A stretch of 64,000 nt of DNA. Origin: Paenarthrobacter sp. PH39-S1 (lineage in GTDB: Bacteria > Actinomycetota > Actinomycetes > Actinomycetales > Micrococcaceae). The stretch is taken from assembly GCF_030063245.1 (NCBI RefSeq), contig NZ_JASISR010000003.1, positions 124,001 through 188,000 on the forward strand. The letters are read 5' to 3'. Below the pieces are notes generated by a model, which ran no database searches, was not told the DNA's origin, and was given only the letters and a program-made list of their open reading frames with translations. The position numbers were made by a program, and so were the translations under genes. How positions within the stretch are numbered: the first letter of the stretch is position 1; every line of letters starts with the position of its first letter. Of the stretch, positions 1 to 64,000 are shown one piece after another.

Positions 1-1595
1 TCGAGCCCCATAAACCAGCGACGCAGCGAGCGGTCGTGGCTGACCATCACCAAGGTGCCTCGGTAGGCGGCAAACACCTCCTCCAGCTCACCCACCAGAA
101 CCGGTGCCAGATGGTTGGTCGGTTCGTCGAAGAGGATCACGTCGTAACAGCCCACCAGCAGCCGGGCCAGAGCCAACCGCCTGTACTGGCCCACGGACAG
201 CGAGCCCACCGGGACGTATAAATCCCGGCTCCGGAACAGACCAAGCCGCAGCAGCCGGTCGGCGTGCACATCGATGTCCCCGGCCAGGCCGGCGGCAAAT
301 GCGGGCAGCAGCCGGCGCCGGGGGTTCTGCGGAGGTGCCAGCTCCTGCGGCAGGTAGCCGAGGGCGCCGCGCCGCACCACGGTACCGCGTTCGGGCTTCT
401 GGACTCCGGCGAGCACGTCAAGCAATGTGGTCTTCCCGGCACCATTGGGACCGGTGATGAGCAGCTTTTCCCCCGCCTGGGCGGTGAACCGGCTCACATC
501 GAGGCGGCCCGGCACGGCGATGCCAACGGCGGTCAGGACCTCACCCACAGGATCGTGACCGCCGCCGAGGCCCGCCGCCAGCGTTAACGGCTCCGGTGGC
601 CGCGCTACGGCGTTCTCTTCGAGCCGGCGAAGCCGTTCCTGGGCATTGCGGACCTTGCTGGCCGCAGCCTGCTGCCAAGTGCCGGCCTTAAAGTCGAACC
701 CCATTTTGTCCCCGTCGCGGCGCCGGCCGTAACCCATCTTCTGTGCAACCGTGTCGGCCTGCAGCCGCTCGGCGGTCATGGCATCAATCCACTGCTGGTA
801 TTCCTGCTCCCAGCGCCGCCGCTCCGCGGCCTTTTCCGCCACGTAGCCCACGTACCCGTTGCCGTAGCGGCGTACCTCGCGCCTGTCGCCGTCCACCTCG
901 ATCACCGTGGCGGCAACCCGGGTCAGGAACGTCCGGTCATGGGACACCGCGATCACGGTTCCACGGTGCCCCGCCAGCTGCGCCTCCAGCCATTCGACGG
1001 CTTCGGTATCCAAATGGTTGGTGGGTTCGTCCAGGAGCAGAATAGGCGGCGGGTCCGCCAGCAGGCAGGCCAGTGCCAGCCGTTCCTGCTCGCCGCCGGA
1101 CAATGACTCCAGCAGCCGGTCCCTGCCGATTCCAGCCAGGCCGAGGTGATTCATGGCGGAGTCCACCCGGGCGTCCGCTTGGTATCCGCCGCGCAGCTCG
1201 AACTGCCCCAGTAAAGCGCCGTAACTGTCGAGTTCTTCGGTGCAGGCCACCGCCATGGCATTTTCGAGGCCTCGAAGCCGTGCCTCCATCGCCCGAAGCC
1301 CGGACAGCGCCTTGTCGATGGCGCCGGCCACCGTGGATCCGGCGACGACGGGTAGGGTCTGCGCCAGGTAGCCGACCTCCGCACCAACGGTGACGTTTCC
1401 CCCGTCGGGCTTCTCCAGGCCCGCAATCAGCCGCAGCAGCGTTGATTTACCGGCGCCGTTCTCGCCGACAATTCCGATGTGCGCGCCGTCGTCGATGATC
1501 AGGTCAACGTGGGCCAGCAGGAGTTTGTCTCCATAACCGTGCGAGACGTCCCACAGCGTGACGTTACCGGGCTGTTGATCAAAGGGGTGGGTCAT
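1..1595 (-). CDS. ABC-F family ATPase, TlrC/CarA/OleB-like ribosome protection protein (3' end outside the window)
   Basis: The protein starts at the ATG at 1593-1595 and reads to the left edge with no stop, so its C-terminus is missing. About 531 residues are visible. There are two ATP-binding domains: Walker A GENGAGKS near residue 44, an LSGGE signature followed by LLLDEPTNHLD, then a linker, a second Walker A (GPNGAGKTT) and LFDEPTNHL. No membrane segments are seen, as expected for ABC-F proteins, which act on the ribosome rather than as transporters. The N-terminal half closely resembles macrolide-resistance members (TlrC, CarA, OleB, SrmB). A role in antibiotic protection is inferred from that resemblance; a housekeeping translation factor role is possible. 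Confidence 0.88.
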   Translation of the reverse strand, partial: MTHPFDQQPGNVTLWDVSHGYGDKLLLAHVDLIIDDGAHIGIVGENGAGKSTLLRLIAGLEKPDGGNVTVGAEVGYLAQTLPVVAGSTVAGAIDKALSGLRAMEARLRGLENAMAVACTEELDSYGALLGQFELRGGYQADARVDSAMNHLGLAGIGRDRLLESLSGGEQERLALACLLADPPPILLLDEPTNHLDTEAVEWLEAQLAGHRGTVIAVSHDRTFLTRVAATVIEVDGDRREVRRYGNGYVGYVAEKAAERRRWEQEYQQWIDAMTAERLQADTVAQKMGYGRRRDGDKMGFDFKAGTWQQAAASKVRNAQERLRRLEENAVARPPEPLTLAAGLGGGHDPVGEVLTAVGIAVPGRLDVSRFTAQAGEKLLITGPNGAGKTTLLDVLAGVQKPERGTVVRRGALGYLPQELAPPQNPRRRLLPAFAAGLAGDIDVHADRLLRLGLFRSRDLYVPVGSLSVGQYRRLALARLLVGCYDVILFDEPTNHLAPVLVGELEEVFAAYRGTLVMVSHDRSLRRWFMGL

Positions 1596-1723
1596 CTGAA
1601 GTCCTTGCGGTTTCGCCAATGTCTGCCGCTGGAAACCGCTCGCCGCAGGGTGCCTAAAACACTCGCGGGACGGCGCATCACCGGCACGGGCATGAAATCG
1701 CGTTACTTCTTCATGTTTCAAGC

Positions 1724-2168
1724 GTGCGGCACAGGGTCACTGCGCGTCAAGATCGGGACGCCATCGACGCGCACGCGCAGGCAGATTGGTGGGCAGAGAC
1801 CCTGGGCTGGACTGTGGAGCCCTCGGACGAAGCCTTCATCCGCTCGATGATCGACCAGGGACACGCATGCGAAGAGGACACCATGATCCACACGGCGCCC
1901 TGGTCCGGCGGGCCGGCGCGGCGGTCTGCCCGGCGGGGGGAACTGGGGCTCACCGGCGGGCGCCGCATTTTGTTCCAGCCCGGCCGGAGGATAAAACCGG
2001 CAAAAAACAGGGTGCACTGGGACATCAATCTGGCCGGGGCGGATAAGGATGAGGTCCGCCCCGGGGCTTGAGGCCCGCGGGGCCGTACACCTTTGGACGG
2101 CCAGTCAGGGTCCCTATGCCTGGCACACCATGGCCGATCCGGAGGGCAACGAGTTCTGCATCTCGTGA
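1724..2168 (+). pseudogene. Broken VOC-family (glyoxalase-like) gene
   Basis: Pieces of one small VOC-family protein lie in order but in different frames. The first (AQADWWAETLGWTVEPSDEA, about 1769-1828) and the part with RVHWDINLAGADKDEVR (about 2010-2060) share a frame. A middle piece (GAAVCPAG, PEDKT) is in another frame, and the end (GPYAWHTMADPEGNEFCIS, stop TGA 2166-2168) in a third. This needs at least three indels, so a single sequencing error cannot explain it. VOC proteins of this type are metal-dependent or metal-free lyases and dioxygenases of unknown substrate. The rest of the 1596-2274 gap holds nothing else I recognise. Confidence 0.75.
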
Positions 2169-2274
2169 TCATTGCCTCGCCGGTTGCACCCGCCGCACGC
2201 GCTGCGGCCCGAGTCTCAGGGCGCCGGCCGTGGAAAAGACCGGGGTGCGGGAGAATCCGGCCTAAACTCGATCC

Positions 2275-3258
2275 GTGAGTACAGTAGATCCCGCCCTGGA
2301 ATTGCCCGCAAAAGTCTCCGACATTTTCGACCCGCAGCAATGGCGCCTGGTCGCCGGCTTTGAAGGCCTAGCGGATGTGACCTACCACCGACAGGTGAAA
2401 CGGGCGGCCGGCCCGGACGCAAGTGCCGGCGCGCCCGCGCGTGACTTACCCACCGTCCGGATCGCGTTCAACCGTCCGGAGGTGCGCAATGCCTTCCGGC
2501 CTTCAACCGTGGACGATCTCTACCGTGCGCTCGACCACGCGCGGATGACCCCCGACGTGGCCACGGTGCTGCTGACCGGCAACGGCCCCTCCCCCAAGGA
2601 CGGCGGCCATTCATTTTGTTCCGGCGGCGATCAGCGCATCCGGGGCCGGGACGGCTACCGCTATGCGGAGGGCCAGACCCAGGAAACCATCGACCCCGCC
2701 CGGGCCGGCAGGCTCCATATTCTGGAGGTCCAGCGGTTGATGCGCACCATGCCCAAGGTGATCATCGCCGTCGTCAACGGCTGGGCGGCCGGCGGCGGCC
2801 ACTCGCTGCACGTGGTGGCGGATCTGTCCATCGCCTCCCGCGAGCACGGCAAATTCAAGCAGACGGATGCGACCGTGGGCAGCTTCGACGCCGGTTACGG
2901 CTCGGCGCTGCTCGCCCGGCAGATCGGCCAGAAAGCCGCCCGGGAGATCTTTTTCCTGGCCCGCGAATATTCCGCAGAAGATATGTACAGGATGGGCGCG
3001 GTCAACGAGGTTGTTGAGCACGAGCGGCTGGAGCAGGTGGCGCTGGAATATGCCGCGGACATCGCCCGGCAGTCGCCGCAGGCCCTCCGGATGCTGAAGT
3101 TTGCCTTCAATCTGGCCGACGACGGGCTGGCCGGGCAGCAGGTCTTCGCCGGCGAGGCGACCCGGTTGGCCTATATGACCGATGAGGCCGTGGAAGGCAA
3201 GGAAGCCTTCCTGGCGAAGCGCGAGCCGGACTGGTCACGTTTTCCCTACTACTTCTAA
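2275..3258 (+). CDS. menB: 1,4-dihydroxy-2-naphthoyl-CoA synthase
   Basis: This is the menaquinone pathway enzyme that cyclises O-succinylbenzoyl-CoA to 1,4-dihydroxy-2-naphthoyl-CoA. The 327-residue protein belongs to the crotonase fold. It has the MenB-type N-terminus (VSDIFDPQQWRLV), the substrate-binding segment RPEVRNAFRPSTVDDLY, the SGGDQRIRGRDGY loop and the conserved VNGWAAGGGHSLHVVADLSIAS core. The C-terminus ends in SRFPYYF, close to the usual MenB ending. It starts at GTG 2275 and is followed 11 bases later by menE on the same strand, then by menA, forming a men operon. Slightly longer than many MenB proteins because of an insertion near residue 45 (RAAGPDASAGAPARD). Confidence 0.96.
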   Translation: MSTVDPALELPAKVSDIFDPQQWRLVAGFEGLADVTYHRQVKRAAGPDASAGAPARDLPTVRIAFNRPEVRNAFRPSTVDDLYRALDHARMTPDVATVLLTGNGPSPKDGGHSFCSGGDQRIRGRDGYRYAEGQTQETIDPARAGRLHILEVQRLMRTMPKVIIAVVNGWAAGGGHSLHVVADLSIASREHGKFKQTDATVGSFDAGYGSALLARQIGQKAAREIFFLAREYSAEDMYRMGAVNEVVEHERLEQVALEYAADIARQSPQALRMLKFAFNLADDGLAGQQVFAGEATRLAYMTDEAVEGKEAFLAKREPDWSRFPYYF

Positions 3259-3269
3259 GGCACTGCAGC

Positions 3270-4517
3270 ATGGATATCGATCCCGTTCTCAGCGCGCTGG
3301 CGGCGGCCCTCTCCGGCGAAGGACCTGCCGTGCAGCTGCAGCCCGCTGCCTTTCCCCAGTGGCTTCCGATCATTAATCTCCTGCCGGACGCACGGTCCGC
3401 CTTCGGCGACGACGACGGGATCGCCGTCGTGGTTTCCACCTCCGGCTCCACTGGCCGGCCCAAGCGTACGATGCTCGGCGTGCATGCACTGGCCGCGTCC
3501 TCGATGGGAACGGCCGTTGCGCTGGGAGGGGAGGGTCAGTGGCTGCTGGCCCTCCCGGTCCACTACGTCGCCGGGATCCAGGTGCTGGTCCGCTCGCTCT
3601 TCGCCGGCACCCGGCCCTGGGTCATGGATCTCTCCGGCGGGTTCAGCGCCGAGGCCTTCACCGCGGCGGCGCAGGAAATGACGGACCGTAACCGCTACAC
3701 CTCGCTGGTCCCGACCCAGCTGCACCGGCTGCTGACTGACCCGGCGCCGGAAACGCTGACGGTCCTACGCCGTTTCGATGCGATCCTGCTCGGCGGCTCC
3801 CCCGTCACGGCGGACCTGCTGCAGTCCTCGCGCGACGCCGGCATCAAAGTGGTCACGACGTACGGCATGAGTGAAACCTGCGGTGGCTGCGTGTACGACG
3901 GCGCCCCGCTGGAGGGCGTGCAGGTGGCCGTCCGGGACGGTCGGATCTGGCTGGGCGGCGACGTCGTTGCCTCCGGCTACCTGGACGCTCCCGGGCTGAC
4001 CGGGCAGAGTTTCCACACGGGGAGGCCGGGCAGCGGGCCGGGGGGCGAGCCGGGGGGCGGGCCGGGGGCAGAGGCGCCGCCTGCCGCGGGCGATGCGCCG
4101 GCCCTTCGGTGGTACCGCACCGACGACGAGGGTGAATTGACCGCGGACGGAAGGCTCCTGGTGCGCGGGCGCGTCGACGACGTCATCATCACCGGCGGCA
4201 TCAAGGTATCCGCGCATTTGGTGGCGGAGCGGCTCCGCCTCCTGCCCGGCGTCCGGGACGTCCTTGTTGCCGGCCTCCCCGATCACGACTGGGGGCAGCG
4301 TGTCGGCGCCGCCGTCGTCGGGACCTGTACCGTGGAGGAACTGCAGGCCGGCGCCGCCGCCGTGCTGGAACCCTACGCTGTGCCGAAAACCGTACTGTTG
4401 ATCGCCGAGCTGCCGATGCTGGCCACCGGAAAACCCGACCGGCAGGAGCTGATCACACGGCTTGCAGCGGGTGGAACCGGCCACGGTTCGACGGCCCCGC
4501 GGCTTCCGCCACAATAG
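3270..4517 (+). CDS. menE: o-succinylbenzoate--CoA ligase
   Basis: An adenylate-forming ligase of 415 residues that makes O-succinylbenzoyl-CoA, the substrate of the MenB encoded just upstream. The ATP-binding motif STSGSTGRPKRTML lies near residue 55; TYGMSETCGGCVYDG and the hinge region RGRVDDVIITGGIKVSAHLV follow, with the C-terminal catalytic lysine motif LATGKPDRQEL. It is shorter than general acyl-CoA synthetases, as MenE of actinobacteria usually is. An unusual Gly/Pro-rich insertion (about residues 250-275, 4015-4095) sits before the hinge and is probably an expanded low-complexity loop. Confidence 0.93.
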   Translation: MDIDPVLSALAAALSGEGPAVQLQPAAFPQWLPIINLLPDARSAFGDDDGIAVVVSTSGSTGRPKRTMLGVHALAASSMGTAVALGGEGQWLLALPVHYVAGIQVLVRSLFAGTRPWVMDLSGGFSAEAFTAAAQEMTDRNRYTSLVPTQLHRLLTDPAPETLTVLRRFDAILLGGSPVTADLLQSSRDAGIKVVTTYGMSETCGGCVYDGAPLEGVQVAVRDGRIWLGGDVVASGYLDAPGLTGQSFHTGRPGSGPGGEPGGGPGAEAPPAAGDAPALRWYRTDDEGELTADGRLLVRGRVDDVIITGGIKVSAHLVAERLRLLPGVRDVLVAGLPDHDWGQRVGAAVVGTCTVEELQAGAAAVLEPYAVPKTVLLIAELPMLATGKPDRQELITRLAAGGTGHGSTAPRLPPQ

Positions 4518-4647
4518 GCCCGGACGAAAGATGCGGCGCATCAATAGCGTCCCAAGGGACACCGGGAGCAACACCGGGCCGGTCATCCGGCCGGGCAACT
4601 GCACCGGAACAACACCAAATATTTCACCGAGAATGAGGAGTACCATC

Positions 4648-5529
4648 GTGGCCACTGCCGGTCAATGGATCGAAGGGGCCCGGCTGCGCACGTTGCCGAT
4701 GGCCATTGCGCCGGTGATTATCGGCACGGCCGCCGCCTACGATCTGGGCGCCTTGCGCCCGGTGAACGCGGTGCTGGCGGCGTGCGTGGCGCTGCTGCTG
4801 CAGATCGGCGTGAACTTTGCCAACGATTATTCCGACGGCATCCGCGGGACGGACGATGTCCGGGTGGGGCCGCTGCGGCTGGTTGGTTCGGGGGCCGCGA
4901 CGCCGGCCCAGGTAAAAGCGGCAGCCTTTGCTGCCTTCGGGCTGGCCATGCTGGCCGGGCTGGCGCTAGTCATCCTGTCGCAGACCTGGTGGCTGCTGCT
5001 GATCGGCGCGGGCTGCGTGCTGGCCGCGTGGGGCTACACCGGCGGGAAGAATCCCTACGGCTATCTGGGACTGGGAGACGTCTTCGTGTTTGTCTTCTTC
5101 GGCCTCGTCGCGACTCTGGGCACCACGTACACGCAGGCCGGCGCCCTCAGTCCTGCCGCCGTCGTCGGAGCCGTCGGAACCGGGCTGATCGCCGTCGCGC
5201 TACTGATGGCCAACAACGTCCGGGACATCCCCACCGACGCCCAGGTCGGTAAACGGACCCTGGCCGTGCGTCTTGGGGACCGTAACGCCCGGTGGAGCTA
5301 CGTGCTGATGCTGGCCGTGGCGCTGCTGCTGGGCCTGGTCATCGTTCCGCAGAAACCCTGGATCCTGCTGGTGCTGCTGCTGATTCCCGCCTGCCTGATG
5401 CCCAGCTGGCTGATGCTCAAGGGAAAGAAACGCAAGAGCCTGATCCCGGTACTCAAACAAACCGGACTAATCAATCTGGGCTACAGCATTCTGTTCGCCG
5501 CCGGTCTGGTGCTGTCCAAGGGCTGGTAA
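4648..5529 (+). CDS. menA: 1,4-dihydroxy-2-naphthoate polyprenyltransferase
   Basis: A membrane-bound UbiA-family enzyme that attaches the isoprenoid tail to 1,4-dihydroxy-2-naphthoate, giving demethylmenaquinone. The 293-residue protein has about eight hydrophobic segments. The two Asp-rich motifs that bind Mg-diphosphate are present: NDYSDGIRGTDD near residue 58 and NNVRDIPTDAQVGKRTLA near 190. I chose GTG 4648 because GAGGAG lies 8 bases upstream and the protein then begins MATAGQWIEGARLRTLP, as in relatives; the frame is open further upstream. It is the third gene of the menB-menE-menA run, separated from menE by 130 bases. Confidence 0.95.
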   Translation: MATAGQWIEGARLRTLPMAIAPVIIGTAAAYDLGALRPVNAVLAACVALLLQIGVNFANDYSDGIRGTDDVRVGPLRLVGSGAATPAQVKAAAFAAFGLAMLAGLALVILSQTWWLLLIGAGCVLAAWGYTGGKNPYGYLGLGDVFVFVFFGLVATLGTTYTQAGALSPAAVVGAVGTGLIAVALLMANNVRDIPTDAQVGKRTLAVRLGDRNARWSYVLMLAVALLLGLVIVPQKPWILLVLLLIPACLMPSWLMLKGKKRKSLIPVLKQTGLINLGYSILFAAGLVLSKGW

Positions 5530-5541
5530 CGCCCGGACTGC

Positions 5542-5979
5542 TCAGTGCCCCAGAAACTCGCGCGGGATCTCCCCGGGTGTACCTGGCGCCGGGCTGCTCT
5601 TCGCCGCGATGGGACCGGCCCCTTCGTTCCTGGTCGGACCCCCGGCGCCGGTCTTCCTTGTCGGCCCCTCGGCCCCGACGTTCCTGCGGTCGTCAGACTC
5701 AATCGTGACATCGGGGTGGGCATCGACCAGGGCATCCTCGGCATTGGCATCCATCAGCTCCGTGGCGCTGCGGATCGGTTTGGCGTTGCCGGAAAAACGG
5801 GTGCGCAATTGCTCCGCGGCGGCCTCGCGCTGCCGACGGAACAAGAGGTAGCTGATGCAGAACGCGATCAGCACCGCGAATATCCCGGCCAAGATCGGGG
5901 CCATGCCCAGCAGCAGGAACAACACGAACAGCGGCACAAAAACGCCCGCACGAATCAGGAAGTACTTGAAAAAAGCCAC
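5542..5979 (-). CDS. DUF4229 domain small membrane protein
   Basis: A 145-residue protein with two hydrophobic helices at the N-terminus (about residues 5-25 and 29-47, FLIRAGVFVPLFVLFLLLGM and ILAGIFAVLIAFCISYLLF) followed by a basic, then acidic cytoplasmic tail. This fits the DUF4229 family common in actinobacteria near menA; its function is not known. The tail contains near-repeats (GPTRKTGAGGPTRNEGAGP), a sign of local repeat expansion. It converges on menA with only 12 bases between the stops. Start GTG 5979. Confidence 0.8.
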   Translation of the reverse strand: MAFFKYFLIRAGVFVPLFVLFLLLGMAPILAGIFAVLIAFCISYLLFRRQREAAAEQLRTRFSGNAKPIRSATELMDANAEDALVDAHPDVTIESDDRRNVGAEGPTRKTGAGGPTRNEGAGPIAAKSSPAPGTPGEIPREFLGH

Positions 5980-6052
5980 ACTCCGAGTTTAGACGCTCAA
6001 GCTGGACATTTCGCCGGGAGCCTTAGGACGCCGCCAGACGTTAGAATGAATC

Positions 6053-6463
6053 ATGGTCCGGCTACTTTTGGTCATTCTTCCTCTGGCCTTCCTCATCTAT
6101 GGGCTGATCGACTGTATCCGAAGCGATTCCGCCGATGTGCGCAGCCTTCCCAAAGCCGCCTGGGTGCTGGTGATTGTGCTGCTGCCGCTCATCGGGGTGG
6201 CAATGTGGCTTATCTTTGGACGCCCCAGCTACACCCCGCAGCCCAGCGCCTACCCCAGACAGTCCATGGCCCCGGACGACGACCCGGATTTTCTGCGTAA
6301 CCTCGAGACGGCCCGCCGGCACAGGGCCGAGGCAGAGCGCCTGCGCAAGCTCAAAGAGGAACTGGAAGCCCGCCAGGCAAAGCTGCCGGACAAAAAACCG
6401 GGCGACGACGACGCCGCGCAGGACGGCACGAACCGTCAGGACAAGCCGGGCTCGACGTCCTAG
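6053..6463 (+). CDS. PLD nuclease N-terminal domain (PLDc_N) membrane protein
   Basis: A 136-residue protein with two membrane helices (about 2-20 and 38-57). Between them lies the segment DCIRSDSADVRSLPKAAWVLVIVLLPLIG, which matches the short PLDc_N domain found at the N-terminus of cardiolipin synthases and, alone, in many small actinobacterial membrane proteins. No phospholipase HKD motif is present, so it is not an enzyme of that type. The C-terminal half is charged and probably coiled coil (RNLETARRHRAEAERLRKLKEELEAR). It is divergent from the DUF4229 gene with 73 bases between the starts. Confidence 0.82.
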   Translation: MVRLLLVILPLAFLIYGLIDCIRSDSADVRSLPKAAWVLVIVLLPLIGVAMWLIFGRPSYTPQPSAYPRQSMAPDDDPDFLRNLETARRHRAEAERLRKLKEELEARQAKLPDKKPGDDDAAQDGTNRQDKPGSTS

Positions 6464-6564
6464 ACGAAACAGCGAGAGCGTTCACCTCCCCTTGAATACC
6501 TGCGAGCAATTGCGGCCCACGGCCTACTCCCATCATCACCGTCAAGTGATCATTGCGCGGCAAT

Positions 6565-7002
6565 TCAGGCCCGCACCCGTTCCCAGGAAGCTATAGGGCC
6601 TTGAGTCACGCGGAAGAGCGGATGCGCCTCCGGGGCGACCTCGTCGGCCCAGCGCCTCGCTACTTGCGGACTTCGCGTGCCAAGCTTCGTCAACAGGTGC
6701 AACCATTCGTAGGCCAACTGGCCTGATGTGACGGGAATCAGCACATCCAACTCCGGCCGTGCGCTGATTTTTCCGGTGTTAAAGCGGTAGCCGCGCGCAT
6801 CCGCTTCCTCTGCAATGGCGCTGAGATAGATCCCGATCGCCCCGATCGGGTCGGACTGAGCCATGAATCGTTCAAGTTGCGGATGGTTACGGTAACCGCG
6901 GCCTGGGTTCGCGAGCACTGATTGCGCCAGCAACGCCTCCCGCCAGCACGCGGTGAGCGCTTGGCGGTCGAAATACCGCGGGTGAAGGGACCAGAGCCGC
7001 AT
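6565..7002 (-). CDS. Pyrimidine dimer DNA glycosylase / endonuclease V family protein
   Basis: A 145-residue protein starting MRLWSLHPRYFDRQALTACWREALLAQSVL, with YRNHPQLERF further on. This is the pattern of the bacterial members of the T4 endonuclease V family (Pyr_excise). In the phage enzyme the N-terminal amine of residue 2 attacks the damaged base site and releases pyrimidine dimers; activity in the bacterial branch is inferred, not shown. It stands alone in an accessory-looking block between the men genes and the cytochrome c genes. Confidence 0.75.
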   Translation of the reverse strand: MRLWSLHPRYFDRQALTACWREALLAQSVLANPGRGYRNHPQLERFMAQSDPIGAIGIYLSAIAEEADARGYRFNTGKISARPELDVLIPVTSGQLAYEWLHLLTKLGTRSPQVARRWADEVAPEAHPLFRVTQGPIASWERVRA

Positions 7003-7085
7003 ATTGTTTCAGCCGTCCCATTCAGCCACGGAGGGCCGCAAGGTGCCCGGAGTCGCCGCCGGTTGGCGTGCCGAGAGGCCGTTCA

Positions 7086-7598
7086 TTAGGCACTGCCACC
7101 GGGAGCGTCGACGGCGGCGCTCAACAGATCCAGGAAGCGGATGACAGCTTGCTGCTGATCAGCCGGCAGACCAGCAGCAACCACGAACATCCGCTCGTGC
7201 ATGGAACCCAGAGATTTGTGTACTTCGTGGTGTGCCTTCGTTGTGGCATACAGCAGTTGCGCCCGACGGTCGAGCGGGTTAGGTTCCCGCCGGACGTGCC
7301 CGGTCCGGGCCATTCGCCCCAGCAGCTTCGCAGTCGCTGCCGACGAAATTCCAAGTTTGCGGGTCAAATCCGTCGGGCCGATCGCGTGTCCGCTGGGTTC
7401 GGCCGCGATCAGGTGCCGAAGGGCACTTAGGTCGGTTTCATTCATGTCCATGTCGGCCTTGAGTCGCCGCCGCATGCCAGCGTCGGCAGCATGGAAGCGG
7501 CGCAAGGCCTGGAGCACCTCCACAGCCGAGCCGGCCGAGGCACCGGCGCCGGCGTACCAGTAACTGTTCGGCGCCTTGCTGTTCTCTTCGGCGGTCAT
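7086..7598 (-). CDS. MarR family transcriptional regulator
   Basis: A 170-residue winged-helix regulator. The HTH is visible as IGPTDLTRKLGISSAATAKLLGRMARTGHVRREPNPLDRRAQLLYAT (about residues 75-120), including the DRR wing tip typical of MarR proteins. The C-terminal helices for dimerisation follow. It is divergent from a small membrane protein gene at 7779, and the shared 180-base region carries repeats that could be operators, so that gene is a likely target. The ligand is unknown. Confidence 0.88.
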   Translation of the reverse strand: MTAEENSKAPNSYWYAGAGASAGSAVEVLQALRRFHAADAGMRRRLKADMDMNETDLSALRHLIAAEPSGHAIGPTDLTRKLGISSAATAKLLGRMARTGHVRREPNPLDRRAQLLYATTKAHHEVHKSLGSMHERMFVVAAGLPADQQQAVIRFLDLLSAAVDAPGGSA

Positions 7599-7620
7599 GG
7601 GTCAATATTATCGCCTAAAA

Positions 7621-7652
7621 GCTAGCTAGGTTAGATAAATTCAGGTTAGGCT
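7621..7652. promoter_or_regulatory. Possible operator with two AGGTTAG half-sites between marR-type gene and membrane protein gene
   Basis: AGGTTAG occurs at 7628-7634 and again at 7643-7649, 15 bases apart, in a locally AT-rich stretch; GCTAGCTAG precedes the first copy. The second copy reads TTCAGGTTAGGCT, which resembles the left half of the iron-box consensus of DtxR/IdeR regulators (TTAGGTTAGGCTAACCTAA). The right half is poor, so this could instead be a MarR operator. Confidence 0.3.
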
Positions 7653-7778
7653 CGAGGGCAAGGTGAGGGCCATAACTTGGGTCAGAAGGCAGAACTGCAT
7701 ACTTGGACCCGTTTTTTGGTCGGAGCCCGATTGATGATCAACCTCGCCATCTCCACTTAATCACGGAAGAAGAACATC

Positions 7779-8315
7779 ATGGCCGGAAATCTTATCGCCC
7801 GATCCGTGCACGACCTGACTGCAGCGGCCTGGTTTGGAGGTTCCCTCATGGGAGCCATCGGCCTCAACGGGGCAGCCGCGGAAGCAAAAGATCCAACCGA
7901 GCGCACACATCTGTCCAGCTTGGGGTGGAAGAAGTGGGCCCCTCTACAGACAGCGGCATTTGCCGCCCATATTGTTGCCGGTCTCGCTGTGACTTGGGAA
8001 AACAAGGACCGCTTTGCCAAGCAGCACGGCGTTACCCGCCTTTCCGTTTATAAAACTGTAGTCACCCTGACCGGTGCGGCAGTAACCTTGTACGCCGGAC
8101 TGGTGGGGAAGAAGGTTGACGAGCTTGCCGCTGAAGGCGCTGAAGGCGCCACGGAGCCCAAAGCCAGCGCGTCAAGTGAGCTGAAATCTGCTCAGAAGCA
8201 GTTGAAGATTCTGCAGTGGGCCATTCCGGTTTTCGCTGGTGGGGTCATTGTTCTAGGTGCGAAGCACGGTGAAATGCAGCGGCCGAAGAACGTGATTAAA
8301 GGCCTTGCGCGTTAG
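7779..8315 (+). CDS. Small membrane protein of unknown function
   Basis: A 178-residue protein beginning MAGNLIARSVHDLTAAAWFGGSLMGAIG. Three or four hydrophobic stretches are visible (about 12-32, 52-70, 85-105 and 150-168), with an Ala/Glu-rich polar loop near residues 115-145. I do not recognise a named family. The spacing of segments resembles small Arthrobacter membrane proteins without known function. An AAGAAG-rich leader (about 7766-7775) could act as ribosome binding site. Its divergent placement with the MarR-type regulator suggests shared control. Confidence 0.65.
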   Translation: MAGNLIARSVHDLTAAAWFGGSLMGAIGLNGAAAEAKDPTERTHLSSLGWKKWAPLQTAAFAAHIVAGLAVTWENKDRFAKQHGVTRLSVYKTVVTLTGAAVTLYAGLVGKKVDELAAEGAEGATEPKASASSELKSAQKQLKILQWAIPVFAGGVIVLGAKHGEMQRPKNVIKGLAR

Positions 8316-8727
8316 CCGAGTCCGGGCAACCGATGATCCTAAGTTGTCACAATGTTGCTTAGGTGGCTGTCCGTCGCCGGCCATCCCGTCGTAAGTCCGG
8401 ACCGATTCGCCAGGGGAATACGGAGGCTCGTCGATAACGAACGCTACCGGGTGATCTTCCGGCGATTCGTTCCGGCGGGGTTTCGTGACAAAGCGCCCCG
8501 TCTCCCAAAGTAGTCTCCATGTACGCACGGAGCAGGGCGCGTTTGCTGCCCTGCTCCGCCACGTTGGGCGTCCGGACGGTGACGCCGGCGGGCCGGGCGG
8601 GGATGATGCCTTCACGTTTAGCGACCTCGGAGCCGACCGCCAGCCAGATGAGCTGACTCGGCACCCGGACCCTGATGGACCCTTACGCCGGAATCCGGTT
8701 TTCGTCCGGCGGAGAACACCTGGGTGC
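8316..8727. other. About 410 bases without a recognisable gene
   Basis: The longest plausible frame is a 101-codon stretch on the minus strand (8359-8664, starting MPSQLIWLAVGSEVAKREG). Its first 60 residues look protein-like, but I recognise no family and see no good ribosome binding site. It may be the remnant of a gene lost when the accessory block 6.5-8.7 kb was inserted next to ccsB. Confidence 0.35.
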
Positions 8728-9828
8728 TTATCCGACCCCGGCGTAGGAGTGCAGCCCAGCGAAGTACACATTCACTATGGTGAAGTTGAAGACCACGCAG
8801 AGGTACCCGACGATGGACAGCCATGCTGCGCGGGTTCCGGTCCAGCCGCGGGTGGCCCGGGCGTGCAGGTATCCTGCGTAAACCACCCAGATGACGAACG
8901 TCCAGACTTCCTTGGTGTCCCAGCCCCAGAACCGCCCCCAGGCTGCCTCAGCCCAGATGGAGCCGAACATCAGCGTCAGGGTCCACCCCACAAAGGCGAT
9001 GGCATTGATCCGGTACGCCATGTTTTCCAGGCTCAGTGCCGACGGTACCAGCCGCATGAACGGGGCTTTGTCCGGCCGGCCCTGCTCGAGTGCACCCTCG
9101 CGTCGGGACTGCACCAGCTGCAGGACGGACATCGCGAAGGTCAGGGTGAACAGCGCGGAGGACATGACCGCGATGGAGACGTGAATGACCAGCCAGTAGC
9201 TCTGCAGTGCCGGTACCAGATGTCCGGCCGGCGTCCAGAACGCCACCGAGGCCGCCGTCAGCATCACGAGCACCAGACCGATCACGAAGGTGCCCAGGAA
9301 CCGCAGATCGCGTCGGGTCAGGACGATCAGGAACACGGCGGCGACAACGAAGCCGCCGGTAGTGCAGAACTCGTACATATTGCCCCAGGGAACCCGGCCG
9401 GCGGCAAGGCCTCGGGAGAGAACTCCCGCCCCGTGGATCACAGCGGCGATCAGGGTCAGGGCAACGGCCACTCGTGCCGGCACCCGGCGTTCGGACCCGT
9501 AGCGCATCGAGTCATCTGCCGTGATGCCAGTGTCCCGGGCGGAGGCGTCCGCATGGAAGGTCGGCCGCTGGACGCGACCCTCGGGCCCCTCGATCTCAGG
9601 GTCCAAAGATCCGTTGGATCCGGTGACCATGGATCCGGCCATAACGCCGACGCGGGTCCTGGACTTCGCGGCGGCCGCGTGCTCGCTGTGCGCCAGCACA
9701 GCCTTCGTGGTCTTGCTGTTCTGCACCAGATCCCAGGCGAAGGCGATGAAGGCGATGGCATAAGCAATGGCCGCCAGCAGCATGAACCGCTCGCTGTACA
9801 GGGCGAAAGTTTCGTTGATTTGTGGCAT
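8728..9828 (-). CDS. ccsB: Cytochrome c biogenesis protein CcsB/ResC
   Basis: A polytopic membrane protein of 366 residues that, with ResB, forms the System II haem exporter and ligase which attaches haem to apocytochrome c outside the membrane. The tryptophan-rich haem-handling motif is present as WGRFWGWDTKEVWTFVIW (about residues 295-312). About eight hydrophobic segments are seen, with a long hydrophilic region after the first (residues 30-105). It is the last gene of resA-ccdA-resB-ccsB; its start overlaps the resB stop by one base. Confidence 0.93.
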   Translation of the reverse strand: MPQINETFALYSERFMLLAAIAYAIAFIAFAWDLVQNSKTTKAVLAHSEHAAAAKSRTRVGVMAGSMVTGSNGSLDPEIEGPEGRVQRPTFHADASARDTGITADDSMRYGSERRVPARVAVALTLIAAVIHGAGVLSRGLAAGRVPWGNMYEFCTTGGFVVAAVFLIVLTRRDLRFLGTFVIGLVLVMLTAASVAFWTPAGHLVPALQSYWLVIHVSIAVMSSALFTLTFAMSVLQLVQSRREGALEQGRPDKAPFMRLVPSALSLENMAYRINAIAFVGWTLTLMFGSIWAEAAWGRFWGWDTKEVWTFVIWVVYAGYLHARATRGWTGTRAAWLSIVGYLCVVFNFTIVNVYFAGLHSYAGVG

Positions 9829-11624
9829 TACTGGTCCTTACTTACCGTCGCAGAACCGGTACTGGTCCGGCCTGTTGATGATTGCGCCCCGTTGCTATCT
9901 TCCGCCTGTTCAGCACCGGGTGCCAACCAGCGTTTCTCCAGCAGGGCCCGGATGGCGGTTGCCTCCGCGGCCAGCCGGTGGTCTTCGCCCCTGGCCAGCA
10001 GCCCGTACTCCACCATCGTGCGCCCGTCGGCATGGTTTCCGGTGCGGATCCACACCCGCCTGCGGTTCAGGAACAGTGATCCCACCAGCCCCAGCAAGGC
10101 GGTGACGCCGAAAATCAGCGCCCAACCCTGTCCCGGGTTGTGGTGGATGTCCAAGGCAACGTACCGCTTGATGCCATCGAAGCTGACGCTCCCCTTACCC
10201 TCCGGCAGCGTATAGGAAGCCCCCGGGCTCAGCACAATGCCGCCGGCTTTCAAGTCCCGGCCGTTGAGCTGCGTGAGCTTGGACGTGTCCAGCGTGAAGA
10301 CGTTCTTTGGCTGCCCGGCGTCGAGTCCCAGGTCCCCGAAGTACGAGTTGAGGTTCAGCTGTGGGTTGAACGGGTCCGGATCGGAGGCGACCGCCACACC
10401 CTTGTCGTTGATGAGGGCGGTGGGCAGGAAGAACCCCACAAATCCGAGTTGGCTGGGCTTGGCATCCGGTGCCTTGACGACCAGCAGCGAGGTGTACGCG
10501 CCGTCGCTGGGAACGGAAACCACCGGCCCCTGGAACGCCACCTTGCCGTCGCCGTCCTTCACGGTCACGACGGGCGCGTAGCCGTTGCCGACCAGATAGA
10601 TGCTGGTGCCGCCAAGGTTGACCGGCGAATTGACCTTGAGGTCCTGCTGTTGAGCGGACGACGACGGCGAGGACTTAGTGGTCAGCGTTGCCTTGAAATC
10701 CAACGGCTGGCCGTAATGGGACTTCGATTCGCGGTCAAACTTAACCTCGAATTTATCCAGTTGAATGGAATATGGCTCCAACTGCGCGGCATCGAAATTG
10801 CTGCCCGGGGTGAATGTGTCATAGCCGACCAGCGTGTTGACGAAGGTGTCTCCTTCGACCAGGACGCGCTGCCCGCTGTAGCCGAAGAGTCCGCCGAGCG
10901 CGACGGATACCAGCACACCGATCAGCGCGGTATGGAAGAGCAGGTTGCCCACCTCCTTGGTGAATCCGCGCTCCGCTCCTACTGAGGGCCGATCGCCGTC
11001 GGCATCGCGTATTTCCAGCCGATAGCCGCGGGACTTCAACGCCGCAGCGGCATCCCGGATGGCCTCACCGGCCGGGATGCCGCGGGCCGCCGGAATCTCC
11101 AGGGTGCCGTACTCGGGGAGTCGGGACAACCGGCGGGGCGTCCGCGGCGGCTGCGACCGCATGGCCTTGTAATGCGCGATGGCCCGCGGCACGACACAGC
11201 CGATCAGCGAAATGAACAGCAGAATGTAGATGGCGGAGAACCAGGGTGAGGAATAGACGTCAAAGAGTTTGAACCAGTCCAGCACCGGCCCCGTATCCGG
11301 ATGGTCCTGCAGGTACTTCGTCACCACAGCCGGGTCTGCCGGACGCTGCGGGAAGAGCGAGCCGGGAACCGCGCCCACGGCGAGCAGCAGCAACAGGAAA
11401 AGCGCCGTTCGCATGCTGGTCAGCTGCCGCCACGCCCAGCGCAGTGTCCCGAAGAAGCCCAGCCGCGGCAGGACCACGGCAGCATTGTCCGGGGCAGCGC
11501 CGGGGGCTGCGCCGGTCGCGGGATTCTGTCTCTCGTGCGCTGTCGCTTTCAAGGAATCTGCGTCTTTCAAGGAACCTGCGTCTTTCAAGGAATTGGCGTC
11601 CTTCAACGGATCGGAGTCGTTCAT
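9828..11624 (-). CDS. resB: Cytochrome c biogenesis protein ResB
   Basis: The large partner of CcsB in System II cytochrome c maturation, 598 residues. Membrane helices are seen near residues 70-92 (TALFLLLLLAVGAVPGSLFP), 130-150, 220-245 and 500-520, with a large extracytoplasmic domain between the third and fourth. The motif PQRPADP and the segment GNLLFHTALIGVLVSVALGG fit ResB. The first 30 residues are a repeat, SLKDA about four times, which is not a family feature and arises from tandem repeats at 11545-11620. Start overlaps the ccdA stop. Confidence 0.93.
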   Translation of the reverse strand: MNDSDPLKDANSLKDAGSLKDADSLKATAHERQNPATGAAPGAAPDNAAVVLPRLGFFGTLRWAWRQLTSMRTALFLLLLLAVGAVPGSLFPQRPADPAVVTKYLQDHPDTGPVLDWFKLFDVYSSPWFSAIYILLFISLIGCVVPRAIAHYKAMRSQPPRTPRRLSRLPEYGTLEIPAARGIPAGEAIRDAAAALKSRGYRLEIRDADGDRPSVGAERGFTKEVGNLLFHTALIGVLVSVALGGLFGYSGQRVLVEGDTFVNTLVGYDTFTPGSNFDAAQLEPYSIQLDKFEVKFDRESKSHYGQPLDFKATLTTKSSPSSSAQQQDLKVNSPVNLGGTSIYLVGNGYAPVVTVKDGDGKVAFQGPVVSVPSDGAYTSLLVVKAPDAKPSQLGFVGFFLPTALINDKGVAVASDPDPFNPQLNLNSYFGDLGLDAGQPKNVFTLDTSKLTQLNGRDLKAGGIVLSPGASYTLPEGKGSVSFDGIKRYVALDIHHNPGQGWALIFGVTALLGLVGSLFLNRRRVWIRTGNHADGRTMVEYGLLARGEDHRLAAEATAIRALLEKRWLAPGAEQAEDSNGAQSSTGRTSTGSATVSKDQ

Positions 11625-12379
11625 CAGATCGGCAATCTCACTTCGTTGGCAAACCAGAACTGCAGCTCGTTAATCCACGTTCCCCACAGGCCGGCTGCCA
11701 TCAGCAGCCCCAGGACAATCAGCATCCCGCCGCCGAACCACTGCAGGATTCTGCGGTGCGCCCGGAAGTAGGCAAGCGCGCCCAGGCCCCGCCGCAATCC
11801 GAGTGCGATCAGCAGGAACGGCAGGCCCAGTCCGATGCAGTAGACGAACGTCAGCACGGCGCCTCTGACCGCGCTGGAGCCGTCGGAAAATGCAAGAGCC
11901 TGCACCGCGCCGAGGGTCGGCCCCGTACAGGGCGCCCAGCCCAGCCCGAAGGTGATCCCGAGGACGGGTGCTCCCCACAGACCTGCCGGCGTTTTGCGGT
12001 GGATTTTCGCCTCCCGCTGAAACCAGCTCATGCCGCCAAGGAAAATCACGCCCAGCACGATCACGAGCACGCCCAACAGCTGCGTCACCCACGCCGCGTC
12101 AGGGCCCTTGAGCCACGCGCCCAGCTGCCCGAAGACGGCGCCGATCAGCATAAAGACGGCGGAAAAACCGAGCACAAAAAGCCCGATGCCGGCAAACATC
12201 CGCCCGCGCCGCTGCTTCTGGAGGTCAACGCCGGTCAGCCCGGTAACATATCCGAGGTAGCCGGGGACCAGCGGGATCACGCACGGGGACAAGAAGGAGA
12301 CCAGACCGGCCAGCAGCGCCACCGGCAGGGCGAGCAGCATCGAACCGCTCAGTATCGTTTCGGCAAAGGGGTTATTCAC
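11624..12379 (-). CDS. ccdA: Thiol:disulfide transport protein CcdA
   Basis: A 251-residue, six-helix membrane protein of the DsbD/CcdA family. It carries reducing power from cytoplasmic thioredoxin across the membrane to ResA, which keeps apocytochrome c cysteines reduced. The paired cysteine motifs are clear: LSPCVIPLVPGYLGYVTG near residue 32 and GLGWAPCTGPTLGAVQAL near 150. Its start overlaps the end of the resA-like gene by 4 bases, so the two are probably translationally coupled. Confidence 0.95.
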   Translation of the reverse strand: MNNPFAETILSGSMLLALPVALLAGLVSFLSPCVIPLVPGYLGYVTGLTGVDLQKQRRGRMFAGIGLFVLGFSAVFMLIGAVFGQLGAWLKGPDAAWVTQLLGVLVIVLGVIFLGGMSWFQREAKIHRKTPAGLWGAPVLGITFGLGWAPCTGPTLGAVQALAFSDGSSAVRGAVLTFVYCIGLGLPFLLIALGLRRGLGALAYFRAHRRILQWFGGGMLIVLGLLMAAGLWGTWINELQFWFANEVRLPI

Positions 12380-12990
12380 GGGCTCTCAGCCAGCGCTGCG
12401 CTAATCAGGGTTTTCAGCGTGCTCTTGTCCGCGAGGCCGAGAATCCGGGACGAGACCCTTCCCTTTTTGTCCAGCACGAGCGTGGTGGGCACGGCTGCCG
12501 GCGGGACGAATCCGGTCAAGGCCAGCAGTACCCCGCCGTCGCGGTCATTGAAGCTCGGGTAGCTCAGTGAGAAGTTCCGGTTGAACGCATCGGCCGTGGC
12601 TGCCTCATCGCGGATATTGACCCCGTAGAAGCCCGCACCTTGCGGCCCGAGCGACTGGTAAAGGCTCTCCAGATCCGGGGCTTCCGCCCGACAGGGGGCA
12701 CAGGCGGCGTACCAAAAGTTCAGCACGGTGACCTTGCCGGCAAAGCTGTCCGATGACACCGCCGTGCCGTCGAAAAGCTTGCCGGAGAAACTGACTGCGG
12801 GTTTCCGCTCCGCCGCGGCAAACTCCGTGACGGAACCGTCCCCGGCAATGTAGTTTTTGTTGTCCCCAGCGTTGGCCTGCTGCGCCAGCGGGTCCTGGGC
12901 CGTACAGGCGGATAGGACAAGAGCCAGAGCCGCGCCGGAGGCGGCCAGCAGGGATCGGCGGCTCATGGGAGGGCTCACGGGTTTATCCAC
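12376..12990 (-). CDS. resA: TlpA/ResA-like thioredoxin-fold lipoprotein
   Basis: A 204-residue extracytoplasmic thiol-disulfide reductase. The N-terminus carries MSRRSLLAASGAALALVLSAC, a Tat-like twin arginine followed by a lipobox (LSAC), so it is likely a lipoprotein. The thioredoxin active site is WYAACAPCRAEAPDL (about residues 95-109). It should reduce apocytochrome c using electrons from CcdA. Start is uncertain: GTG 12990 gives the full frame, while ATG 12966 gives a signal peptide starting right at MSRRS. First gene of the operon with ccdA, resB and ccsB. Confidence 0.9.
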   Translation of the reverse strand: MDKPVSPPMSRRSLLAASGAALALVLSACTAQDPLAQQANAGDNKNYIAGDGSVTEFAAAERKPAVSFSGKLFDGTAVSSDSFAGKVTVLNFWYAACAPCRAEAPDLESLYQSLGPQGAGFYGVNIRDEAATADAFNRNFSLSYPSFNDRDGGVLLALTGFVPPAAVPTTLVLDKKGRVSSRILGLADKSTLKTLISAALAESP

Positions 12991-13114
12991 ATCTGAACTG
13001 GAGTGAAATTTCCATAGTTGAGTTATCTACAGGGCGATTCAAGTCTCTTCGCCGCGATTTGAGTTTTCTACAGGACGTCGAAAAGACAATTCTCTCTCAC
13101 TCCGGGACACTTTC

Positions 13115-13777
13115 TCAAGCTCCCGGGGTCGTTGCCGCGCCGGGCAGCAGCGACGCAGCCGGTTCGCTGTACCTGACGTCCGCGATGACTTCCCCGTCAA
13201 AAACCAAACTGGTCAACGAGGCCAGCGTGCATTCACGCCGCCGGGGGTCGTGCCACAGCGGCTTGTTTTCCGCCGTTAGCCGTGTGACCCAGATGGGCAG
13301 TTGGTGGCTGACCATCACCGCCTCCGCTTCGTCGCCGCCCAGTTCGAGGGCCCGACGGCGGACATCGTGCACCGCTTCCATCACTCGGGCGGCCTGCTGC
13401 TTATATGGCTCGCCCCAGGAAGGCCGCAGCGGATTCCAGAAATATGGCCAGTTCTTGGGTCTAAGGATCTCATGCCGGGACACCTTGCGGCCTTCGAAAT
13501 GGTTCTCCGCCTCAATGATCCGCACATCCGTGCGGATCACGAGCCCCAGTGCGGCGGCAGAGGGTTGAGCGGTTTCCTGCGCCCGCGTCAAAGGTGAGGC
13601 AACCAGATGAACCAGCTTGGCGCCGTCGTCCGCCTTCTGCCGCAGGTGATCGGCGACCAACGCGGCCATGGCACGGCCGCGTTCGGAAAGATGAAATTCC
13701 GGCAGCCTGCCATAGAGGACGCCTTCGGGGTTAAATACCTCACCATGGCGCAATAAATGGACAGTGACTCGGGGCAT
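13115..13777 (-). CDS. Histidine phosphatase family protein
   Basis: A 220-residue member of the phosphoglycerate mutase-like superfamily. The catalytic RHG motif is at residues 9-11 (VHLLRHGEVFNPEGVLYGR) and the second histidine lies in VMVSHQLPIWVTRL near residue 165. The substrate is unknown; similar proteins are often annotated as broad-specificity phosphatases. I use ATG 13777 because the upstream TTG at 13807 would add ten residues with no family match. In related genomes a gene of this kind sits before the resA operon, as here. Confidence 0.9.
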   Translation of the reverse strand: MPRVTVHLLRHGEVFNPEGVLYGRLPEFHLSERGRAMAALVADHLRQKADDGAKLVHLVASPLTRAQETAQPSAAALGLVIRTDVRIIEAENHFEGRKVSRHEILRPKNWPYFWNPLRPSWGEPYKQQAARVMEAVHDVRRRALELGGDEAEAVMVSHQLPIWVTRLTAENKPLWHDPRRRECTLASLTSLVFDGEVIADVRYSEPAASLLPGAATTPGA

Positions 13778-13876
13778 GTTACTAAGTTTCTCAAAGGAGG
13801 CGGCCAATCACTAAATCAGGAGATTCCCAGGAACCGCCGGCACGCTGGAAAAAGGTTTCCCGGGCTCGGAATAATA

Positions 13877-13890
13877 GATGCGTTTGCATC
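13877..13890. promoter_or_regulatory. Inverted repeat upstream of the YceI gene
   Basis: GATGC-GTTT-GCATC is a perfect 5-base inverted repeat about 85 bases before the yceI start, next to a TATACC element (13893-13898) that could be a -10 box. It may be an operator for the YceI gene. The regulator is not evident in the window. Confidence 0.3.
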
Positions 13891-13975
13891 CTTATACCTT
13901 TCGATGGAGGGCAGACAGCCTTCCTGAACACAACTTTGTCGCATCTTGAACGTGACAGCTGATCAAGGAGAACGC

Positions 13976-14533
13976 ATGTCCACTTCAACGCATCTCACCT
14001 CAACCGGACTCGACCAGGGCATCTGGAACCTCGACGGCGCGCACAGCGAGGTCGGTTTCACCGTCCGGCACGCGGGCATCAGCAAGGTCCGCGGAAGGTT
14101 CACTGACATCGCCGCGACCGCGACGGTAGGCCAGACCGCGGAGTCATCCTCGGTTACCGCGACCATCCAGGCCGCCAGCTTCGACTCCGGAGACGCCAAC
14201 CGCGACGGGCACGTCCGCGGCGCCGATTTCTTCGATGTGGAGAAGTTCCCCGAGCTGACCTTCGTCTCCGGTTCGATCACCGGCACCGGCGAGGACTACG
14301 AGCTCGCCGGGGACCTCACCATCCGCGGCATCACCAAGCCGGTGACCTTCGAAACGGAGTTCAACGGTGTGGCCGTTGATCCGTTCGGCGCCACGCGCGC
14401 TGGTTTCTCCGGCAAAACTGTCATCAGCCGCAAGGACTTCGGCCTGACATGGAATGCCGCGCTGGAAGCCGGCGGCGTACTCGTGGGCGACAAGGTCACG
14501 ATTACCCTCGAAGTAGCCTTCGTCAAGGCGTAA
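13976..14533 (+). CDS. YceI family protein
   Basis: A 185-residue lipocalin-like beta-barrel protein of the YceI family, members of which bind isoprenoid-type lipids. Matching segments are WNLDGAHSEVGFTVRHAGISKVRGRF at the N-terminus, SFDSGDANRDGHVRGADFFDVEKFPELTF and the C-terminal DKVTITLEVAFVKA. No signal peptide is seen, so it should be cytoplasmic, as in many actinobacterial copies. ATG 13976 is chosen because AAGGAGA lies 5 bases upstream. A strong hairpin follows the gene. Confidence 0.94.
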   Translation: MSTSTHLTSTGLDQGIWNLDGAHSEVGFTVRHAGISKVRGRFTDIAATATVGQTAESSSVTATIQAASFDSGDANRDGHVRGADFFDVEKFPELTFVSGSITGTGEDYELAGDLTIRGITKPVTFETEFNGVAVDPFGATRAGFSGKTVISRKDFGLTWNAALEAGGVLVGDKVTITLEVAFVKA

Positions 14534-14581
14534 TTCAGCAGCGGGGCCGCCATCCGCAGCCTCCTGTGCAGGGCAACGGCC

Positions 14582-14615
14582 GACGCGCCCCGGGCTCCGG
14601 TTCCCGGGGCGCGCC
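14582..14615 (+). terminator. Strong GC-rich hairpin after the YceI gene
   Basis: Arms at 14582-14594 and 14603-14615 pair at 12 of 13 positions around an 8-base loop. It lies 48 bases after the stop. There is no clear T-run, which is common for terminators in high-GC actinobacteria. Confidence 0.65.
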
Positions 14616-14766
14616 GCCCGTCGACCATAGGTCGCGGTTTATATTCTGCTTATAGCGCCGACTGAATTGCGCTTATTGTCGCCGGTTAAGCCGATTGACA
14701 CGGTGCGGTTAGCACGACGCGGCCGCTTCAGCGTCGCTATGCAAAGCATGGGGCCGGGGCTATGGT

Positions 14767-15513
14767 GTGAGCATGAGCACACCATACGAGAGCCCTGACC
14801 CGGAGCATTCCGGCGGGCAGCCACCGGCGGCTGGACGGGACTCCCGACCGGCTTCCAACGCCGCACCCGAATCGGGTTCGGGTTACGAGCAGCAGGCTCC
14901 CCCCGGCTACCAGCAACCCAGCTACCAGCAACCCGGCTACCAGCAACCCAGCTACCAGCAACCCGGCTACCAGCAACCCGGCTACCAGCAACCACCTCCG
15001 GCATATCAACAACGCGCGGCCGGGCAGCAGGGCGGATACCTTCAGCGGCCCAAGTCACCGGCGGCAAATTTCAGCCACTTTCCGGAAAGACTCCGCGACC
15101 TTACCGCCGTCCCCCGGGAAGTAAAGAACGCGTACCTTCTCTTTGTCGCCGGTGCCCTTCTCAACCTGCTGGCAAGTCTGGTCAGTCTAATCCTTGTCGG
15201 GAGCCGATCCGGCGCATTTGTCGTGGGCTTCGCCGTGATCGGTTTCGTCTTCGCGATTATCTTTACCGCAGTTTTCATCTGGTTAGCCCTCCTCATGAAG
15301 GAAGGTGTTGGCTGGGCCCGCGTCGTACTGATCATACTGGCTGCTCTGAACATCATCGGGGGACTCTTCTCGCTCATCGGGATGTTCGCCAGTGCCGTGA
15401 GCCTGATTAATCTGCTGAGCTCCGTCGCCATCGTCATCGGCGGCATACTCCTGCTGCTGCCCCCGGCCCAGGCATACTTCAAGGCGCGCCGGCCGCAGGG
15501 GTATCTGCAGTAG
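14767..15513 (+). CDS. Membrane protein with N-terminal YQQPG/S repeat
   Basis: A 248-residue protein with a Pro/Gln/Tyr-rich N-terminal third and four membrane helices in the rest (about 123-145, 155-178, 185-205 and 212-235). The N-terminal part holds seven near-copies of the pentapeptide YQQPG or YQQPS. Such cytoplasmic tails before a four-helix domain are common in actinobacterial proteins of unknown function. It starts at GTG 14767; ATG 14773 is an alternative. The next gene has a similar tail-plus-helices design, so the two may be distant paralogues. Confidence 0.75.
   Translation: MSMSTPYESPDPEHSGGQPPAAGRDSRPASNAAPESGSGYEQQAPPGYQQPSYQQPGYQQPSYQQPGYQQPGYQQPPPAYQQRAAGQQGGYLQRPKSPAANFSHFPERLRDLTAVPREVKNAYLLFVAGALLNLLASLVSLILVGSRSGAFVVGFAVIGFVFAIIFTAVFIWLALLMKEGVGWARVVLIILAALNIIGGLFSLIGMFASAVSLINLLSSVAIVIGGILLLLPPAQAYFKARRPQGYLQ
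14908..15005 (+). repeat. 15-base tandem repeat coding for YQQPG/S
   Basis: The unit TACCAGCAACCCGGC and its variant with AGC in the last codon repeat about seven times, in frame. The repeat number is likely to vary between strains because the copies are nearly identical. Confidence 0.85.
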
Positions 15514-15647
15514 TTCCTGGTATTCAGCAAGGGCGGGGTAAGCGCCTTGAGGGGACCGCGGTAGGGTTGAAGAACCCGCCGCGGTTCACCTTTTTAACAC
15601 CCGGTCCGCGGCAAAAGCCTCATCCGCAACCGACCGATTGGACCCTC

Positions 15648-16283
15648 ATGAGCGCCCCGGACGAAGAGCCCCGGACCGGGCCGAAGGCAACGCCCGGACT
15701 AGGCCACTATGGTGAGATATCCCCAGGTGTTCCACGCTACGGGCAGTATGCTCCGCCGGGATACCAGCGGCCCGCAGCCGACCCGGCGCCCGCTAAGTCG
15801 CCGCGGTCCGGCCGTTCCAGCGGGCCAGACGAAGGAACCACGGTTAAGCGCGCCGGGGAAAAGCGAGCCGCGCGGCAGACACCGCCGCGTCAGGTGGAGA
15901 TCGCCTTCCGGCTGATTCTGGGCGCCGGCGTGATCGAAGCCATGCTGGTGGTCCTGGGGGCCATCGCCATGGTCACTCCGGGTGGACAATCCACCGCACG
16001 GCAGATGCTCCTGGACGCCGGGCTGAAGGACGCCAGCCTGCTGCAGCCACTGCTCATTACCGCTGTGGTGCTCAGCACGGCGGCGGTGGGAATCTATGTC
16101 CTGATCGCGTTCCAGATCCGCAAGGGCCGCAACTGGGCCCGCATCACCGGAGCCGTTTTGGCGGCATTGTCCCTTTTGTCGCTGCTCCAGCCGGACCTGA
16201 TCACGGCGGCCCAGATGCTCCTCGGCATTGTCGCCATGGTTCTGCTGTTCCGGGGCCCAGCCAAGGACTACTTCAGGCGCTAG
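15648..16283 (+). CDS. Membrane protein with proline-rich N-terminus
   Basis: A 211-residue protein. Residues 1-85 are hydrophilic and Pro/Gly/Arg-rich (GVPRYGQYAPPGYQRPAADP); residues 86-210 hold four hydrophobic helices, among them LILGAGVIEAMLVVLGAIAM and LLITAVVLSTAAVGIYVLIA. I recognise no enzyme motif. ATG 15648 is the likely start because the upstream frame (from 15567) looks non-coding. The last 11 bases overlap the end of rex on the other strand. Confidence 0.68.
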   Translation: MSAPDEEPRTGPKATPGLGHYGEISPGVPRYGQYAPPGYQRPAADPAPAKSPRSGRSSGPDEGTTVKRAGEKRAARQTPPRQVEIAFRLILGAGVIEAMLVVLGAIAMVTPGGQSTARQMLLDAGLKDASLLQPLLITAVVLSTAAVGIYVLIAFQIRKGRNWARITGAVLAALSLLSLLQPDLITAAQMLLGIVAMVLLFRGPAKDYFRR

Positions 16284-17013
16284 GACGGCCCTCGCGCAGG
16301 CCCGGCTCCTGGGCGCGTTGGGCATGGTAGGCGAGGATCTGCAGTTCGGTGGCCATATCCACCTTGCGGAGGTTGACGAAGGCCGGCACTTGGAGGACCA
16401 CCGGCGCAAAACTCAGGATGCTGTGGACACCGGCCGCGATCACCCGGTCACACATCTGCTGGGCCACCGTACCCGGCAGTGCGAGCACCACCATATTCGC
16501 CCTGGTACGCGCCAGGACAACCTCCAGGTCCTTAACATCACTGACCCGGAGCCAGCCCACCTCATTGCCAACCATCAGCTGATCCGCATCGAAGAGCGCC
16601 ACGACGTCGAAGCCCCGGGATTCAAAGCCCGCATAGCGTGCGAGGGCCCGGCCCAGGTTGCCGGCGCCGACTATCGCCACGCGCCAGTCGTGTGTCAGTC
16701 CGAGTGCGGCTGCGATTTCGCCGCTCAGATGCTGGGCTTCGTAACCGACTCCGCGGGTTCCGTAGGAACCGAGATACGACAGGTCCTTGCGGACATTGGA
16801 AGAACTCACGCCGGCCGCGTCCGCCAGCGCCTCGGAGGAAACACGCTCGGCCCCACCGGCCAGCATCGCGGTGAGGGCACGTAGATAAATCGTCAGCCGT
16901 GCCACGGTTGCGGGCGGCAGCTGGCGCGCGACAGCCGGCAGTTCTGCCGGCTGTTCCGGGGAAATGTGAGATGAGGGCACGAACGTTGCTCCAGATTTCT
17001 TCGACTGCACCAT
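16273..17013 (-). CDS. rex: Redox-sensing transcriptional repressor Rex
   Basis: A 246-residue repressor that reads the NADH/NAD ratio; NADH releases it from DNA. The N-terminal winged helix is clear (VSSEALADAAGVSSSNVRKDLSYLGSYGTRGVGY), followed by a Rossmann domain with GAGNLGRALARY (near residue 127) for the dinucleotide and a C-terminal helix for dimer swapping. Targets in actinobacteria are usually respiratory genes; I found no clear TTGTGAA-N4-TTCACAA site within the window. A glutaredoxin-like gene follows upstream on the same strand. Confidence 0.96.
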   Translation of the reverse strand: MVQSKKSGATFVPSSHISPEQPAELPAVARQLPPATVARLTIYLRALTAMLAGGAERVSSEALADAAGVSSSNVRKDLSYLGSYGTRGVGYEAQHLSGEIAAALGLTHDWRVAIVGAGNLGRALARYAGFESRGFDVVALFDADQLMVGNEVGWLRVSDVKDLEVVLARTRANMVVLALPGTVAQQMCDRVIAAGVHSILSFAPVVLQVPAFVNLRKVDMATELQILAYHAQRAQEPGLREGRPSA

Positions 17014-17107
17014 GCTGCCGTAGCGCGGAACCTATGCGTAAAGCCGCCGTCGGGCTATCTCCACTGTAGGGCTCCGGACGGGGGCGGCAAAGTCGACGGC
17101 CGTGCGT

Positions 17108-17407
17108 TCACTTGGGCGGCGGTTCCATTGCCTCGAGGAGAATCCGCCGCAGCCGGTCCGGATCGATCTTCCAAAAATCGCGCTGCACACCGTTGACCAG
17201 AACCACGGGAACTTCCTCCGCGAAGCGCGCGGTGAGGCTTTCGTCGTCGTCTATCGATTGTTCCTCCCAGCGCAGGCCCAAGTCCGCCGCTACAGTGTCC
17301 ACCACGATCCTGGCCCCTCCGCATAGATGGCAACCGGATCTGGTTACCAGAGTGAGTTCGGGATGTGCGGGCGCCGGTTCCTGCTGCCGGCCGTCGGAAC
17401 TACGCAT
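17108..17407 (-). CDS. Glutaredoxin-like protein
   Basis: A 99-residue thioredoxin-fold protein of the DUF836/glutaredoxin-like type. The redox motif is CHLC in LTLVTRSGCHLCGGARIVV (about residues 20-38), and the cis-proline segment is VPVVLVNG near residue 67. These small proteins are found beside rex in many actinobacteria. The partner is unknown. About 90 bases separate it from the divergent HAD hydrolase gene. Confidence 0.88.
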   Translation of the reverse strand: MRSSDGRQQEPAPAHPELTLVTRSGCHLCGGARIVVDTVAADLGLRWEEQSIDDDESLTARFAEEVPVVLVNGVQRDFWKIDPDRLRRILLEAMEPPPK

Positions 17408-17495
17408 ACGACAAATCTAGTCCGCCTGGCCCGGCGCGGCCGCCGCCAAGAGGCGCTATCGGGCATAGACCATTCCGATTGACTAGACTCAAGCC

Positions 17496-18308
17496 ATGCC
17501 CGACGTGAACTTAGTGACAGCCGAGGACCTCCCGGCCAGTTCGGACCACGAGGGCGAAGCCGCTTTTTTTGACGTCGATAACACCTTGATGAAGGGCGCC
17601 AGCCTCTTCCACGTTGCCCGCAAGATGTACCAAAAGAAGGCCTTCACTCTTCGCGACGCCGCAGGATTCGCCTGGAAGCAGGCAAAGTTTGTGTTGCGCG
17701 GGGAGACGATGGAAGATGTCCATTCCGTCCGTGACACCGCCCTGGTCCTCGCCGCCGGAATTCCCGTCGAGACTATCCAAACCATGGGTGAGGAGGTCTT
17801 CGACGAGATGATCGAGTCGAAGATCTGGCCCGGGACACTGGCACTGACCCAGCAGCACCTGCGCAGCGGCCGCCAGGTCTGGCTGCTGACCGCCACGCCG
17901 ATCGAGGTTGCCGGCGTGATCGCCTCCAGATTGGGCCTCAGCGGGGCGCTGGGCACCGTGTGCGAGATCGAGGACGGCCATTACACCGGACGGCTTGTCG
18001 GGGATATCCTGCACGGCCCGGCCAAAGCCGCGGCGGCGCGTGAACTGGCCGCGCGTGAGCACCTGGCGTTAGCACGCTGCTGGGCCTACAGCGACTCCTA
18101 CAACGACATCCCGCTGCTGAGCGCCGTGGGGAATCCGGTGGCCATCAACCCGGATGCCCGGCTGCGCCGCCATGCCCGGGACAATAACTGGCCGGTTTAT
18201 GATTTTCGGTCCGGCCGCCGTGCAGCAACGTGGGGGCTGCGGGCCGCCACCGGGGCAGGCATCATTTATGGCAGCTGGAAAGGGTTTGGCCGCATCCGCC
18301 GCCGCTGA
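17496..18308 (+). CDS. HAD-IB family hydrolase (SerB-like)
   Basis: A 270-residue phosphatase of HAD subfamily IB. Motif I is FFDVDNTLMKGAS (residues 24-36, DxD nucleophile), motif II the Thr in LLTATP, motif III the Lys in the GPAKAAAARELAA region, and motif IV YSDSYNDIPLL near residue 205. The family includes phosphoserine phosphatase, but this branch has Asn after the second Asp and an extra N-terminal stretch, so the substrate may differ. In this genus it sits between a glutaredoxin gene and the bS22 gene. Confidence 0.9.
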   Translation: MPDVNLVTAEDLPASSDHEGEAAFFDVDNTLMKGASLFHVARKMYQKKAFTLRDAAGFAWKQAKFVLRGETMEDVHSVRDTALVLAAGIPVETIQTMGEEVFDEMIESKIWPGTLALTQQHLRSGRQVWLLTATPIEVAGVIASRLGLSGALGTVCEIEDGHYTGRLVGDILHGPAKAAAARELAAREHLALARCWAYSDSYNDIPLLSAVGNPVAINPDARLRRHARDNNWPVYDFRSGRRAATWGLRAATGAGIIYGSWKGFGRIRRR

Positions 18309-18366
18309 CCTCCCCTCCACCGCCCAGCGGTACCGCCTTGGACGCCGTGGTAGCGGCCCAAAACAA

Positions 18367-18396
18367 ATGCCCGCCACCACAACGGTGACGGGCATT
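18367..18396. terminator. Bidirectional hairpin between the HAD hydrolase and bS22 genes
   Basis: AATGCCCGCCACC pairs with GGTGACGGGCATT around a 5-base loop with a single mismatch. It lies between two convergent genes and can end transcription from both sides. Confidence 0.7.
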
Positions 18397-18414
18397 CCAC
18401 GCTTCGGGAAGTTT

Positions 18415-18513
18415 CTACTTCTTGTTGCGGCGCTGGTGACGGGTCTTGCGAAGCAGCTTGCGATGCTTCTTCTTCGCCATACGCTTGCGACGCTTCTTAA
18501 TAACTGAACCCAC
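18415..18513 (-). CDS. Small ribosomal protein bS22 (AURKAIP1/COX24 domain)
   Basis: A 32-residue, extremely basic protein: MGSVIKKRRKRMAKKKHR at the start and TRHQRRNKK at the end. This matches the AURKAIP1/COX24-domain peptide seen as bS22 in the small ribosomal subunit of mycobacteria. It begins with GTG at 18511-18513 and stops at TAG 18415-18417. It is easily missed because of its size. The neighbouring HTH gene accompanies it in Mycobacterium as well (Rv0500A/Rv0500B arrangement). Confidence 0.93.
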   Translation of the reverse strand: MGSVIKKRRKRMAKKKHRKLLRKTRHQRRNKK

Positions 18514-18631
18514 GAAAGTCCTCACAAACTGTTGAACGACAACTTCCTTGCGGGCAGTTGTCAACGAATAGGCCGACCGATCACAAGGTATCGGTCAAAG
18601 CCGGAAATGGATCCTTAACAGGGTACCGCCT

Positions 18632-18868
18632 CTAAGCGGTATCCGCCGAACCGGACCCACCGGCATCGCCGCGGCCCTCCACAATGGACGACTGGACATA
18701 ACCGGCCACCGCGGACTCCGGAACCCGGTACGAGCGTCCGAAACGCACGGCCGGGAGCTCCCCCGAATGCACCAGACGGTATACGGTCATCTTGGAAACC
18801 CGCATCACGTCGGCCACTTCCGACACGGTCAGAAACTTTACGTCGGAGAAGTTCTGCCCCTGCGCCAT
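18632..18868 (-). CDS. Excisionase-family helix-turn-helix protein (Rv0500A-like)
   Basis: A 78-residue DNA-binding protein made almost wholly of one MerR/Xis-type winged helix: FLTVSEVADVMRVSKMTVYRLVHSGELPAVRFGRSYRVPESAVAGYV. It lacks a ligand domain. ATG 18868 is chosen because GAAGGA lies nine bases upstream; ATG 18892 would add eight residues. The gene is next to bS22 in many actinobacteria, so it may be a housekeeping regulator rather than a phage excisionase. Its targets are unknown. Confidence 0.88.
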   Translation of the reverse strand: MAQGQNFSDVKFLTVSEVADVMRVSKMTVYRLVHSGELPAVRFGRSYRVPESAVAGYVQSSIVEGRGDAGGSGSADTA

Positions 18869-18985
18869 GATGCCCCGCATTCCTTCGCTCACGTCTGTTT
18901 CCGACGGCGTGGCAGGATGCTGGGTGCATCGTTCAACCGTATCCAGCTACTCTAGGGGTAGAAGCGGCCATTGGGAAAGTTCCTA

Positions 18986-19016
18986 AGGCATTAATACTAC
19001 TCCAGGCATTAATACT
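18986..19016. repeat. Direct repeat AGGCATTAATACT x2
   Basis: Two perfect 13-base copies at 18986-18998 and 19004-19016, 18 bases apart. They are AT-rich against the background and lie upstream of the HTH gene and at the very end of aroG, whose stop overlaps the second copy by one base. Possible operator for the HTH protein. Confidence 0.7.
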
Positions 19017-20284
19017 CAGTGCCCGCCCTGCGTCACGTTGTTGGCCCGGCGCGTGCGTGCGCTGCCCGCCAGACGGTCCAGCACGGCGGCCGTAACATCC
19101 CATTCCATGCAGGCGTCGGTCACGCTCTGTCCGTAGGTCAACGACGCGGTTGACGCGGTCCCGGCGGCGACCGCGGCGACATCCAAAGTTTGTGCCCCGC
19201 CGACCAGGAAACTTTCCAGCATGACGCCGGCAACGGCGTCGGCAACGGCGTCGGCCGATTTCCCGCCGGCTTCCAGCTGTGCGCCGATTTCCAGTGCGAC
19301 CTCGGCCTGGCGGTGATGGTTCTTGCCGCTGTTCGCATGGCTGGCATCGACAATCAGCCGGGGGTTCAGGCCGGCAGCCGCAAGTCGTGTGGACGCCGCG
19401 GTGACCTCCTGCACCCCGTAGTTCGGCCCCTGGTGGCCGCCGCGAAGGATCATGTGGGTATCGGGATTGCCCGCGGTGGAGACAAGCGCTGCGTGGCCCG
19501 CCGCGTCGATTCCCAGGAAGGACTGCGGCACGCAGGAAGTGGCGCACGCGTCGAGCGCCACCTGCAGGCCGCCGTCGGTCCCGTTCTTGAAGCCGACCGG
19601 CATGGAGAGGCCGGAGACCAGCTGCCGGTGGATCTGGCTTTCCGTGGTGCGGGCGCCGACGGCACCCCAGGAGATGAGATCGGCGGTGTACTGCGGACTA
19701 ATCGGTTCCAGGAATTCGGTCCCCACCGGCATACCCAGCCGTCCCACCTGGAGCAGGAAATCACGCGCCTGCCGCAGTCCGGACGGGACGTCGTGGCGGC
19801 CGTCCAGCCCGGGATCGTTGATCAGGCCCTTCCAGCCGACGGTGGTGCGCGGCTTCTCGAAGTAGGCCCGCATGACGATCAGCAGATTCTCCTTGTGCCG
19901 CTCGGCCGCGCTGACCAGTCGGCGAGCGTACTCCAGTCCGGCACGGGTGTCGTGGATGGAACACGGACCCACGATCACCAGCAGCCGATCATCAACGCCG
20001 TCCATGATGGCGCGCACCTGATCCCGCCCGCGCTCGACGACGGCGCTCAGCTGCGCGTTCACCGGGAGCTCGGTGGTCAGTTGGGCAGGGGACGGCAAGG
20101 GGGTGAATTGGCTGACCCGCAGGTTCGAGGTGGGCCGTGGGGCCGCAGTGTAGGCGCTGGAGCCCCCACCGGCGCCTGCCGCGCCGGTGGCCGCACCGGA
20201 TGCCGCGCCAGTGGCCGTGTTGGCGGCTGCCGCGTGGCTGGCGGGGCCGGCACATACGCCGGTGGATGTCGCGTCGATGGTCAT
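19016..20284 (-). CDS. aroG: 3-deoxy-7-phosphoheptulonate synthase, class I
   Basis: DAHP synthase joins phosphoenolpyruvate and erythrose 4-phosphate in the first step of the shikimate pathway. The 422-residue protein is of the AroF/G/H class: LLVIVGPCSIHDTRAGLEYA near residue 104, FLEPISPQYTADLISWGAVGART, ILRGGHQGPNYG and the metal-site segment DASHANSGKNHHRQ. The first 55 residues are an Ala/Gly/Thr-rich low-complexity extension before LRVSQFTPLPSP. Upstream lies a short peptide gene with Trp, Tyr and Phe codons and two hairpins, so expression is probably controlled by ribosome-mediated attenuation. Confidence 0.95.
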   Translation of the reverse strand: MTIDATSTGVCAGPASHAAAANTATGAASGAATGAAGAGGGSSAYTAAPRPTSNLRVSQFTPLPSPAQLTTELPVNAQLSAVVERGRDQVRAIMDGVDDRLLVIVGPCSIHDTRAGLEYARRLVSAAERHKENLLIVMRAYFEKPRTTVGWKGLINDPGLDGRHDVPSGLRQARDFLLQVGRLGMPVGTEFLEPISPQYTADLISWGAVGARTTESQIHRQLVSGLSMPVGFKNGTDGGLQVALDACATSCVPQSFLGIDAAGHAALVSTAGNPDTHMILRGGHQGPNYGVQEVTAASTRLAAAGLNPRLIVDASHANSGKNHHRQAEVALEIGAQLEAGGKSADAVADAVAGVMLESFLVGGAQTLDVAAVAAGTASTASLTYGQSVTDACMEWDVTAAVLDRLAGSARTRRANNVTQGGH

Positions 20285-20343
20285 GGGAGGTCCTGTTCCT
20301 TGGCTGGAAGCGGGCCCTGAACAGAACCCGCCGGAATTGGCGA

Positions 20344-20426
20344 AGGACAGGGAATAATCCCTGTCCTGTTGGCTCTGAAGAAGGTCGGATGCGTGTCAGT
20401 CAGACGCGGGCCCCTCCAGAGCCAAC
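20344..20426 (-). promoter_or_regulatory. Putative attenuator of aroG (two adjacent perfect hairpins)
   Basis: Read on the minus strand, GTTGGCTCTG (20426-20417), inside the leader peptide gene, pairs perfectly with CAGAGCCAAC (20377-20368). Directly after it AGGACAGGGA (20367-20358 in minus order AGGACAGGGA) pairs perfectly with TCCCTGTCCT (to 20344) around a 4-base loop. The second hairpin ends 60 bases before the aroG start. It lacks a T-run, so it may stop transcription weakly, act with Rho, or control translation. The order leader codons, first arm, second arm, final hairpin matches classical attenuators. Confidence 0.65.
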
Positions 20427-20455
20427 GGAAAATTCGCATACCAACGGTTTGTCAT
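20396..20455 (-). CDS. Aromatic amino acid leader peptide
   Basis: A 19-codon frame, ATG 20455 to TGA 20396, reading MTNRWYANFPLALEGPASD. It holds one codon each for Trp (5), Tyr (6) and Phe (9), then codons 10-13 form the first arm of the hairpin described above. Shortage of charged aromatic tRNA would stall the ribosome just before this arm. GGTGGGG lies just upstream of the ATG, but the likely -10 box is so close that the transcript may be leaderless. Confidence 0.7.
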   Translation of the reverse strand: MTNRWYANFPLALEGPASD

Positions 20456-20461
20456 GGCCCC

Positions 20462-20491
20462 ACCATAGCCAGGTTTCTAACCGGTCAGCAA
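20462..20491 (-). promoter_or_regulatory. Possible promoter for the aroG leader
   Basis: On the minus strand TTGCTG (20491-20486) and TATGGT (20467-20462) are 18 bases apart. TATGGT ends seven bases before the leader ATG, so transcription could begin at or next to that ATG. The boxes are only partial matches to the sigma-A consensus. Confidence 0.4.
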
Positions 20492-21481
20492 CTCCGCGAC
20501 GAATTCCAGCTGCTTGATCCAGTGGTACTCCTGTCCACCCTCGTGGTTATTGAAGCGGTAGATCTCCAGTTCCTTGCGCGTTGCCGCCTCGGATCCGTAG
20601 GCGTTGTAGGAGGCAAACACCGTCGATGGGGGGCAGATATCGTCCATCAGCGCCACCGAAAACAACGCTCTCGCGGTCGCCGCGCGGCCCAGGTGTACGC
20701 CGTCGAAATAATTCAACACCTGCAGAACCTGCTCATAGCGGTCCCGGTGCCGATTGAGGAAGCCGGCAATCTCCTGGTATGGTCCGCGCGGAGCAATATC
20801 AATGGCCCGCGGGAAGTCCTGCAGGAACGGCACATCGGGCAGGGCCCCGATGACGCCGTCGAGCCGGCCGGCTGCCAGCCCGGCGACGGCTAGGGTGATG
20901 CCGCCGCCCTGGCTGACGCCGGCGAGCACCACGCGGGACGCATCCACCTCCGGGTGCGCCTGCGCCGCCTGCACGGCTCGGAACGCGTCGACGTACAGCC
21001 GCCGGTAGTAGTAGCTTTCCTTGCTGCGGATCCCCCGCGTCATCAGCCCGGCGTAGGCCACTTCTCCGGCGGACGGGTGCGGATCGGCCGTCTCACCGGA
21101 GATCCCGCCATAGCCCTGTCCCCGGGTGTCCATGATGAAGTGCGCGTAGCCGGCCTGTGCCCATCTGGTGTCCTGGTTGACCAGGCCTCGTCCGCCTGAG
21201 TAGCCGGCATAGTGCACGACGACGGGAAGCCGGGCTTCCGGGGCACGGTGCGCGGGCAGGTGGAGCCAGCCCTTGATGGGTGCGCCGTCGGCGCCGGAAA
21301 ACGACACGTCAAGGGTATCGATGACCGTCAGGTGGTTGTCCACGGGGGTGAACCGGGCATTCAACGGGAAGGCGCGGACCGCGGCGATTGTCGCATCCCA
21401 GAATCCGTCGATGTCCGCCGGCCTGCTGGCCGCCGAGGTGTAGTCCCGCAGCTGTTCCAGCGGATAGTCAGAGAGCGGCAT
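20477..21481 (-). CDS. Acetylxylan esterase / cephalosporin C deacetylase family protein
   Basis: A 334-residue alpha/beta hydrolase of carbohydrate esterase family 7 type, which removes acetyl groups from sugars such as xylo-oligosaccharides. Start MPLSDYPLEQLRDYT and DGFWDATIAAV fit the family. The nucleophile is in GVSQGGGITLAVAG (near residue 175), the Asp in LMDDICPPSTVFASYNAYG and the His in NNHEGGQEYHW. No signal peptide is seen, so it acts inside the cell on imported sugars. ATG 21481 is preferred to the upstream start at 21526. Its 3' end may carry the aroG promoter. Confidence 0.9.
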   Translation of the reverse strand: MPLSDYPLEQLRDYTSAASRPADIDGFWDATIAAVRAFPLNARFTPVDNHLTVIDTLDVSFSGADGAPIKGWLHLPAHRAPEARLPVVVHYAGYSGGRGLVNQDTRWAQAGYAHFIMDTRGQGYGGISGETADPHPSAGEVAYAGLMTRGIRSKESYYYRRLYVDAFRAVQAAQAHPEVDASRVVLAGVSQGGGITLAVAGLAAGRLDGVIGALPDVPFLQDFPRAIDIAPRGPYQEIAGFLNRHRDRYEQVLQVLNYFDGVHLGRAATARALFSVALMDDICPPSTVFASYNAYGSEAATRKELEIYRFNNHEGGQEYHWIKQLEFVAELLTG

Positions 21482-21624
21482 GGGTGGCTTTCCTGTTGGC
21501 GGCCGGCAGGTTGATCGAATGTGCACTTCGCGCCCACGTCCGGGCGAAACATGGGCGCAAGGTGGGACCTGGATGCGGGGTCCGGGAGGGTCCGAGGCGG
21601 TTGGAGCCGGGAGGGGCCGAGCGG

Positions 21625-22974
<1,350 letters not shown>

Positions 22975-23147
22975 CTATACAAATCATGTGGCTGCTACTA
23001 GCCGTGCCTCTGCGCGAACGGCGGATTAATTCATTTCCATGGTTCCAGCCAGGAGGTCCTACATGCGAATCGCGGTCACTGTGTGAGACGGATTCCGGCA
23101 GCGGCCGCGGTGGAAATCACGTCACATAATCCCTTGCCCGGCCGGAC

Positions 23148-23798
23148 TCAGTCTTTGCGCCGGCCGAATTTGGGCAGATTCGCCAACAGATCGGCGGCCT
23201 TGTAGGCCGCCCGCCCCACCGTCCGTCCGAGCTGCTGGGGCCTTGTTCCGTCCGTACCCAGCACGGTGTCGGATCCGAGGACGACCGGCAGCGTCACTGC
23301 CGCCGGCAGCGCCGGCGCCTGGTCCGGGGTCCTTTCCCGGCCGCGGTCCGGTGCCCTCTCGGGCTCCCGGTCAGGCGCCAGCTCAGGCTCTCCGCGCCAA
23401 CGCGGCTCCCGCACCGGGACGCGGTGCTGTGCTGAAGTCTGCTGGCCTGCCGGCGTAAGGGCTTCCGTCCGCAGTCCGTCGGAGGCCGACCGGGTACCGT
23501 CGACGGCCATGGGGACGGCCGGTTCGTTCGCACCCGCGCCGCCGTCGAACTCCGCCAACCAGCTGCGCACCAGACGCAGCGGGTCAGGGGTGAGCGCGTA
23601 AAAACGCTTCTGCCCTTCAGCCCGCATGGTGACCAGGGAGGCTTCGCGCAGCACGCGCAGGTGCTTGGAAACGGTAGGCTGGCTCGCGCCGAGCTCCTCA
23701 ACCAGCTGCCCGACAGCCTTATCCCCCGCTTTCAACGAAGCCAGAATGTCACGCCGGGTCGCCTCCGCGATAACCGCAAAAACATCGTCATTCACCAT
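23148..23798 (-). CDS. ArsR family transcriptional regulator with long C-terminal tail
   Basis: A 216-residue protein whose first 85 residues are an ArsR-type winged helix: FAVIAEATRRDILASLKAGDKAVGQLVEELGASQPTVSKHLRVLREASLV. No metal-binding CxC motif is seen, so it belongs to the non-metal branch. The remaining 130 residues are rich in Arg, Glu and Pro with near-repeats (REPRWRGEPELAPDREPERAPDR), then end in a conserved-looking piece, LGRTVGRAAYKAADLLANLPKFGRRKD. In this family such proteins are often twice this function-free length; the target is unknown. Confidence 0.85.
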   Translation of the reverse strand: MVNDDVFAVIAEATRRDILASLKAGDKAVGQLVEELGASQPTVSKHLRVLREASLVTMRAEGQKRFYALTPDPLRLVRSWLAEFDGGAGANEPAVPMAVDGTRSASDGLRTEALTPAGQQTSAQHRVPVREPRWRGEPELAPDREPERAPDRGRERTPDQAPALPAAVTLPVVLGSDTVLGTDGTRPQQLGRTVGRAAYKAADLLANLPKFGRRKD

Positions 23799-23870
23799 GC
23801 CACCACCCTAGCGATATATGCGCCCGAGGGCATCCGTCCTTCCCCGGCGTTGGCAGGCTATTGGCACGCA

Positions 23871-23921
23871 GCCGTTCAGTCGAACCAGCCGTTCAGTCGA
23901 ACCAGCCGTTCAGTCGAACCA
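23871..23921. repeat. Three perfect 17-base tandem copies at the 3' end of acuC
   Basis: The unit GCCGTTCAGTCGAACCA occurs at 23871-23887, 23888-23904 and 23905-23921 without change. On the minus strand each copy contains TGG TTC GAC TGA, the last three codons and stop of acuC, so the end of the gene has been triplicated. Confidence 0.9.
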
Positions 23922-25121
23922 CGGGTCCAGACCGTACAGCGGGAAGATTTCCTTGCGGGTTGCCATCACGGTGCGGTCCACCGCGTCGTTGGGGTTGTAC
24001 CCCACCTCCCACGAGCGCCACCAGAGATCGACGCCGTCGCCCATTAGTTCCGGGGCTGCCCGGCCGTATCTCTCCAGCACATAATCCCGCCAGGGCTGCG
24101 GGACCACGGTCCTCAGCGGCAGCGGGACCCCGCTTGAAATGGCGATCAGGTGGCTCCAGACCCGCGGCACCACGCTGGTGACGTTGTAACCGCCGCCGCC
24201 GGTGGCAATCCAACGATCCCCGCAGAGTCTGGCCGCGAGCCGCGCAATGCCGAGCGCAGCCTCACGCTGGGCGTCCACGCTGGTGTTCAGATGCGTCAGC
24301 GGATCGTCCTTGTGCGAATCGCAGCCGTGCTGGCTGACGATGATCTCCGGTTTGAAGGCCTCCACGAGCTGAGGCAAGACGGCGTGGAAGGCGCGCAGCC
24401 AGCCTGCGTCACCGGTCTGCGGGGGAAGGGCCACATTCACGGCGGTTCCCGGAGCGTCCGGACCACCAATGTCATTGGCGAATCCAGTGCCCGGAAACAA
24501 GGTCAGACCGCTTTCATGCAGCGAGATGGTCAGAACCCGCGGATCGTTCCAGAAAATACTCTGGGTTCCGTCACCGTGATGGGCGTCGATGTCCAAATAG
24601 GCCACCCGCCGGACGCCGCCGTCGAGCAGGCGTTGGACGGCGAGCGCCGCGTCGTTGTAGATACAGAAGCCGCTGGCCTTGTCCCGGCTGGCGTGGTGCA
24701 TACCGCCGCTAAAATTGACCGCGTGCACGGTATTCCCGGACAGCACGGCTTCAGCAGCAGCCCAAGAACCGCCTGCCAGCCGCGCGCTGGCCTCATGGAT
24801 GCCCGCGAAGGCCGGATCGTCCTCGGTGCCCAGACCGCGGGCTTCGTCGGGGTGGTCCGGATTGAGGCTGACGCGGCGCACGGCGGCAATGTAGTCGCGG
24901 CTGTGCACGGTGCCCAGCTGCGCGTCCGTGGCCACCGCTGGTTCCAGCAGCTCCAGCCCGGGCCGGTGAAAGAGGCCCAGCGCATCGGCAAGGCGGGCGG
25001 TCAGCTCCAGCCGGGCCGGCGCCATCGGGTGATCGGCGCCAAAGTTGTAGGCCATCATGGCCTCGCTCCAGACTATGCTGGTCGGGACGGCCGTTGGCCC
25101 GGTGCTCGCGATCGATGACAT
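23910..25121 (-). CDS. acuC: Acetoin utilization protein AcuC (class I histone deacetylase fold)
   Basis: A 403-residue zinc-dependent deacetylase. In Bacillus AcuC removes acetyl groups from acetyl-CoA synthetase and so activates it; an acs gene lies 34 kb away in this window. Matching parts are MMAYNFGADHPMAPARLELT at the N-terminus, NFSGGMHHASRDKASGFCIYNDAALA and YLDIDAHHGDGTQSIFW with the His and Asp of the active site, and GGGGYNV near the C-terminus. It ends in DPWFD within the first copy of a 17-base tandem repeat. Confidence 0.93.
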   Translation of the reverse strand: MSSIASTGPTAVPTSIVWSEAMMAYNFGADHPMAPARLELTARLADALGLFHRPGLELLEPAVATDAQLGTVHSRDYIAAVRRVSLNPDHPDEARGLGTEDDPAFAGIHEASARLAGGSWAAAEAVLSGNTVHAVNFSGGMHHASRDKASGFCIYNDAALAVQRLLDGGVRRVAYLDIDAHHGDGTQSIFWNDPRVLTISLHESGLTLFPGTGFANDIGGPDAPGTAVNVALPPQTGDAGWLRAFHAVLPQLVEAFKPEIIVSQHGCDSHKDDPLTHLNTSVDAQREAALGIARLAARLCGDRWIATGGGGYNVTSVVPRVWSHLIAISSGVPLPLRTVVPQPWRDYVLERYGRAAPELMGDGVDLWWRSWEVGYNPNDAVDRTVMATRKEIFPLYGLDPWFD

Positions 25122-25284
25122 CTCTCACAGGCTACCCAATTGGGACGCCGCGCGCTTCCCGCAGCTCCCGTGCATCCCGCGGAATCCGCGCCGGAAAGGT
25201 GGTTAACTACTCAACAGAGCAATTACGCCGGTTCGCCGCGCGTGCCGCGGCACCGAACAGGATGGCAGGAGGGACAGGACACGC

Positions 25285-26691
25285 ATGACCAAGAGTCAAA
25301 ATGTCAGGCACCGACCTAAGACCTCCGCCCGCTTCGGCTTCACCGCTGTCCGCGACTTCGTGGACAGGGTGGCCAACAGCTCACCGGCGCGGCTGGCACT
25401 GATTGTCTTCGCCTTGGTCATTCTGCTGTTCACCGGCCTGCTGTCCTTGCCCGTCTCCGCGGCGGACGGCAAGGTCACACCCTTCCACGATGCACTCTTC
25501 ACGGCGGTTTCAGCCGTCTGCGTCACAGGTCTCACCACCGTGTCCACGGCACTGCACTGGACCTTCTTCGGCCAGCTGGTGATCCTGATCGGCATTTTCG
25601 TCGGAGGCCTGGGGATTTTGACCTTGGCCTCACTGATGGCGCTCATGGTCAGCAAGCGACTCGGTGTGCGCGGCAAGTTGATCGCCCAAGAGGCCATGAA
25701 CGCCGGCCGGCTCGGCGAGGTCGGTACGCTGCTGCGGATCGTCATCACCACGTCCGTGTGCATCGAAATCGCGCTGGCCCTGATGCTCGTGCCGCGGTTC
25801 ATGATCCTGGGCGAGAGTTTCCCACAGGCAATCTGGCATGCCGTGTTCTACTCCATTTCCTCCTTCAACAACGCTGGATTCACCCCGCAATCGGACGGCG
25901 TGGTCCCCTATGAAAACGACCTCTGGGTGCTGACACCACTGATGCTGGGCGGCTTTATCGGCAGTCTCGGCTTCCCGGTGCTGATGGTTCTGCTGAGCTC
26001 GGGGTTCCGGATCAGGCGCTGGAACCTGCATACCAAACTCACCATCCAGGTTTCCCTGATTCTGCTGGTCTCAGGTGCCTTTCTCTGGGGGTTCATGGAA
26101 TGGTCCAACCCGGCCACCATCGGCTCCATGGGCGTGGGTGACAAGGTCACGCACGCGCTCTTCGCCTCCGTGATGAGCAGGTCGCTGGGATTCAATCTGG
26201 TGGACATGAACCAAATGAACTCCTCCACCATGCTGCTCACCGATGCGCTGATGTTCGCCGGCGGTGGCTCTGCCTCAACGGCAGGCGGCATCAAGGTCAC
26301 CACGCTGGCAGTGATGTTCCTGGCCATCATGGCCGAGGCGCGCGGCGACAATGATGTCAAGATCTACGGTCGCACCATCCCACAGGGTATCCTGCGGGTG
26401 GCGATCTCGGTGATCATGATGGGTGCCACGCTGGTCATGGTGGCCACCGGAGCACTGCTGGCCATCAGCGGTCAGAGCCTGGACCGGGTGCTCTTTGAGG
26501 CCATCTCCGCCTTTGCCACGGTAGGACTGAGCACCGGGCTGAGCTCTCAGCTTCCCCCGGCTGGGGTTTATGTCCTGTCGGTTCTCATGTTCGCCGGCCG
26601 CATCGGCAGCATCACGCTTGCCGCGGCGCTTGCTCTGCGCCAGCGCCGTCAGCTGTTCCACTATCCGGAAGAAAGGCCGATCATTGGCTGA
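25285..26691 (+). CDS. trkH: TrkH family potassium uptake protein
   Basis: The membrane channel subunit of a Trk/Ktr-type potassium uptake system, 468 residues with about ten hydrophobic helices. Selectivity filter segments are recognisable: FTAVSAVCVTGLTTVST near residue 73, SSFNNAGFTPQSDG near 192, and FAGGGSASTAGGIKVTTLAV near 325. The last eight bases overlap the start of trkA. A Trk partner binding NAD(H) or ATP gates this channel. Confidence 0.95.
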   Translation: MTKSQNVRHRPKTSARFGFTAVRDFVDRVANSSPARLALIVFALVILLFTGLLSLPVSAADGKVTPFHDALFTAVSAVCVTGLTTVSTALHWTFFGQLVILIGIFVGGLGILTLASLMALMVSKRLGVRGKLIAQEAMNAGRLGEVGTLLRIVITTSVCIEIALALMLVPRFMILGESFPQAIWHAVFYSISSFNNAGFTPQSDGVVPYENDLWVLTPLMLGGFIGSLGFPVLMVLLSSGFRIRRWNLHTKLTIQVSLILLVSGAFLWGFMEWSNPATIGSMGVGDKVTHALFASVMSRSLGFNLVDMNQMNSSTMLLTDALMFAGGGSASTAGGIKVTTLAVMFLAIMAEARGDNDVKIYGRTIPQGILRVAISVIMMGATLVMVATGALLAISGQSLDRVLFEAISAFATVGLSTGLSSQLPPAGVYVLSVLMFAGRIGSITLAAALALRQRRQLFHYPEERPIIG

Positions 26692-27382
26692 AAAATCCAG
26701 CTCCAACAGATCCAACTCCAATCGCCCGTCGCATAACGCCCCCGTCCTGGTGATCGGGCTCGGCCGTTTCGGCGCCGCCACCGCGGAACAACTGGTGAAA
26801 CAGGGCCGGGAGGTTCTGGCCATCGAGCGGGACCCGGTCCTGGTGCAGAAGTGGGCCGGGACGCTCACGCACGTGGTGGAGGCCGACGCCACCAACATCG
26901 ATGCGCTGCGCCAGCTGGGCGCGCAGGACTTCTCCTCCGCCGTCGTCGGCGTCGGCACTTCCATTGAGTCGAGTGTGCTGATCACCGTGAACCTGGTGGA
27001 TCTGGGCATTGAGCACCTGTGGGTCAAGGCCATCACCCAGTCACATGGCAAGATTCTGACCCGGATCGGCGCCAACCATGTGATCTATCCGGAGGCGGAT
27101 GCCGGCGTCCGCGCCGCGCACCTGGTCTCCGGGCGGATGCTGGATTTCATTGAATTCGACGACGATTTTGCCATCGTGAAGATGTACCCGCCGACGGAAA
27201 CGCAAGGCTTCACCCTGGCCGAATCCAAGGTCCGCAGCAAATATGGTATCACCGTGGTGGGTGTGAAATCACCCGGCGAGGATTTCACCTACGCGCAGCC
27301 GGACACCAAGGTTTCCGGACGCGACATGCTGATCGTCTCCGGACATGTGGATCTGTTGGAGCGTTTCGCGGCCCGTCCCTGA
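26684..27382 (+). CDS. trkA: TrkA family potassium uptake regulatory protein
   Basis: A 232-residue RCK-domain protein that gates TrkH. The Rossmann motif is VLVIGLGRFGAATAEQLVKQG near residue 20, with the adenine-binding acidic end EVLAIERDP. The C-terminal RCK_C part follows (residues 150-232). I place the start at TTG 26684, which gives MAEKSSSNRSNSNRPSHN and overlaps trkH by 8 bases; the frame continues upstream inside trkH but that part is not TrkA-like. Confidence 0.93.
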   Translation: MAEKSSSNRSNSNRPSHNAPVLVIGLGRFGAATAEQLVKQGREVLAIERDPVLVQKWAGTLTHVVEADATNIDALRQLGAQDFSSAVVGVGTSIESSVLITVNLVDLGIEHLWVKAITQSHGKILTRIGANHVIYPEADAGVRAAHLVSGRMLDFIEFDDDFAIVKMYPPTETQGFTLAESKVRSKYGITVVGVKSPGEDFTYAQPDTKVSGRDMLIVSGHVDLLERFAARP

Positions 27383-27393
27383 CATCCGGACGG

Positions 27394-27412
27394 GCTGCCC
27401 CTTTGGGGCGGC
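27394..27412. terminator. Hairpin between convergent trkA and the dehydrogenase pseudogene
   Basis: GCTGCCCC (27394-27401) and GGGGCGGC (27405-27412) pair around TTT, with one G-T pair. The position, 12 bases after the trkA stop and between convergent genes, fits a terminator. Confidence 0.6.
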
Positions 27413-27453
27413 GCCGCCCGGACGTCGGCCCGCTTCCGCCGCACCAGCAGGGA

Positions 27454-28511
27454 CTACGCAGTCTTGGGTGCCTGGATCTGCAGCACCACCTTGACATCCC
27501 CGGCGCCGTGCGTGAAGGCCTCGCGGAATCCGCCAGTGGAACCCGCCGAGTGATCAGCCTGCCCAGCCATGCTGCATCCGCTCTGCCGAGCGCCTCCACC
27601 GCCGCCTCGTAATGACGCCGGTTTGCGTTGACGCTGCCGAAGACCACTTGGTTACCCAGGACCGCCTGGCGGTTCATCGCGCCGACGTCCACTGCAGTAG
27701 TCTTCCCGGTGCTGGAAACGCCGGTCAGGCATGCGATTGCGTCTGTCGCGCCGCACGTCATCACCTCGATCACCACGGACGGGACGCCGGTACATTCGAG
27801 CAGGACGTCGGCTTTGACGCCGGACTCCGCGAGTGAGTCCGTATGATAGACCGCGCCCAGATCCCTGACCAAGCCGGGCTTCGGTCCGTCTGTCACCCGG
27901 TCGAAAACATGGACTTCCAGCCCGCGCTGGCTGCCGAGCAGTGCCGCCAGCAGCCCCACTGGTCCGGCACCCGTCACCACCGCTGTTTTCGGGTCGAAGA
28001 ACGCCCGGCTGCCGATCCGGTCAAGCTGTTCCCATGCCTTGGCCACAATCGTGGTGGGTTCGAGAAGCACGCCGATGTCCGCCATGGACTTGTCCAGCCT
28101 GACCAGCGCATCGGGATCCGCCCGCCACTGCTCCCTGGCAAAGCCGTGCAACCCCTTGATCCCATGCTCGGTGTACCGGCCATTGCGGCACATATCCCAT
28201 TCGCCCGCGGCGCAGGCCTTGCAGGGCACCGGATCCGGTCTGCGGACGATACCGACCACAAGGTCGCCGGGGCTCAGATCCGATCCTTGCGGAGCCTCAA
28301 GCACCCTGCCGATATTTTCATGGCCCAGGACCAGGAAGGAAGAGCCTTCGGGAGCTTGGCCGTATTGGGCATCGATGATTTCCACATCGGTCCCGCACAG
28401 CCCCACGGCCAGCCCCGCCACTAGAACTGAGCCTTCGTGGGGGTCAGGGGCGGGAATGTTCCGTAATTCCAGCGAGTCTTTCGTCCCGGGAACGATAGTT
28501 AATGCCTGCAC
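27454..28511 (-). pseudogene. Glucose 1-dehydrogenase-type medium-chain dehydrogenase with a frameshift near the 3' end
   Basis: A Zn-dependent MDR-family dehydrogenase similar to archaeal-type glucose dehydrogenases, which oxidise glucose to gluconolactone. From GTG 28511 (after a good AGGAGGAG site) it reads VQALTIVPGTKDSLELR, then VGLCGTDVEI, LVLGHENIGR and the structural zinc cluster CKACAAGEWDMC. The frame breaks at about 27525-27530: GATTCCGC seems to lack one T of GATTTCCGC. In the next frame the protein ends properly as EAFTHGAGDVKVVLQIQ and stops at TAG 27454-27456. Only about 22 C-terminal residues are affected, so this is a recent lesion or a sequence error. Confidence 0.82.
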
Positions 28512-28620
28512 GGTGCTCCTCCTGGTGAGGTACGGGGGTATGAGGTGCCAGAACCTCAGCATACTTACCGACCCGGACAGATCCCATAGCCACCGGCAGT
28601 AGGGGAAATTCACACCTGAC

Positions 28621-29138
28621 TAGTGTCCTGCGTCGTAAATTCATTGGATAAGTGTTAAAATTGGTGTATGGCACGCACTGGACGCCCGAAGGCTGAACTG
28701 ATCCTCACCGAGGAAGAACGCGATCAGCTTTCTCGGTGGACCCGCAGGCGCAAGGGCCGTGGAGTTCAAGAAGTTCCTGGCCAAGATCGAGGCGCAGGTC
28801 CCGGTGGGCCTGGACGTGCATATCGTCTGCGACAACTACGGGACGCACAAGAGTCCAACCATTGTGTCCTGGCTTGCCAAGCACCCGCGGTTCACGATGC
28901 ACTTCACCCCCACGTACTCGTCCTGGATCAATCAGGTCGAACGGTTGTTTGCCGAAGTGACCCGGGAACTGCTCCAGCGCAGCGATCACCGCAGCGTACA
29001 GACCCTGGAGAAAGATCTGCGCAACTGGATCAAGGGGTGGAACGAGAATCCCAAACCGTTTATCTGGACGAAGACCGCCGAGGAGATCCTCGAATCACTG
29101 GGACGACTATTAAAACGAATTAACAGCGCGAGACACTA
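28621..29138 (+). mobile_element. Deletion derivative of an IS630-family insertion sequence
   Basis: A 514-base element between two TA dinucleotides (28621-28622 and 29137-29138), the target duplication typical of the IS630/Tc1 superfamily. The ends form an imperfect inverted repeat of about 26 bases, starting GTGTC on both sides. Inside are only the first 30 and last 125 codons of the transposase, so about two thirds of the gene has been lost and the copy cannot move by itself. Its right end falls exactly in the proC stop codon. Confidence 0.88.
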
Positions 29139-29139
29139 G
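28668..29139 (+). pseudogene. IS630 family transposase, N- and C-terminal pieces joined by an internal deletion
   Basis: The N-terminal piece is MARTGRPKAELILTEEERDQ (from ATG 28668). The C-terminal piece, in another frame, starts about 28757 as AVEFKKFLAKIEAQVPVGL and contains DVHIVCDNYGTHKSPTI and TPTYSSWINQVERLFAEVTR, the DDE-domain segments with the second Asp and the Glu. The join near 28756 removes the middle of the gene, including the first catalytic Asp, and shifts the frame. Not functional. Confidence 0.88.
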
Positions 29140-29972
29140 CGGCCCGCCAGATCCTCGGTGATCGCCGCCGCCCGCGCGGCCGCTGCCTTCGTCCCGGCGG
29201 CGACGATGGCCGGAAGGCGCTGCGCCTCGAAGGTGGCAATCGCCTGTTCGGTGGTGCCGCCGGGGCTGCTGACGGCGCGGCGCAGCACCGCGGGATCCGC
29301 CCCGGGCTCCGTGAGCATCAGACCGGCACCGGCCACCGTTTCGCGGGCCAGCATCCGCGCGGTGTCCTCATCCAGGCCGAATTCCTGCGCGGCGGACGCC
29401 AGGGCTTCCGCCAGATAGAAAACGTAGGCCGGCCCCGAGCCGCTGATGGCGGATACGGCGTCCTGTTGCTCCTCGGGCACATCGAGCACCAGGCCCGAGG
29501 AAACGAACACCTCGTGGGCCAGGGACAACTGTTCCGGCGTGGTCCCTGATCCGGTGGACAGGGCGACGACGCCGCGGCGCACCTTCAGCGGCGTGTTCGG
29601 GATCGATCGGATCACCGGCTGGTCCTGCGGTAAAGCCGCAGCCAGCTGGGCCAGGGAAACGCCGGCCGCCACGCTGACCAGCACGGTTCCTGCCGCCAGC
29701 GCCGGCGCAACCTCACGGCACAGCTGAGCGATACCGGCGGGTTTGACGGCCAGAATCACCACATCGGCGCCCTGCACGGCCAGCGGGTTGGCCTCCGGTT
29801 CCTCCGCACCGGCCAGAGCGGTGATGCCGTACCGGGAGGCCAGCTCCTCCGCCCGCTCGACGCGTCGAACGGTTGCCACCACGGATGACGGCTTGAGCCC
29901 GGAGCCGAGCAGGCCGGCGAGGATTGCCTCGCCCATGGACCCGCAGCCAAGAAAAGCGATTCTATTGATCAT
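29136..29972 (-). CDS. proC: Pyrroline-5-carboxylate reductase
   Basis: Last step of proline synthesis: reduces pyrroline-5-carboxylate with NAD(P)H. The 278-residue length is typical. The N-terminal Rossmann motif is IAFLGCGSMGEAILAGLL, and the C-terminal substrate domain has SAISGSGPAYVFYLAEAL and SSPGGTTEQAI. The protein ends in AITEDLAGR. Its TAG stop (29136-29138) is made of the TA target dinucleotide and the first base of the IS630 remnant, so insertion left the protein whole. Confidence 0.96.
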   Translation of the reverse strand: MINRIAFLGCGSMGEAILAGLLGSGLKPSSVVATVRRVERAEELASRYGITALAGAEEPEANPLAVQGADVVILAVKPAGIAQLCREVAPALAAGTVLVSVAAGVSLAQLAAALPQDQPVIRSIPNTPLKVRRGVVALSTGSGTTPEQLSLAHEVFVSSGLVLDVPEEQQDAVSAISGSGPAYVFYLAEALASAAQEFGLDEDTARMLARETVAGAGLMLTEPGADPAVLRRAVSSPGGTTEQAIATFEAQRLPAIVAAGTKAAAARAAAITEDLAGR

Positions 29973-30319
29973 GCAGCCATCTTTTCACAACCACCGATTC
30001 AGCGTGGGCCCCGCGCTACCTCAATCGCTACCTCAATGCGGGTCCTGCGGGACGGCAATGCGCCCCTGCGGGCCTTCTATTGGCAGTCAATTCCCAGCCT
30101 GTCGACAGGTCGCACTCAGAATCCTTCATTACTGTCGTAACTACCCCATAAAGGTGCGAGTGATACCGATCGGCTCCGGCTTGCCGGCCCCGATCATTGC
30201 GCCGGAGAGTCCGCCGATGTTTCCCCCCAATCATCGGCTCACGGCTTTCCGGCGCTTTCGCTTTTAAGGTTCCTTGAGGAGCCCTGGCTAACGGTCCGAG
30301 GGGGAGACCGGGCCGGGGA
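29973..30319. other. About 350 bases without a recognisable gene, upstream of proC
   Basis: The only structure I see is a perfect tandem copy of CGCTACCTCAAT at 30014-30037. The minus-strand frame of the isomerase pseudogene stays open through part of this stretch but shows no family match here. Confidence 0.5.
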
Positions 30320-31158
30320 CCAGGGTCACTCGCCCGCAGTTGGATCAGATGAAGGCGGGCAGACTGCAGGGTTTCCGCCAGCCATTCCTCGCGCTCCCCG
30401 GCCCCCTTGGCCTTACGCGTCGATATCTAGGCGACATCGGCGCCGTCGAACCCGTGTTCGCACAGATACGTCAGCACCTCAACGCATTCCTGCCGACCGT
30501 AGCCCGGCGCCAGGTGCTCATCCTTGCCGGAGTCCGTTCCGTCCGTGAGAGGCAGATGCCGCTGCCGGGTCCCCGCCGCTTGATTGCGTCGAGGCTGCTC
30601 GCGTCCGCGGAGGGGGCGTGCGACAGGTCCCAAGTGACGTCGTCGTAATCCTGCCCGATCGGGTCCCAGTGCGGCAGGTACGCCGGCGCCTACCGTCCGC
30701 GCACCCGCCAGGGGTACATATCCTCCACCGCGATCCGGATCCCGTAGGACGCGGCGAGATCGCGCACCCCGTGGCCGAACGTTTCGGCATAGTCGTTCTG
30801 CCAGCGGAACGGCGGGTGAACCACGAGGGGGCGGCGCCCACCTTGACGGCGATCTGCGCCGAGCGCTCGATCTTGTTCCAGGCGCTGCCCCAGACCTGCT
30901 GTGTGAGCAGGAGTGTGGGGCATGGATGGCAAGCACGGGCTGCCCGTAACGCTGGCTGAGGCTGATCAAGGCGTCCGTATTCTGGCTGACGGCGTTGTGC
31001 GTCACCATCACCTCAACGCCGTCGTACCCCGGATCGGCGGCTACGGCGAACGCGTCATGGACCGTGAGCGGCTAGACCGAGGCGCTCGAGAGGGCCACCG
31101 GGATATGCCTGTCAGCGCTCGGCTCGGGCCGGCCCAGGGCGCGTTCCGCCTCGGCCAT
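30320..31158 (-). pseudogene. Sugar phosphate isomerase/epimerase (TIM barrel), inactivated
   Basis: A full-length AP-endonuclease-2-like sugar isomerase/epimerase can be followed from ATG 31158 to about 30345, but it is dead. Amber codons stand in frame at 31072-31074 (codon 29, where a Tyr is expected before PLTVHDAFAVAADPGYDGV), 30690-30692 and 30427-30429. There are also frameshifts. Recognisable parts are VTHNAVSQNTDALISLSQRY, VVHPPFRWQNDYAETF, YGIRIAVEDMYPW, YLPHWDPIGQDYDDVTWDLS, DGTDSGKDEHLAPGYGRQ and the C-terminal KGAGEREEWLAETLQSAR. The gene lies between ppx and proC; it starts 7 bases after the ppx stop. Confidence 0.85.
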
Positions 31159-31164
31159 CACTTC

Positions 31165-32157
31165 CTAACCTGCCTCAGCCAAGCGATTTCGACGTAACGG
31201 AATATGGGCAGGCGGCGCCAGCGGGCCGTCAAAAACCAACTGATCGAGCCGGCGAAGGATCAGTCCCTCCCGCAGCGCCCAGGGGCAGATCTGCACGCTC
31301 TGCACATTGAACAGCTGCAGCGCAGCCTCCGCCACCAAGGCACCCGCCAGCACCTGGTGGGCGCGGGCGGTGGAGACGCCGGGCAGATGAAGCCTGTCCG
31401 CGGCGGTCATCGCCGCCAGTCTTTGCGTCCACAGTCCCAGATCGGAGAGCAGCAAATCCCTCCGGATATACGGACCCATGGAACTGGGCGCGGCGCCCGT
31501 AATGCGCGCCAGCGCACGGAACGTCTTCGACGAGCCGGTGACGAGGTTGGGAGTCCCGAGTTTCAGGGTCTGCGCCACGGGTTCCTTAAGCGTGGCCCGG
31601 ATGTGTTTGCGCAGATCCTTCACGCTCTTGGCGCTGGGTGGATCCTCCGGCAGCCAGTCCAGCGTCAGGCGGCCGGCCCCCAGCGCAACCGAGTTGGCGA
31701 TAGCGGGAAGCTCGTTCTGGCCCATCGCGATTTCAAACGAACCGCCGCCGATATCCAGGTTCAGGATGGTGCCGGCTCCCCAGCCGTACCAGCGCCGGAC
31801 GGCGAAGAACGTCATCTCCGCTTCCTCTTCCCCGGTGAGCTCCTCCAAGGCGATGGTGGTCTCGCGCTGGACGCGGGCCAGTACCTCGGCCCCGTTGGTG
31901 GCCTCCCGGATGGCCGAGGTGCAGAATGCCAGCAGGTCCTTCGCCTTGTGCTTGGCGGCGAATTCCCAGGCTTCCAGCATGAATTCGATCAATTCATGCT
32001 GCCCGGCATCGCTGATGTTGCCCTCCGGATCAAGGTACTGCACCAGGGAGAGCGAGCGCTTGTGCGAGGCAAAGGGCACCGGCCGGGCACCCGGGTGCGC
32101 GTCGACAAGCAGCAGGTGGACCGTGTTTGAACCAATGTCGAGGACGCCTAGTCGCAT
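31165..32157 (-). CDS. Ppx/GppA family phosphatase
   Basis: A 330-residue member of the exopolyphosphatase / guanosine pentaphosphatase family (actin-like ATPase fold). N-terminal phosphate loop: VLDIGSNTVHLLLVD; second loop: LNLDIGGGSFEIAMGQN near residue 145; LTGEEEAEMTFFAVRRW lies between. It either shortens polyphosphate or converts pppGpp to ppGpp; sequence alone does not decide. The C-terminal HD domain of long Ppx proteins is absent, as is usual in actinobacteria. The start overlaps nothing; 207 bases without a gene lie between it and topA. Confidence 0.9.
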   Translation of the reverse strand: MRLGVLDIGSNTVHLLLVDAHPGARPVPFASHKRSLSLVQYLDPEGNISDAGQHELIEFMLEAWEFAAKHKAKDLLAFCTSAIREATNGAEVLARVQRETTIALEELTGEEEAEMTFFAVRRWYGWGAGTILNLDIGGGSFEIAMGQNELPAIANSVALGAGRLTLDWLPEDPPSAKSVKDLRKHIRATLKEPVAQTLKLGTPNLVTGSSKTFRALARITGAAPSSMGPYIRRDLLLSDLGLWTQRLAAMTAADRLHLPGVSTARAHQVLAGALVAEAALQLFNVQSVQICPWALREGLILRRLDQLVFDGPLAPPAHIPLRRNRLAEAG

Positions 32158-32364
32158 GTGCCAATTATTGCGCGTCCCGGCGTTGCCGCGTTAACCAACG
32201 CCTGCTCGGTGAAGGGACCCCGCCGGGGCGGTGCAGGGTGCCGTGGATATGGAAAGATGCCAGCGAAATTCCCGCGGCATCCGTCCAAATCCAAGGCACA
32301 ACTCCGGAGTCTAGCTGTTACGTACGACTCAGCCAGCCGCCGTCGTCCGTCCAAGGCGCGGTCC

Positions 32365-35115
32365 CTACTTCTTGGCCGCGACCTTGCGCTTGGCCGGCGC
32401 CTTGGTGGTCCGTTTGACCGGGCCCCGCTCGCGCTTGTCCGCCAGCAACTCCACCGCACGTTCACGCGTCAGTTCCTCCATGGACGTGTCCCGGGGAACT
32501 GTAATGTTCGTGACGCCGTCGGTAATGTACGGGCCGAATCGGCCTTCCTTCACCACAATTGCCTTGCCGGAGACGGGGTCCTCACCGAATTCAGCAAGCG
32601 GCGGCACCGCGGCCCGGGCACCGCGCTGTTTGGGCTGCGAATAAACCGCGAGCGCGTCCTCGAGGGTGATCGTGAAGATCTCCTCTTCGGTGCCGATAGA
32701 GCGCGAGTCTGTCCCCTTTTTCAGGTAGGGACCAAACCGGCCGTTCTGCACCGTGATCTCATGGCCCTCGGCATCGGCCCCCAGCACCCGTGGCAGACTC
32801 ATCAGCTGCAGAGCCTGATCCAAGGTGACCTCTTCAACCGTCATCGATTTGAACAGGGAGCCGGTCTGCGGCTTGGCTTTGACGGGCTTTTTCGGTGGCT
32901 TCGGTTTGCCGTTCTTGTAATATTCCACCGGAGCATTCGCCAGTTCCTCAGCCGTCGGCTCGGGGATGATCTCGGTCACGTAGGCACCGTAGCGACCGTT
33001 CTTGGCCACCACGGAACGCCCGGTCGCCGGGTCAGTTCCCAGCACGCGTTCCTCCGGCGCGGCGGTGTTCATCAGCTCTACGGCCTTTTCGGCGGTGAGC
33101 TCATCCGGAGCAAGATCCTCGGGGACGTTCGCCCGGGCGGACTCGATGATCTCCCCCGTCTTTTCGTCCAGAGTGGGGACGGAGCTTTCCAGATAAGGCC
33201 CGAACTTGCCGACCCGCAGGGTGATGCCGTCCGTGATCGGGATGGAATTGATCTCCCGGGCATCGATCTCACCCAGATTGTTCACAATGTTCAGCAAGCC
33301 GGCGTCGTGATCGTCGCCGAAGTAGAAGTGCTTGAGCCAGTTGGCGCCCACTTCCTCACCCTTGGCGATGCGGTCCAGACCGGTTTCCATGCCGGCGGTG
33401 AATTTGTAGTCCACATAATCGGTGAAGTGCTGCTCCAGCAGCCGGACCACGGAGAACGCCACCCAGCTGGGCACCAGCGCCGAACCCTGCTTGCGGACAT
33501 AACCGCGGTCCATGATGGTGGAGAGCGTGGACGCGTAGGTGGACGGCCGGCCGATGTCGCGCTCTTCCATTTCCTTCGTCAGCGAAGCCTCGGTGAAGCG
33601 CGGGGGAGGCGAGGTTTCGTGGCCCAGGGCGGCCACGTCGGCAGCACGCAGGGCGTCGTTTTCCTTGACATTCGGCAGCCGGCGGTCCGCGTCCGAATCC
33701 TCCGAACCGCGGACCTCGTCTTTGCCCTCTTCATAGGCGGCCAGGAAGCCCCGGAAGGTGATCACCGTTCCGGAGGCGGAGAACTCCGCGTCCTGGTTCC
33801 CGGAAGGCCCGGTAAACGCAGCGCCCAGCCGGATTGTCGCCGTCGAGCCTTTGGCATCCGCCATCTGCGAGGCGACCGTACGCTTCCAGATCAATTCGTA
33901 CAGTTTGAATTCGTCGCCCTTAAGCGCACCGGCTACCTGAGCGGGCGTGCGGAAGGAGTCTCCAGCGGGCCGGACGGCCTCGTGCGCCTCCTGCGCGTTC
34001 GCGCTCTTGTTCGCGTAAACGCGCTTGGCCTGCGGTACAAACTCCGTTCCGTACAGCTCCGCTGCCTGTCGGCGCGCGGCATTGACGGCTTCGTCGCTGA
34101 GCGCCGAGGAATCCGTACGCATATACGTGATGTACCCGTTTTCGTACAGCCGCTGCGCCACCTGCATCGTGCTCTTGGACGAGAAACGCAGCTTACGTCC
34201 CGCCTCCTGCTGCAGTGTCGACGTCGTAAACGGTGCGGCCGGACGACGAGTGTAGGGCTTATGCTCCATCGACCGGACGGTGAAATCTGCCGTTTCCAGG
34301 GCCGACGCTATGGCTTTGGCAGATTCTTCGCGCAGATGTGCCACGTTTTTTCCGGTCAGCTCGCCGGCGTCGTTGAAATCGCGGCCCGAGGCGACGCGCT
34401 GGCCGTCCAGGGACGCCAGCTTGGCCCGGAAAGCCTCGTCCGAGTTCAGCGGGGTGAAGGTGCCCGCAAGATCCCAGTAGGAGGCGGACCGGAAAGCCAT
34501 CCGCTCACGCTCACGCACCACCACCATCCGCGTGACGACGGACTGCACCCGTCCCGCGGAGAGCCCACGGGAAACTTTACGCCAGAGAACGGGCGAAATT
34601 TCATAGCCATAGAGACGGTCCAGGACGCGCCTGGTCTCCTGCGCATCCACCAGATCCGTGTCCAGGTCGCGCAGATTGCCGAGGGCGCGCTGCAGGGATT
34701 CCTTGGTGATCTCCGCAAACGTCATCCGATATACAGGGACTTTGGGTTTGAGCACCTCGAGCAGGTGCCAGGCAATGGCCTCGCCTTCGCGGTCACCGTC
34801 AGTTGCGAGATAGAGTTCGTCGGCGTCCTTGAGCGCTGCCTTAAGCTCGGCGACCTTCTTCTTTTTGTCCGGCGAGACGACATAGTAGGGCTTAAAGTCG
34901 TTATCCAGATCGACGGCGAACTTGCCGATGGAGGTCTTTTTCAGCTCCGCCGGGAGGTCTGAAGGCTGCGGCAGGTCACGGATGTGGCCGATGGATGCCT
35001 CGACCACAAAGCCCTCGCCAAGATACTTGCCAATGGTCTTGCTTTTGGCGGGTGACTCGACGATGACTAGCTTCTTGCCGGACTTCGGCTTGGCAGCTGT
35101 TGCCTTGGTGGGCAC
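32365..35115 (-). CDS. topA: DNA topoisomerase I
   Basis: The type IA topoisomerase that relaxes negative supercoils. The 916-residue protein has the TOPRIM domain at the N-terminus (KLVIVESPAKSKTIGKYLG and YLATDGDREGEAIAWHLLE) and the active-site tyrosine in NGYITYMRTDSSALSDEA near residue 335. The C-terminus contains four repeats of the type GRFGPYL or GRYGAYV with no zinc fingers and ends in a lysine-rich tail (KRTTKAPAKRKVAAKK). This build is standard in actinobacteria, where the basic tail aids strand passage. Confidence 0.97.
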   Translation of the reverse strand: MPTKATAAKPKSGKKLVIVESPAKSKTIGKYLGEGFVVEASIGHIRDLPQPSDLPAELKKTSIGKFAVDLDNDFKPYYVVSPDKKKKVAELKAALKDADELYLATDGDREGEAIAWHLLEVLKPKVPVYRMTFAEITKESLQRALGNLRDLDTDLVDAQETRRVLDRLYGYEISPVLWRKVSRGLSAGRVQSVVTRMVVVRERERMAFRSASYWDLAGTFTPLNSDEAFRAKLASLDGQRVASGRDFNDAGELTGKNVAHLREESAKAIASALETADFTVRSMEHKPYTRRPAAPFTTSTLQQEAGRKLRFSSKSTMQVAQRLYENGYITYMRTDSSALSDEAVNAARRQAAELYGTEFVPQAKRVYANKSANAQEAHEAVRPAGDSFRTPAQVAGALKGDEFKLYELIWKRTVASQMADAKGSTATIRLGAAFTGPSGNQDAEFSASGTVITFRGFLAAYEEGKDEVRGSEDSDADRRLPNVKENDALRAADVAALGHETSPPPRFTEASLTKEMEERDIGRPSTYASTLSTIMDRGYVRKQGSALVPSWVAFSVVRLLEQHFTDYVDYKFTAGMETGLDRIAKGEEVGANWLKHFYFGDDHDAGLLNIVNNLGEIDAREINSIPITDGITLRVGKFGPYLESSVPTLDEKTGEIIESARANVPEDLAPDELTAEKAVELMNTAAPEERVLGTDPATGRSVVAKNGRYGAYVTEIIPEPTAEELANAPVEYYKNGKPKPPKKPVKAKPQTGSLFKSMTVEEVTLDQALQLMSLPRVLGADAEGHEITVQNGRFGPYLKKGTDSRSIGTEEEIFTITLEDALAVYSQPKQRGARAAVPPLAEFGEDPVSGKAIVVKEGRFGPYITDGVTNITVPRDTSMEELTRERAVELLADKRERGPVKRTTKAPAKRKVAAKK

Positions 35116-35245
35116 GGTACTCCTACGTGGGACAGGTTAGGTGGGCAGACTCAGCCCCCGAGAGCCTAGTTCACCATATTTTCTCACCCAACGTGCATTC
35201 GCCCGTCTAACTGCACGTCCGGGCCCACGGCCATCTGGCCGTCTC

Positions 35246-35321
35246 CCCTTCCCAACTGAGTCGCATTTGTTGCACTCAAAACGCGATTTGAGTGCAACAA
35301 ATGCGACTCAGTTGGGAAGGG
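35246..35321. repeat. Perfect 35-base inverted repeat (hairpin copy A)
   Basis: Arms 35246-35280 and 35287-35321 are fully complementary around a 6-base loop (ACGCGA). It lies 20 bases after the methyltransferase stop and 130 bases before topA on the same strand, so it can serve as terminator. Its outer part (CCCAACT / AGTTGGG) and inner part (TGCACTCA / TGAGTGCA) recur in a second hairpin at 55774-55839. Confidence 0.92.
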
Positions 35322-35341
35322 CGGTTCGGTTGGGGCGGGGC

Positions 35342-37078
35342 TCAACTGGGGGTGATGGGGAGGAGGAAGCCGTCCAGGATCAGCTGACGGATCTCCTCGA
35401 GCAGCCCGTGGGTGAAGCTGTCGGATGCGCTGCCGTCCTCCTCCCGGCCCAGCAGCGCCTCCAGCGCCCCAATGATCTGCCCGACCGTTAGTTCGCCATC
35501 GCAGACCGAGACAAAACCGGCCAGTTCCGTGCTGAGCAGGTTGGTACGGCGCAGCCCGGCACCCTGGCGGAGCAGAATCACCCCGGGATGTTCGGCCCCG
35601 GGACGCTGGTGGCGTTCTTCGGTGACGTCCTCGGCCACGGTCAGTCGGGTGTCCTGCAGACGGCCCGGTGCAAGCCCGGCCAGCCAGTCGGCATGCCCGA
35701 CGGCGGCGCCCAAGTGCGGGCCGACCGGCTGTTCTATCGGGTACAGAATCTCCTCGAAGCGTCGGATCCGGGGTCCGGCGGATTTTTCCAACGGATTGCG
35801 CAGCCAGATCAAGCCGAAGCCGATCCCACGGACACCGCGCGAGGCGAAATCGTCGAGGTACGCGGCGTAGGACTCCGCGTAGAGCGCACGGTCCCGGTTT
35901 TCGGAGGCGTCCTGAAGCCAGGTTTCCGCGTATTGGCCCGGTCCCACCTGTTCGCGCTGGATAAACCAGGCATCGGCCGCTTCCGGAACCCAGGACTCCG
36001 GCCCTGCATACCAGCTGCCGGTTCCCGGCCGCGCGTCGGGGCGCGCGTCGGGGTCCATGTCCGCGCCGGAGCCGGCCTCTGCGTCGGGGTCAGTGCCGGT
36101 ATCGGGGGCTGCGTCGGGGTCTCCACCGGCGCCCGGGTCGCGTATTTCCCAATTCCCCAGCAGCTGCGCGGTCCCACCCGGCGCCAGCACCGCCGGCAGC
36201 CCGCGCACCAGCTCCGCGACAATTTCATCTCCCGGCAGGCCGCCATCCCGATAGGTGAACCGGTCCCGCGCACTCTCGCCGCGGTGCCGGGGTGTGATCA
36301 CAAACGGCGGGTTAGACACCACCAAAGAGAACGTCTCCCCGGCAACCGGCTCCAGCAGACTGCCGCGGAACAGCCGGACGCGCGCCTGCAGATCCGACGG
36401 ATCCAGCAGGAGTTCGACGGCGTTCAGCAGCAGGTTGAATCGGGTGAAGGCGAGCGCCCGCTCTGAAATATCGATCGCCGCCACCTGGTCCGCATGGTGC
36501 AGCAGGTGGAAGGTCTGGATACCACAGCCGGTGCCCACATCCAGCGCACGCGCGACCGGGGTGCGGACGATGCTTTGCGCCAGGGTCAGCGAGGCCTGCC
36601 CGATGCCGAGCACGTGATCCCGGCGCAGCACGCCGGGCCGCTGATGGGCGGCAAGGTCACTCGCCACCCACAGCTCTGCCCCGCCGCTGCCGTCGTCGTT
36701 CGCAGGCCAGCCATAGGGCCGAAGGTCGACGGCGGCGCGCAGCGCGTCCGGCCCATCGGCGTCCACCAGCCGCAGTGCCAGCAGAGCAGCCACGCCGGAT
36801 TCCGGCAGAGCGGCCGCGAGCGTTCCGCGCGCCACCGGCTCCGCCAGCAGCCAGAGCCTGACGACGGCGGCCAAGCCGCCGTCGTCGTCCCGGGTTTTCA
36901 GCAGCGCCGGGACGGCCTGGTCCCGGGTAAACGCCTGGTACGCCTCGACGCCCAACAGTGCCTCGACGCCGTCGACCGTGTAGCCCAGCGCGGTCAGGTC
37001 CCGTGCCAGCGCCGCGAGCAACGCCGGATCCTCGCTGACAGGGGCGTCCGGGACGTTAGCAAAATCAGTCACAGTCAT
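35342..37078 (-). CDS. SAM-dependent methyltransferase (RsmC/HemK-like), with N- and C-terminal extra domains
   Basis: A 578-residue protein. Residues 1-150 form an N-terminal alpha-helical domain. The methyltransferase core follows: ALDVGTGCGIQTFHLLHHAD near residue 178 (SAM binding) and LVVSNPPFVITPRHRG near 258, where NPPF marks enzymes that methylate amino groups of nucleic acids or proteins. The C-terminal third ends in a domain with DGELTVGQIIGALEALLG and IRQLILDGFLLPI. A low-complexity Asp/Pro/Ala insertion (about residues 310-355, 36010-36150) interrupts the core. Substrate unknown; rRNA or protein methylation is an inference from NPPF. Confidence 0.82.
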   Translation of the reverse strand: MTVTDFANVPDAPVSEDPALLAALARDLTALGYTVDGVEALLGVEAYQAFTRDQAVPALLKTRDDDGGLAAVVRLWLLAEPVARGTLAAALPESGVAALLALRLVDADGPDALRAAVDLRPYGWPANDDGSGGAELWVASDLAAHQRPGVLRRDHVLGIGQASLTLAQSIVRTPVARALDVGTGCGIQTFHLLHHADQVAAIDISERALAFTRFNLLLNAVELLLDPSDLQARVRLFRGSLLEPVAGETFSLVVSNPPFVITPRHRGESARDRFTYRDGGLPGDEIVAELVRGLPAVLAPGGTAQLLGNWEIRDPGAGGDPDAAPDTGTDPDAEAGSGADMDPDARPDARPGTGSWYAGPESWVPEAADAWFIQREQVGPGQYAETWLQDASENRDRALYAESYAAYLDDFASRGVRGIGFGLIWLRNPLEKSAGPRIRRFEEILYPIEQPVGPHLGAAVGHADWLAGLAPGRLQDTRLTVAEDVTEERHQRPGAEHPGVILLRQGAGLRRTNLLSTELAGFVSVCDGELTVGQIIGALEALLGREEDGSASDSFTHGLLEEIRQLILDGFLLPITPS

Positions 37079-37193
37079 CAGTTTATGGGCAGCCCAGCTG
37101 CGGACGGCGGACCGGCTCCGCCGCCGGCTGCCTTGGACCGACGGCGCTGGCCCGGCTCATTTACCGGGCAGAGGTACCTCGGCAGCCTACCGC

Positions 37194-38078
37194 TTAAACC
37201 GCGCAGCCCTGCGGACAGAGCAGTGTTTCCGGGCCAGCCGCGCACCCGGCACAGTAGAGCGCCAGGTTGCGGCAGTCGGGGTTGGAACAGTTTTCGAACT
37301 TGCTGGTCGGGCCATCGCAGCGCACGCAACCGCCGATGGTCTTGGAATCTTCGCTGAATTCAAGGTGCATCCGCTTGTCGAAGACGTAGAGCGAGCCTTC
37401 CCAGAGCCCGGCGTCCCTGAACGTTTCGCCGTACCGCACGATCCCGCCATCGAGCTGATAGACCTCTTTGAAACCGCGGTTGACCATCAGCGAGCTGAGC
37501 ACCTCGCAACGGATACCGCCGGTGCAGTACGTCACCACCGGCTTGTCCTTGAGCCCGTCGTATTTGCCGGAATCAAGCTCTTTGATGAAGTCATGGGTGG
37601 TGGCCACATCCGGCACCACCGCGTTTTTGAACTTGCCGATCTGGGCTTCGAAGGCATTGCGCCCGTCGAAAAAAACGACGTCGTTGCCCTTATCCGCGAC
37701 CAGTGTGTGCAGCTCCTCGGGTTTGAGGTGCGTTCCTCCGCCGACGACGCCGGCCCCGTCCACCTTCAGCTCTCCTGGCGCGCCGAAACTGACGATTTCA
37801 TCCCGGACCTTCACGCTCAACCGGGGAAAGTCCTCCGCTGACCCGTCCGACCATTTGACGTCGATGGCTTTGAATCCGGGGTATTCGCGGGTTGTCTTGA
37901 GATACTGTTTGACGTTCCGCAGCTCCCCACCGACGGTGGCGTTGATACCATCGCTGGAAATCAGGAGGCGCCCGCGCAGGCCCAGCTTTTCGCACAACGC
38001 ACGCTGCCAGAGCCGGACCGCGACCGGGTCCGCGACGGGGGTGAAGCAGTAAAAAAGCACAATTCGGTTCAAAGCCAC
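37194..38078 (-). CDS. trhO: tRNA uridine(34) hydroxylase TrhO (rhodanese-like)
   Basis: TrhO (formerly YceA) uses oxygen to hydroxylate uridine 34 in certain tRNAs. The 294-residue protein has the N-terminal acylphosphatase-like part ([16 protein letters not shown]), a rhodanese domain with [19 protein letters not shown] and the catalytic cysteine in [16 protein letters not shown] near residue 180, and a C-terminal cysteine cluster ([20 protein letters not shown] and LYCAGCA) that may bind zinc. Start ATG 38078. It is single-gene, between the methyltransferase and a small membrane protein on the same strand. Confidence 0.93.
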
Positions 38079-38106
38079 GGTTCAAGCCTACGGGCCGGCG
38101 GCAAAT

Positions 38107-38571
38107 TCAGCCGGGCGTCGCCGCGGCGAAACGGCGTATTCTGCGGTTGAAGAAAGCCTCTACGCCGCGGTAGGCGAGGGCCAAAGCGCCGACCAGCACC
38201 AACCACAGCAGCACCGCCTGCAGCAGCATGGGCAAAGCCGAAAGCAGCCGCCCCAGGATCGCTATCACCACCGGCGGAAGGAGGAAGAACAACACCATGG
38301 CCAGCAACAGGCCCAGGCCGCCGCGTTTGATCCCCGGCACCGAGTTCGCCGTCGGCCACATCCGGGGGAACGGCCCGGAGCGCGCCAGCAGCTTCGCCGT
38401 CAGGAGCGCGGCCGCGGCCACGGAGGCGAACACGACGATCAGCAGCACCATGTTGCCGCGCAGGTACTGTGCACTCAACTGCAGCGCCGCGATGGCGCCG
38501 GTGAGGAGCAGCAGATAGGACCCCGGCACGGCAAACGGCTCACGATTCAGGTCGGCCTCTGAGGATTTCAT
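38107..38571 (-). CDS. Four-helix membrane protein of unknown function
   Basis: A 154-residue protein starting MKSSEADLNREPFAVPG. Four hydrophobic helices are seen near residues 18-35, 42-60, 85-108 and 115-137. No catalytic motif is recognised. ATG 38571 is chosen because the frame upstream is repeat-rich and non-coding in appearance. It is divergent from the helicase gene. Confidence 0.7.
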   Translation of the reverse strand: MKSSEADLNREPFAVPGSYLLLLTGAIAALQLSAQYLRGNMVLLIVVFASVAAAALLTAKLLARSGPFPRMWPTANSVPGIKRGGLGLLLAMVLFFLLPPVVIAILGRLLSALPMLLQAVLLWLVLVGALALAYRGVEAFFNRRIRRFAAATPG

Positions 38572-38643
38572 CTCCCTATTGAACCAAACCCTCGCCGGAT
38601 GCACCGTCACGGGCTGCCCAGCAGCGTCCGTGCCGGACGGCCG

Positions 38644-38690
38644 GCGGCGTGGGGTTCGAGCGGCGTGGGGTTCGGGCGGCGTGGGTGCGG
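38644..38690. repeat. 16-base tandem repeat between divergent genes
   Basis: GCGGCGTGGGGTTCGA and GCGGCGTGGGGTTCGG follow each other at 38644-38659 and 38660-38675; a third, shorter copy (GCGGCGTGGGTGCG) follows. It lies in the shared upstream region of the membrane protein and the helicase. Confidence 0.75.
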
Positions 38691-38737
38691 GCGGCCGGCG
38701 GCATGGCGTGCCGGACGGCGGGTGACAGAATACATGG

Positions 38738-41119
38738 GTGGCATTGGATGATTCACTGATCCCGCTGCTGGGCCGCGGGCCGGCTCCGGAGCAGCTCCAG
38801 CATGTGCGGAAAATCCCGGCCCGGACGGCCGTCACGGAGCCGTGGCCCGGCTGGGTGCATCCCGACATCGTCGACGCCTACGCCGCTTTGGGCGTGCACG
38901 AGCCGTGGCGGCACCAAGTCCAAGGCGCCCAGCTGGCCCACGACGGCGGGCACGTCGTCATTGCCACCGGAACGGCCTCCGGCAAGTCGTTGGCCTACCA
39001 GCTGCCGGCACTGGACGCCGTTCACCGCGCGGAGCTCAGGGTGCTGGCGGAACCGGGAAAAATCAATCCGGACGGTGCTGTGGCGCTGTACCTCTCCCCG
39101 ACCAAGGCGCTCGCGGCAGATCAGTACGCTGCCATCCACTCCCTGCACCTGCCCACCATCCGGGCGGCGACATACGACGGCGACACCGATACCGCCGAGC
39201 GTCGCTGGATCCGGGACCATGCCAACTTTGTCCTGTGCAACCCTGACATGCTGCACTTTGGCGTGCTGCCCAACCACATCTGGTGGGCCGGATTCTTCCG
39301 GCGGCTGAAATTCGTCATCATCGATGAGGCCCACAGCTACCGCGGCGTCTTCGGTTCCCATGTGGCCAATCTGATGCGCAGGCTGCGCCGTATCTGCGCA
39401 TACTACGGAGCCGATCCGGTCTTCATTGCGGCCTCGGCCACATCATCCGACCCTGAGGTGTCTTTCGGCCGGCTGATCGGGGCTTCTGTGACCGGATTAA
39501 CGCAGGACTACTCTCCGCACGGCTCCACCACGGTGGCTTTTTGGGAGCCTGCCCTGATGGAGTTCAAAGGCGAAAACGGCGCCCCAGCGCGGCGCACGGC
39601 CATCGCCGAAACCGCCGATCTGATGGCCAATTTGGTCTCGGCCAGGATCCGCACCATCGCCTTCATTAAATCCCGACGGGGCGCCGAGACCATCGCAGGC
39701 ATTGCCAAGCGGCTGCTGGACGAGGTGGACCACAGCCTTCCCCAGCGCATCGCGGCCTACCGGTCCGGCTATCTACCGGAAGAACGACGTGCCTTAGAGA
39801 AGGCCCTCCGTTCCGGTGAGTTGCTGGGCGTGTCCAGCACGTCCGCGCTGGAACTGGGCATCGATATCTCCGGCCTGGACGCCGTACTGATCGCCGGGTG
39901 GCCTGGCACCAGAGCATCCCTATTCCAACAGATCGGCCGCGCTGGCCGCGCCGGGCAGGCCGCCGTAGCCGCGTTCGTCGCCAGCGATGATCCCTTGGAC
40001 ACCTATCTCGTTCACCACCCCGAAGCCATTTTCGATGTTCCGGTGGAAGCCACCGTATTTGACCCTTCCAACCCCTATGTCCTGGGTCCGCACCTGTGCG
40101 CTGCCGCTGCAGAGCTTCCGCTGGGACCAGGGGACCTGGAGCTGTTCGGGCCGGCAACGCTGAAGCTTTTGGACCAACTGGTCAAGGATGGCTACCTGCG
40201 CCGTCGGCCTGCAGGCTGGTTTTGGACCCATCCGCAGAGCGCTGCGGGGATGGTCAATCTCAGGGCCGATGGCGGCGGCCCGATCAGCATTGTCGACGTG
40301 GACACCGGCTCGCTGCTGGGCACGATGGATTCGCCCCAGTCCCATTACCAGGCTCACCGGGGCGCCGTCTATGTCCATCAAGGTGAAACTTTTGTGGTCG
40401 AGGAACTCAACGAGCAGGACCACTGTGCCGTGGTCAGGCGAGGCAACCCGGACTACTACACCACGGCCCGGGACGTCACCCAGATCGAGGTCCTCCGTTC
40501 TCTGCGGCACGAACTCTGGGGCCCGGTCGAAATCCATTTCGGCGAGGTACAGGTCACCACACAGGTCGTCTCCTTTCAGCGCAAAGCGTTTGTCTCCAAC
40601 GAGGTGCTCGGTGAAGAACCCCTCGATCTGGGCGCCCATGACCTGTTCACCAAGGCGGTCTGGTTCACCTTGGACAACGAGACGATGCTCGCGGGTGGCC
40701 TGACCGAACCGCAGTTTCCGGGGGCCCTGCACGCTGCTGAACATGCCGCCATCGGATTGCTCCCGCTCGTGGCATCGAGCGACCGCTGGGACGTGGGCGG
40801 AGTATCCACGGCAATCCACGCGGATACCGGTCAGCCGACCATCTTCGTCTACGACGGCCATCCGGGCGGGGCCGGATTTGCCGAGCGTGCCTTTGAAGCC
40901 GCACGGATCTGGCTTAGGGCCACTCGTGATGCCATTGCCGCCTGTGAATGCGACGCCGGCTGCCCGTCCTGCGTGCAATCCCCAAAATGTGGCAATAAGA
41001 ACAATCCTCTGGACAAGGGAGGCGCCGTGCAGCTGATCGACATTCTGCTGGCCGGAGCAGCCGTAGCCGACGGGACGCCACCATTCAGCGAGCACCGGCG
41101 TGGCGCCACGGCGCAGTAG
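38738..41119 (+). CDS. DEAD/DEAH-box helicase, MrfA (YprA)-type with DUF1998
   Basis: A 793-residue superfamily 2 helicase. Walker A is IATGTASGKSLAYQLPA near residue 80, the Walker B-type box is VIIDEAHSYRGVFGSH near 195, then FIAASATSSDPE, and motif VI QQIGRAGRAGQ near 405. The C-terminus has four cysteines in CECDAGCPSCVQSPKCG, the zinc site of the MrfA family, which in Bacillus acts in repair of mitomycin C damage. In actinobacteria it regularly sits beside a tad pilus locus, as here (the so-called helicase/secretion neighbourhood). GTG 38738 is the start. Confidence 0.93.
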   Translation: MALDDSLIPLLGRGPAPEQLQHVRKIPARTAVTEPWPGWVHPDIVDAYAALGVHEPWRHQVQGAQLAHDGGHVVIATGTASGKSLAYQLPALDAVHRAELRVLAEPGKINPDGAVALYLSPTKALAADQYAAIHSLHLPTIRAATYDGDTDTAERRWIRDHANFVLCNPDMLHFGVLPNHIWWAGFFRRLKFVIIDEAHSYRGVFGSHVANLMRRLRRICAYYGADPVFIAASATSSDPEVSFGRLIGASVTGLTQDYSPHGSTTVAFWEPALMEFKGENGAPARRTAIAETADLMANLVSARIRTIAFIKSRRGAETIAGIAKRLLDEVDHSLPQRIAAYRSGYLPEERRALEKALRSGELLGVSSTSALELGIDISGLDAVLIAGWPGTRASLFQQIGRAGRAGQAAVAAFVASDDPLDTYLVHHPEAIFDVPVEATVFDPSNPYVLGPHLCAAAAELPLGPGDLELFGPATLKLLDQLVKDGYLRRRPAGWFWTHPQSAAGMVNLRADGGGPISIVDVDTGSLLGTMDSPQSHYQAHRGAVYVHQGETFVVEELNEQDHCAVVRRGNPDYYTTARDVTQIEVLRSLRHELWGPVEIHFGEVQVTTQVVSFQRKAFVSNEVLGEEPLDLGAHDLFTKAVWFTLDNETMLAGGLTEPQFPGALHAAEHAAIGLLPLVASSDRWDVGGVSTAIHADTGQPTIFVYDGHPGGAGFAERAFEAARIWLRATRDAIAACECDAGCPSCVQSPKCGNKNNPLDKGGAVQLIDILLAGAAVADGTPPFSEHRRGATAQ

Positions 41120-41124
41120 TCATA

Positions 41125-41613
41125 TTAGGGCGGTGGTCCTGCACGAGAGTGCCCGGTTGCCGCTCCCCACGCACCCGCCAGAATGACCCTCGTCCTGACC
41201 TCCACGATCTCCCCGTCAGGACCTCCCACGATGCAGCTGACCATTACGGCGTGATGCTGGACCACGATGTCTTCCGCTACGCCGCATGGTTCACCGGTAA
41301 TGATGTTCCGGGCGGCATCGGCGCCTGCCAAGGCTCCAAGATCGGCTGCGGTTGCGGCCCGGGCCGCCCCGATGGCGGCCTGAGCCAGGAGAAGTAGCGC
41401 TGCCAGCAGCATGAGCAGGACCAACGCTAATCCAACGGTCAGGACAGTGCCCGAACCGCAGTCTGGGGCACCGGGACGCCTTGCCTGGGCCGGAGTCGTC
41501 GATCCAGTCACTATTCCCGGACCCGTCACAGGGCAGGACTTGAGTCGCGTCATCGAGCTGGACCTGAGTCGCGTCATCGCGCTGGACATAGTGCCGACAC
41601 CTGCCGCAGTCAT
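41125..41613 (-). CDS. Rv3654c family TadE-like protein (helicase/secretion neighbourhood)
   Basis: A 162-residue protein with one membrane helix (about residues 55-80, GTVLTVGLALVLLMLLAALLL) followed by an Ala-rich extracytoplasmic part (AAIGAARAATAADLGALAGADAARNI). This fits the TadE-like proteins at the end of actinobacterial tad operons. It lacks the Glu at position +5 after the cleavage glycine. The first 30 residues contain a duplicated MTRLRSSS/MTRLKSCP, due to a 24-base repeat at about 41538-41590. Its start overlaps the tadE stop by 4 bases and it converges on the helicase. Confidence 0.8.
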   Translation of the reverse strand: MTAAGVGTMSSAMTRLRSSSMTRLKSCPVTGPGIVTGSTTPAQARRPGAPDCGSGTVLTVGLALVLLMLLAALLLLAQAAIGAARAATAADLGALAGADAARNIITGEPCGVAEDIVVQHHAVMVSCIVGGPDGEIVEVRTRVILAGAWGAATGHSRAGPPP

Positions 41614-42140
41614 GGTCCTGGTCCAGGCGAGGGGTCGCTGCCGCCGTTATGCCAGCTCTTCTGCGGAACCAGTTCTACCGCTACCGCGACCGGCACAGAT
41701 TCCTGCCTTGCCACCGCATCCGCGGTCAGAGGCCAACTCACCAGACCCGATAGCGGGCCGGAGACCCGAATACTGACTTCCGCTCGGACATAGCCGCCCG
41801 CTCTACTGACAGCTACCTCTGCGTCATGTCCAGCGATCTGCCTGGCAGCTGCCACGGCGGTGGCTGCTGGATCTCCCCGTGCCAGGGCACGTGCTGCGGA
41901 ACGCGCAGATTCTTCCAGTCTCAGCTGTGTCACCCCGATCAGCGCCGCCAGCAACAGCAGTGCCAAGAGAACGGTCAGCGACGGTAGTGCAACTGCCAAC
42001 TCGGCCGTAACGGACCCGCGCTGCCGACCGCCCCGAACGTGGCATGACACAAAATTCCGCTGACAAGCAGGCCGGCTATAGGGCCCCTCGCCTGTGCTGT
42101 TCCAAGCGCACCCGAAACCACGCGCTGGACCCAACGTCAC
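41610..42140 (-). CDS. TadE family pseudopilin
   Basis: A 176-residue protein with the type IV prepilin-like segment RQRGSVTAELAVALPSLTVLL (about residues 39-59): cleavage after Gly, Glu at +5, then a hydrophobic helix. The rest (residues 75-176) is the extracytoplasmic TadE domain. GTG 42140 overlaps the stop of the pilin gene upstream; this gives an unusually long leader of about 42 residues before the cleavage glycine, so a later start is possible. It should help assembly of the Flp pilus. Confidence 0.82.
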   Translation of the reverse strand: MTLGPARGFGCAWNSTGEGPYSRPACQRNFVSCHVRGGRQRGSVTAELAVALPSLTVLLALLLLAALIGVTQLRLEESARSAARALARGDPAATAVAAARQIAGHDAEVAVSRAGGYVRAEVSIRVSGPLSGLVSWPLTADAVARQESVPVAVAVELVPQKSWHNGGSDPSPGPGP

Positions 42141-42427
42141 GGCAGACTCAGAGCGGTGCGGATGATGCCGAGCAGGAAGCCTCGCACCTCATCGCTTTTC
42201 AGGATCACGACCAGCAATCCGGCGAATCCCACCGCTGCCAAAGTGCAGATTGCATATTCAGCGGTCGCCATCCCCAGTTCGGCGTCCCTTCGCCGCAGGC
42301 GTCCGGATTCCCGGACCAGGTACCCGGCGGTGGCTCCCGGATAGATTTCCGAGACGTTGTGATACTCCATGTCGGCTGGGCCTTCCTTCCCTGCCTCGTC
42401 GGTTCGTATTCCTGTTGGCTTTGCCAT
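42137..42427 (-). CDS. DUF4244 Flp-type pilin
   Basis: A 96-residue protein; the likely major pilin of the locus. The segment AELGMATAEYAICTLAAVGF (about residues 50-69) shows the Flp signature: Gly at the cleavage point, Glu at +5 and Tyr at +6, followed by a hydrophobic helix. The ATG at 42427 is clear because AAGGAGG lies seven bases upstream. A 150-base gap separates it from tadC, longer than the 4-base overlaps elsewhere in the operon, so it may have its own promoter or be expressed at a different level. Confidence 0.85.
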   Translation of the reverse strand: MAKPTGIRTDEAGKEGPADMEYHNVSEIYPGATAGYLVRESGRLRRRDAELGMATAEYAICTLAAVGFAGLLVVILKSDEVRGFLLGIIRTALSLP

Positions 42428-42577
42428 CTGATCCTCCTTGATCGTTCCGGGCCGCCCCTGCGGCGGGTTCCATTTAAACGATCCCTTTCCAGTTCCGTCA
42501 GCGACAGTGGCCGATGTAAAGAGGTGCATCCCGCTGCCACCGACGAACGTTGTGGAGGGCTTGTCTGCCTGTCGCCG

Positions 42578-43153
42578 TCAGCGGAATGACGGCACCATGG
42601 CCACGACCACGGGGACTACTCCCAGACACAGAAAAGCAGGCAACGAACAAAGCCCCAAGGGGATCACTAACTTCACGCCGAGGGACGCCGCACGGTGTTC
42701 GGACTCACGCTGGGCGGACCTGCGCAGCTGGGCCGCCTCAGCGTAAAGCAACGTAGCCGAGGGCGCACCCGTTACGGCGGCGAAGGTCAGCGCCTCGTAC
42801 AATCCGCCCATTTGCGGATGTCCCCTGACCGGGCGCCAGGACGTCTGCCAAGAAGCCCCGATGCTCAGGCCTGCAACCACTGTTGCCAGGCCCTCCCGTG
42901 TCCGTGTCGTTGTTACAGCGGCGAGGAGTTCCAGAGACCGGGACAGCGGGAGTCCGGCATCGAGACAGGTTGCGAGCAGTTCCAGCATGAGCGGAAGGTT
43001 GGCGATGCCCCCGCCCGGCCCATCAGTGTCCGAATCGCCGATCCGTTTCCGAACTGCACCCAGCTGCCGCCAACGGCCACTCCCGGTGGACGGCAGCAAC
43101 AATGCATTCGACGCGCCAAGGAGGGCAAATGCCAGCCATAGCCACGCTGTCAC
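42578..43153 (-). CDS. tadC: Type II secretion F family protein, TadC-like
   Basis: A 191-residue inner membrane protein of the T2SSF family. Family features: LLATCLDAGLPLSRSLELLA near residue 60 and the C-terminal pair of hydrophobic segments (GVKLVIPLGLCSLPAFLCLGVVPVVVAMV). With TadB it forms the membrane platform on which TadA pushes pilin subunits. Start overlaps the tadB stop by 4 bases. Confidence 0.88.
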   Translation of the reverse strand: MTAWLWLAFALLGASNALLLPSTGSGRWRQLGAVRKRIGDSDTDGPGGGIANLPLMLELLATCLDAGLPLSRSLELLAAVTTTRTREGLATVVAGLSIGASWQTSWRPVRGHPQMGGLYEALTFAAVTGAPSATLLYAEAAQLRRSAQRESEHRAASLGVKLVIPLGLCSLPAFLCLGVVPVVVAMVPSFR

Positions 43154-44025
43154 GGCGAATCACGTGCCGCTGCTCTGATCAGGGCTCCGGACCAGAAACG
43201 GCCGGCAGCCATCAGGGCGACGCCGATGGAGAGCGCGGCCCAGCCAACCGGACCACCGAAAAGAACCGCCAGCGGGTCAACACCCATAAGCATTCCCAAG
43301 AGGAGACCCAGCAGGGGCAGCCAGCTCAGCAGCCGGACGGTTGCCTTTGGCCCGGCAAGCGATGTTTCCCGGCTGGCGGCGGCGTCCATTTCCGACTCCA
43401 GTCGCACGGCGTACCGTTGCAGCACGGCGGCCAGCGGCGACCCGCTGATCTCAGCGACATCCAGGCAGGCAGCCAGCTCCTGCCAGTGCTTGCACTGCGG
43501 GTATTGACTAGCGGAGACACTGACAGCTGCGCAGCCGGACCGGATCGCCGAACTGGCGCTGAGCCCTAAAACGGTGGCCTGGTACGCCGCCTGGAGGAGC
43601 TGCGCGTTCAGCCCTTGGCCGCCGCTTGCCAACAGCAGCTGTGCTCCGGATGCAGTGGCTCTTCTGCCAGCCGCAACCGGCGCCGCAACCCTGGTTGCCA
43701 GCATATCCGCCCACAAATTTTGACCCGAGCGGCCAGCCGCGAGCAGAGCGGACAGTTCCCGGACCAGCCTCGCCATTTCGGCAGTATCCGCCGCATGCGG
43801 CCGCCCTCCGAACAGCTGACGCACGCGGGACGAACGCGGCCGGCCGCGCTCATTTCGGATCCCGTCGCGGGTTGCCACGCCAAGACCAGGCGACGGGTCC
43901 GCGTATACCCCGGAAGTGCGGCCACTCCTCCCCTGTTCTCGCACTGCGGTCATCCACCGGATGCCGGAGAACGAAAGAACCACGCAGCCGAGCGCCGGAA
44001 AAACGAATATCAGGATCAGGTTCAC
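43150..44025 (-). CDS. tadB: Type II secretion F family protein, TadB-like
   Basis: A 291-residue platform protein with an N-terminal helix (LILIFVFPALGCVVLSFSGI), a middle cytoplasmic domain with ALLAAGRSGQNLWADM and IRSGCAAVSVSASQYPQCKHWQELAACLDVAEISGSPLAAVLQR, and two C-terminal helices. Works with TadC and TadA. Start and stop each overlap the neighbours by 4 bases, showing translational coupling. Confidence 0.9.
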   Translation of the reverse strand: MNLILIFVFPALGCVVLSFSGIRWMTAVREQGRSGRTSGVYADPSPGLGVATRDGIRNERGRPRSSRVRQLFGGRPHAADTAEMARLVRELSALLAAGRSGQNLWADMLATRVAAPVAAGRRATASGAQLLLASGGQGLNAQLLQAAYQATVLGLSASSAIRSGCAAVSVSASQYPQCKHWQELAACLDVAEISGSPLAAVLQRYAVRLESEMDAAASRETSLAGPKATVRLLSWLPLLGLLLGMLMGVDPLAVLFGGPVGWAALSIGVALMAAGRFWSGALIRAAARDSP

Positions 44026-45503
44026 CCGCGCCTCCTGCTCCGGGCGGTACCCCGATCTCCAGCGGTCTGCACTTCACGGCCACCGCAGGCGGAGTTCCGA
44101 TCGGGGGAATCCCGGTCGGGGGAATCCCGGTAGGGGGAATCCCGGTCTGCGGAATCCCGATCGTGGGCGGCCTGCTCCTGCTGGACCCGATCGGCGAAGA
44201 CCTGATCGGCGTCACCGCGATCGTCGGAGGGGGCCGGCAGGCCGGGGTCCGGGCCACCCAAGAGCTCCCGAAGCTGCTCCCAACCAGCCCCGTAAACCAG
44301 CCTGCGGGTGCGGCGGCCGGCCGCCGGCCCCGGAGGCTCCGCCGGCGACGCGGACCGCCGGCCGGTGGCCACACCGGCGGACGATCCATCCTTAATGCTC
44401 ACCGCCGGTGCGACCTCGAGCCTGCCCGCTTTCAATGTCGCCACCCCGATTTCCGCCACCCTGCGCCCGGAGGGATGCCGTTCGAGATGCACCACTACGT
44501 CCAGCGCGCTGGCAGCCTGGATTGCCACGGCCTCGGTGCTCAGCCCGGCGAGCGCGCCCAGAGCCGCCAGCCTCGCGGGGACATCCGACGCACTGTTCGC
44601 ATGGATCGTGCCCCCACCGCCCCGATGGCCGGTGTTCAGGGCTGAGAGCAACTCCCGCACCTCCGCGCCCCGGCACTCCCCCACAATCAGCCGGCTTGGG
44701 CTCATCCGCAGGGCCTGCCGTACCAGCTCGGTAAGCTCCACCGCGCCTCCGCCCTCGGCGTTGGCGTGCCGCGCCTCCAGCGTCAGCACGTGGGGATGAT
44801 CCGGTTCGAGTTCCGCGGCGTCCTCGATCAGCACAAGCCGCTCGCGAAGCTGACACATTCCAAGCAGGGTCGAGAGCAGGGTGGTTTTGCCCGTTCCGGT
44901 GGCGCCGCTGATCAGGAAACTGAGCCGCCTGCCGATGACGGCACGCAGCAATGCAGCGATGCCTGGCTCGGCAAACCCGGAGAGCACCAGCTCGTCCATG
45001 GCAAAGACCTCTGCCCGTCTGATCCGGACCGACAGGATCACCCCCTGCGCCGAGATCGGCGGCAGAACCGCGTGAATCCGGAAGCCGCCGTCGAGCCTTA
45101 CATCAACACAAGGTGAGCCGTCGTCCAACCGTCGTCCGCCGGAAGCAATCAGCCGCACAGCAAGCGCCCTGAGCTGCTCTTCGCCCGTAAAGGAAATATC
45201 CACGACTTCCGCCCCTTGTCCGCGGTCCACCCACACCGACCGCGGGCCATTGACGAAGATGTCGGTGATTTCCGGGTCCTTCAGCAATGGTTGGAGTGGT
45301 CCCAGTCCGCTGAGCTCGGCATTGATGCTCTCCACCGCGGCCAGCGATCCGGCCGTCCCTAAAAGCCTGCCGCTATCCCGCACCGCTGCCGCGACACGAA
45401 GCGACGTGACAGGCCCGGCCTCCGAGAGCACCGCGCGGCGCACGGTGTCCAGGAGCGTTTCATCCACGGCGTGCAAGCGCGGGAGCTGGGAATGACGTCT
45501 CAT
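44022..45503 (-). CDS. tadA: TadA family secretion ATPase
   Basis: The hexameric motor that powers Flp pilus assembly, 493 residues from ATG 45503, which overlaps the tadZ-like stop as ATGA. Walker A is ISGATGTGKTTLLSTLLG near residue 205, the Asp box LVLIEDAAELEPDHPH, Walker B SRLIVGECRGAEVRELLSALNTGHRGGGGTIHANS, all standard for the VirB11/PilT-type family. The C-terminal 110 residues after the ATPase fold are low complexity, ending in five copies of a DRDSP-like pentapeptide, which is not a family feature. Confidence 0.93.
   Translation of the reverse strand: MRRHSQLPRLHAVDETLLDTVRRAVLSEAGPVTSLRVAAAVRDSGRLLGTAGSLAAVESINAELSGLGPLQPLLKDPEITDIFVNGPRSVWVDRGQGAEVVDISFTGEEQLRALAVRLIASGGRRLDDGSPCVDVRLDGGFRIHAVLPPISAQGVILSVRIRRAEVFAMDELVLSGFAEPGIAALLRAVIGRRLSFLISGATGTGKTTLLSTLLGMCQLRERLVLIEDAAELEPDHPHVLTLEARHANAEGGGAVELTELVRQALRMSPSRLIVGECRGAEVRELLSALNTGHRGGGGTIHANSASDVPARLAALGALAGLSTEAVAIQAASALDVVVHLERHPSGRRVAEIGVATLKAGRLEVAPAVSIKDGSSAGVATGRRSASPAEPPGPAAGRRTRRLVYGAGWEQLRELLGGPDPGLPAPSDDRGDADQVFADRVQQEQAAHDRDSADRDSPYRDSPDRDSPDRNSACGGREVQTAGDRGTARSRRRG
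44098..44172 (-). repeat. 15-base tandem repeat at the 3' end of tadA
   Basis: Five near-copies of the unit GGGATTCCCCCGACC (minus strand) code for DRDSP variants in the TadA tail. The middle copies differ by one or two bases. Repeat number may vary between strains. Confidence 0.8.
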
Positions 45504-46672
45504 CCCGGCACACTCCGCAGGCTTACCAGAACGCGGTCGGCAAGCCGCCTGACCTTTCGGGACTTGGCCAGATCGGCCAGCTGTCCACGTTCGGTCGCTG
45601 CCGCGGCGGCGCGCAGAACCGGCATGATCCCGAGGACTGCGCAACCCACGGAGTCCGCGATCAGTTGCACATCCAGCCCTTCACGCAGCGGTGCGCGGAC
45701 CACCAGCGCCGTCGGCAGCGAGGGAAGGTCGTTTAGCAGCCTGGCACTCGCTGCTGACGACCGCAATTGGGCTGGAACCACCGTTAGCAGCTGATCACAA
45801 TGCTTCCCGAGCGACGACAGTGCATTCCGGTTGCGGCCAAGATCCACCACTGCGAGCTCATAGCCGCGCCGGGCGGCCCGCAGGACTTGGGCGCCGGTTG
45901 CTCCGGGGCCAAAATCAGTCCCGCTGGACGCCCCGTACCCGCCCCATGAAAGCAATGAGAATCCGGCGACGACAGGCAGCGAGGCTGCCAACTGGTCGGG
46001 GTTGATGGTGCCGGACGCTGCCAGTAGATCCGGCCACCGCAGGCCGGCAGGCTCCTCGGCGGTCACGGCGATGTCCAGACCCCCTCCCCATTCGTCACCG
46101 TCAACCAGCAACGTCCGAACACCAGCCGTCGCCGCGCAGGCGGCCAGCAGGACGGCCAATGTGGACGCACCCGCCCCACCACAGCCGCCAACAACGCCGA
46201 GAATGAAACCTTCCGCGGCCGGGTCGCGCAGCTGGCTGAGGAATTCCGCCAGCCATTCGGACGCCTCGGGCAGGACGGCGACCCGATCCGCGCTGGAAAG
46301 CGATGCCTGCCGCCACAGCTGCTCCCTTTCGGCGGAGAATCCAACCAGCAGGGTCGGGCCACGCCGGCGCCGGAAGTCCGATGCCACATCGATCCCGACC
46401 ATTACGGCGGCAGCGGCGTCCCACTCTCCGCGCGCCTCCTCAACCGTAGGAAAGACCATCAGTCCGACAGAGGCAGCAGCGGCAACCCGCCCAATCTCAT
46501 CGTGCAGCGGACCGGATTCCGTCACCAGCAAGACCCGGCTGCCGTTCGGCGGCAGCCACGCGGCCCGGTTACCGGTGTGGTCGGTAGCAGCCGCTTGGGG
46601 GTCCGAAGCTGCGCCGGTCCCCTTCGGCAGACGCATGGCTCTGCGCGTCCTGGCTATCGATTGTTCCGGCAT
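45500..46672 (-). CDS. CpaE/TadZ-like protein (Ssd family, helicase/secretion neighbourhood)
   Basis: A MinD/ParA-related protein of 390 residues from ATG 46672. The N-terminal part (residues 25-130) resembles a degenerate receiver domain; the ATPase part contains ILGVVGGCGGAGASTLAVLLAA near residue 158, a deviant Walker A in which Ala replaces the catalytic Lys region (GGAGAST), then LLVDGDEWGGGLDIAV. In actinobacteria these proteins (Ssd) localise the tad machinery and have been linked to septum control. First gene of the operon tadZ-A-B-C-pilin-E-E-like. Confidence 0.85.
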   Translation of the reverse strand: MPEQSIARTRRAMRLPKGTGAASDPQAAATDHTGNRAAWLPPNGSRVLLVTESGPLHDEIGRVAAAASVGLMVFPTVEEARGEWDAAAAVMVGIDVASDFRRRRGPTLLVGFSAEREQLWRQASLSSADRVAVLPEASEWLAEFLSQLRDPAAEGFILGVVGGCGGAGASTLAVLLAACAATAGVRTLLVDGDEWGGGLDIAVTAEEPAGLRWPDLLAASGTINPDQLAASLPVVAGFSLLSWGGYGASSGTDFGPGATGAQVLRAARRGYELAVVDLGRNRNALSSLGKHCDQLLTVVPAQLRSSAASARLLNDLPSLPTALVVRAPLREGLDVQLIADSVGCAVLGIMPVLRAAAAATERGQLADLAKSRKVRRLADRVLVSLRSVPG

Positions 46673-47735
46673 CGTCTCAGTCTTCGCCCCGATGAGCGGG
46701 AATCTTGGTGCAGCTTCGAATATGTGGACCCGAGGCGGTGCAGGAGTGCTCGTGGAGGAGTGGTGAGGGCGGGGTACGGCCACCACGGCGGCGCCACCGC
46801 GAGCTGTCACTGACAGTCACTTCCAAGGCCGCGAATGACATATATTGGCCGTGCACACGCCGCCCGCCCGGGCGCGCATCCCGCAGGGGTGGAAATCGCA
46901 GGCGCAAAGGGCACCAGGGGCACAGGGGAGAATGGATCCACGTACCTCCTTATCGGCGTGCGCGCGTGCCGCGGACCCCGCAGATCGACGACCGATGGGA
47001 TGCCTGCAACAAGGCCCTCCACAGCGAGTGCACACCGTGGATCCCATTCCGCGAGCTCAGTGAGCAGGCGCTCGCAAGCACCTATCGGGAACTCCGGATC
47101 GACGCAGACCCGAAGACACCGTCGCCGACTCGGCAGGCTTACTGGCCAGTATGGCGACGTGGCCGTTGTGGCCGGATGTGTCCGGATGTGTCCGCCGATT
47201 TTTACCACCGCGCTGGCGCTTCGATCGGACACCTTGCCACATGGCCTCATCGGCGCGGGACGTTCGAGGCACACTTCAATCCGGGCTCCCCTGCGTTCGG
47301 CTGGCTCGTCCCGGCCACGCACGTCGACACCCTTGGGCCGCGGCCGCCCTTTGCTGCCGCTCAATCGGCGAGCTCGGCCCCACCATCGAATCGGCCGTCG
47401 CAACGCTGTGATCTCCGGGATCGGGTCAACCGGGCACACCAGCTCGATTTTTCCGTGCAGGTGGCCTGATTCGCTGTGCCAATCAGCGTCGGCGGCCTAT
47501 TTCCATCGGGTAGACATCCCGGATCTTGATGTCGAAACGGCCGGTCCTCCGCATGGCAGGATCCAAGCGCTTCGCACCACGACGCCCTTCCCACAACCTC
47601 TGGGGATCAGATTCTGAGCTGTCGCCATCGAGTGCGGCACGAGAGCTCCCCTTGACAGCAAGAAATCCGGATCCAGAATATAGGTATGGGCCCCACCGTG
47701 GGTTCGAGGATTCCGATGTCACCTGGAGACCAAAC
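46673..47735. other. About 1 kb with no intact gene
   Basis: Apart from the HAD remnant listed separately, I see no convincing coding frame. Several long open frames exist on both strands, as expected from high GC content, but none shows family motifs or a ribosome binding site. This is the boundary between the tad locus and the catabolic island. Confidence 0.6.
46970..47411 (+). pseudogene. Remnant of a haloacid dehalogenase-like (HAD) hydrolase
   Basis: Two frames together give a protein resembling type II haloacid dehalogenases. RWDACNKALHSECTPWIPF and ELSEQALASTYRELRIDAD come first (46997-47110). After a frame change near 47120 comes SAGLLASMATWPLWPDVSGC (about 47130-47190), the typical cap-to-core segment, and the frame stops at 47411 after SIGELGPTIESAVATL, a plausible family C-terminus. 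The N-terminal DxD part is missing and the middle is scrambled. The call is by resemblance only. Confidence 0.45.
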
Positions 47736-48560
47736 ATGGACAACTTCGAGGATGATGACGGGGGGCTGTCGACGTACGTCGCAGCCAGCTCGTCGAAAAT
47801 CGGGTTGATCGTCCCCAGTTCCAATACGACCATGGAGACGGAACTACCGGAACTGTTCCGGCGACAGTCTGCTGCTACGGGTCATCGCTATACATTTCAT
47901 TCGGCTCGAGCAAAGCTGCGCAACGTCACGGTTGAGGAACTGGCCGCGATGGTCGACAAGGCGGCCGAGTGCGCCGACGCGGTCTCGGATGCCGACGTGG
48001 ATGTGATTGCCTACGCGTGTCTGGTGGCAGTGATGGCCCAGGGCCCTTGGGCACACAAGCGCTCGGAAACCCTTATGACCCATGCGGCAGCCGATAACGG
48101 GCACCCGGCCCCGGTGACGAGCAGCGCAGGGGCTCTGGTCCGCACGCTACAGGAGTTGGGCGCACACCGGGTTGCGATGGTCGCACCGTATATGCCGGAC
48201 CTCACAAGGCTCGTCAGTGACTACATCGAAGGCGCGGGAATCGCCGTCCAGGACGTGATCGGGCTGGCGGTCGCAGACAACCTGAAAGTCGGCCGCTTGG
48301 ACACCCGGAAGCTGCCGGAAATCGCCCGGAGACTTGACCGCGTCGGTGTCGACGCGATTGTCCTTTCGGCCTGCGTGCAGATGCCGTCCTTGGACGCAGT
48401 CCAACAAGTCGAAGACGAACTCGGTCTCCCGGTCGTCACCGCAGCGACAGCCACCGCGTACGAGATCCTCCGGGCGCTTGGCCACGAGCCCGCCATGGCC
48501 GGTGCAGGTCGGTTGCTTGCCGACCCCTCCACCGTCGATGCGTCGGCGTCACTCGCATGA
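47736..48560 (+). CDS. Maleate isomerase-like protein (Asp/Glu racemase superfamily)
   Basis: A 274-residue protein of the maleate cis-trans isomerase / arylmalonate decarboxylase branch. The N-terminal signature is KIGLIVPSSNTTMETELPEL. Two cysteines sit at the expected places: Cys95 in AYACLVAVMAQG and Cys213 in LSACVQMPSLDAVQQ. Isomerases and racemases of this superfamily use two cysteines, whereas arylmalonate decarboxylase uses one, so isomerase chemistry is more likely. ATG 47736 follows GGAG by eight bases. It overlaps the CoA-transferase gene by 4 bases, so the two work together. The true substrate is unknown. Confidence 0.8.
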   Translation: MDNFEDDDGGLSTYVAASSSKIGLIVPSSNTTMETELPELFRRQSAATGHRYTFHSARAKLRNVTVEELAAMVDKAAECADAVSDADVDVIAYACLVAVMAQGPWAHKRSETLMTHAAADNGHPAPVTSSAGALVRTLQELGAHRVAMVAPYMPDLTRLVSDYIEGAGIAVQDVIGLAVADNLKVGRLDTRKLPEIARRLDRVGVDAIVLSACVQMPSLDAVQQVEDELGLPVVTAATATAYEILRALGHEPAMAGAGRLLADPSTVDASASLA

Positions 48561-49780
48561 CGGCATCTGCAGACCCGGCAGCGGACGGACCGCGGGGCGC
48601 CCTACAGGATCTGTTGGTGTTGGACCTGACTCGGATACTTTCCGGCCCATTTGCCACGATGACCCTGGCCGATCTCGGTGCCGACGTGATCAAGATCGAA
48701 CAACCCAGAACCGGTGACGACACCAGGGCGTGGGGCCCACCGTTCCAGGGAGAAGAAGCAGCGTACTTCCTCTCCGTCAACCGCAATAAACGCAGCATGG
48801 CCGTGGATCTGAAGTCTGCCGAGGGGCGTGAGGCAGTGTGGAAGCTGGCCGCGAGGGCAGACGTGCTGGTGGAGAATTTTCGACCGGGCACGGCGGCGGG
48901 TCTCGGCTTCGGATTTGATGAACTTTCGAAGGCGAATCCCGGATTGGTCTATGCGTCGATCAGCGGCTACGGGCAGACCGGTCCTGAAGCCAGGCGGGCA
49001 GGCTACGACGCGATCGCTCAGGCGCGAAGCGGCATCATGAGCGTCACCGGGGAGGCGGACGGTCCCCCGGTGAGGGTCGGCGTCAGCAGTGCAGACCTGG
49101 TCGCCGGGATGTGGGCCACGATCGGGATACTGGCCGCCCTGCATGAGAAGCAGCGGACGGGCCTAGGTCAGTGGGTGGACATCAGCCTGCTGGATGGCTC
49201 TGTCGCGTGGTTGACTTATGTGGCGAGCGGGTATTTCGCCTGCGGGAATACGCCCCGGCGCTACGGCTCAGCACACCCCACCATCGCACCATATCAGGCG
49301 TTCGCGTCTTCGGACGCGTATGTAATGGTGGCGGTGGGCAATGACGGACTGTGGAAACGCTTCACTTCCGCCATAGAACGCGAAGATCTCCTCCGCGACG
49401 AACGGTTTGCCACAAATGCGGCACGGGTCGAGAACCGAAACGTTCTGATCCCGGTGATCGAGGACATCATGCTGACGCACACCACAGAAGAATGGGTGCA
49501 CACTTTGAACACTGCCGGGGTGCCGGTGGGCCCCATCCAGACCGTTGGCCAGGCAGTGCAGGATCCGCAGGTCGTTGCGCGGGGAATGGTGGTCGAAATG
49601 CAACACCCGACGGCGGGGAGGGTGAACACGGTTGGCTGCCCGATTCGGCTCACTCGGACCCCGGCGAGCGTCCGGATGCCGCCGCCCCTGTTGGGCCAGC
49701 AGACCGACGAGATCCTGGCCGGCCTCGGGTACGATGCCGTTGATATTGCAGGCCTCCACGCGAGCGGTGCAGTCGAGTGA
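48557..49780 (+). CDS. CaiB/BaiF family CoA-transferase (class III)
   Basis: A 407-residue class III CoA-transferase, which moves CoA between two carboxylic acids. LVLDLTRILSGPFATMTLADLGADVIKIE, NRNKRSMAVDLKSAEGREAV and the catalytic aspartate in GYDAIAQARSGIM (about Asp151) are all present. The C-terminal part has the usual GVPVGPIQTVGQAVQDPQV segment. Translationally coupled to the isomerase-like gene by an ATGA overlap. A broken enoyl-CoA hydratase gene follows, so the original route probably activated an acid with CoA and then hydrated or cleaved it. Confidence 0.93.
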   Translation: MTASADPAADGPRGALQDLLVLDLTRILSGPFATMTLADLGADVIKIEQPRTGDDTRAWGPPFQGEEAAYFLSVNRNKRSMAVDLKSAEGREAVWKLAARADVLVENFRPGTAAGLGFGFDELSKANPGLVYASISGYGQTGPEARRAGYDAIAQARSGIMSVTGEADGPPVRVGVSSADLVAGMWATIGILAALHEKQRTGLGQWVDISLLDGSVAWLTYVASGYFACGNTPRRYGSAHPTIAPYQAFASSDAYVMVAVGNDGLWKRFTSAIEREDLLRDERFATNAARVENRNVLIPVIEDIMLTHTTEEWVHTLNTAGVPVGPIQTVGQAVQDPQVVARGMVVEMQHPTAGRVNTVGCPIRLTRTPASVRMPPPLLGQQTDEILAGLGYDAVDIAGLHASGAVE

Positions 49781-49789
49781 CGACCATCA

Positions 49790-50206
49790 CCATCGGAGAC
49801 GTGAGATACTCAACGCACTGGGCAAAGCTCAGGGCGGGCGCTGGGAGAGGCGGCCATGTCGCTGAAGGCCACGATATTGACCACAGCGGCGGTCATCCGC
49901 GGGCCGGGGAGGTGCTTTTGTTCCGGCTCGGATTCGAGGGAGTTCGTGCATGCATCCGCCGACGACGTCCGAACCGCTTTCGTCGCGATAGCCGCAGCAC
50001 TGCTGGCCGTCGGAGACATTCCTGTGCCGACAGTCGCCGCAATCGAAGGAGTGGCGGCAGTGGCAGTATGCCAGCTCGCACTCGCCTGCGACCTGCAGTT
50101 GATGGGGAGTTCGGCCCGCATTGGCATGCCTACCTCCCAGCTCGAATTCTCGTGTCGGCGATCCTCGCCAACCGGACGGATCGGTCCGTCCGGGACGGGC
50201 ACCTAG
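49790..50206 (+). pseudogene. Degraded enoyl-CoA hydratase/isomerase gene
   Basis: Crotonase-family pieces appear in two frames. EILNALGKAQ (about 49805-49835) is the usual N-terminal N-A-L segment. After a frame change, AVIRGPGRCFCSGSDSREF and IPVPTVAAIEGVAAVAVCQLALACDLQ (49890-50100) give the oxyanion-hole parts. The sequence ends shortly after GMPTSQLEF at TAG 50204-50206, so the C-terminal half is missing. It follows the CoA-transferase by only a few bases, as a downstream operon gene would. Confidence 0.75.
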
Positions 50207-50257
50207 GCTGGGAAGTAACTTTCGTTCTGTGAGGTAAACCATTGAAGGGTCAATAAG

Positions 50258-51376
50258 ATGCGCGCCGCCGTCCTCCGTTCCACCGTTCCTGCCGGAACCA
50301 GCTATTCAACGGCGAAACCGTTGGTCCTCGAGGAGCTGGTGGCGCCGGAGCCGCGCGCCGGCGAGCTCGGCGTGCGCATCGTCTACTCAAGCCTCTGCCA
50401 CTCCGACCTGTCCGTGGTGGACGGGTCACGCATCCGCCCGTTGCCCATGGCGTTGGGCCACGAAGCAGTCGGCCGCGTGCTCACCTTGGGCGAAGGCGTA
50501 AGGGATGTGAGTGTCGGCGACCACGTCGTGCTGGTGTTCGTACCCAGCTGCGGCAGCTGCCGGGCCTGCACCGCCGGGCGGCCGGCGCTGTGCCACCGGG
50601 CCGCCGTTGTCAACGGCTCCGGCGACCTGCTGCACGGGGAAGCCCTGCTGAAAACCGCCGGAGGAGAGAGGATCAACCATCACCTGGGAGTCTCCGCGTT
50701 CGCCGACTACGCTGTCGTGGCTCGGGAATCCGCAGTGGTCATAGACGACGACGTGCCCGATGCCGTTGCCGCGATGTTCGGCTGCGCGGTGCTGACCGGC
50801 GCGGGGGCGGTCCGCAATACCGCCGCCGTGCAGCCGGGCCAGTCTGTCGTAATCTTCGGGCTCGGCGCCATCGGCCTCTCCGCCGTCATGGCAGCCACGC
50901 TCGCCGAAGCATCCGCGGTCATCGCGATCGACCCGAATGCGGCAAAGCACCAGCTCGCCCTGGACTGCGGGGCGAGCACGGTGGGGACGCCCGACGACGC
51001 CGCGCGGCTGGTCGCCGAGGCTGCCGGAGATGGTGTGGACGTGGCCATCGAAGCGGTGGGTTCGGCTGCGGTCCTCGTCTCCTGCCTGGATCTGATCACC
51101 CGCGGCGGTGCCGTCGTCTCTGTCGGTCTGCCGCATCCTTCCGCAAAACTGGTCGTGCCGGCCCTGCAATTCGCCGGCGCCGGCAAAAGGCTGCTTGGTT
51201 CCTACATGGGCGACGCCGTGCCGGGCCGGGACATCCCCCTCTACTTGGGGTACTGGCGGGAAGGGAAACTTCCGGTGGAGCTGCTGCACTCCGACACCAG
51301 GCCGCTGGCAGAAATAAACGAAGGCCTGGATGATTTGGCGGCAGGCCGCGTGGTGCGCAGGCTGTTCCAGGCGTGA
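50258..51376 (+). CDS. Zinc-dependent alcohol dehydrogenase
   Basis: A 372-residue medium-chain dehydrogenase that oxidises an alcohol with NAD(P). Catalytic zinc ligands: Cys in SLCHSDLSVVDG and His in ALGHEAVG. Structural zinc: CGSCRACTAGRPALC with the normal C-x2-C-x2-C-x7-C spacing. The Rossmann motif is VVIFGLGAIGLSAVMAA near residue 203. It is of the class III / aryl-alcohol type rather than the short glucose type. It leads a two-gene run with the hydroxyacid dehydrogenase, 59 bases apart. Confidence 0.92.
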   Translation: MRAAVLRSTVPAGTSYSTAKPLVLEELVAPEPRAGELGVRIVYSSLCHSDLSVVDGSRIRPLPMALGHEAVGRVLTLGEGVRDVSVGDHVVLVFVPSCGSCRACTAGRPALCHRAAVVNGSGDLLHGEALLKTAGGERINHHLGVSAFADYAVVARESAVVIDDDVPDAVAAMFGCAVLTGAGAVRNTAAVQPGQSVVIFGLGAIGLSAVMAATLAEASAVIAIDPNAAKHQLALDCGASTVGTPDDAARLVAEAAGDGVDVAIEAVGSAAVLVSCLDLITRGGAVVSVGLPHPSAKLVVPALQFAGAGKRLLGSYMGDAVPGRDIPLYLGYWREGKLPVELLHSDTRPLAEINEGLDDLAAGRVVRRLFQA

Positions 51377-51435
51377 CGCCGCAAGAGTTCGTGATAACTG
51401 AACTGGTTGACGTAACCGAGTGAAGGAGCTTGACG

Positions 51436-52338
51436 ATGGCTGTAGTTGGATGGATCGGACTTGGCAACATGGGCGGCGGCATGTCCGCGAACCTGGTCAA
51501 CGCCGGGCATGAGGTGCGCGGCTTCGACCTAAGCGAGGCCGCCATGGCGGCGGCCGGGACAGCCGGCGTGAAGCTTGTCGGCAGCATCGCAGAAGCGGTC
51601 GGGGGCGCCGACGTCGTCTTCACCATGCTGCCCAAGGGCGATCACGCCCGAGCGGTCTACCTGAACGACGACGGCGTATTGGCCCACGCCGACCCGAGGA
51701 CCCTGCTGGTCGACTCGTCCACCATCGACATCGAATCCGCGCGGACGTTGCACGATGCCGCCGCCGCCGCCGGGTTCCGCTTCGTGGACGCCCCTGTCTC
51801 CGGAGGAATGAGCGGGGCGCGTGCCGGAACGCTGACCTTCATGGTCGGCGGGGAGAGCCACGCGGTCGAGGATGCCGGCGTCTTCATCAGGCCCATGGCC
51901 GGGAACATCATCCCTACCGGTGGTGCCACCACGGGTCAGGCCGCCAAGATCTGCAATAACCTCATGCTCTTCATCAACCTCGCCGGCACGGCCGAAGGTG
52001 CCGTGCTGGCGGACCGGCTTGGGCTCGATAAGCAGGTGTTCTGGAATATCGCCTCAGTTTCATCAGGGGACAGCTGGGCGCTGCGTACCTGGTACCCGAT
52101 CCCCGGGGTCGTGTCCACCGCGGCATCGAACAACGACTTTGCGCCCACCTTCACCGTCGAGCTGGCCAAGAAGGACATCGGTCTCGCCATCGCTGCGGCC
52201 AAGGGCACCGGGACTCCGCTGCACATCGGCGAGCACGTCGAGCAGCTGTACCAGCGTCTGATCGACGCCGGCGACGCCGGCAAAGACTGCTCCATAATCG
52301 TCAAGCTGGTGGACGGCACGCTGGAGCAGCAGCAGTAG
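51436..52338 (+). CDS. NAD(P)-dependent beta-hydroxyacid dehydrogenase (3-hydroxyisobutyrate dehydrogenase family)
   Basis: A 300-residue protein with the family patterns in order: Rossmann motif VGWIGLGNMGGGMSANLV at the N-terminus, the substrate loop FVDAPVSGGMSGARAGTLTFMVGG near residue 120, and the catalytic lysine in GQAAKICNNLML near residue 170. Members oxidise 3-hydroxyisobutyrate, 2-hydroxymethylglutarate or reduce tartronate semialdehyde; the substrate cannot be read from sequence. ATG 51436 is chosen because AAGGAG lies seven bases upstream. Likely acts in the same route as the alcohol dehydrogenase before it. Confidence 0.93.
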   Translation: MAVVGWIGLGNMGGGMSANLVNAGHEVRGFDLSEAAMAAAGTAGVKLVGSIAEAVGGADVVFTMLPKGDHARAVYLNDDGVLAHADPRTLLVDSSTIDIESARTLHDAAAAAGFRFVDAPVSGGMSGARAGTLTFMVGGESHAVEDAGVFIRPMAGNIIPTGGATTGQAAKICNNLMLFINLAGTAEGAVLADRLGLDKQVFWNIASVSSGDSWALRTWYPIPGVVSTAASNNDFAPTFTVELAKKDIGLAIAAAKGTGTPLHIGEHVEQLYQRLIDAGDAGKDCSIIVKLVDGTLEQQQ

Positions 52339-52400
52339 CTGCTGTAGGAGCGGCCGGCCCCTCCCGGAGGTCCCGAAGGTGCCGGCTCCCCGGTCAGCGG

Positions 52401-53759
52401 CTACGAAACGCGCCGCGAGCCTTTAACCTCTCGTGCATAGGTTTCGGGGTCTGAGATATCGGACTTGGAGTAGTCCCTTAGCCCGAAAGCCGCAGCAATC
52501 GTGATCAGGGCCGAGACCAGTATGTATACGGATACCGCATACCCGGTTCCGAACTGATGGAGCAGGAAAGTGGCAACCAGTGCGGCCGGCCCACCGGCGA
52601 TGATCGAGGCTAGCTGGTAGCCCAGCCCAGCGCCGGTGTACCGGAGGTTGGTCGGGAAGTTCTCCGCAATGATCGACGCCTGCGGGCCGTATTGCATCGC
52701 GTGCGGGATGAGCGCCACACACAAGGCAACGAAGACCAGCCAACCAATGCCGCTGTCGAGAAGTGCGAAGTAGACAAAGCCCCAGACGCCGGTGATGGCC
52801 GCCCCGATCAGGTAGATCTTTTTGCGACCGACCGTGTCGGACAGGTGCCCGAAGTATGGCACACAAAAGAGCTCGATGGCCGCCGCGATCATGGTGCCGA
52901 TCAGAACGAAGTTGTACGAGTAATTGTGGTTCTTGTCGGTCAGGTAGGACAACACGAACGCGGTCACGATGTAGAACGGCATCTGCTCCGACATCCGCAA
53001 GAGCGCCGACAGGATGATCGCTTTCGGGTACCTTTTGATCACCTCGAGAACCGGAGCCTTTTGGGTCTTCTGGGTCTTGACCACCTCGGCGAACATCGGG
53101 GTCTCCAGGATTTTGAGCCGGATGTAAAGCCCGATGCCGACCAGGACCAGGCTGAGCAGGAACGGGATCCGCCAGCCCCAGGCAATGAAGGCGTCCGTGC
53201 CCATGATGCCGTTGAACACGGCAAGCAGACCGGTGGAGAGAATGATGCCGATGGCGACACCAAGCTGCGGCCAGCTGGCCATCAGCCCTCTGCGCTTCTG
53301 GTCACCCCATTCCATCGAAAGAAGAATGGAACCGCCCCACTCGCCACCGACGGCGATGCCTTGAAAGATGCGAAGGATGATCAGGACGGCTGGTGCAGCG
53401 TCGCCCCAGGTCGTCGCACCGGGAAGCACACCGATCAGCGCGGTCGAGATCCCCATCATCAGCAGCGTGATGATCAGCATCGCCTTGCGGCCAATCCGGT
53501 CGCCCCAGTGCCCGAAGATCGCCGCTCCGACCGGACGGGCCAGGAAGCCGACGAAGTAGGTGGCGAACGCGGAGATCAGCCCTAGATAGGGGGACATGTG
53601 GGGGAAGAACACATGTGGGAACACCAGTGCCGCCGCTGTGCCGTAGAGGAAGTAGTCGTACCACTCGATTGTCGTCCCGATGGTGCTGGCGATCGCCGCT
53701 TTGCGCGCCTGACTTCGCTGTTCGAGGCCACTCACTGCAGCCGGCTCGAGTTTGGACAT
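52401..53759 (-). CDS. MHS family MFS transporter
   Basis: A 452-residue, 12-helix transporter of the metabolite:H+ symporter family, which takes up organic acids such as alpha-ketoglutarate, citrate or shikimate. Typical parts: ASTIGTTIEWYDYFLYGTAAAL at the N-terminus, GHWGDRIGRKAMLIITLLMMG in loop 2-3, and FQGIAVGGEWGGSILLSMEW near residue 140. It converges on the dehydrogenase genes and probably imports the substrate of the island. An inverted repeat lies just upstream of its start. Confidence 0.93.
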   Translation of the reverse strand: MSKLEPAAVSGLEQRSQARKAAIASTIGTTIEWYDYFLYGTAAALVFPHVFFPHMSPYLGLISAFATYFVGFLARPVGAAIFGHWGDRIGRKAMLIITLLMMGISTALIGVLPGATTWGDAAPAVLIILRIFQGIAVGGEWGGSILLSMEWGDQKRRGLMASWPQLGVAIGIILSTGLLAVFNGIMGTDAFIAWGWRIPFLLSLVLVGIGLYIRLKILETPMFAEVVKTQKTQKAPVLEVIKRYPKAIILSALLRMSEQMPFYIVTAFVLSYLTDKNHNYSYNFVLIGTMIAAAIELFCVPYFGHLSDTVGRKKIYLIGAAITGVWGFVYFALLDSGIGWLVFVALCVALIPHAMQYGPQASIIAENFPTNLRYTGAGLGYQLASIIAGGPAALVATFLLHQFGTGYAVSVYILVSALITIAAAFGLRDYSKSDISDPETYAREVKGSRRVS

Positions 53760-53777
53760 TACTGTCTCACTTTCCCT

Positions 53778-53791
53778 GTTGAACGTTCAAC
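53778..53791. promoter_or_regulatory. 14-base palindrome upstream of the MHS transporter
   Basis: GTTGAACGTTCAAC is a perfect palindrome 18 bases before the transporter start. It resembles operators of TetR- or GntR-type regulators. Further upstream, TTGACA (53910-53905) and TAAACA (53887-53882) on the minus strand are 17 bases apart and may form the promoter. No regulator gene is seen in the island. Confidence 0.45.
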
Positions 53792-54018
53792 TGGGTCCAG
53801 GCACGCCGCCCGGGCTCGGGTAACGGGGTGCGCTCGCTTTCCACGACTGTGTGTGTCGTGTGCACCGTGCTTACACCTAACTGTTTAGCCAGAGTCGAGT
53901 AAGTTGTCAAGGAACCCAATGCAGCGGCGGAAATCACAGGCGCACAGCCCACAAGTCCCAGCCCCCACCAGCAGCGCCCAAAATCGCCGGACGCTGGGGC
54001 ACAGGAGACAATGGAGGC

Positions 54019-55752
54019 ATGTACCTGCTGCTGGCCGCATCCGACGCGCGCGCCGCCCCCGAGGGCACCGACAGCCAGAGCGCGCCCATTGGCCCTTGTG
54101 CGGACATTATCCCCCTCAACGCCCTTGGAGAAGCCACGGCTGCCAGACGCACCCTGGCAGTTGCCGACCTACCGGCGGCCGTAACACAGTTGGAAAACGA
54201 GCAGCGGCCGCGCTGGGTGTGGAATCGGACGCAGAGCTGGTATCCACCGCTGCTGGACGCCGGCGTCAGTGTCGAGCGCTGCCATGACGTGGCACTATGC
54301 CGCAACATCCTGGTCTTTTCGGCCCTCACCGCAGACACTGACTACGCCAATACCACGGCCCCGCTCCGCTTTGATGACATTCTTGACCCGAGCCCCGAAG
54401 CCGCGAATCAGGACAGCCTCTTTGATACGCCCGTCAACCAGGGCGGACCCTTTATCGACGCCCTGCGGCAGGAATTCGCCGCCCAGCTGGAAGCCGTCCG
54501 CCGCTCCGTTCAGCCGGGCCGTCTGGCCTTGCTCCTGGCGGCCGAGTCCGCCGGCGCGTTAATTGCCGCGGAAATGCGCCACACCGGGCTGCCGTGGCGC
54601 GAAGACCTGCACGAACAGATCCTCACCCATCAGCTGGGCCCTCGACCGGCCGGTCTGCAGCGGCCGGAGAAGCTTGAATTCCTGGCCGGTCGGCTCCGCG
54701 AGGAGCTCAACGCCCCTGCTCTGAATCCGGATTCCGCCCAGGAACTGATGCGGGCCCTGCACCGGGCCGGCATCGAGACGAAGACCACCAGATCCTGGGA
54801 GCTTCAGCAGATCACCCACCCGGCCATTGCACCACTGCTGGCGTACAAGAAAATCAGCCGGCTCCATGCCGCGAACGGGTGGGCGTGGCTGGATCAATGG
54901 GTGGCCGGCGGCCGGTTCCGTCCCGAATACGTCGTTGGCGGCGTGGTCTCGGGCCGTTGGGCCTCGCGCGGCGGCGGCGCCCTGCAAATTCCCCAACAGA
55001 TACGCGGCGCAGCCCACGCGGATCCGGGCTGCAAACTGATCGTGGCGGACGCCGCCCAGCTGGAGCCCCGCGTGCTGGCTGCGTTGGCCCGGGACACCAG
55101 AATGGCTGAGGCCGCCCGGGATAAGGATCTCTATGCCGGGATTGCCGCGCAGGGCTTCGGTGGGGACCGGGCGAAGGCCAAGGGGGCGCTGTTGGGTGCC
55201 ATTTACGGGGCGACCACCGGCGAATCCGGCCGGCTGATGGCGCAGCTGACCCGCACCTACCCGGAAGCCGTTGGTTTTGTCGAAGCAGCCGCCCGCGCCG
55301 GGGAACGCGGCGAGGTGGTGACGTCCCGGCTGGGACGCAGCTGTCCGCCGCCGTCGTCGGACTGGCTCGCCGGTCAGCGCAGCAGCACCGCGGAGGAACA
55401 GCGCCGGGCCGAAAACACGGCCCGATCGCGCGGGCGCTTTACCCGGAATTTCGTTGTGCAGGGGTCCGCTGCGGATTGGGCCGCCTGCTGGCTGGCTGAA
55501 TTACGACGGCGGCTGCGCACCTTGGCGTCCGACCGCGCGGCGGTGCACGGTACCGGGGCTGCCAAGGAAGCGGAACTCGTTTTCTTCCTGCACGACGAGG
55601 TGATGGTTCATGCGCCGGAGGACCAGGTACAGACGGTCAGGCGGCTGGTGGAGGAGTCTTCTCAGACGGCAACGCGGTTGCTCTTCGGCGAGATACCGAT
55701 CGCGTTTCCGGTCAACATCACCGTCGTCGACTCCTACGCCGACGCCAAATGA
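54019..55752 (+). CDS. Family A DNA polymerase-like protein without a visible exonuclease site
   Basis: A 577-residue protein of the 'bifunctional 3'-5' exonuclease/DNA polymerase' type found as a second PolA-like protein in actinobacteria. Polymerase motif A reads VADAAQLEPRVLAALA (Asp kept; the DYSQIELR consensus is much altered), motif B RAKAKGALLGAIYGATTG (Arg, Lys and Tyr kept; the usual Phe is Leu) and motif C FFLHDEVMVHAP (His-Asp-Glu kept). The N-terminal 200 residues should hold an exonuclease domain but no DxE motif is seen. There is no 5' nuclease domain. Function unknown; repair synthesis is an inference. Confidence 0.85.
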   Translation: MYLLLAASDARAAPEGTDSQSAPIGPCADIIPLNALGEATAARRTLAVADLPAAVTQLENEQRPRWVWNRTQSWYPPLLDAGVSVERCHDVALCRNILVFSALTADTDYANTTAPLRFDDILDPSPEAANQDSLFDTPVNQGGPFIDALRQEFAAQLEAVRRSVQPGRLALLLAAESAGALIAAEMRHTGLPWREDLHEQILTHQLGPRPAGLQRPEKLEFLAGRLREELNAPALNPDSAQELMRALHRAGIETKTTRSWELQQITHPAIAPLLAYKKISRLHAANGWAWLDQWVAGGRFRPEYVVGGVVSGRWASRGGGALQIPQQIRGAAHADPGCKLIVADAAQLEPRVLAALARDTRMAEAARDKDLYAGIAAQGFGGDRAKAKGALLGAIYGATTGESGRLMAQLTRTYPEAVGFVEAAARAGERGEVVTSRLGRSCPPPSSDWLAGQRSSTAEEQRRAENTARSRGRFTRNFVVQGSAADWAACWLAELRRRLRTLASDRAAVHGTGAAKEAELVFFLHDEVMVHAPEDQVQTVRRLVEESSQTATRLLFGEIPIAFPVNITVVDSYADAK

Positions 55753-55773
55753 CACCTCCCGTCAGTCCCCCGC

Positions 55774-55839
55774 CCCAACTAGGTAGCAGCAGATGCACTC
55801 ATTTCGCAATTTGAGTGCATCTGCTGCTACCTAGTTGGG
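55774..55839. repeat. Perfect 28-base inverted repeat (hairpin copy B)
   Basis: Arms 55774-55801 and 55812-55839 are fully complementary around a 10-base loop. It lies between convergent genes, 21 bases after the polymerase stop and 29 before the Nudix stop, so a bidirectional terminator role fits. It shares CCCAACT/AGTTGGG at the base and TGCACTCA/TGAGTGCA near the loop with copy A at 35246-35321. Confidence 0.92.
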
Positions 55840-55867
55840 AAGGGGCGGGCGAGGCGAATGGGGTGTG

Positions 55868-56542
55868 TCAGAGGGGCGGGGAAATGACCCGGGCCGTGTC
55901 CCACGGGACGGACCAGCCGAGCTGTTCGAACGCCCGGCTCAGGATGCCGGCGGTAAAACCCCAGACGACGACGCCGTTGACCAGGAAGGCAGGGCTGCTG
56001 AACGTCTGCGGGCCACGGGTGAGTGTGGCCGTATACCGGTTGTCCGGGTCCAGCAGGTCCCGCACCGGTATCCGGAAAACCTGGGCGGATTCACCGTAAT
56101 CAACCACAGCGACGGGCGACGGCGAGTGCCACCACGCCAACACCGGCGTGACCATGAAGTTGCTGACCGACAAGGCAAGTTCGGGCAGCCGGCCCAGGAT
56201 CTCCACGCCGTCCGGATCCAGCCCGGTTTCCTCCACCGCTTCGCGCAGGGCTGCCGCGTCCACGGAGGCATCACCTGGATCGACCCCGCCTCCCGGAAAC
56301 GCGACCTGGCCCGGATGATCCGTCAGGGTGGCGGCCCGCTCGATCAGCAGCACGTCAAGCGAAGCCGGGGCCAGCGGTTTGTCAGAAGCGGCGGGGACGG
56401 AATCCAGCGCACCGAACAGCAGCAGCACCGCGGCCTTGCGGGCGGTCGCCGGGTACACTGGGGGCAGACGGCGATCCTCCCCGGCACTGGCAAGTGCGGC
56501 GGCCGCCCCTGCCAGTGAGACAAGGTCCGCGTACACGCTCAC
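55868..56542 (-). CDS. NudL-type Nudix hydrolase (CoA pyrophosphatase family)
   Basis: A 224-residue hydrolase that probably splits CoA or a derivative into 3',5'-ADP and phosphopantetheine. It has the family motif LLIERAATLTDHPGQVAFPGG just before the Nudix box GGVDPGDASVDAAALREAVEETGL (near residue 85-110). GTG 56542 gives VSVYADLVSLAG and overlaps the nth stop (GTGA); the open frame extends upstream inside nth but out of its family. nth and this gene are paired in many actinobacteria. Confidence 0.9.
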   Translation of the reverse strand: MSVYADLVSLAGAAAALASAGEDRRLPPVYPATARKAAVLLLFGALDSVPAASDKPLAPASLDVLLIERAATLTDHPGQVAFPGGGVDPGDASVDAAALREAVEETGLDPDGVEILGRLPELALSVSNFMVTPVLAWWHSPSPVAVVDYGESAQVFRIPVRDLLDPDNRYTATLTRGPQTFSSPAFLVNGVVVWGFTAGILSRAFEQLGWSVPWDTARVISPPL

Positions 56543-57486
56543 TGTCCCGTCGCCGCCCTCGCGGTCCCCTGCCCCCGGGTCTGTGCACCGCCTGCCGGCT
56601 CCGCATCGTCGCTGCCCGGGCCCTGCACCGGCTCCGGCGGGGCCGGCGTGCTCCCGGATCGTGGCAGGGGTTGCGCCAGGCGCTGGGATTCCTGCCGGTA
56701 TTCGGCCGCCCGGGAGACGTCCGCCAGCATGCGCGCGAGCAATTCCTCGTTGCCCGGCGCCAGTTCGTATTTGAGCAGTTTTTTCGCCTTCTCCGGGTCC
56801 GTTTCGCCCTCGCCGTAGGAAGGGCACAGAGTAGCGACAGGGCAGGCTCCGCAGGCGGGTTTCCGCGCGTGGCAAACGCGGCGCCCGTGGAAGACCACGC
56901 GGTGCGAGAGCATGGTCCAGTCGGCCGGATCGAAGAGTGCACCCACATTGGATTCGATCTGGACCGGGTCCGCGGATGCCGTCCAGCCAAAGCGCTGGGA
57001 CAACCGGATGAAGTGGGTGTCCACGGTGATTCCGGGGATGCCAAAGGCGTTGCCCAGCACCACATTGGCGGTTTTGCGTCCGACGCCGGCCAGCGTCACC
57101 AGATCTTCCAACCGCCCCGGCACCACGCCGTCGTACTCATCGACTATCCTCGTGGCCAACGAGATCAGGCTGCGTGTCTTCGCGCGGAAGAACCCGGTGG
57201 GCTGGATCATGGTTTCCAGCTCCGCGGTGTTGGCCTCCGCCAGCGCCCGCGCATCGGGGTATTTCGCGAAAAGCGCCGGCGTCGTCTGGTTGACCCGCAC
57301 ATCCGTGGTCTGCGCGGAGAGCACCGTGGCCACCACAAGTTCGAACGCGTTGCTGAAATCAAGCTCCGCGTGCGCGTAAGGGTAAGCGTCCGCGAGCAGG
57401 CGGTTAATTTTGCGGGCGCGCCGCTTGAGCGCCAGGGGTGATTCGCCGCCGCTCGGGACGTCTGTGGCAGGCATTCGGTTGGACAC
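56539..57486 (-). CDS. nth: Endonuclease III
   Basis: Bifunctional DNA glycosylase and AP lyase for oxidised pyrimidines. The 315-residue protein has the helix-hairpin-helix LEDLVTLAGVGRKTANVVLG with the catalytic lysine near residue 130, the Asp in VDTHFIRLSQRFGW, and the 4Fe-4S cluster cysteines CHARKPACGACPVATLC (C-x6-C-x2-C-x5-C). A Pro/Gly/Ala-rich tail of about 80 residues after the cluster is longer than normal. Adjacent to the Nudix gene with a 4-base overlap. Confidence 0.95.
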   Translation of the reverse strand: MSNRMPATDVPSGGESPLALKRRARKINRLLADAYPYAHAELDFSNAFELVVATVLSAQTTDVRVNQTTPALFAKYPDARALAEANTAELETMIQPTGFFRAKTRSLISLATRIVDEYDGVVPGRLEDLVTLAGVGRKTANVVLGNAFGIPGITVDTHFIRLSQRFGWTASADPVQIESNVGALFDPADWTMLSHRVVFHGRRVCHARKPACGACPVATLCPSYGEGETDPEKAKKLLKYELAPGNEELLARMLADVSRAAEYRQESQRLAQPLPRSGSTPAPPEPVQGPGSDDAEPAGGAQTRGQGTARAATGQ

Positions 57487-57489
57487 GGA

Positions 57490-59109
57490 CTACTCGCCCT
57501 CGGGCGCCCGCTCGATGTTGCTCAGATCACGCAGTACGCCCACGCGACCCTCGGTGTTCTGCACCAGGAAGTCATGCCCGCGGTCCTGCAGCGCCAGGAT
57601 CCAGGCGCCGGGCTCGACGTTGTACACAAACGCGCCGCTCGTCTCGTCGACGACGGGGCGCGGCCGATCCACGGCGAACCAGAAGGCGTCGTAGACGGGA
57701 TTTTCATCGTGATCCTGATTGGTCTTCGCGCGTGACGACGGGTCGACGGTGGCGCCGATGCTCGCCGGAGCGGGACGACTCTCCGCGTTGTCGCGAGCCA
57801 GCTGCGCCTCGGTGTGGACGGCCGGGTTCACGGTCGTCCGCGGAGCTGCTTGGGCCGCGGCGTGCGGGCGCGGGTCAGGTTCGACGGCGGCGCCTGCCGG
57901 GGCGGCCGTGTCAGGTGTTCGGGACTGGCCAGCCGCTGCTTTGAGCCCCGCGGCAGCGTTGTTCCCCGCGGCAGCGGAGGGCGCGTCGGCAGGGTTATTC
58001 CCCGCGGCAGGGTTATTCCCCGCGGCAGCGGAGGGCGCGTCGGCAGGGTTATTCCCCGCGGCAGGGTTATTCCCCGCGGCAGCGGAGGGCGCGTCGGCAG
58101 GGTTATTCCCCGCGGCAGGGTTATTCCCCGCGGCAGGGTTATTCCCCGCGGCAGGGTTATTCCCCGCGGCAGCGGAGGGCGCGTCGGCAGCGCCGCGGCC
58201 TCGCAGCCGGGCTGCGAACGCGGTCGCCGTCCCCCCGAGCTTTGCTCCGACGTGACTGCCGTGCTGGCCCGCATCGTGGCTGCCGTGCTGGCCGGCGTGG
58301 GTGTGTGAAGTGCCCGCGGAGGGAGCGCTGCCCGCACCTTGCGCGACGGGGCGCTGCTTCGGTTTGGCCGCAGCCGGCTTAGGGGACGCGGGCTTAACGA
58401 CGGCAGGAACGATGTCCCGGGCCACGAGATGCGCGGGCGTCTCGGAACGGTCCGCAAAATCACCGACAAAGAAGGGCAGCCAAGGCGCTGCGACTGTAGA
58501 CGCGAGCAGGCCGAGGGAACCGATCAGACCGATCAGGAAGGCCAGCCGGAAATCGGTCACCGTGTAGAGGAAGAAGAAGCCGGCCGCGAAAGAGGCCACC
58601 ACGGAGCCGAACTGGTCCGCGGAAAGCGAACCGACCCGGATTTTGGCGGTGGGCACCAGCCGGCGGGCCAGGAACAACGCGCCGACCAGCAGCGGCAGCA
58701 GAATGCCGATGACAAGGAAGTACAGCGAGAAGCCGTTCCACACATTGACGTAATAATCGGTCTGGAAAAGCGGAAGCATGGAGGCGATGAAGATCACCAC
58801 GACAGATCCCAGCGCCACCAGATCGCGCAGGGTCAGCGGACCCAGCAGTGCCTGGCTCCGGGCCGCGGCAGCCCTGGCCGCCGGAGGTGATCCGTGTCCC
58901 GCGGCCTGCTGGTCCGCGGATGCCGCGCCAGTGCCCGGCCCGGTATTCGCACTCGTACCGGCTGCATCCGCACGGGCGGGCACCGCGTGGGCGCCCGCTG
59001 CAATACCGGATGCGGTCCGCGCCTCAGCGTGCGCCTCCTCGTTGCCGGGCCCGGTGCTTCCGGAGCTCTCTGCGCCCCTGTGTCCTGCGCCGAAATGCTG
59101 CTCTGTCAT
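57490..59109 (-). CDS. Repeat-rich four-helix membrane protein
   Basis: A 539-residue protein of unknown function. Residues 1-95 are Ala/Gly-rich and polar. Four membrane helices follow at about 98-118, 132-152, 170-190 and 193-215 (for example LVALGSVVVIFIASMLPLF). Residues about 300-390 are a repeat made of NNPAAG and NNPADAPSAAAG units. A conserved-looking C-terminal stretch follows (residues 470-539: DAFWFAVDRPRPVVDETSGA and LQDRGHDFLVQN). It ends 3 bases before nth, and the two probably share a transcript. Confidence 0.7.
   Translation of the reverse strand: MTEQHFGAGHRGAESSGSTGPGNEEAHAEARTASGIAAGAHAVPARADAAGTSANTGPGTGAASADQQAAGHGSPPAARAAAARSQALLGPLTLRDLVALGSVVVIFIASMLPLFQTDYYVNVWNGFSLYFLVIGILLPLLVGALFLARRLVPTAKIRVGSLSADQFGSVVASFAAGFFFLYTVTDFRLAFLIGLIGSLGLLASTVAAPWLPFFVGDFADRSETPAHLVARDIVPAVVKPASPKPAAAKPKQRPVAQGAGSAPSAGTSHTHAGQHGSHDAGQHGSHVGAKLGGTATAFAARLRGRGAADAPSAAAGNNPAAGNNPAAGNNPAAGNNPADAPSAAAGNNPAAGNNPADAPSAAAGNNPAAGNNPADAPSAAAGNNAAAGLKAAAGQSRTPDTAAPAGAAVEPDPRPHAAAQAAPRTTVNPAVHTEAQLARDNAESRPAPASIGATVDPSSRAKTNQDHDENPVYDAFWFAVDRPRPVVDETSGAFVYNVEPGAWILALQDRGHDFLVQNTEGRVGVLRDLSNIERAPEGE
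57950..58190 (-). repeat. 18/36-base tandem repeats in the membrane protein gene
   Basis: Units coding for NNPAAG (18 bases) and NNPADAPSAAAG (36 bases) alternate through about 240 bases with almost no variation. The identity of the copies points to recent expansion. Confidence 0.85.
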
Positions 59110-59502
59110 TAGCTGCTCCTAGCCGAACGGCGGTCCAGCAGCCGGCCGGTGTGTCTGTTGGGAACGTTCATCAGTTGGGAACTTGTCGACGACGGCCCAC
59201 GGGTGTCGTCGCCAAATCACGGTTCCATTACAGCCTAATGACACAAACCTGACATCTCCAGCAGGATCCCCCACCGCGGCCCGTCGCCGCGGCTGTCCGA
59301 GGCGATTCCGGGCGCACTTGGGCGCAGATCCGGCCCCATTCGCGGCCGGATCATGTGACCGCGGACACGCGTGACTTCTTCCGCGCTAAGGTTTAAGACG
59401 GAACCAATCTTCGTGCCGGCAGGTGCAGATCCAGCAGCAGATAAAGACGGAAAGCAGCCATGCCACCGTTCGCCGGCACCCGTAGGGAATAGAGGGTTAG
59501 AG
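59110..59502. other. About 390 bases between divergent genes, upstream of acs
   Basis: No gene is seen. GTTGGGAAC occurs twice (59157-59165 and 59174-59182), 17 bases apart, near the membrane protein start. TGTGA-N6-ACACG at 59354-59369 resembles a weak CRP/GlxR site and could take part in control of acs, but only half of it matches well. Confidence 0.45.
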
Positions 59503-61518
59503 ATGTCCCAGGACACGACCGCGGCTTCGGCTGCCACCAGCAATACCGGAGATGCGCTGGAAAACCTGCTGCACGAAAACCGCAGGTTCCCGCCGAGCGC
59601 CGACTTCGCCGCCCATGCGGTCATCCAGGCCGGCGAATATGAGGAGGCGGCAGCGGACCGACCGGCCTTCTGGGCCAAACAGGCGCGCGGGCTGCTGTCC
59701 TGGCACAAGGACTTCACCGAGACTCTCGACTGGTCAAACCCGCCGTTCGCCAAGTGGTTCGGCGACGGCCAGCTCAATGCGGCCTACAACGCCCTCGACC
59801 GGCACGTTGAAAACGGCCTGGGCGAGCGGGTCGCCATCTACTTCGAAGGTGAGCCCGGCGACACCCGCACCTACACCTATGCGCAGCTGACCGAGGAGGT
59901 CAAGAAGGCCGCCAACGCCTTCGAGTCCCTTGGCGTGGTCAAGGGCGACCGCGTGGCGGTGTACCTGCCGATGATCCCGGAGGCAGTGATTACGCTGCTG
60001 GCGTGCGCCCGGATAGGTGCCGTACATTCCGTGGTTTTCGGCGGGTTCTCCGCGGATGCGCTGCGTTCGCGCATTGACGATGCCGAAGCCAAACTGGTGG
60101 TCACCGCGGACGGCACCTACCGCCGAGGCAAACCCAGCGCCCTCAAACCGGCCGTTGACGCGGCCCTCACCGCACCTGGGCACACCGTCGGGCACGTCGT
60201 CGTCGTCAAGCGCAACGGTGAGAACGTTGACTGGATCGAGGGCCGCGATCTGTGGTGGGACGATTCGGTCGGCGCTGCGTCCGCCGAGCACACCGCCGTC
60301 GGCCATGATGCCGAACATCCGCTGTTCATCCTCTACACCTCGGGCACCACCGGCAGGCCCAAGGGCATTCTGCACACCACCGGCGGTTACCTGACGCAGG
60401 CGGCCTACACACACAAGGCCGTCTTTGACCTGCACCCGGAAACCGATGTGTACTGGTGCACGGCCGACGTCGGCTGGGTCACCGGGCACACCTACGTCGC
60501 CTACGCGCCGCTCATCAACGGCGCTACGCAGCTGATCTACGAGGGCACCCCGGATTCCCCGCATCAGGGCCGCTGGTGGGAACTGATCGAAAAGTACAAG
60601 GTTTCCATCCTCTACACCGCGCCCACCGCGATCCGGACCTGCATGAAGTGGGGACGCGAGATCCCGTCCAAGTACGACCTGTCCTCCATCCGGGTGCTCG
60701 GTTCCGTGGGCGAGCCGATCAACCCCGAGGCCTGGATGTGGTACCGGGACGTGATCGGCGCCAACGCGGGCGGGAACGGCGAAAAGAAGGAGAACCCGGC
60801 GCCCATCGTGGACACCTGGTGGCAGACCGAGACCGGCGCGCAGATGATCGCCCCGCTCCCCGGCGTCACCGCCACCAAGCCGGGTTCGGCGCAGACACCG
60901 CTGCCGGGCATTGCGGTGGATGTGGTGGATGAGATGGGTGAATCGGTACCGAACGGCAGCGGCGGGTATCTGGTGATCCGCGAGCCCTGGCCCGCCATGC
61001 TGCGCGGCATCTGGGGCGACGAGCAGCGCTACAAGGACACCTACTGGTCCCGTTTCGACTCGATGTACTTTGCCGGTGATGGTGCCAAGTTCGACGACGA
61101 CGGCGACGTCTGGTTGCTCGGGCGGGTCGACGACGTCATGAACGTCTCCGGGCACCGGCTCTCCACCACCGAGATCGAATCAGCGTTGGTCAGCCACCCC
61201 TCGGTGGCGGAGGCAGCCGTCGTGGGGGCAGCGGACGAGACCACCGGCCAGACGGTTGTGGCGTTTGTGATTCTGCGCGGCAGCGCCGTTGATGATCCCG
61301 ATATTGTTACGACGCTGCGCAACCATGTGGGCAAGGAGATCGGCCCGATCGCCAAGCCCAAGACCATCCTGGTGGTGCCCGAGCTGCCCAAGACCCGCTC
61401 CGGGAAGATCATGCGGCGGCTGCTCAAGGACGTCGCGGAGGGCCGCGACGTGGGCGATGCGTCCACTTTGGCGGACAACTCGGTGATGCAGCAGATCGCC
61501 GATTCACTCAAAAAGTAG
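59503..61518 (+). CDS. acs: Acetyl-CoA synthetase
   Basis: Converts acetate, ATP and CoA to acetyl-CoA. The 671-residue protein has the AMP-binding motif [20 protein letters not shown] near residue 282, the family stretch [28 protein letters not shown], and the C-terminal lysine motif [15 protein letters not shown], which is the site of regulatory acetylation in Acs enzymes. AcuC encoded at 24-25 kb could remove that acetyl group. ATG 59503 is preferred over the open frame upstream. It is monocistronic with a hairpin after it. Confidence 0.97.
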
Positions 61519-61551
61519 CCGCAGCAGCAGTAACCGCAGCACCCTCCCAAT

Positions 61552-61607
61552 CTGAGGTGCGCACGATGGGCCGTCCCGGCATCTTCACCCCATCGCGCGT
61601 GCCTCAG
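61552..61607 (+). terminator. Hairpin after acs
   Basis: The 19-base arms CTGAGGTGCGCACGATGGG (61552-61570) and CCCATCGCGCGTGCCTCAG (61589-61607) pair with three mismatches around an 18-base loop. It lies 34 bases after the acs stop. Confidence 0.65.
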
Positions 61608-61640
61608 CTGTTTAACACCGTAACGCAAACGTGACGAAAT

Positions 61641-61684
61641 GATCGAAAATTATATCTTTTGGGTCTTGACGTTCGATTTTGATC
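61641..61684. promoter_or_regulatory. Possible inverted operator GATCGAAAAT ... ATTTTGATC around the -35 box
   Basis: GATCGAAAAT at 61641-61650 and ATTTTGATC at 61676-61684 form an imperfect inverted pair flanking and overlapping the -35 region. The GATCAAAA-type half-site resembles operators of DeoR-type sugar regulators. No such regulator lies within the window. Confidence 0.4.
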
Positions 61685-61694
61685 CTTTTATGCT
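61666..61694 (+). promoter_or_regulatory. Sigma-A type promoter of the sugar ABC transporter operon
   Basis: TTGACG (61666-61671) and TATGCT (61689-61694) are separated by 17 bases, the ideal spacing. The stretch around them is AT-rich compared with the rest of the window. The transcript would start near 61701. Confidence 0.75.
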
Positions 61695-61702
61695 TGCTGG
61701 TA

Positions 61703-61718
61703 TGTGATCTGCTTCACA
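61703..61718. promoter_or_regulatory. Perfect CRP/GlxR-type palindrome TGTGATCTGCTTCACA
   Basis: The sequence is TGTGA-N6-TCACA without mismatch, the consensus of cAMP receptor protein-type regulators (GlxR in corynebacteria). It lies just downstream of the -10 box, over the predicted transcription start, so binding would most likely block transcription. Confidence 0.75.
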
Positions 61719-61743
61719 GTTGCATGTCTTTCAAGGAGAAATC

Positions 61744-63066
61744 ATGTCACCAAATGAAGAGCGCTCCGCCGCCGATATCAACCGCACGGGCATGGGCCGC
61801 CGCACCTTGCTCAAGACCTTCGGCGTCGGCGCTGTCGGCCTGGCCGGCATTCCCCTCATCTCCGCCTGCACCGGTGGCAGCGGACCCGGCGCCGCCGCCA
61901 CCGCCTCGAAGTCGCTGACCTTTGGTTCCGGCTCATCCGATGATGTTCCCAAGGCCGCCTACAAGGCTGTGACGGACGCCTTCACCAAGAAGTCGGGCAT
62001 CACCGTGGCAACGAATGTGGTGCCGCACAACGACTTCCAGAACAAAATCAACACCTACCTGCAGGGCAGCCCGGACGATACTTTCACCTGGTTTGCCGGC
62101 TACCGGATGCAGTACTACGCCGGTAAGGGACTGCTCACGCCCGTCGATGACGTCTGGGACAAGATCGGCACCAACTTCTCCGACGCCATGAAGAAGGCCT
62201 CCACGGGTCCGGATGGCAAAAAATATTTCGTGCCGAACTACAACTACCCCTGGGGGTTCTTCTACCTGAAAAGCTTCTGGGCGGAGAAGGGCTACGAGGT
62301 GCCCGCGACCTTCGACGCGCTCAAGACCCTGTGCGCCAAGATGCAGGCTGATGGCCTCATCCCCATCGAATTCGCCGACAAAGACGGCTGGCCCGCGTTC
62401 GGCACCTTCGATTACATCAACATGCGCCTCAACGGCTACCAATTCCACATGGACCTCACCGCTCACAAGGAGTCCTGGGACCAGAAGAAGGTCAGCGACG
62501 TCTTCGATACCTGGAAGGCGCTGCTGCCGTACCAGAACCCCGGTGCCTTGGGCATGACGTGGCAGGACTCCGCCAAATCCCTGGGCGCCAAAAAATCCGG
62601 CATGTACCTGCTGGGCTCCTTTGTCACCCAGCAGTTCACGGACCCGGCTCTTCTGGCGGACGTCGACTTCTTCCCGTTCCCGGAGATTGCGATGGAAGGG
62701 ATGGATGCGGTGGAGGCCCCCATCGACGGGCTGCTGCTGTCCAAGAAGGGCGGCCAGAATCAGGCCGCACACGATTTCATGGCGTTTATGGGCACCGCCG
62801 AGGGCCAGGAGGCGTATGCCTCGGTGGACCCGTCCAACATCGCCACCGTGAAGGGTGCGGACCTGTCCAAATTCAGTCCGCTGAACAAGAAGTGTGCGGA
62901 CGTTATTGCCAACGCCAAGAGCATCAGCCAGTTCTTTGACCGGGATGCTCTTCCCGCGATGGCGAACAACGTGATGATTCCTGCGCTGCAGGCATTCATT
63001 AAGGATGGCTCCGTGGACGTCAAAAACCTTGAAGCCCAGGCAAAGCAGCTATACGCCGCCCAGTAG
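61744..63066 (+). CDS. ABC transporter substrate-binding lipoprotein (sugar type, family 1)
   Basis: A 440-residue extracellular solute-binding protein. The N-terminus GRRTLLKTFGVGAVGLAGIPLISAC has twin arginines and a lipobox, so it is exported through Tat and anchored as a lipoprotein. The binding fold shows FTKKSGITVATNVVPHNDFQNKINTYLQG and the usual C-terminal helices. The family takes up mono- and oligosaccharides. ATG 61744 follows AAGGAG by six bases. A permease gene follows after 79 bases, and control by the CRP/GlxR-type site suggests carbon-source regulation. The sugar is unknown. Confidence 0.93.
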   Translation: MSPNEERSAADINRTGMGRRTLLKTFGVGAVGLAGIPLISACTGGSGPGAAATASKSLTFGSGSSDDVPKAAYKAVTDAFTKKSGITVATNVVPHNDFQNKINTYLQGSPDDTFTWFAGYRMQYYAGKGLLTPVDDVWDKIGTNFSDAMKKASTGPDGKKYFVPNYNYPWGFFYLKSFWAEKGYEVPATFDALKTLCAKMQADGLIPIEFADKDGWPAFGTFDYINMRLNGYQFHMDLTAHKESWDQKKVSDVFDTWKALLPYQNPGALGMTWQDSAKSLGAKKSGMYLLGSFVTQQFTDPALLADVDFFPFPEIAMEGMDAVEAPIDGLLLSKKGGQNQAAHDFMAFMGTAEGQEAYASVDPSNIATVKGADLSKFSPLNKKCADVIANAKSISQFFDRDALPAMANNVMIPALQAFIKDGSVDVKNLEAQAKQLYAAQ

Positions 63067-63145
63067 CGGCGCGGCCCGATCCTGGGCCCGATCCTGACCG
63101 CGGCGCCTTCACCGGTTTCATCCGCTCCCGAGAAAACGAGTTGCT

Positions 63146-64000
63146 ATGAGTTCGTCAACCCAATCACCGGTGGCCCTGGTTTCTGCCAAAGCCCCGGGCG
63201 GACGCCGTCGGAACCGCAAGGTCCGGCGGATGTCCCGCACGGACAAGATCGTCCTCAGCATCATGGTCGGCATCCCGACCCTGATCCAGCTGGTGCTGAT
63301 TTGGATCCCGACGGTGCTGTCCATCGGACTGTCGTTTGTGCGCTGGAACGGACTGGACCTGTCCGACATCAAGGCCGCCGGAGCGGACAACTACAACTAC
63401 GTTTTCAATGATTACCCGCCGTTCTGGCCGGCGGTGCAGCACAACATTCTCTGGCTGGTGTTTTTGGCGGTCATCGCCACTCCGCTGGGACTGTTGCTTG
63501 CTGTGCTGCTGGATCAGAATATCCGCGGCAGCAAGATCTACCAGAGTATTTTCTTCATGCCGGTGATGCTCTCGCTGGCCCTGATCGGCATAATCTGGCA
63601 GCTGTTCTACCAAAAGGACAACGGCCTGTTGAACTTCCTGCTGGGCACCGCCGGGACGCCGCAGGCGGTGGACTGGTTCGGCAATTCGGACGTCAATATC
63701 TGGGCCGCGCTGATCGCCGCGACCTGGCGGCATGCCGGCTATGTCATGATCCTGTACCTGGCCGGCCTCAAGGGCGTGGATGCTTCGCTGAAGGAAGCCG
63801 CAGCGCTGGACGGGGCCAACGCCTACCAGACGTTCTTCCGCGTGGTCCTGCCTGCCATGCGTCCGATCAACATCGTAATTGTCGTCATCACCATCATCGA
63901 ATCACTGCGCGCCTTCGACATTGTGTATGTCATCAACCGCGGCACCAACGGTCTGGAACTCATCAGTGCCCTGGTGATCCAAAACCTCGTGGGCGAGGGC
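63146..64000 (+). CDS. Sugar ABC transporter permease, MalF type (3' end outside the window)
   Basis: The membrane subunit partner of the binding protein upstream; 285 residues are visible and the frame is still open at the right edge. After a basic N-terminal tail come helices at about 35-55, 95-120, 130-150, 180-200 and 230-250. The EAA motif that contacts the ATPase reads EAAALDGANAYQTFFRVVLPAM near residue 214. A second permease would be expected just beyond the window. Confidence 0.93.
   Translation, partial: MSSSTQSPVALVSAKAPGGRRRNRKVRRMSRTDKIVLSIMVGIPTLIQLVLIWIPTVLSIGLSFVRWNGLDLSDIKAAGADNYNYVFNDYPPFWPAVQHNILWLVFLAVIATPLGLLLAVLLDQNIRGSKIYQSIFFMPVMLSLALIGIIWQLFYQKDNGLLNFLLGTAGTPQAVDWFGNSDVNIWAALIAATWRHAGYVMILYLAGLKGVDASLKEAAALDGANAYQTFFRVVLPAMRPINIVIVVITIIESLRAFDIVYVINRGTNGLELISALVIQNLVGEG

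Follow-up and report, generated by a model that had tools for sequence, protein, structure and literature searches.

A putative AroR-type leader peptide attenuator upstream of the class I DAHP synthase gene of Paenarthrobacter sp. PH39-S1

The analyzed DNA (64,000 nt of contig NZ_JASISR010000003.1 of Paenarthrobacter sp. PH39-S1; referred to below as the window) contains a gene encoding a class I DAHP synthase, directly preceded, on the same strand, by a leader region with its own putative promoter (Table 1). A class II DAHP synthase is also encoded elsewhere in the same genome. The initial annotation of this locus, made from the sequence, had identified a 19-codon peptide gene, two perfect 10-base hairpins and a -10 box located close to the ATG codon. 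All of these features were confirmed in the window.

The putative promoter consists of the sequence TTGCTG, placed 18 nt 5′ of TATGGT, which ends 6 nt ahead of the leader ATG. Position -1 relative to this codon is exclusively C or T in all 113 leaders compared. The resulting promoter logo leaves no room for a Shine-Dalgarno (SD) site and thus fits a leaderless mRNA, whose predicted start is the A of the ATG codon (20455). A leaderless transcript had already been suggested, and the conserved logo supports this idea. The -35 element overlaps the 3′ end of an upstream acetyl xylan esterase-type gene of the same orientation (20477-20491).

Table 1. Predicted features of the leader region and the DAHP synthase gene (positions in the window)
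Feature	Position	Strand	Conservation and remarks
-35 element, TTGCTG	20486-20491	-	TTG kept at -37 to -34 in 113 leaders
-10 element, TATGGT	20462-20467	-	TAnnnT kept at -13 to -7 in 113 leaders; same spacing class-wide
Leader peptide gene, 19 codons (MTNRWYANFPLALEGPASD)	20396-20455	-	Near-invariant RWYAYF(x)2ALE in Micrococcaceae
Aromatic codons W5 (20443-20441), Y6 (20440-20438), F9 (20431-20429)	20429-20443	-	Family norm W-Y-A-Y-F; Y8 is Asn here
Segment a (GTTGGTATGCG), complementary to a′	20435-20445	-	a:a′ beats shuffles in 79/105 sequences
Segment x, 5′ arm of hairpin A (GTTGGCTCTGGAGG), codons 10-15	20413-20426	-	Covaries with b′ in family and class
Segment x′ (GGGCC), possible local partner of x core	20409-20413	-	p ≤ 0.05 in 49/105, median 0.06; suggestive
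Segment a′ (CGCATCCGAC), just 3′ of leader stop codon	20384-20393	-	a:a′ complementarity
Segment b′, 3′ arm of hairpin A (CTTCTTCAGAGCCAAC), core CAGAGCC (20377-20371)	20368-20383	-	Covarying pairs
Hairpin B, 10 bp, loop TTAT	20344-20367	-	Six covarying pairs in family, seven in class
Hairpin D, CGCC-AATTCC-GGCG	20329-20342	-	Three covarying pairs in family
Segment d (GGTTCTG), alternative partner of b′ core CAGAGCC	20322-20328	-	67/105 at p ≤ 0.05 vs shuffles
Hairpin C (GCGGGTTCTG with CAGGGCCCGC, i.e. segment e), excludes b′:d	20310-20331	-	36/94 at p ≤ 0.05, median 0.08
Probable SD of DAHP synthase gene, AGGA	20291-20294	-	Also complementary to d in PH39-S1
Class I DAHP synthase gene (aroF/G/H type)	19016-20284	-	TIGR00034, E 1.6e-132; PF00793, E 1.4e-80

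The leader RNA (171 nt) has a folding z-score of -5.1, and none of 200 shuffled sequences was equally stable. Hairpin A is composed of GTTGGCTCTG (20426-20417), perfectly paired with CAGAGCCAAC (20377-20368), in a helix that can be extended to 14 pairs, while hairpin B is a perfect 10-bp stem (AGGACAGGGA-TTAT-TCCCTGTCCT). Neither of them is followed by a T-run in the window (the tail after B is TCGCCAATTC), in agreement with an earlier remark on the last hairpin, and B was not flagged by a terminator scan of this DNA. The element had been taken to end with hairpin B at 20344; it in fact continues to about 20310, and two further segments (d, e) and two further hairpins (C, D) belong to it. Segment d, which is able to take b′ from x, and hairpin C had been overlooked.

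RNAalifold, applied to 36 sequences aligned across the class, recovered hairpins A and B unprompted, and 10 of the 18 pairs change on both sides. Two-sided changes in the family alignment affect one pair of A, six of B and three of D; hairpin B is the most strongly covarying part. For both alignments, the covariation score was reached by none of 500 shuffles, which do not correct for relatedness, and a slid-partner control, which does, was also clearly exceeded. The arms of hairpin A change jointly (x/b′ is either GGCTCTG/CAGAGCC or GGCTCCG/CGGAGCC), and locus L060, from outside the Micrococcaceae, appears to be an independent case of the former. Taken together, the stability of the leader fold and the compensatory changes in leader and hairpins argue that the element is more than a chance arrangement.

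A search of 395 Micrococcaceae genomes revealed the leader DNA pattern in 170 of them (once per genome among the matches listed), counts that are not independent, since many of the compared sequences are closely related; the reversed pattern, used as a control, gave no match in the same genomes. Within a subset of 36 genomes of this family, the leader and the class I DAHP synthase coincide perfectly, the leader being present in all 15 genomes with the enzyme and in none of the 21 without it. The initial annotation had pointed to this family as the place to look for conservation, and there the leader and both hairpins are indeed kept, with compensatory changes. The 113 extracted leaders contain some near-duplicates, and the alignment was built on 50 representatives. 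All but one of these leaders (112/113) encode RWYAYF, the exception being that of the window, with RWYANF. The peptide had been described as carrying a single codon per aromatic amino acid; this holds for PH39-S1, but not for its relatives, which have two Tyr codons. The change at codon 8 (20434-20432; TAT to AAT, Asn for Tyr), unique among the 113 leaders, is either real or an assembly error, and it leaves PH39-S1 without the one Tyr codon able to flip the predicted structure of related strains.

The b′:d pairing, whose significance was assessed with dinucleotide shuffles of 105 sequences, is present in 91% of family cells, in a one-sided manner, because b′ is frozen. Pairing of d with b′ would preclude hairpin C, a candidate terminator, which forms in folds with a masked ribosome at the stop codon; support for C is moderate, and weak in Streptomyces-like loci. 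A classical antiterminator composed of b′ and hairpin B was rejected: such a pairing was detected in 0/97 sequences with the 5′ part of B (p 0.05) and in 3/97 with the 3′ part. The order of leader codons, hairpin A and hairpin B had been regarded as the mark of attenuation; A and B alone do not make up a classical attenuator, and the competing partner of b′ is d. A pseudoknot of a:a′ with x:b′ was judged sterically unlikely, by reasoning rather than computation. Several Pseudonocardia/Rhodococcus-type loci (L068, L102, L106, L128, L245-L247, L250) are devoid of hairpin B, and their b′ and d apparently form one adjacent hairpin (CGAGCCGG...CCGGCTCG).

Ribosome-masked folding was performed with a 28-nt mask, and the family and other sequences were tallied separately. 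With the ribosome at the last Phe codon, the predicted structure contained b′:d in 44/53 family and 28/42 other sequences, and with the ribosome at the stop codon x:b′ was formed in 50/53 and 30/44, respectively. A stall at Trp or at the first Tyr led to x:b′ (the OFF form) in almost all sequences, and the second Tyr codon flipped the fold in 21/53; for a stall at W5 of the window, the outcome varies with the exact mask. When the sequence past B was shuffled, b′ still paired downstream under the Phe mask in 414/970 cases (43%), compared with 74/97 (76%) for the real sequences. The background is fairly high, and masked folding may be said to support the predicted switch without proving it. An untranslated ON state, maintained by a:a′ and x:x′, was also considered as the default and dropped, because equilibrium folds of the ribosome-free RNA give x:b′ in 40/53 family sequences.

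The composition of the leader peptides bears on the signal that is sensed. Trp, Tyr and Phe occur together in 112 of 124 distinct peptides, and the last aromatic codon, standing 8 or 11 nt from x, is a Phe codon in 116 of them (TTT in 113). The leader codons mostly end in U (TAT 338 vs TAC 9; TTT 218 vs TTC 27); codon usage in four genes of the window favors TAC and TTC. From the final position of Phe, its TTT codon and the bias toward U-ending codons, we infer that Phe is the main signal. It is thus probable that a shortage of this amino acid, and not of all three aromatics equally, is the main trigger. The proposal that one switch senses all three products finds little support in these data, in which the predicted fold is flipped only from the final aromatic codon, almost always TTT for Phe.

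A leader peptide attenuator, AroR, is known upstream of aroF of Corynebacterium glutamicum (Neshat et al. 2014, doi 10.1016/j.jbiotec.2014.05.033, as cited in PMC11802643, PMC11525245 and PMC4046766). To compare it with the window element, the aroF start was located by a published primer (PMC7356990) in one genome of that genus, the identity of the region being based on an exact 27-base match and the FYF peptide. The DNA 5′ of aroF encodes MFAARFYFMSGSGASPRQLAISCAT, containing FYF as reported for AroR, and comprises the leader, x (CCGGCTCCGG), the stop codon, b′ (CCGGAGTC) and a hairpin B with a T6 tail; no evident d was found there. The two elements share (i) the type of target gene, (ii) a -10 sequence near the start (TTAAGGT, i.e. 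TAnnnT), (iii) an aromatic run that ends with Phe and (iv) the succession of x, stop codon, b′ and B. The arrangement had been thought to look different from aroR, but since the order of parts is the same, the window element can be classified as AroR-type. The C. glutamicum leader differs in having FYF without Trp, a longer peptide, the T6 tail and no evident d, whereas that of the window combines W-Y-F with a degenerate tail and is followed by d, C and D. Because of the missing T-run and the added d/C layer, the window element is not identical to AroR.

In our opinion, the class I DAHP synthase gene is probably controlled by a leaderless attenuator of the AroR type, which acts through the translating ribosome and is switched by Phe via x, b′ and d. 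The earlier reading of the region as a leader peptide attenuator is thereby supported, as far as sequences can tell, by the conservation of leader, promoter and hairpins. RNA polymerase would begin transcription with the first base of the leader start codon, and a ribosome would translate the 19-codon peptide. A ribosome that has reached the stop codon would leave x uncovered and stand just 5′ of b′, so that x:b′ (hairpin A) forms; d would then be free to pair with e (hairpin C), resulting in low expression. When charged tRNA is short, a ribosome stalled at the last aromatic codon (Phe, TTT) would cover x, b′ would pair with d around hairpins B and D, hairpin C would be blocked, and the gene would be expressed. 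Phe would be the main signal, with a partial contribution of the second Tyr codon in the relatives of PH39-S1 and none in this strain, which lacks that codon; a role of Trp and of the first Tyr codon would require kinetically controlled folding.

Conservation bears out the predicted leader, leaderless promoter and alternative pairings. The direction of the switch is deduced from masked folding and from the reported response of the C. glutamicum relative to Phe, and the output step may be termination at B or C, the action of Rho, or translation. Besides the high background of the masked folds and the moderate support for hairpin C, the following observations speak against the full model: (i) C. 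glutamicum has no evident d, so b′:d is not the whole story for AroR, (ii) several lineages have a terminator-like hairpin B, for which no conserved competing pairing was found, and (iii) W and Y codons are kept, although W and the first Y play no part in the equilibrium model.

In the strongest alternative, termination takes place at hairpin B itself, as in C. glutamicum, with A modulating B by neighborhood or timing and the b′:d/C layer being secondary or irrelevant. Hairpin B, the part with the strongest covariation, is followed by a T-run in C. glutamicum aroR (GCTGCTTTTTTGTTTCC) and in Streptosporangiaceae-like loci, where it resembles a terminator, and transcripts of a leader peptide attenuator at aroF were seen by RNA-seq in C. 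glutamicum (PMC4046766). We regard this explanation as possible but not the one to be preferred: the tail after B in the window and in most Micrococcaceae (TCGCCATTTC) contains no T-run, the terminator scan was negative for B, an antiterminator pairing with its 5′ part is absent from all sequences analyzed, and termination at B leaves the conserved segment d unexplained.

Somewhat more doubtful is the sensing of all three aromatics under kinetic control, in which the local x:x′ pairing would form first whenever the ribosome stalls at W or Y, and would keep x from b′. It would account for the joint presence of W, Y and F in most peptides, for the complementarity of a:a′ and x:x′ and for U-ending codons being favored at Tyr as well. 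On the other hand, a stall at W or the first Y leaves almost all sequences in the OFF form in equilibrium folds, and the a:a′ pairing could be the reason why these codons are conserved. For C. glutamicum aroR, the one relative tested, a response to limitation of Phe, but none to Tyr, was reported (review PMC11802643).

Control at the level of translation, in which d would pair with the SD region of the synthase gene and b′:d would release it, appears unlikely. It would explain the missing T-run, and GGTTCTGTTC of PH39-S1 can pair with GAACAGGACC across the SD (p 0.03), with similar pairings in L017, L086 and several Arthrobacter-like sequences. However, d:SD reaches p 0.05 in only 9/94 sequences (median 0.53) and is not conserved over the group, so SD sequestration was rejected as a shared output; moreover, the control by C. 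glutamicum aroR is reported to be transcriptional (PMC11802643). In three Promicromonosporaceae-type loci (L017, L086, L098) d can pair with the SD region, and L086 differs from the other two on both sides of this pairing; a translational layer specific to this lineage is possible.

A separate function of the peptide as a small protein, with hairpins of no significance, would fit its nearly invariant amino acid sequence within the Micrococcaceae, but is highly improbable: synonymous sites are frozen too, x covaries with b′, in other families the peptide varies freely while the pairing is retained, and the peptide has no match in Pfam or NCBIfam.

The favored AroR-type attenuator resembles the trp and phe attenuators of Escherichia coli in its regulatory codons within a leader peptide, its alternative hairpins and its dependence on stalled versus completed translation. 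In contrast to them, it is predicted to be leaderless, has no T-run, its middle segment shows no conserved pairing with hairpin B, and this hairpin lies between the competing partners. The attenuator of C. glutamicum ilvBNC (PMC11857589) also has a leader peptide and three hairpins acting as terminator, antiterminator and anti-antiterminator; it differs in amino acids, sequences and target gene, and was proven by mutations, whereas the window element is known from its sequence. Leaderless sensor ORFs, for other amino acids and genes, include the mycobacterial cysteine leaders and other actinobacterial ones (as cited in PMC13236596). The list of leaderless leaders of S. lividans names no DAHP synthase leader (PMC8079986), and no Rfam family matched the element at or above the curated threshold. 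A survey of Actinobacteria from 2005 found no conserved RNA regulation 5′ of phenylalanine and tyrosine operons (PMC1262725), and we found no earlier description of an AroR-type element outside Corynebacterium in the open-licence papers searched.

Across the class, leaders with a similar promoter were found 5′ of a class I DAHP synthase gene in about 60 cases, e.g. in Streptomyces, Mycobacterium, Gordonia, Williamsia, Tsukamurella, Dietzia, Isoptericola, Kribbella and Amycolatopsis, and they precede 44 of the 45 DAHP synthase genes examined in a Mycobacteriaceae-like family. Some class I DAHP synthases, e.g. in Nocardiopsis, were found without a leader. The predicted AroR-type device is thus widespread in the class Actinomycetes. 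A covariance model built in this study also matched 12 Streptosporangiaceae-like genomes (L281-L292; family label inferred). In these 12 genomes, which have no class I DAHP synthase match, the element precedes another reading frame; in L282, this frame has a chorismate mutase domain (Pfam) as well as a region weakly similar to DAHP synthase. We count these matches in favor of the AroR-type reading. Weak matches of the model (E above about 1e-4) beside unrelated genes (L293-L295) were discarded, as they look like ordinary terminator hairpins.

More tentatively, these elements may constitute a class-wide RNA family gating entry into the shikimate pathway, in which a leaderless peptide is coupled to the chain a:a′, x:x′, x:b′, b′:d and d:e. 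Hairpin B would then be a bystander and the switch would lie beyond it, the output (a U-less terminator, Rho or translation) would depend on the lineage, and Phe would be read strictly, with Tyr and Trp read kinetically. Covariation across many families makes the switch testable through compensatory mutations. Annotators gain an RNA family and a small ORF absent from current libraries, and the element has a bearing on engineered production of aromatics in Actinobacteria.

RWYAYF leaders are also present in the Microbacteriaceae-like/Propionibacteriaceae-like loci L056, L191, L192 and L058, with DAHP synthases 63-67% identical; joint transfer of gene and leader, or a binning error in the case of L056, is possible. 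In Burkholderiales (L072-L074, L082, L092, L095, L096, L105, L111, L114, L120), short ORFs, e.g. MSAKFYFYFFWYLRPLADREGC, lie 5′ of the genes for class I DAHP synthase; they look like a different aromatic leader and represent a candidate further attenuator.
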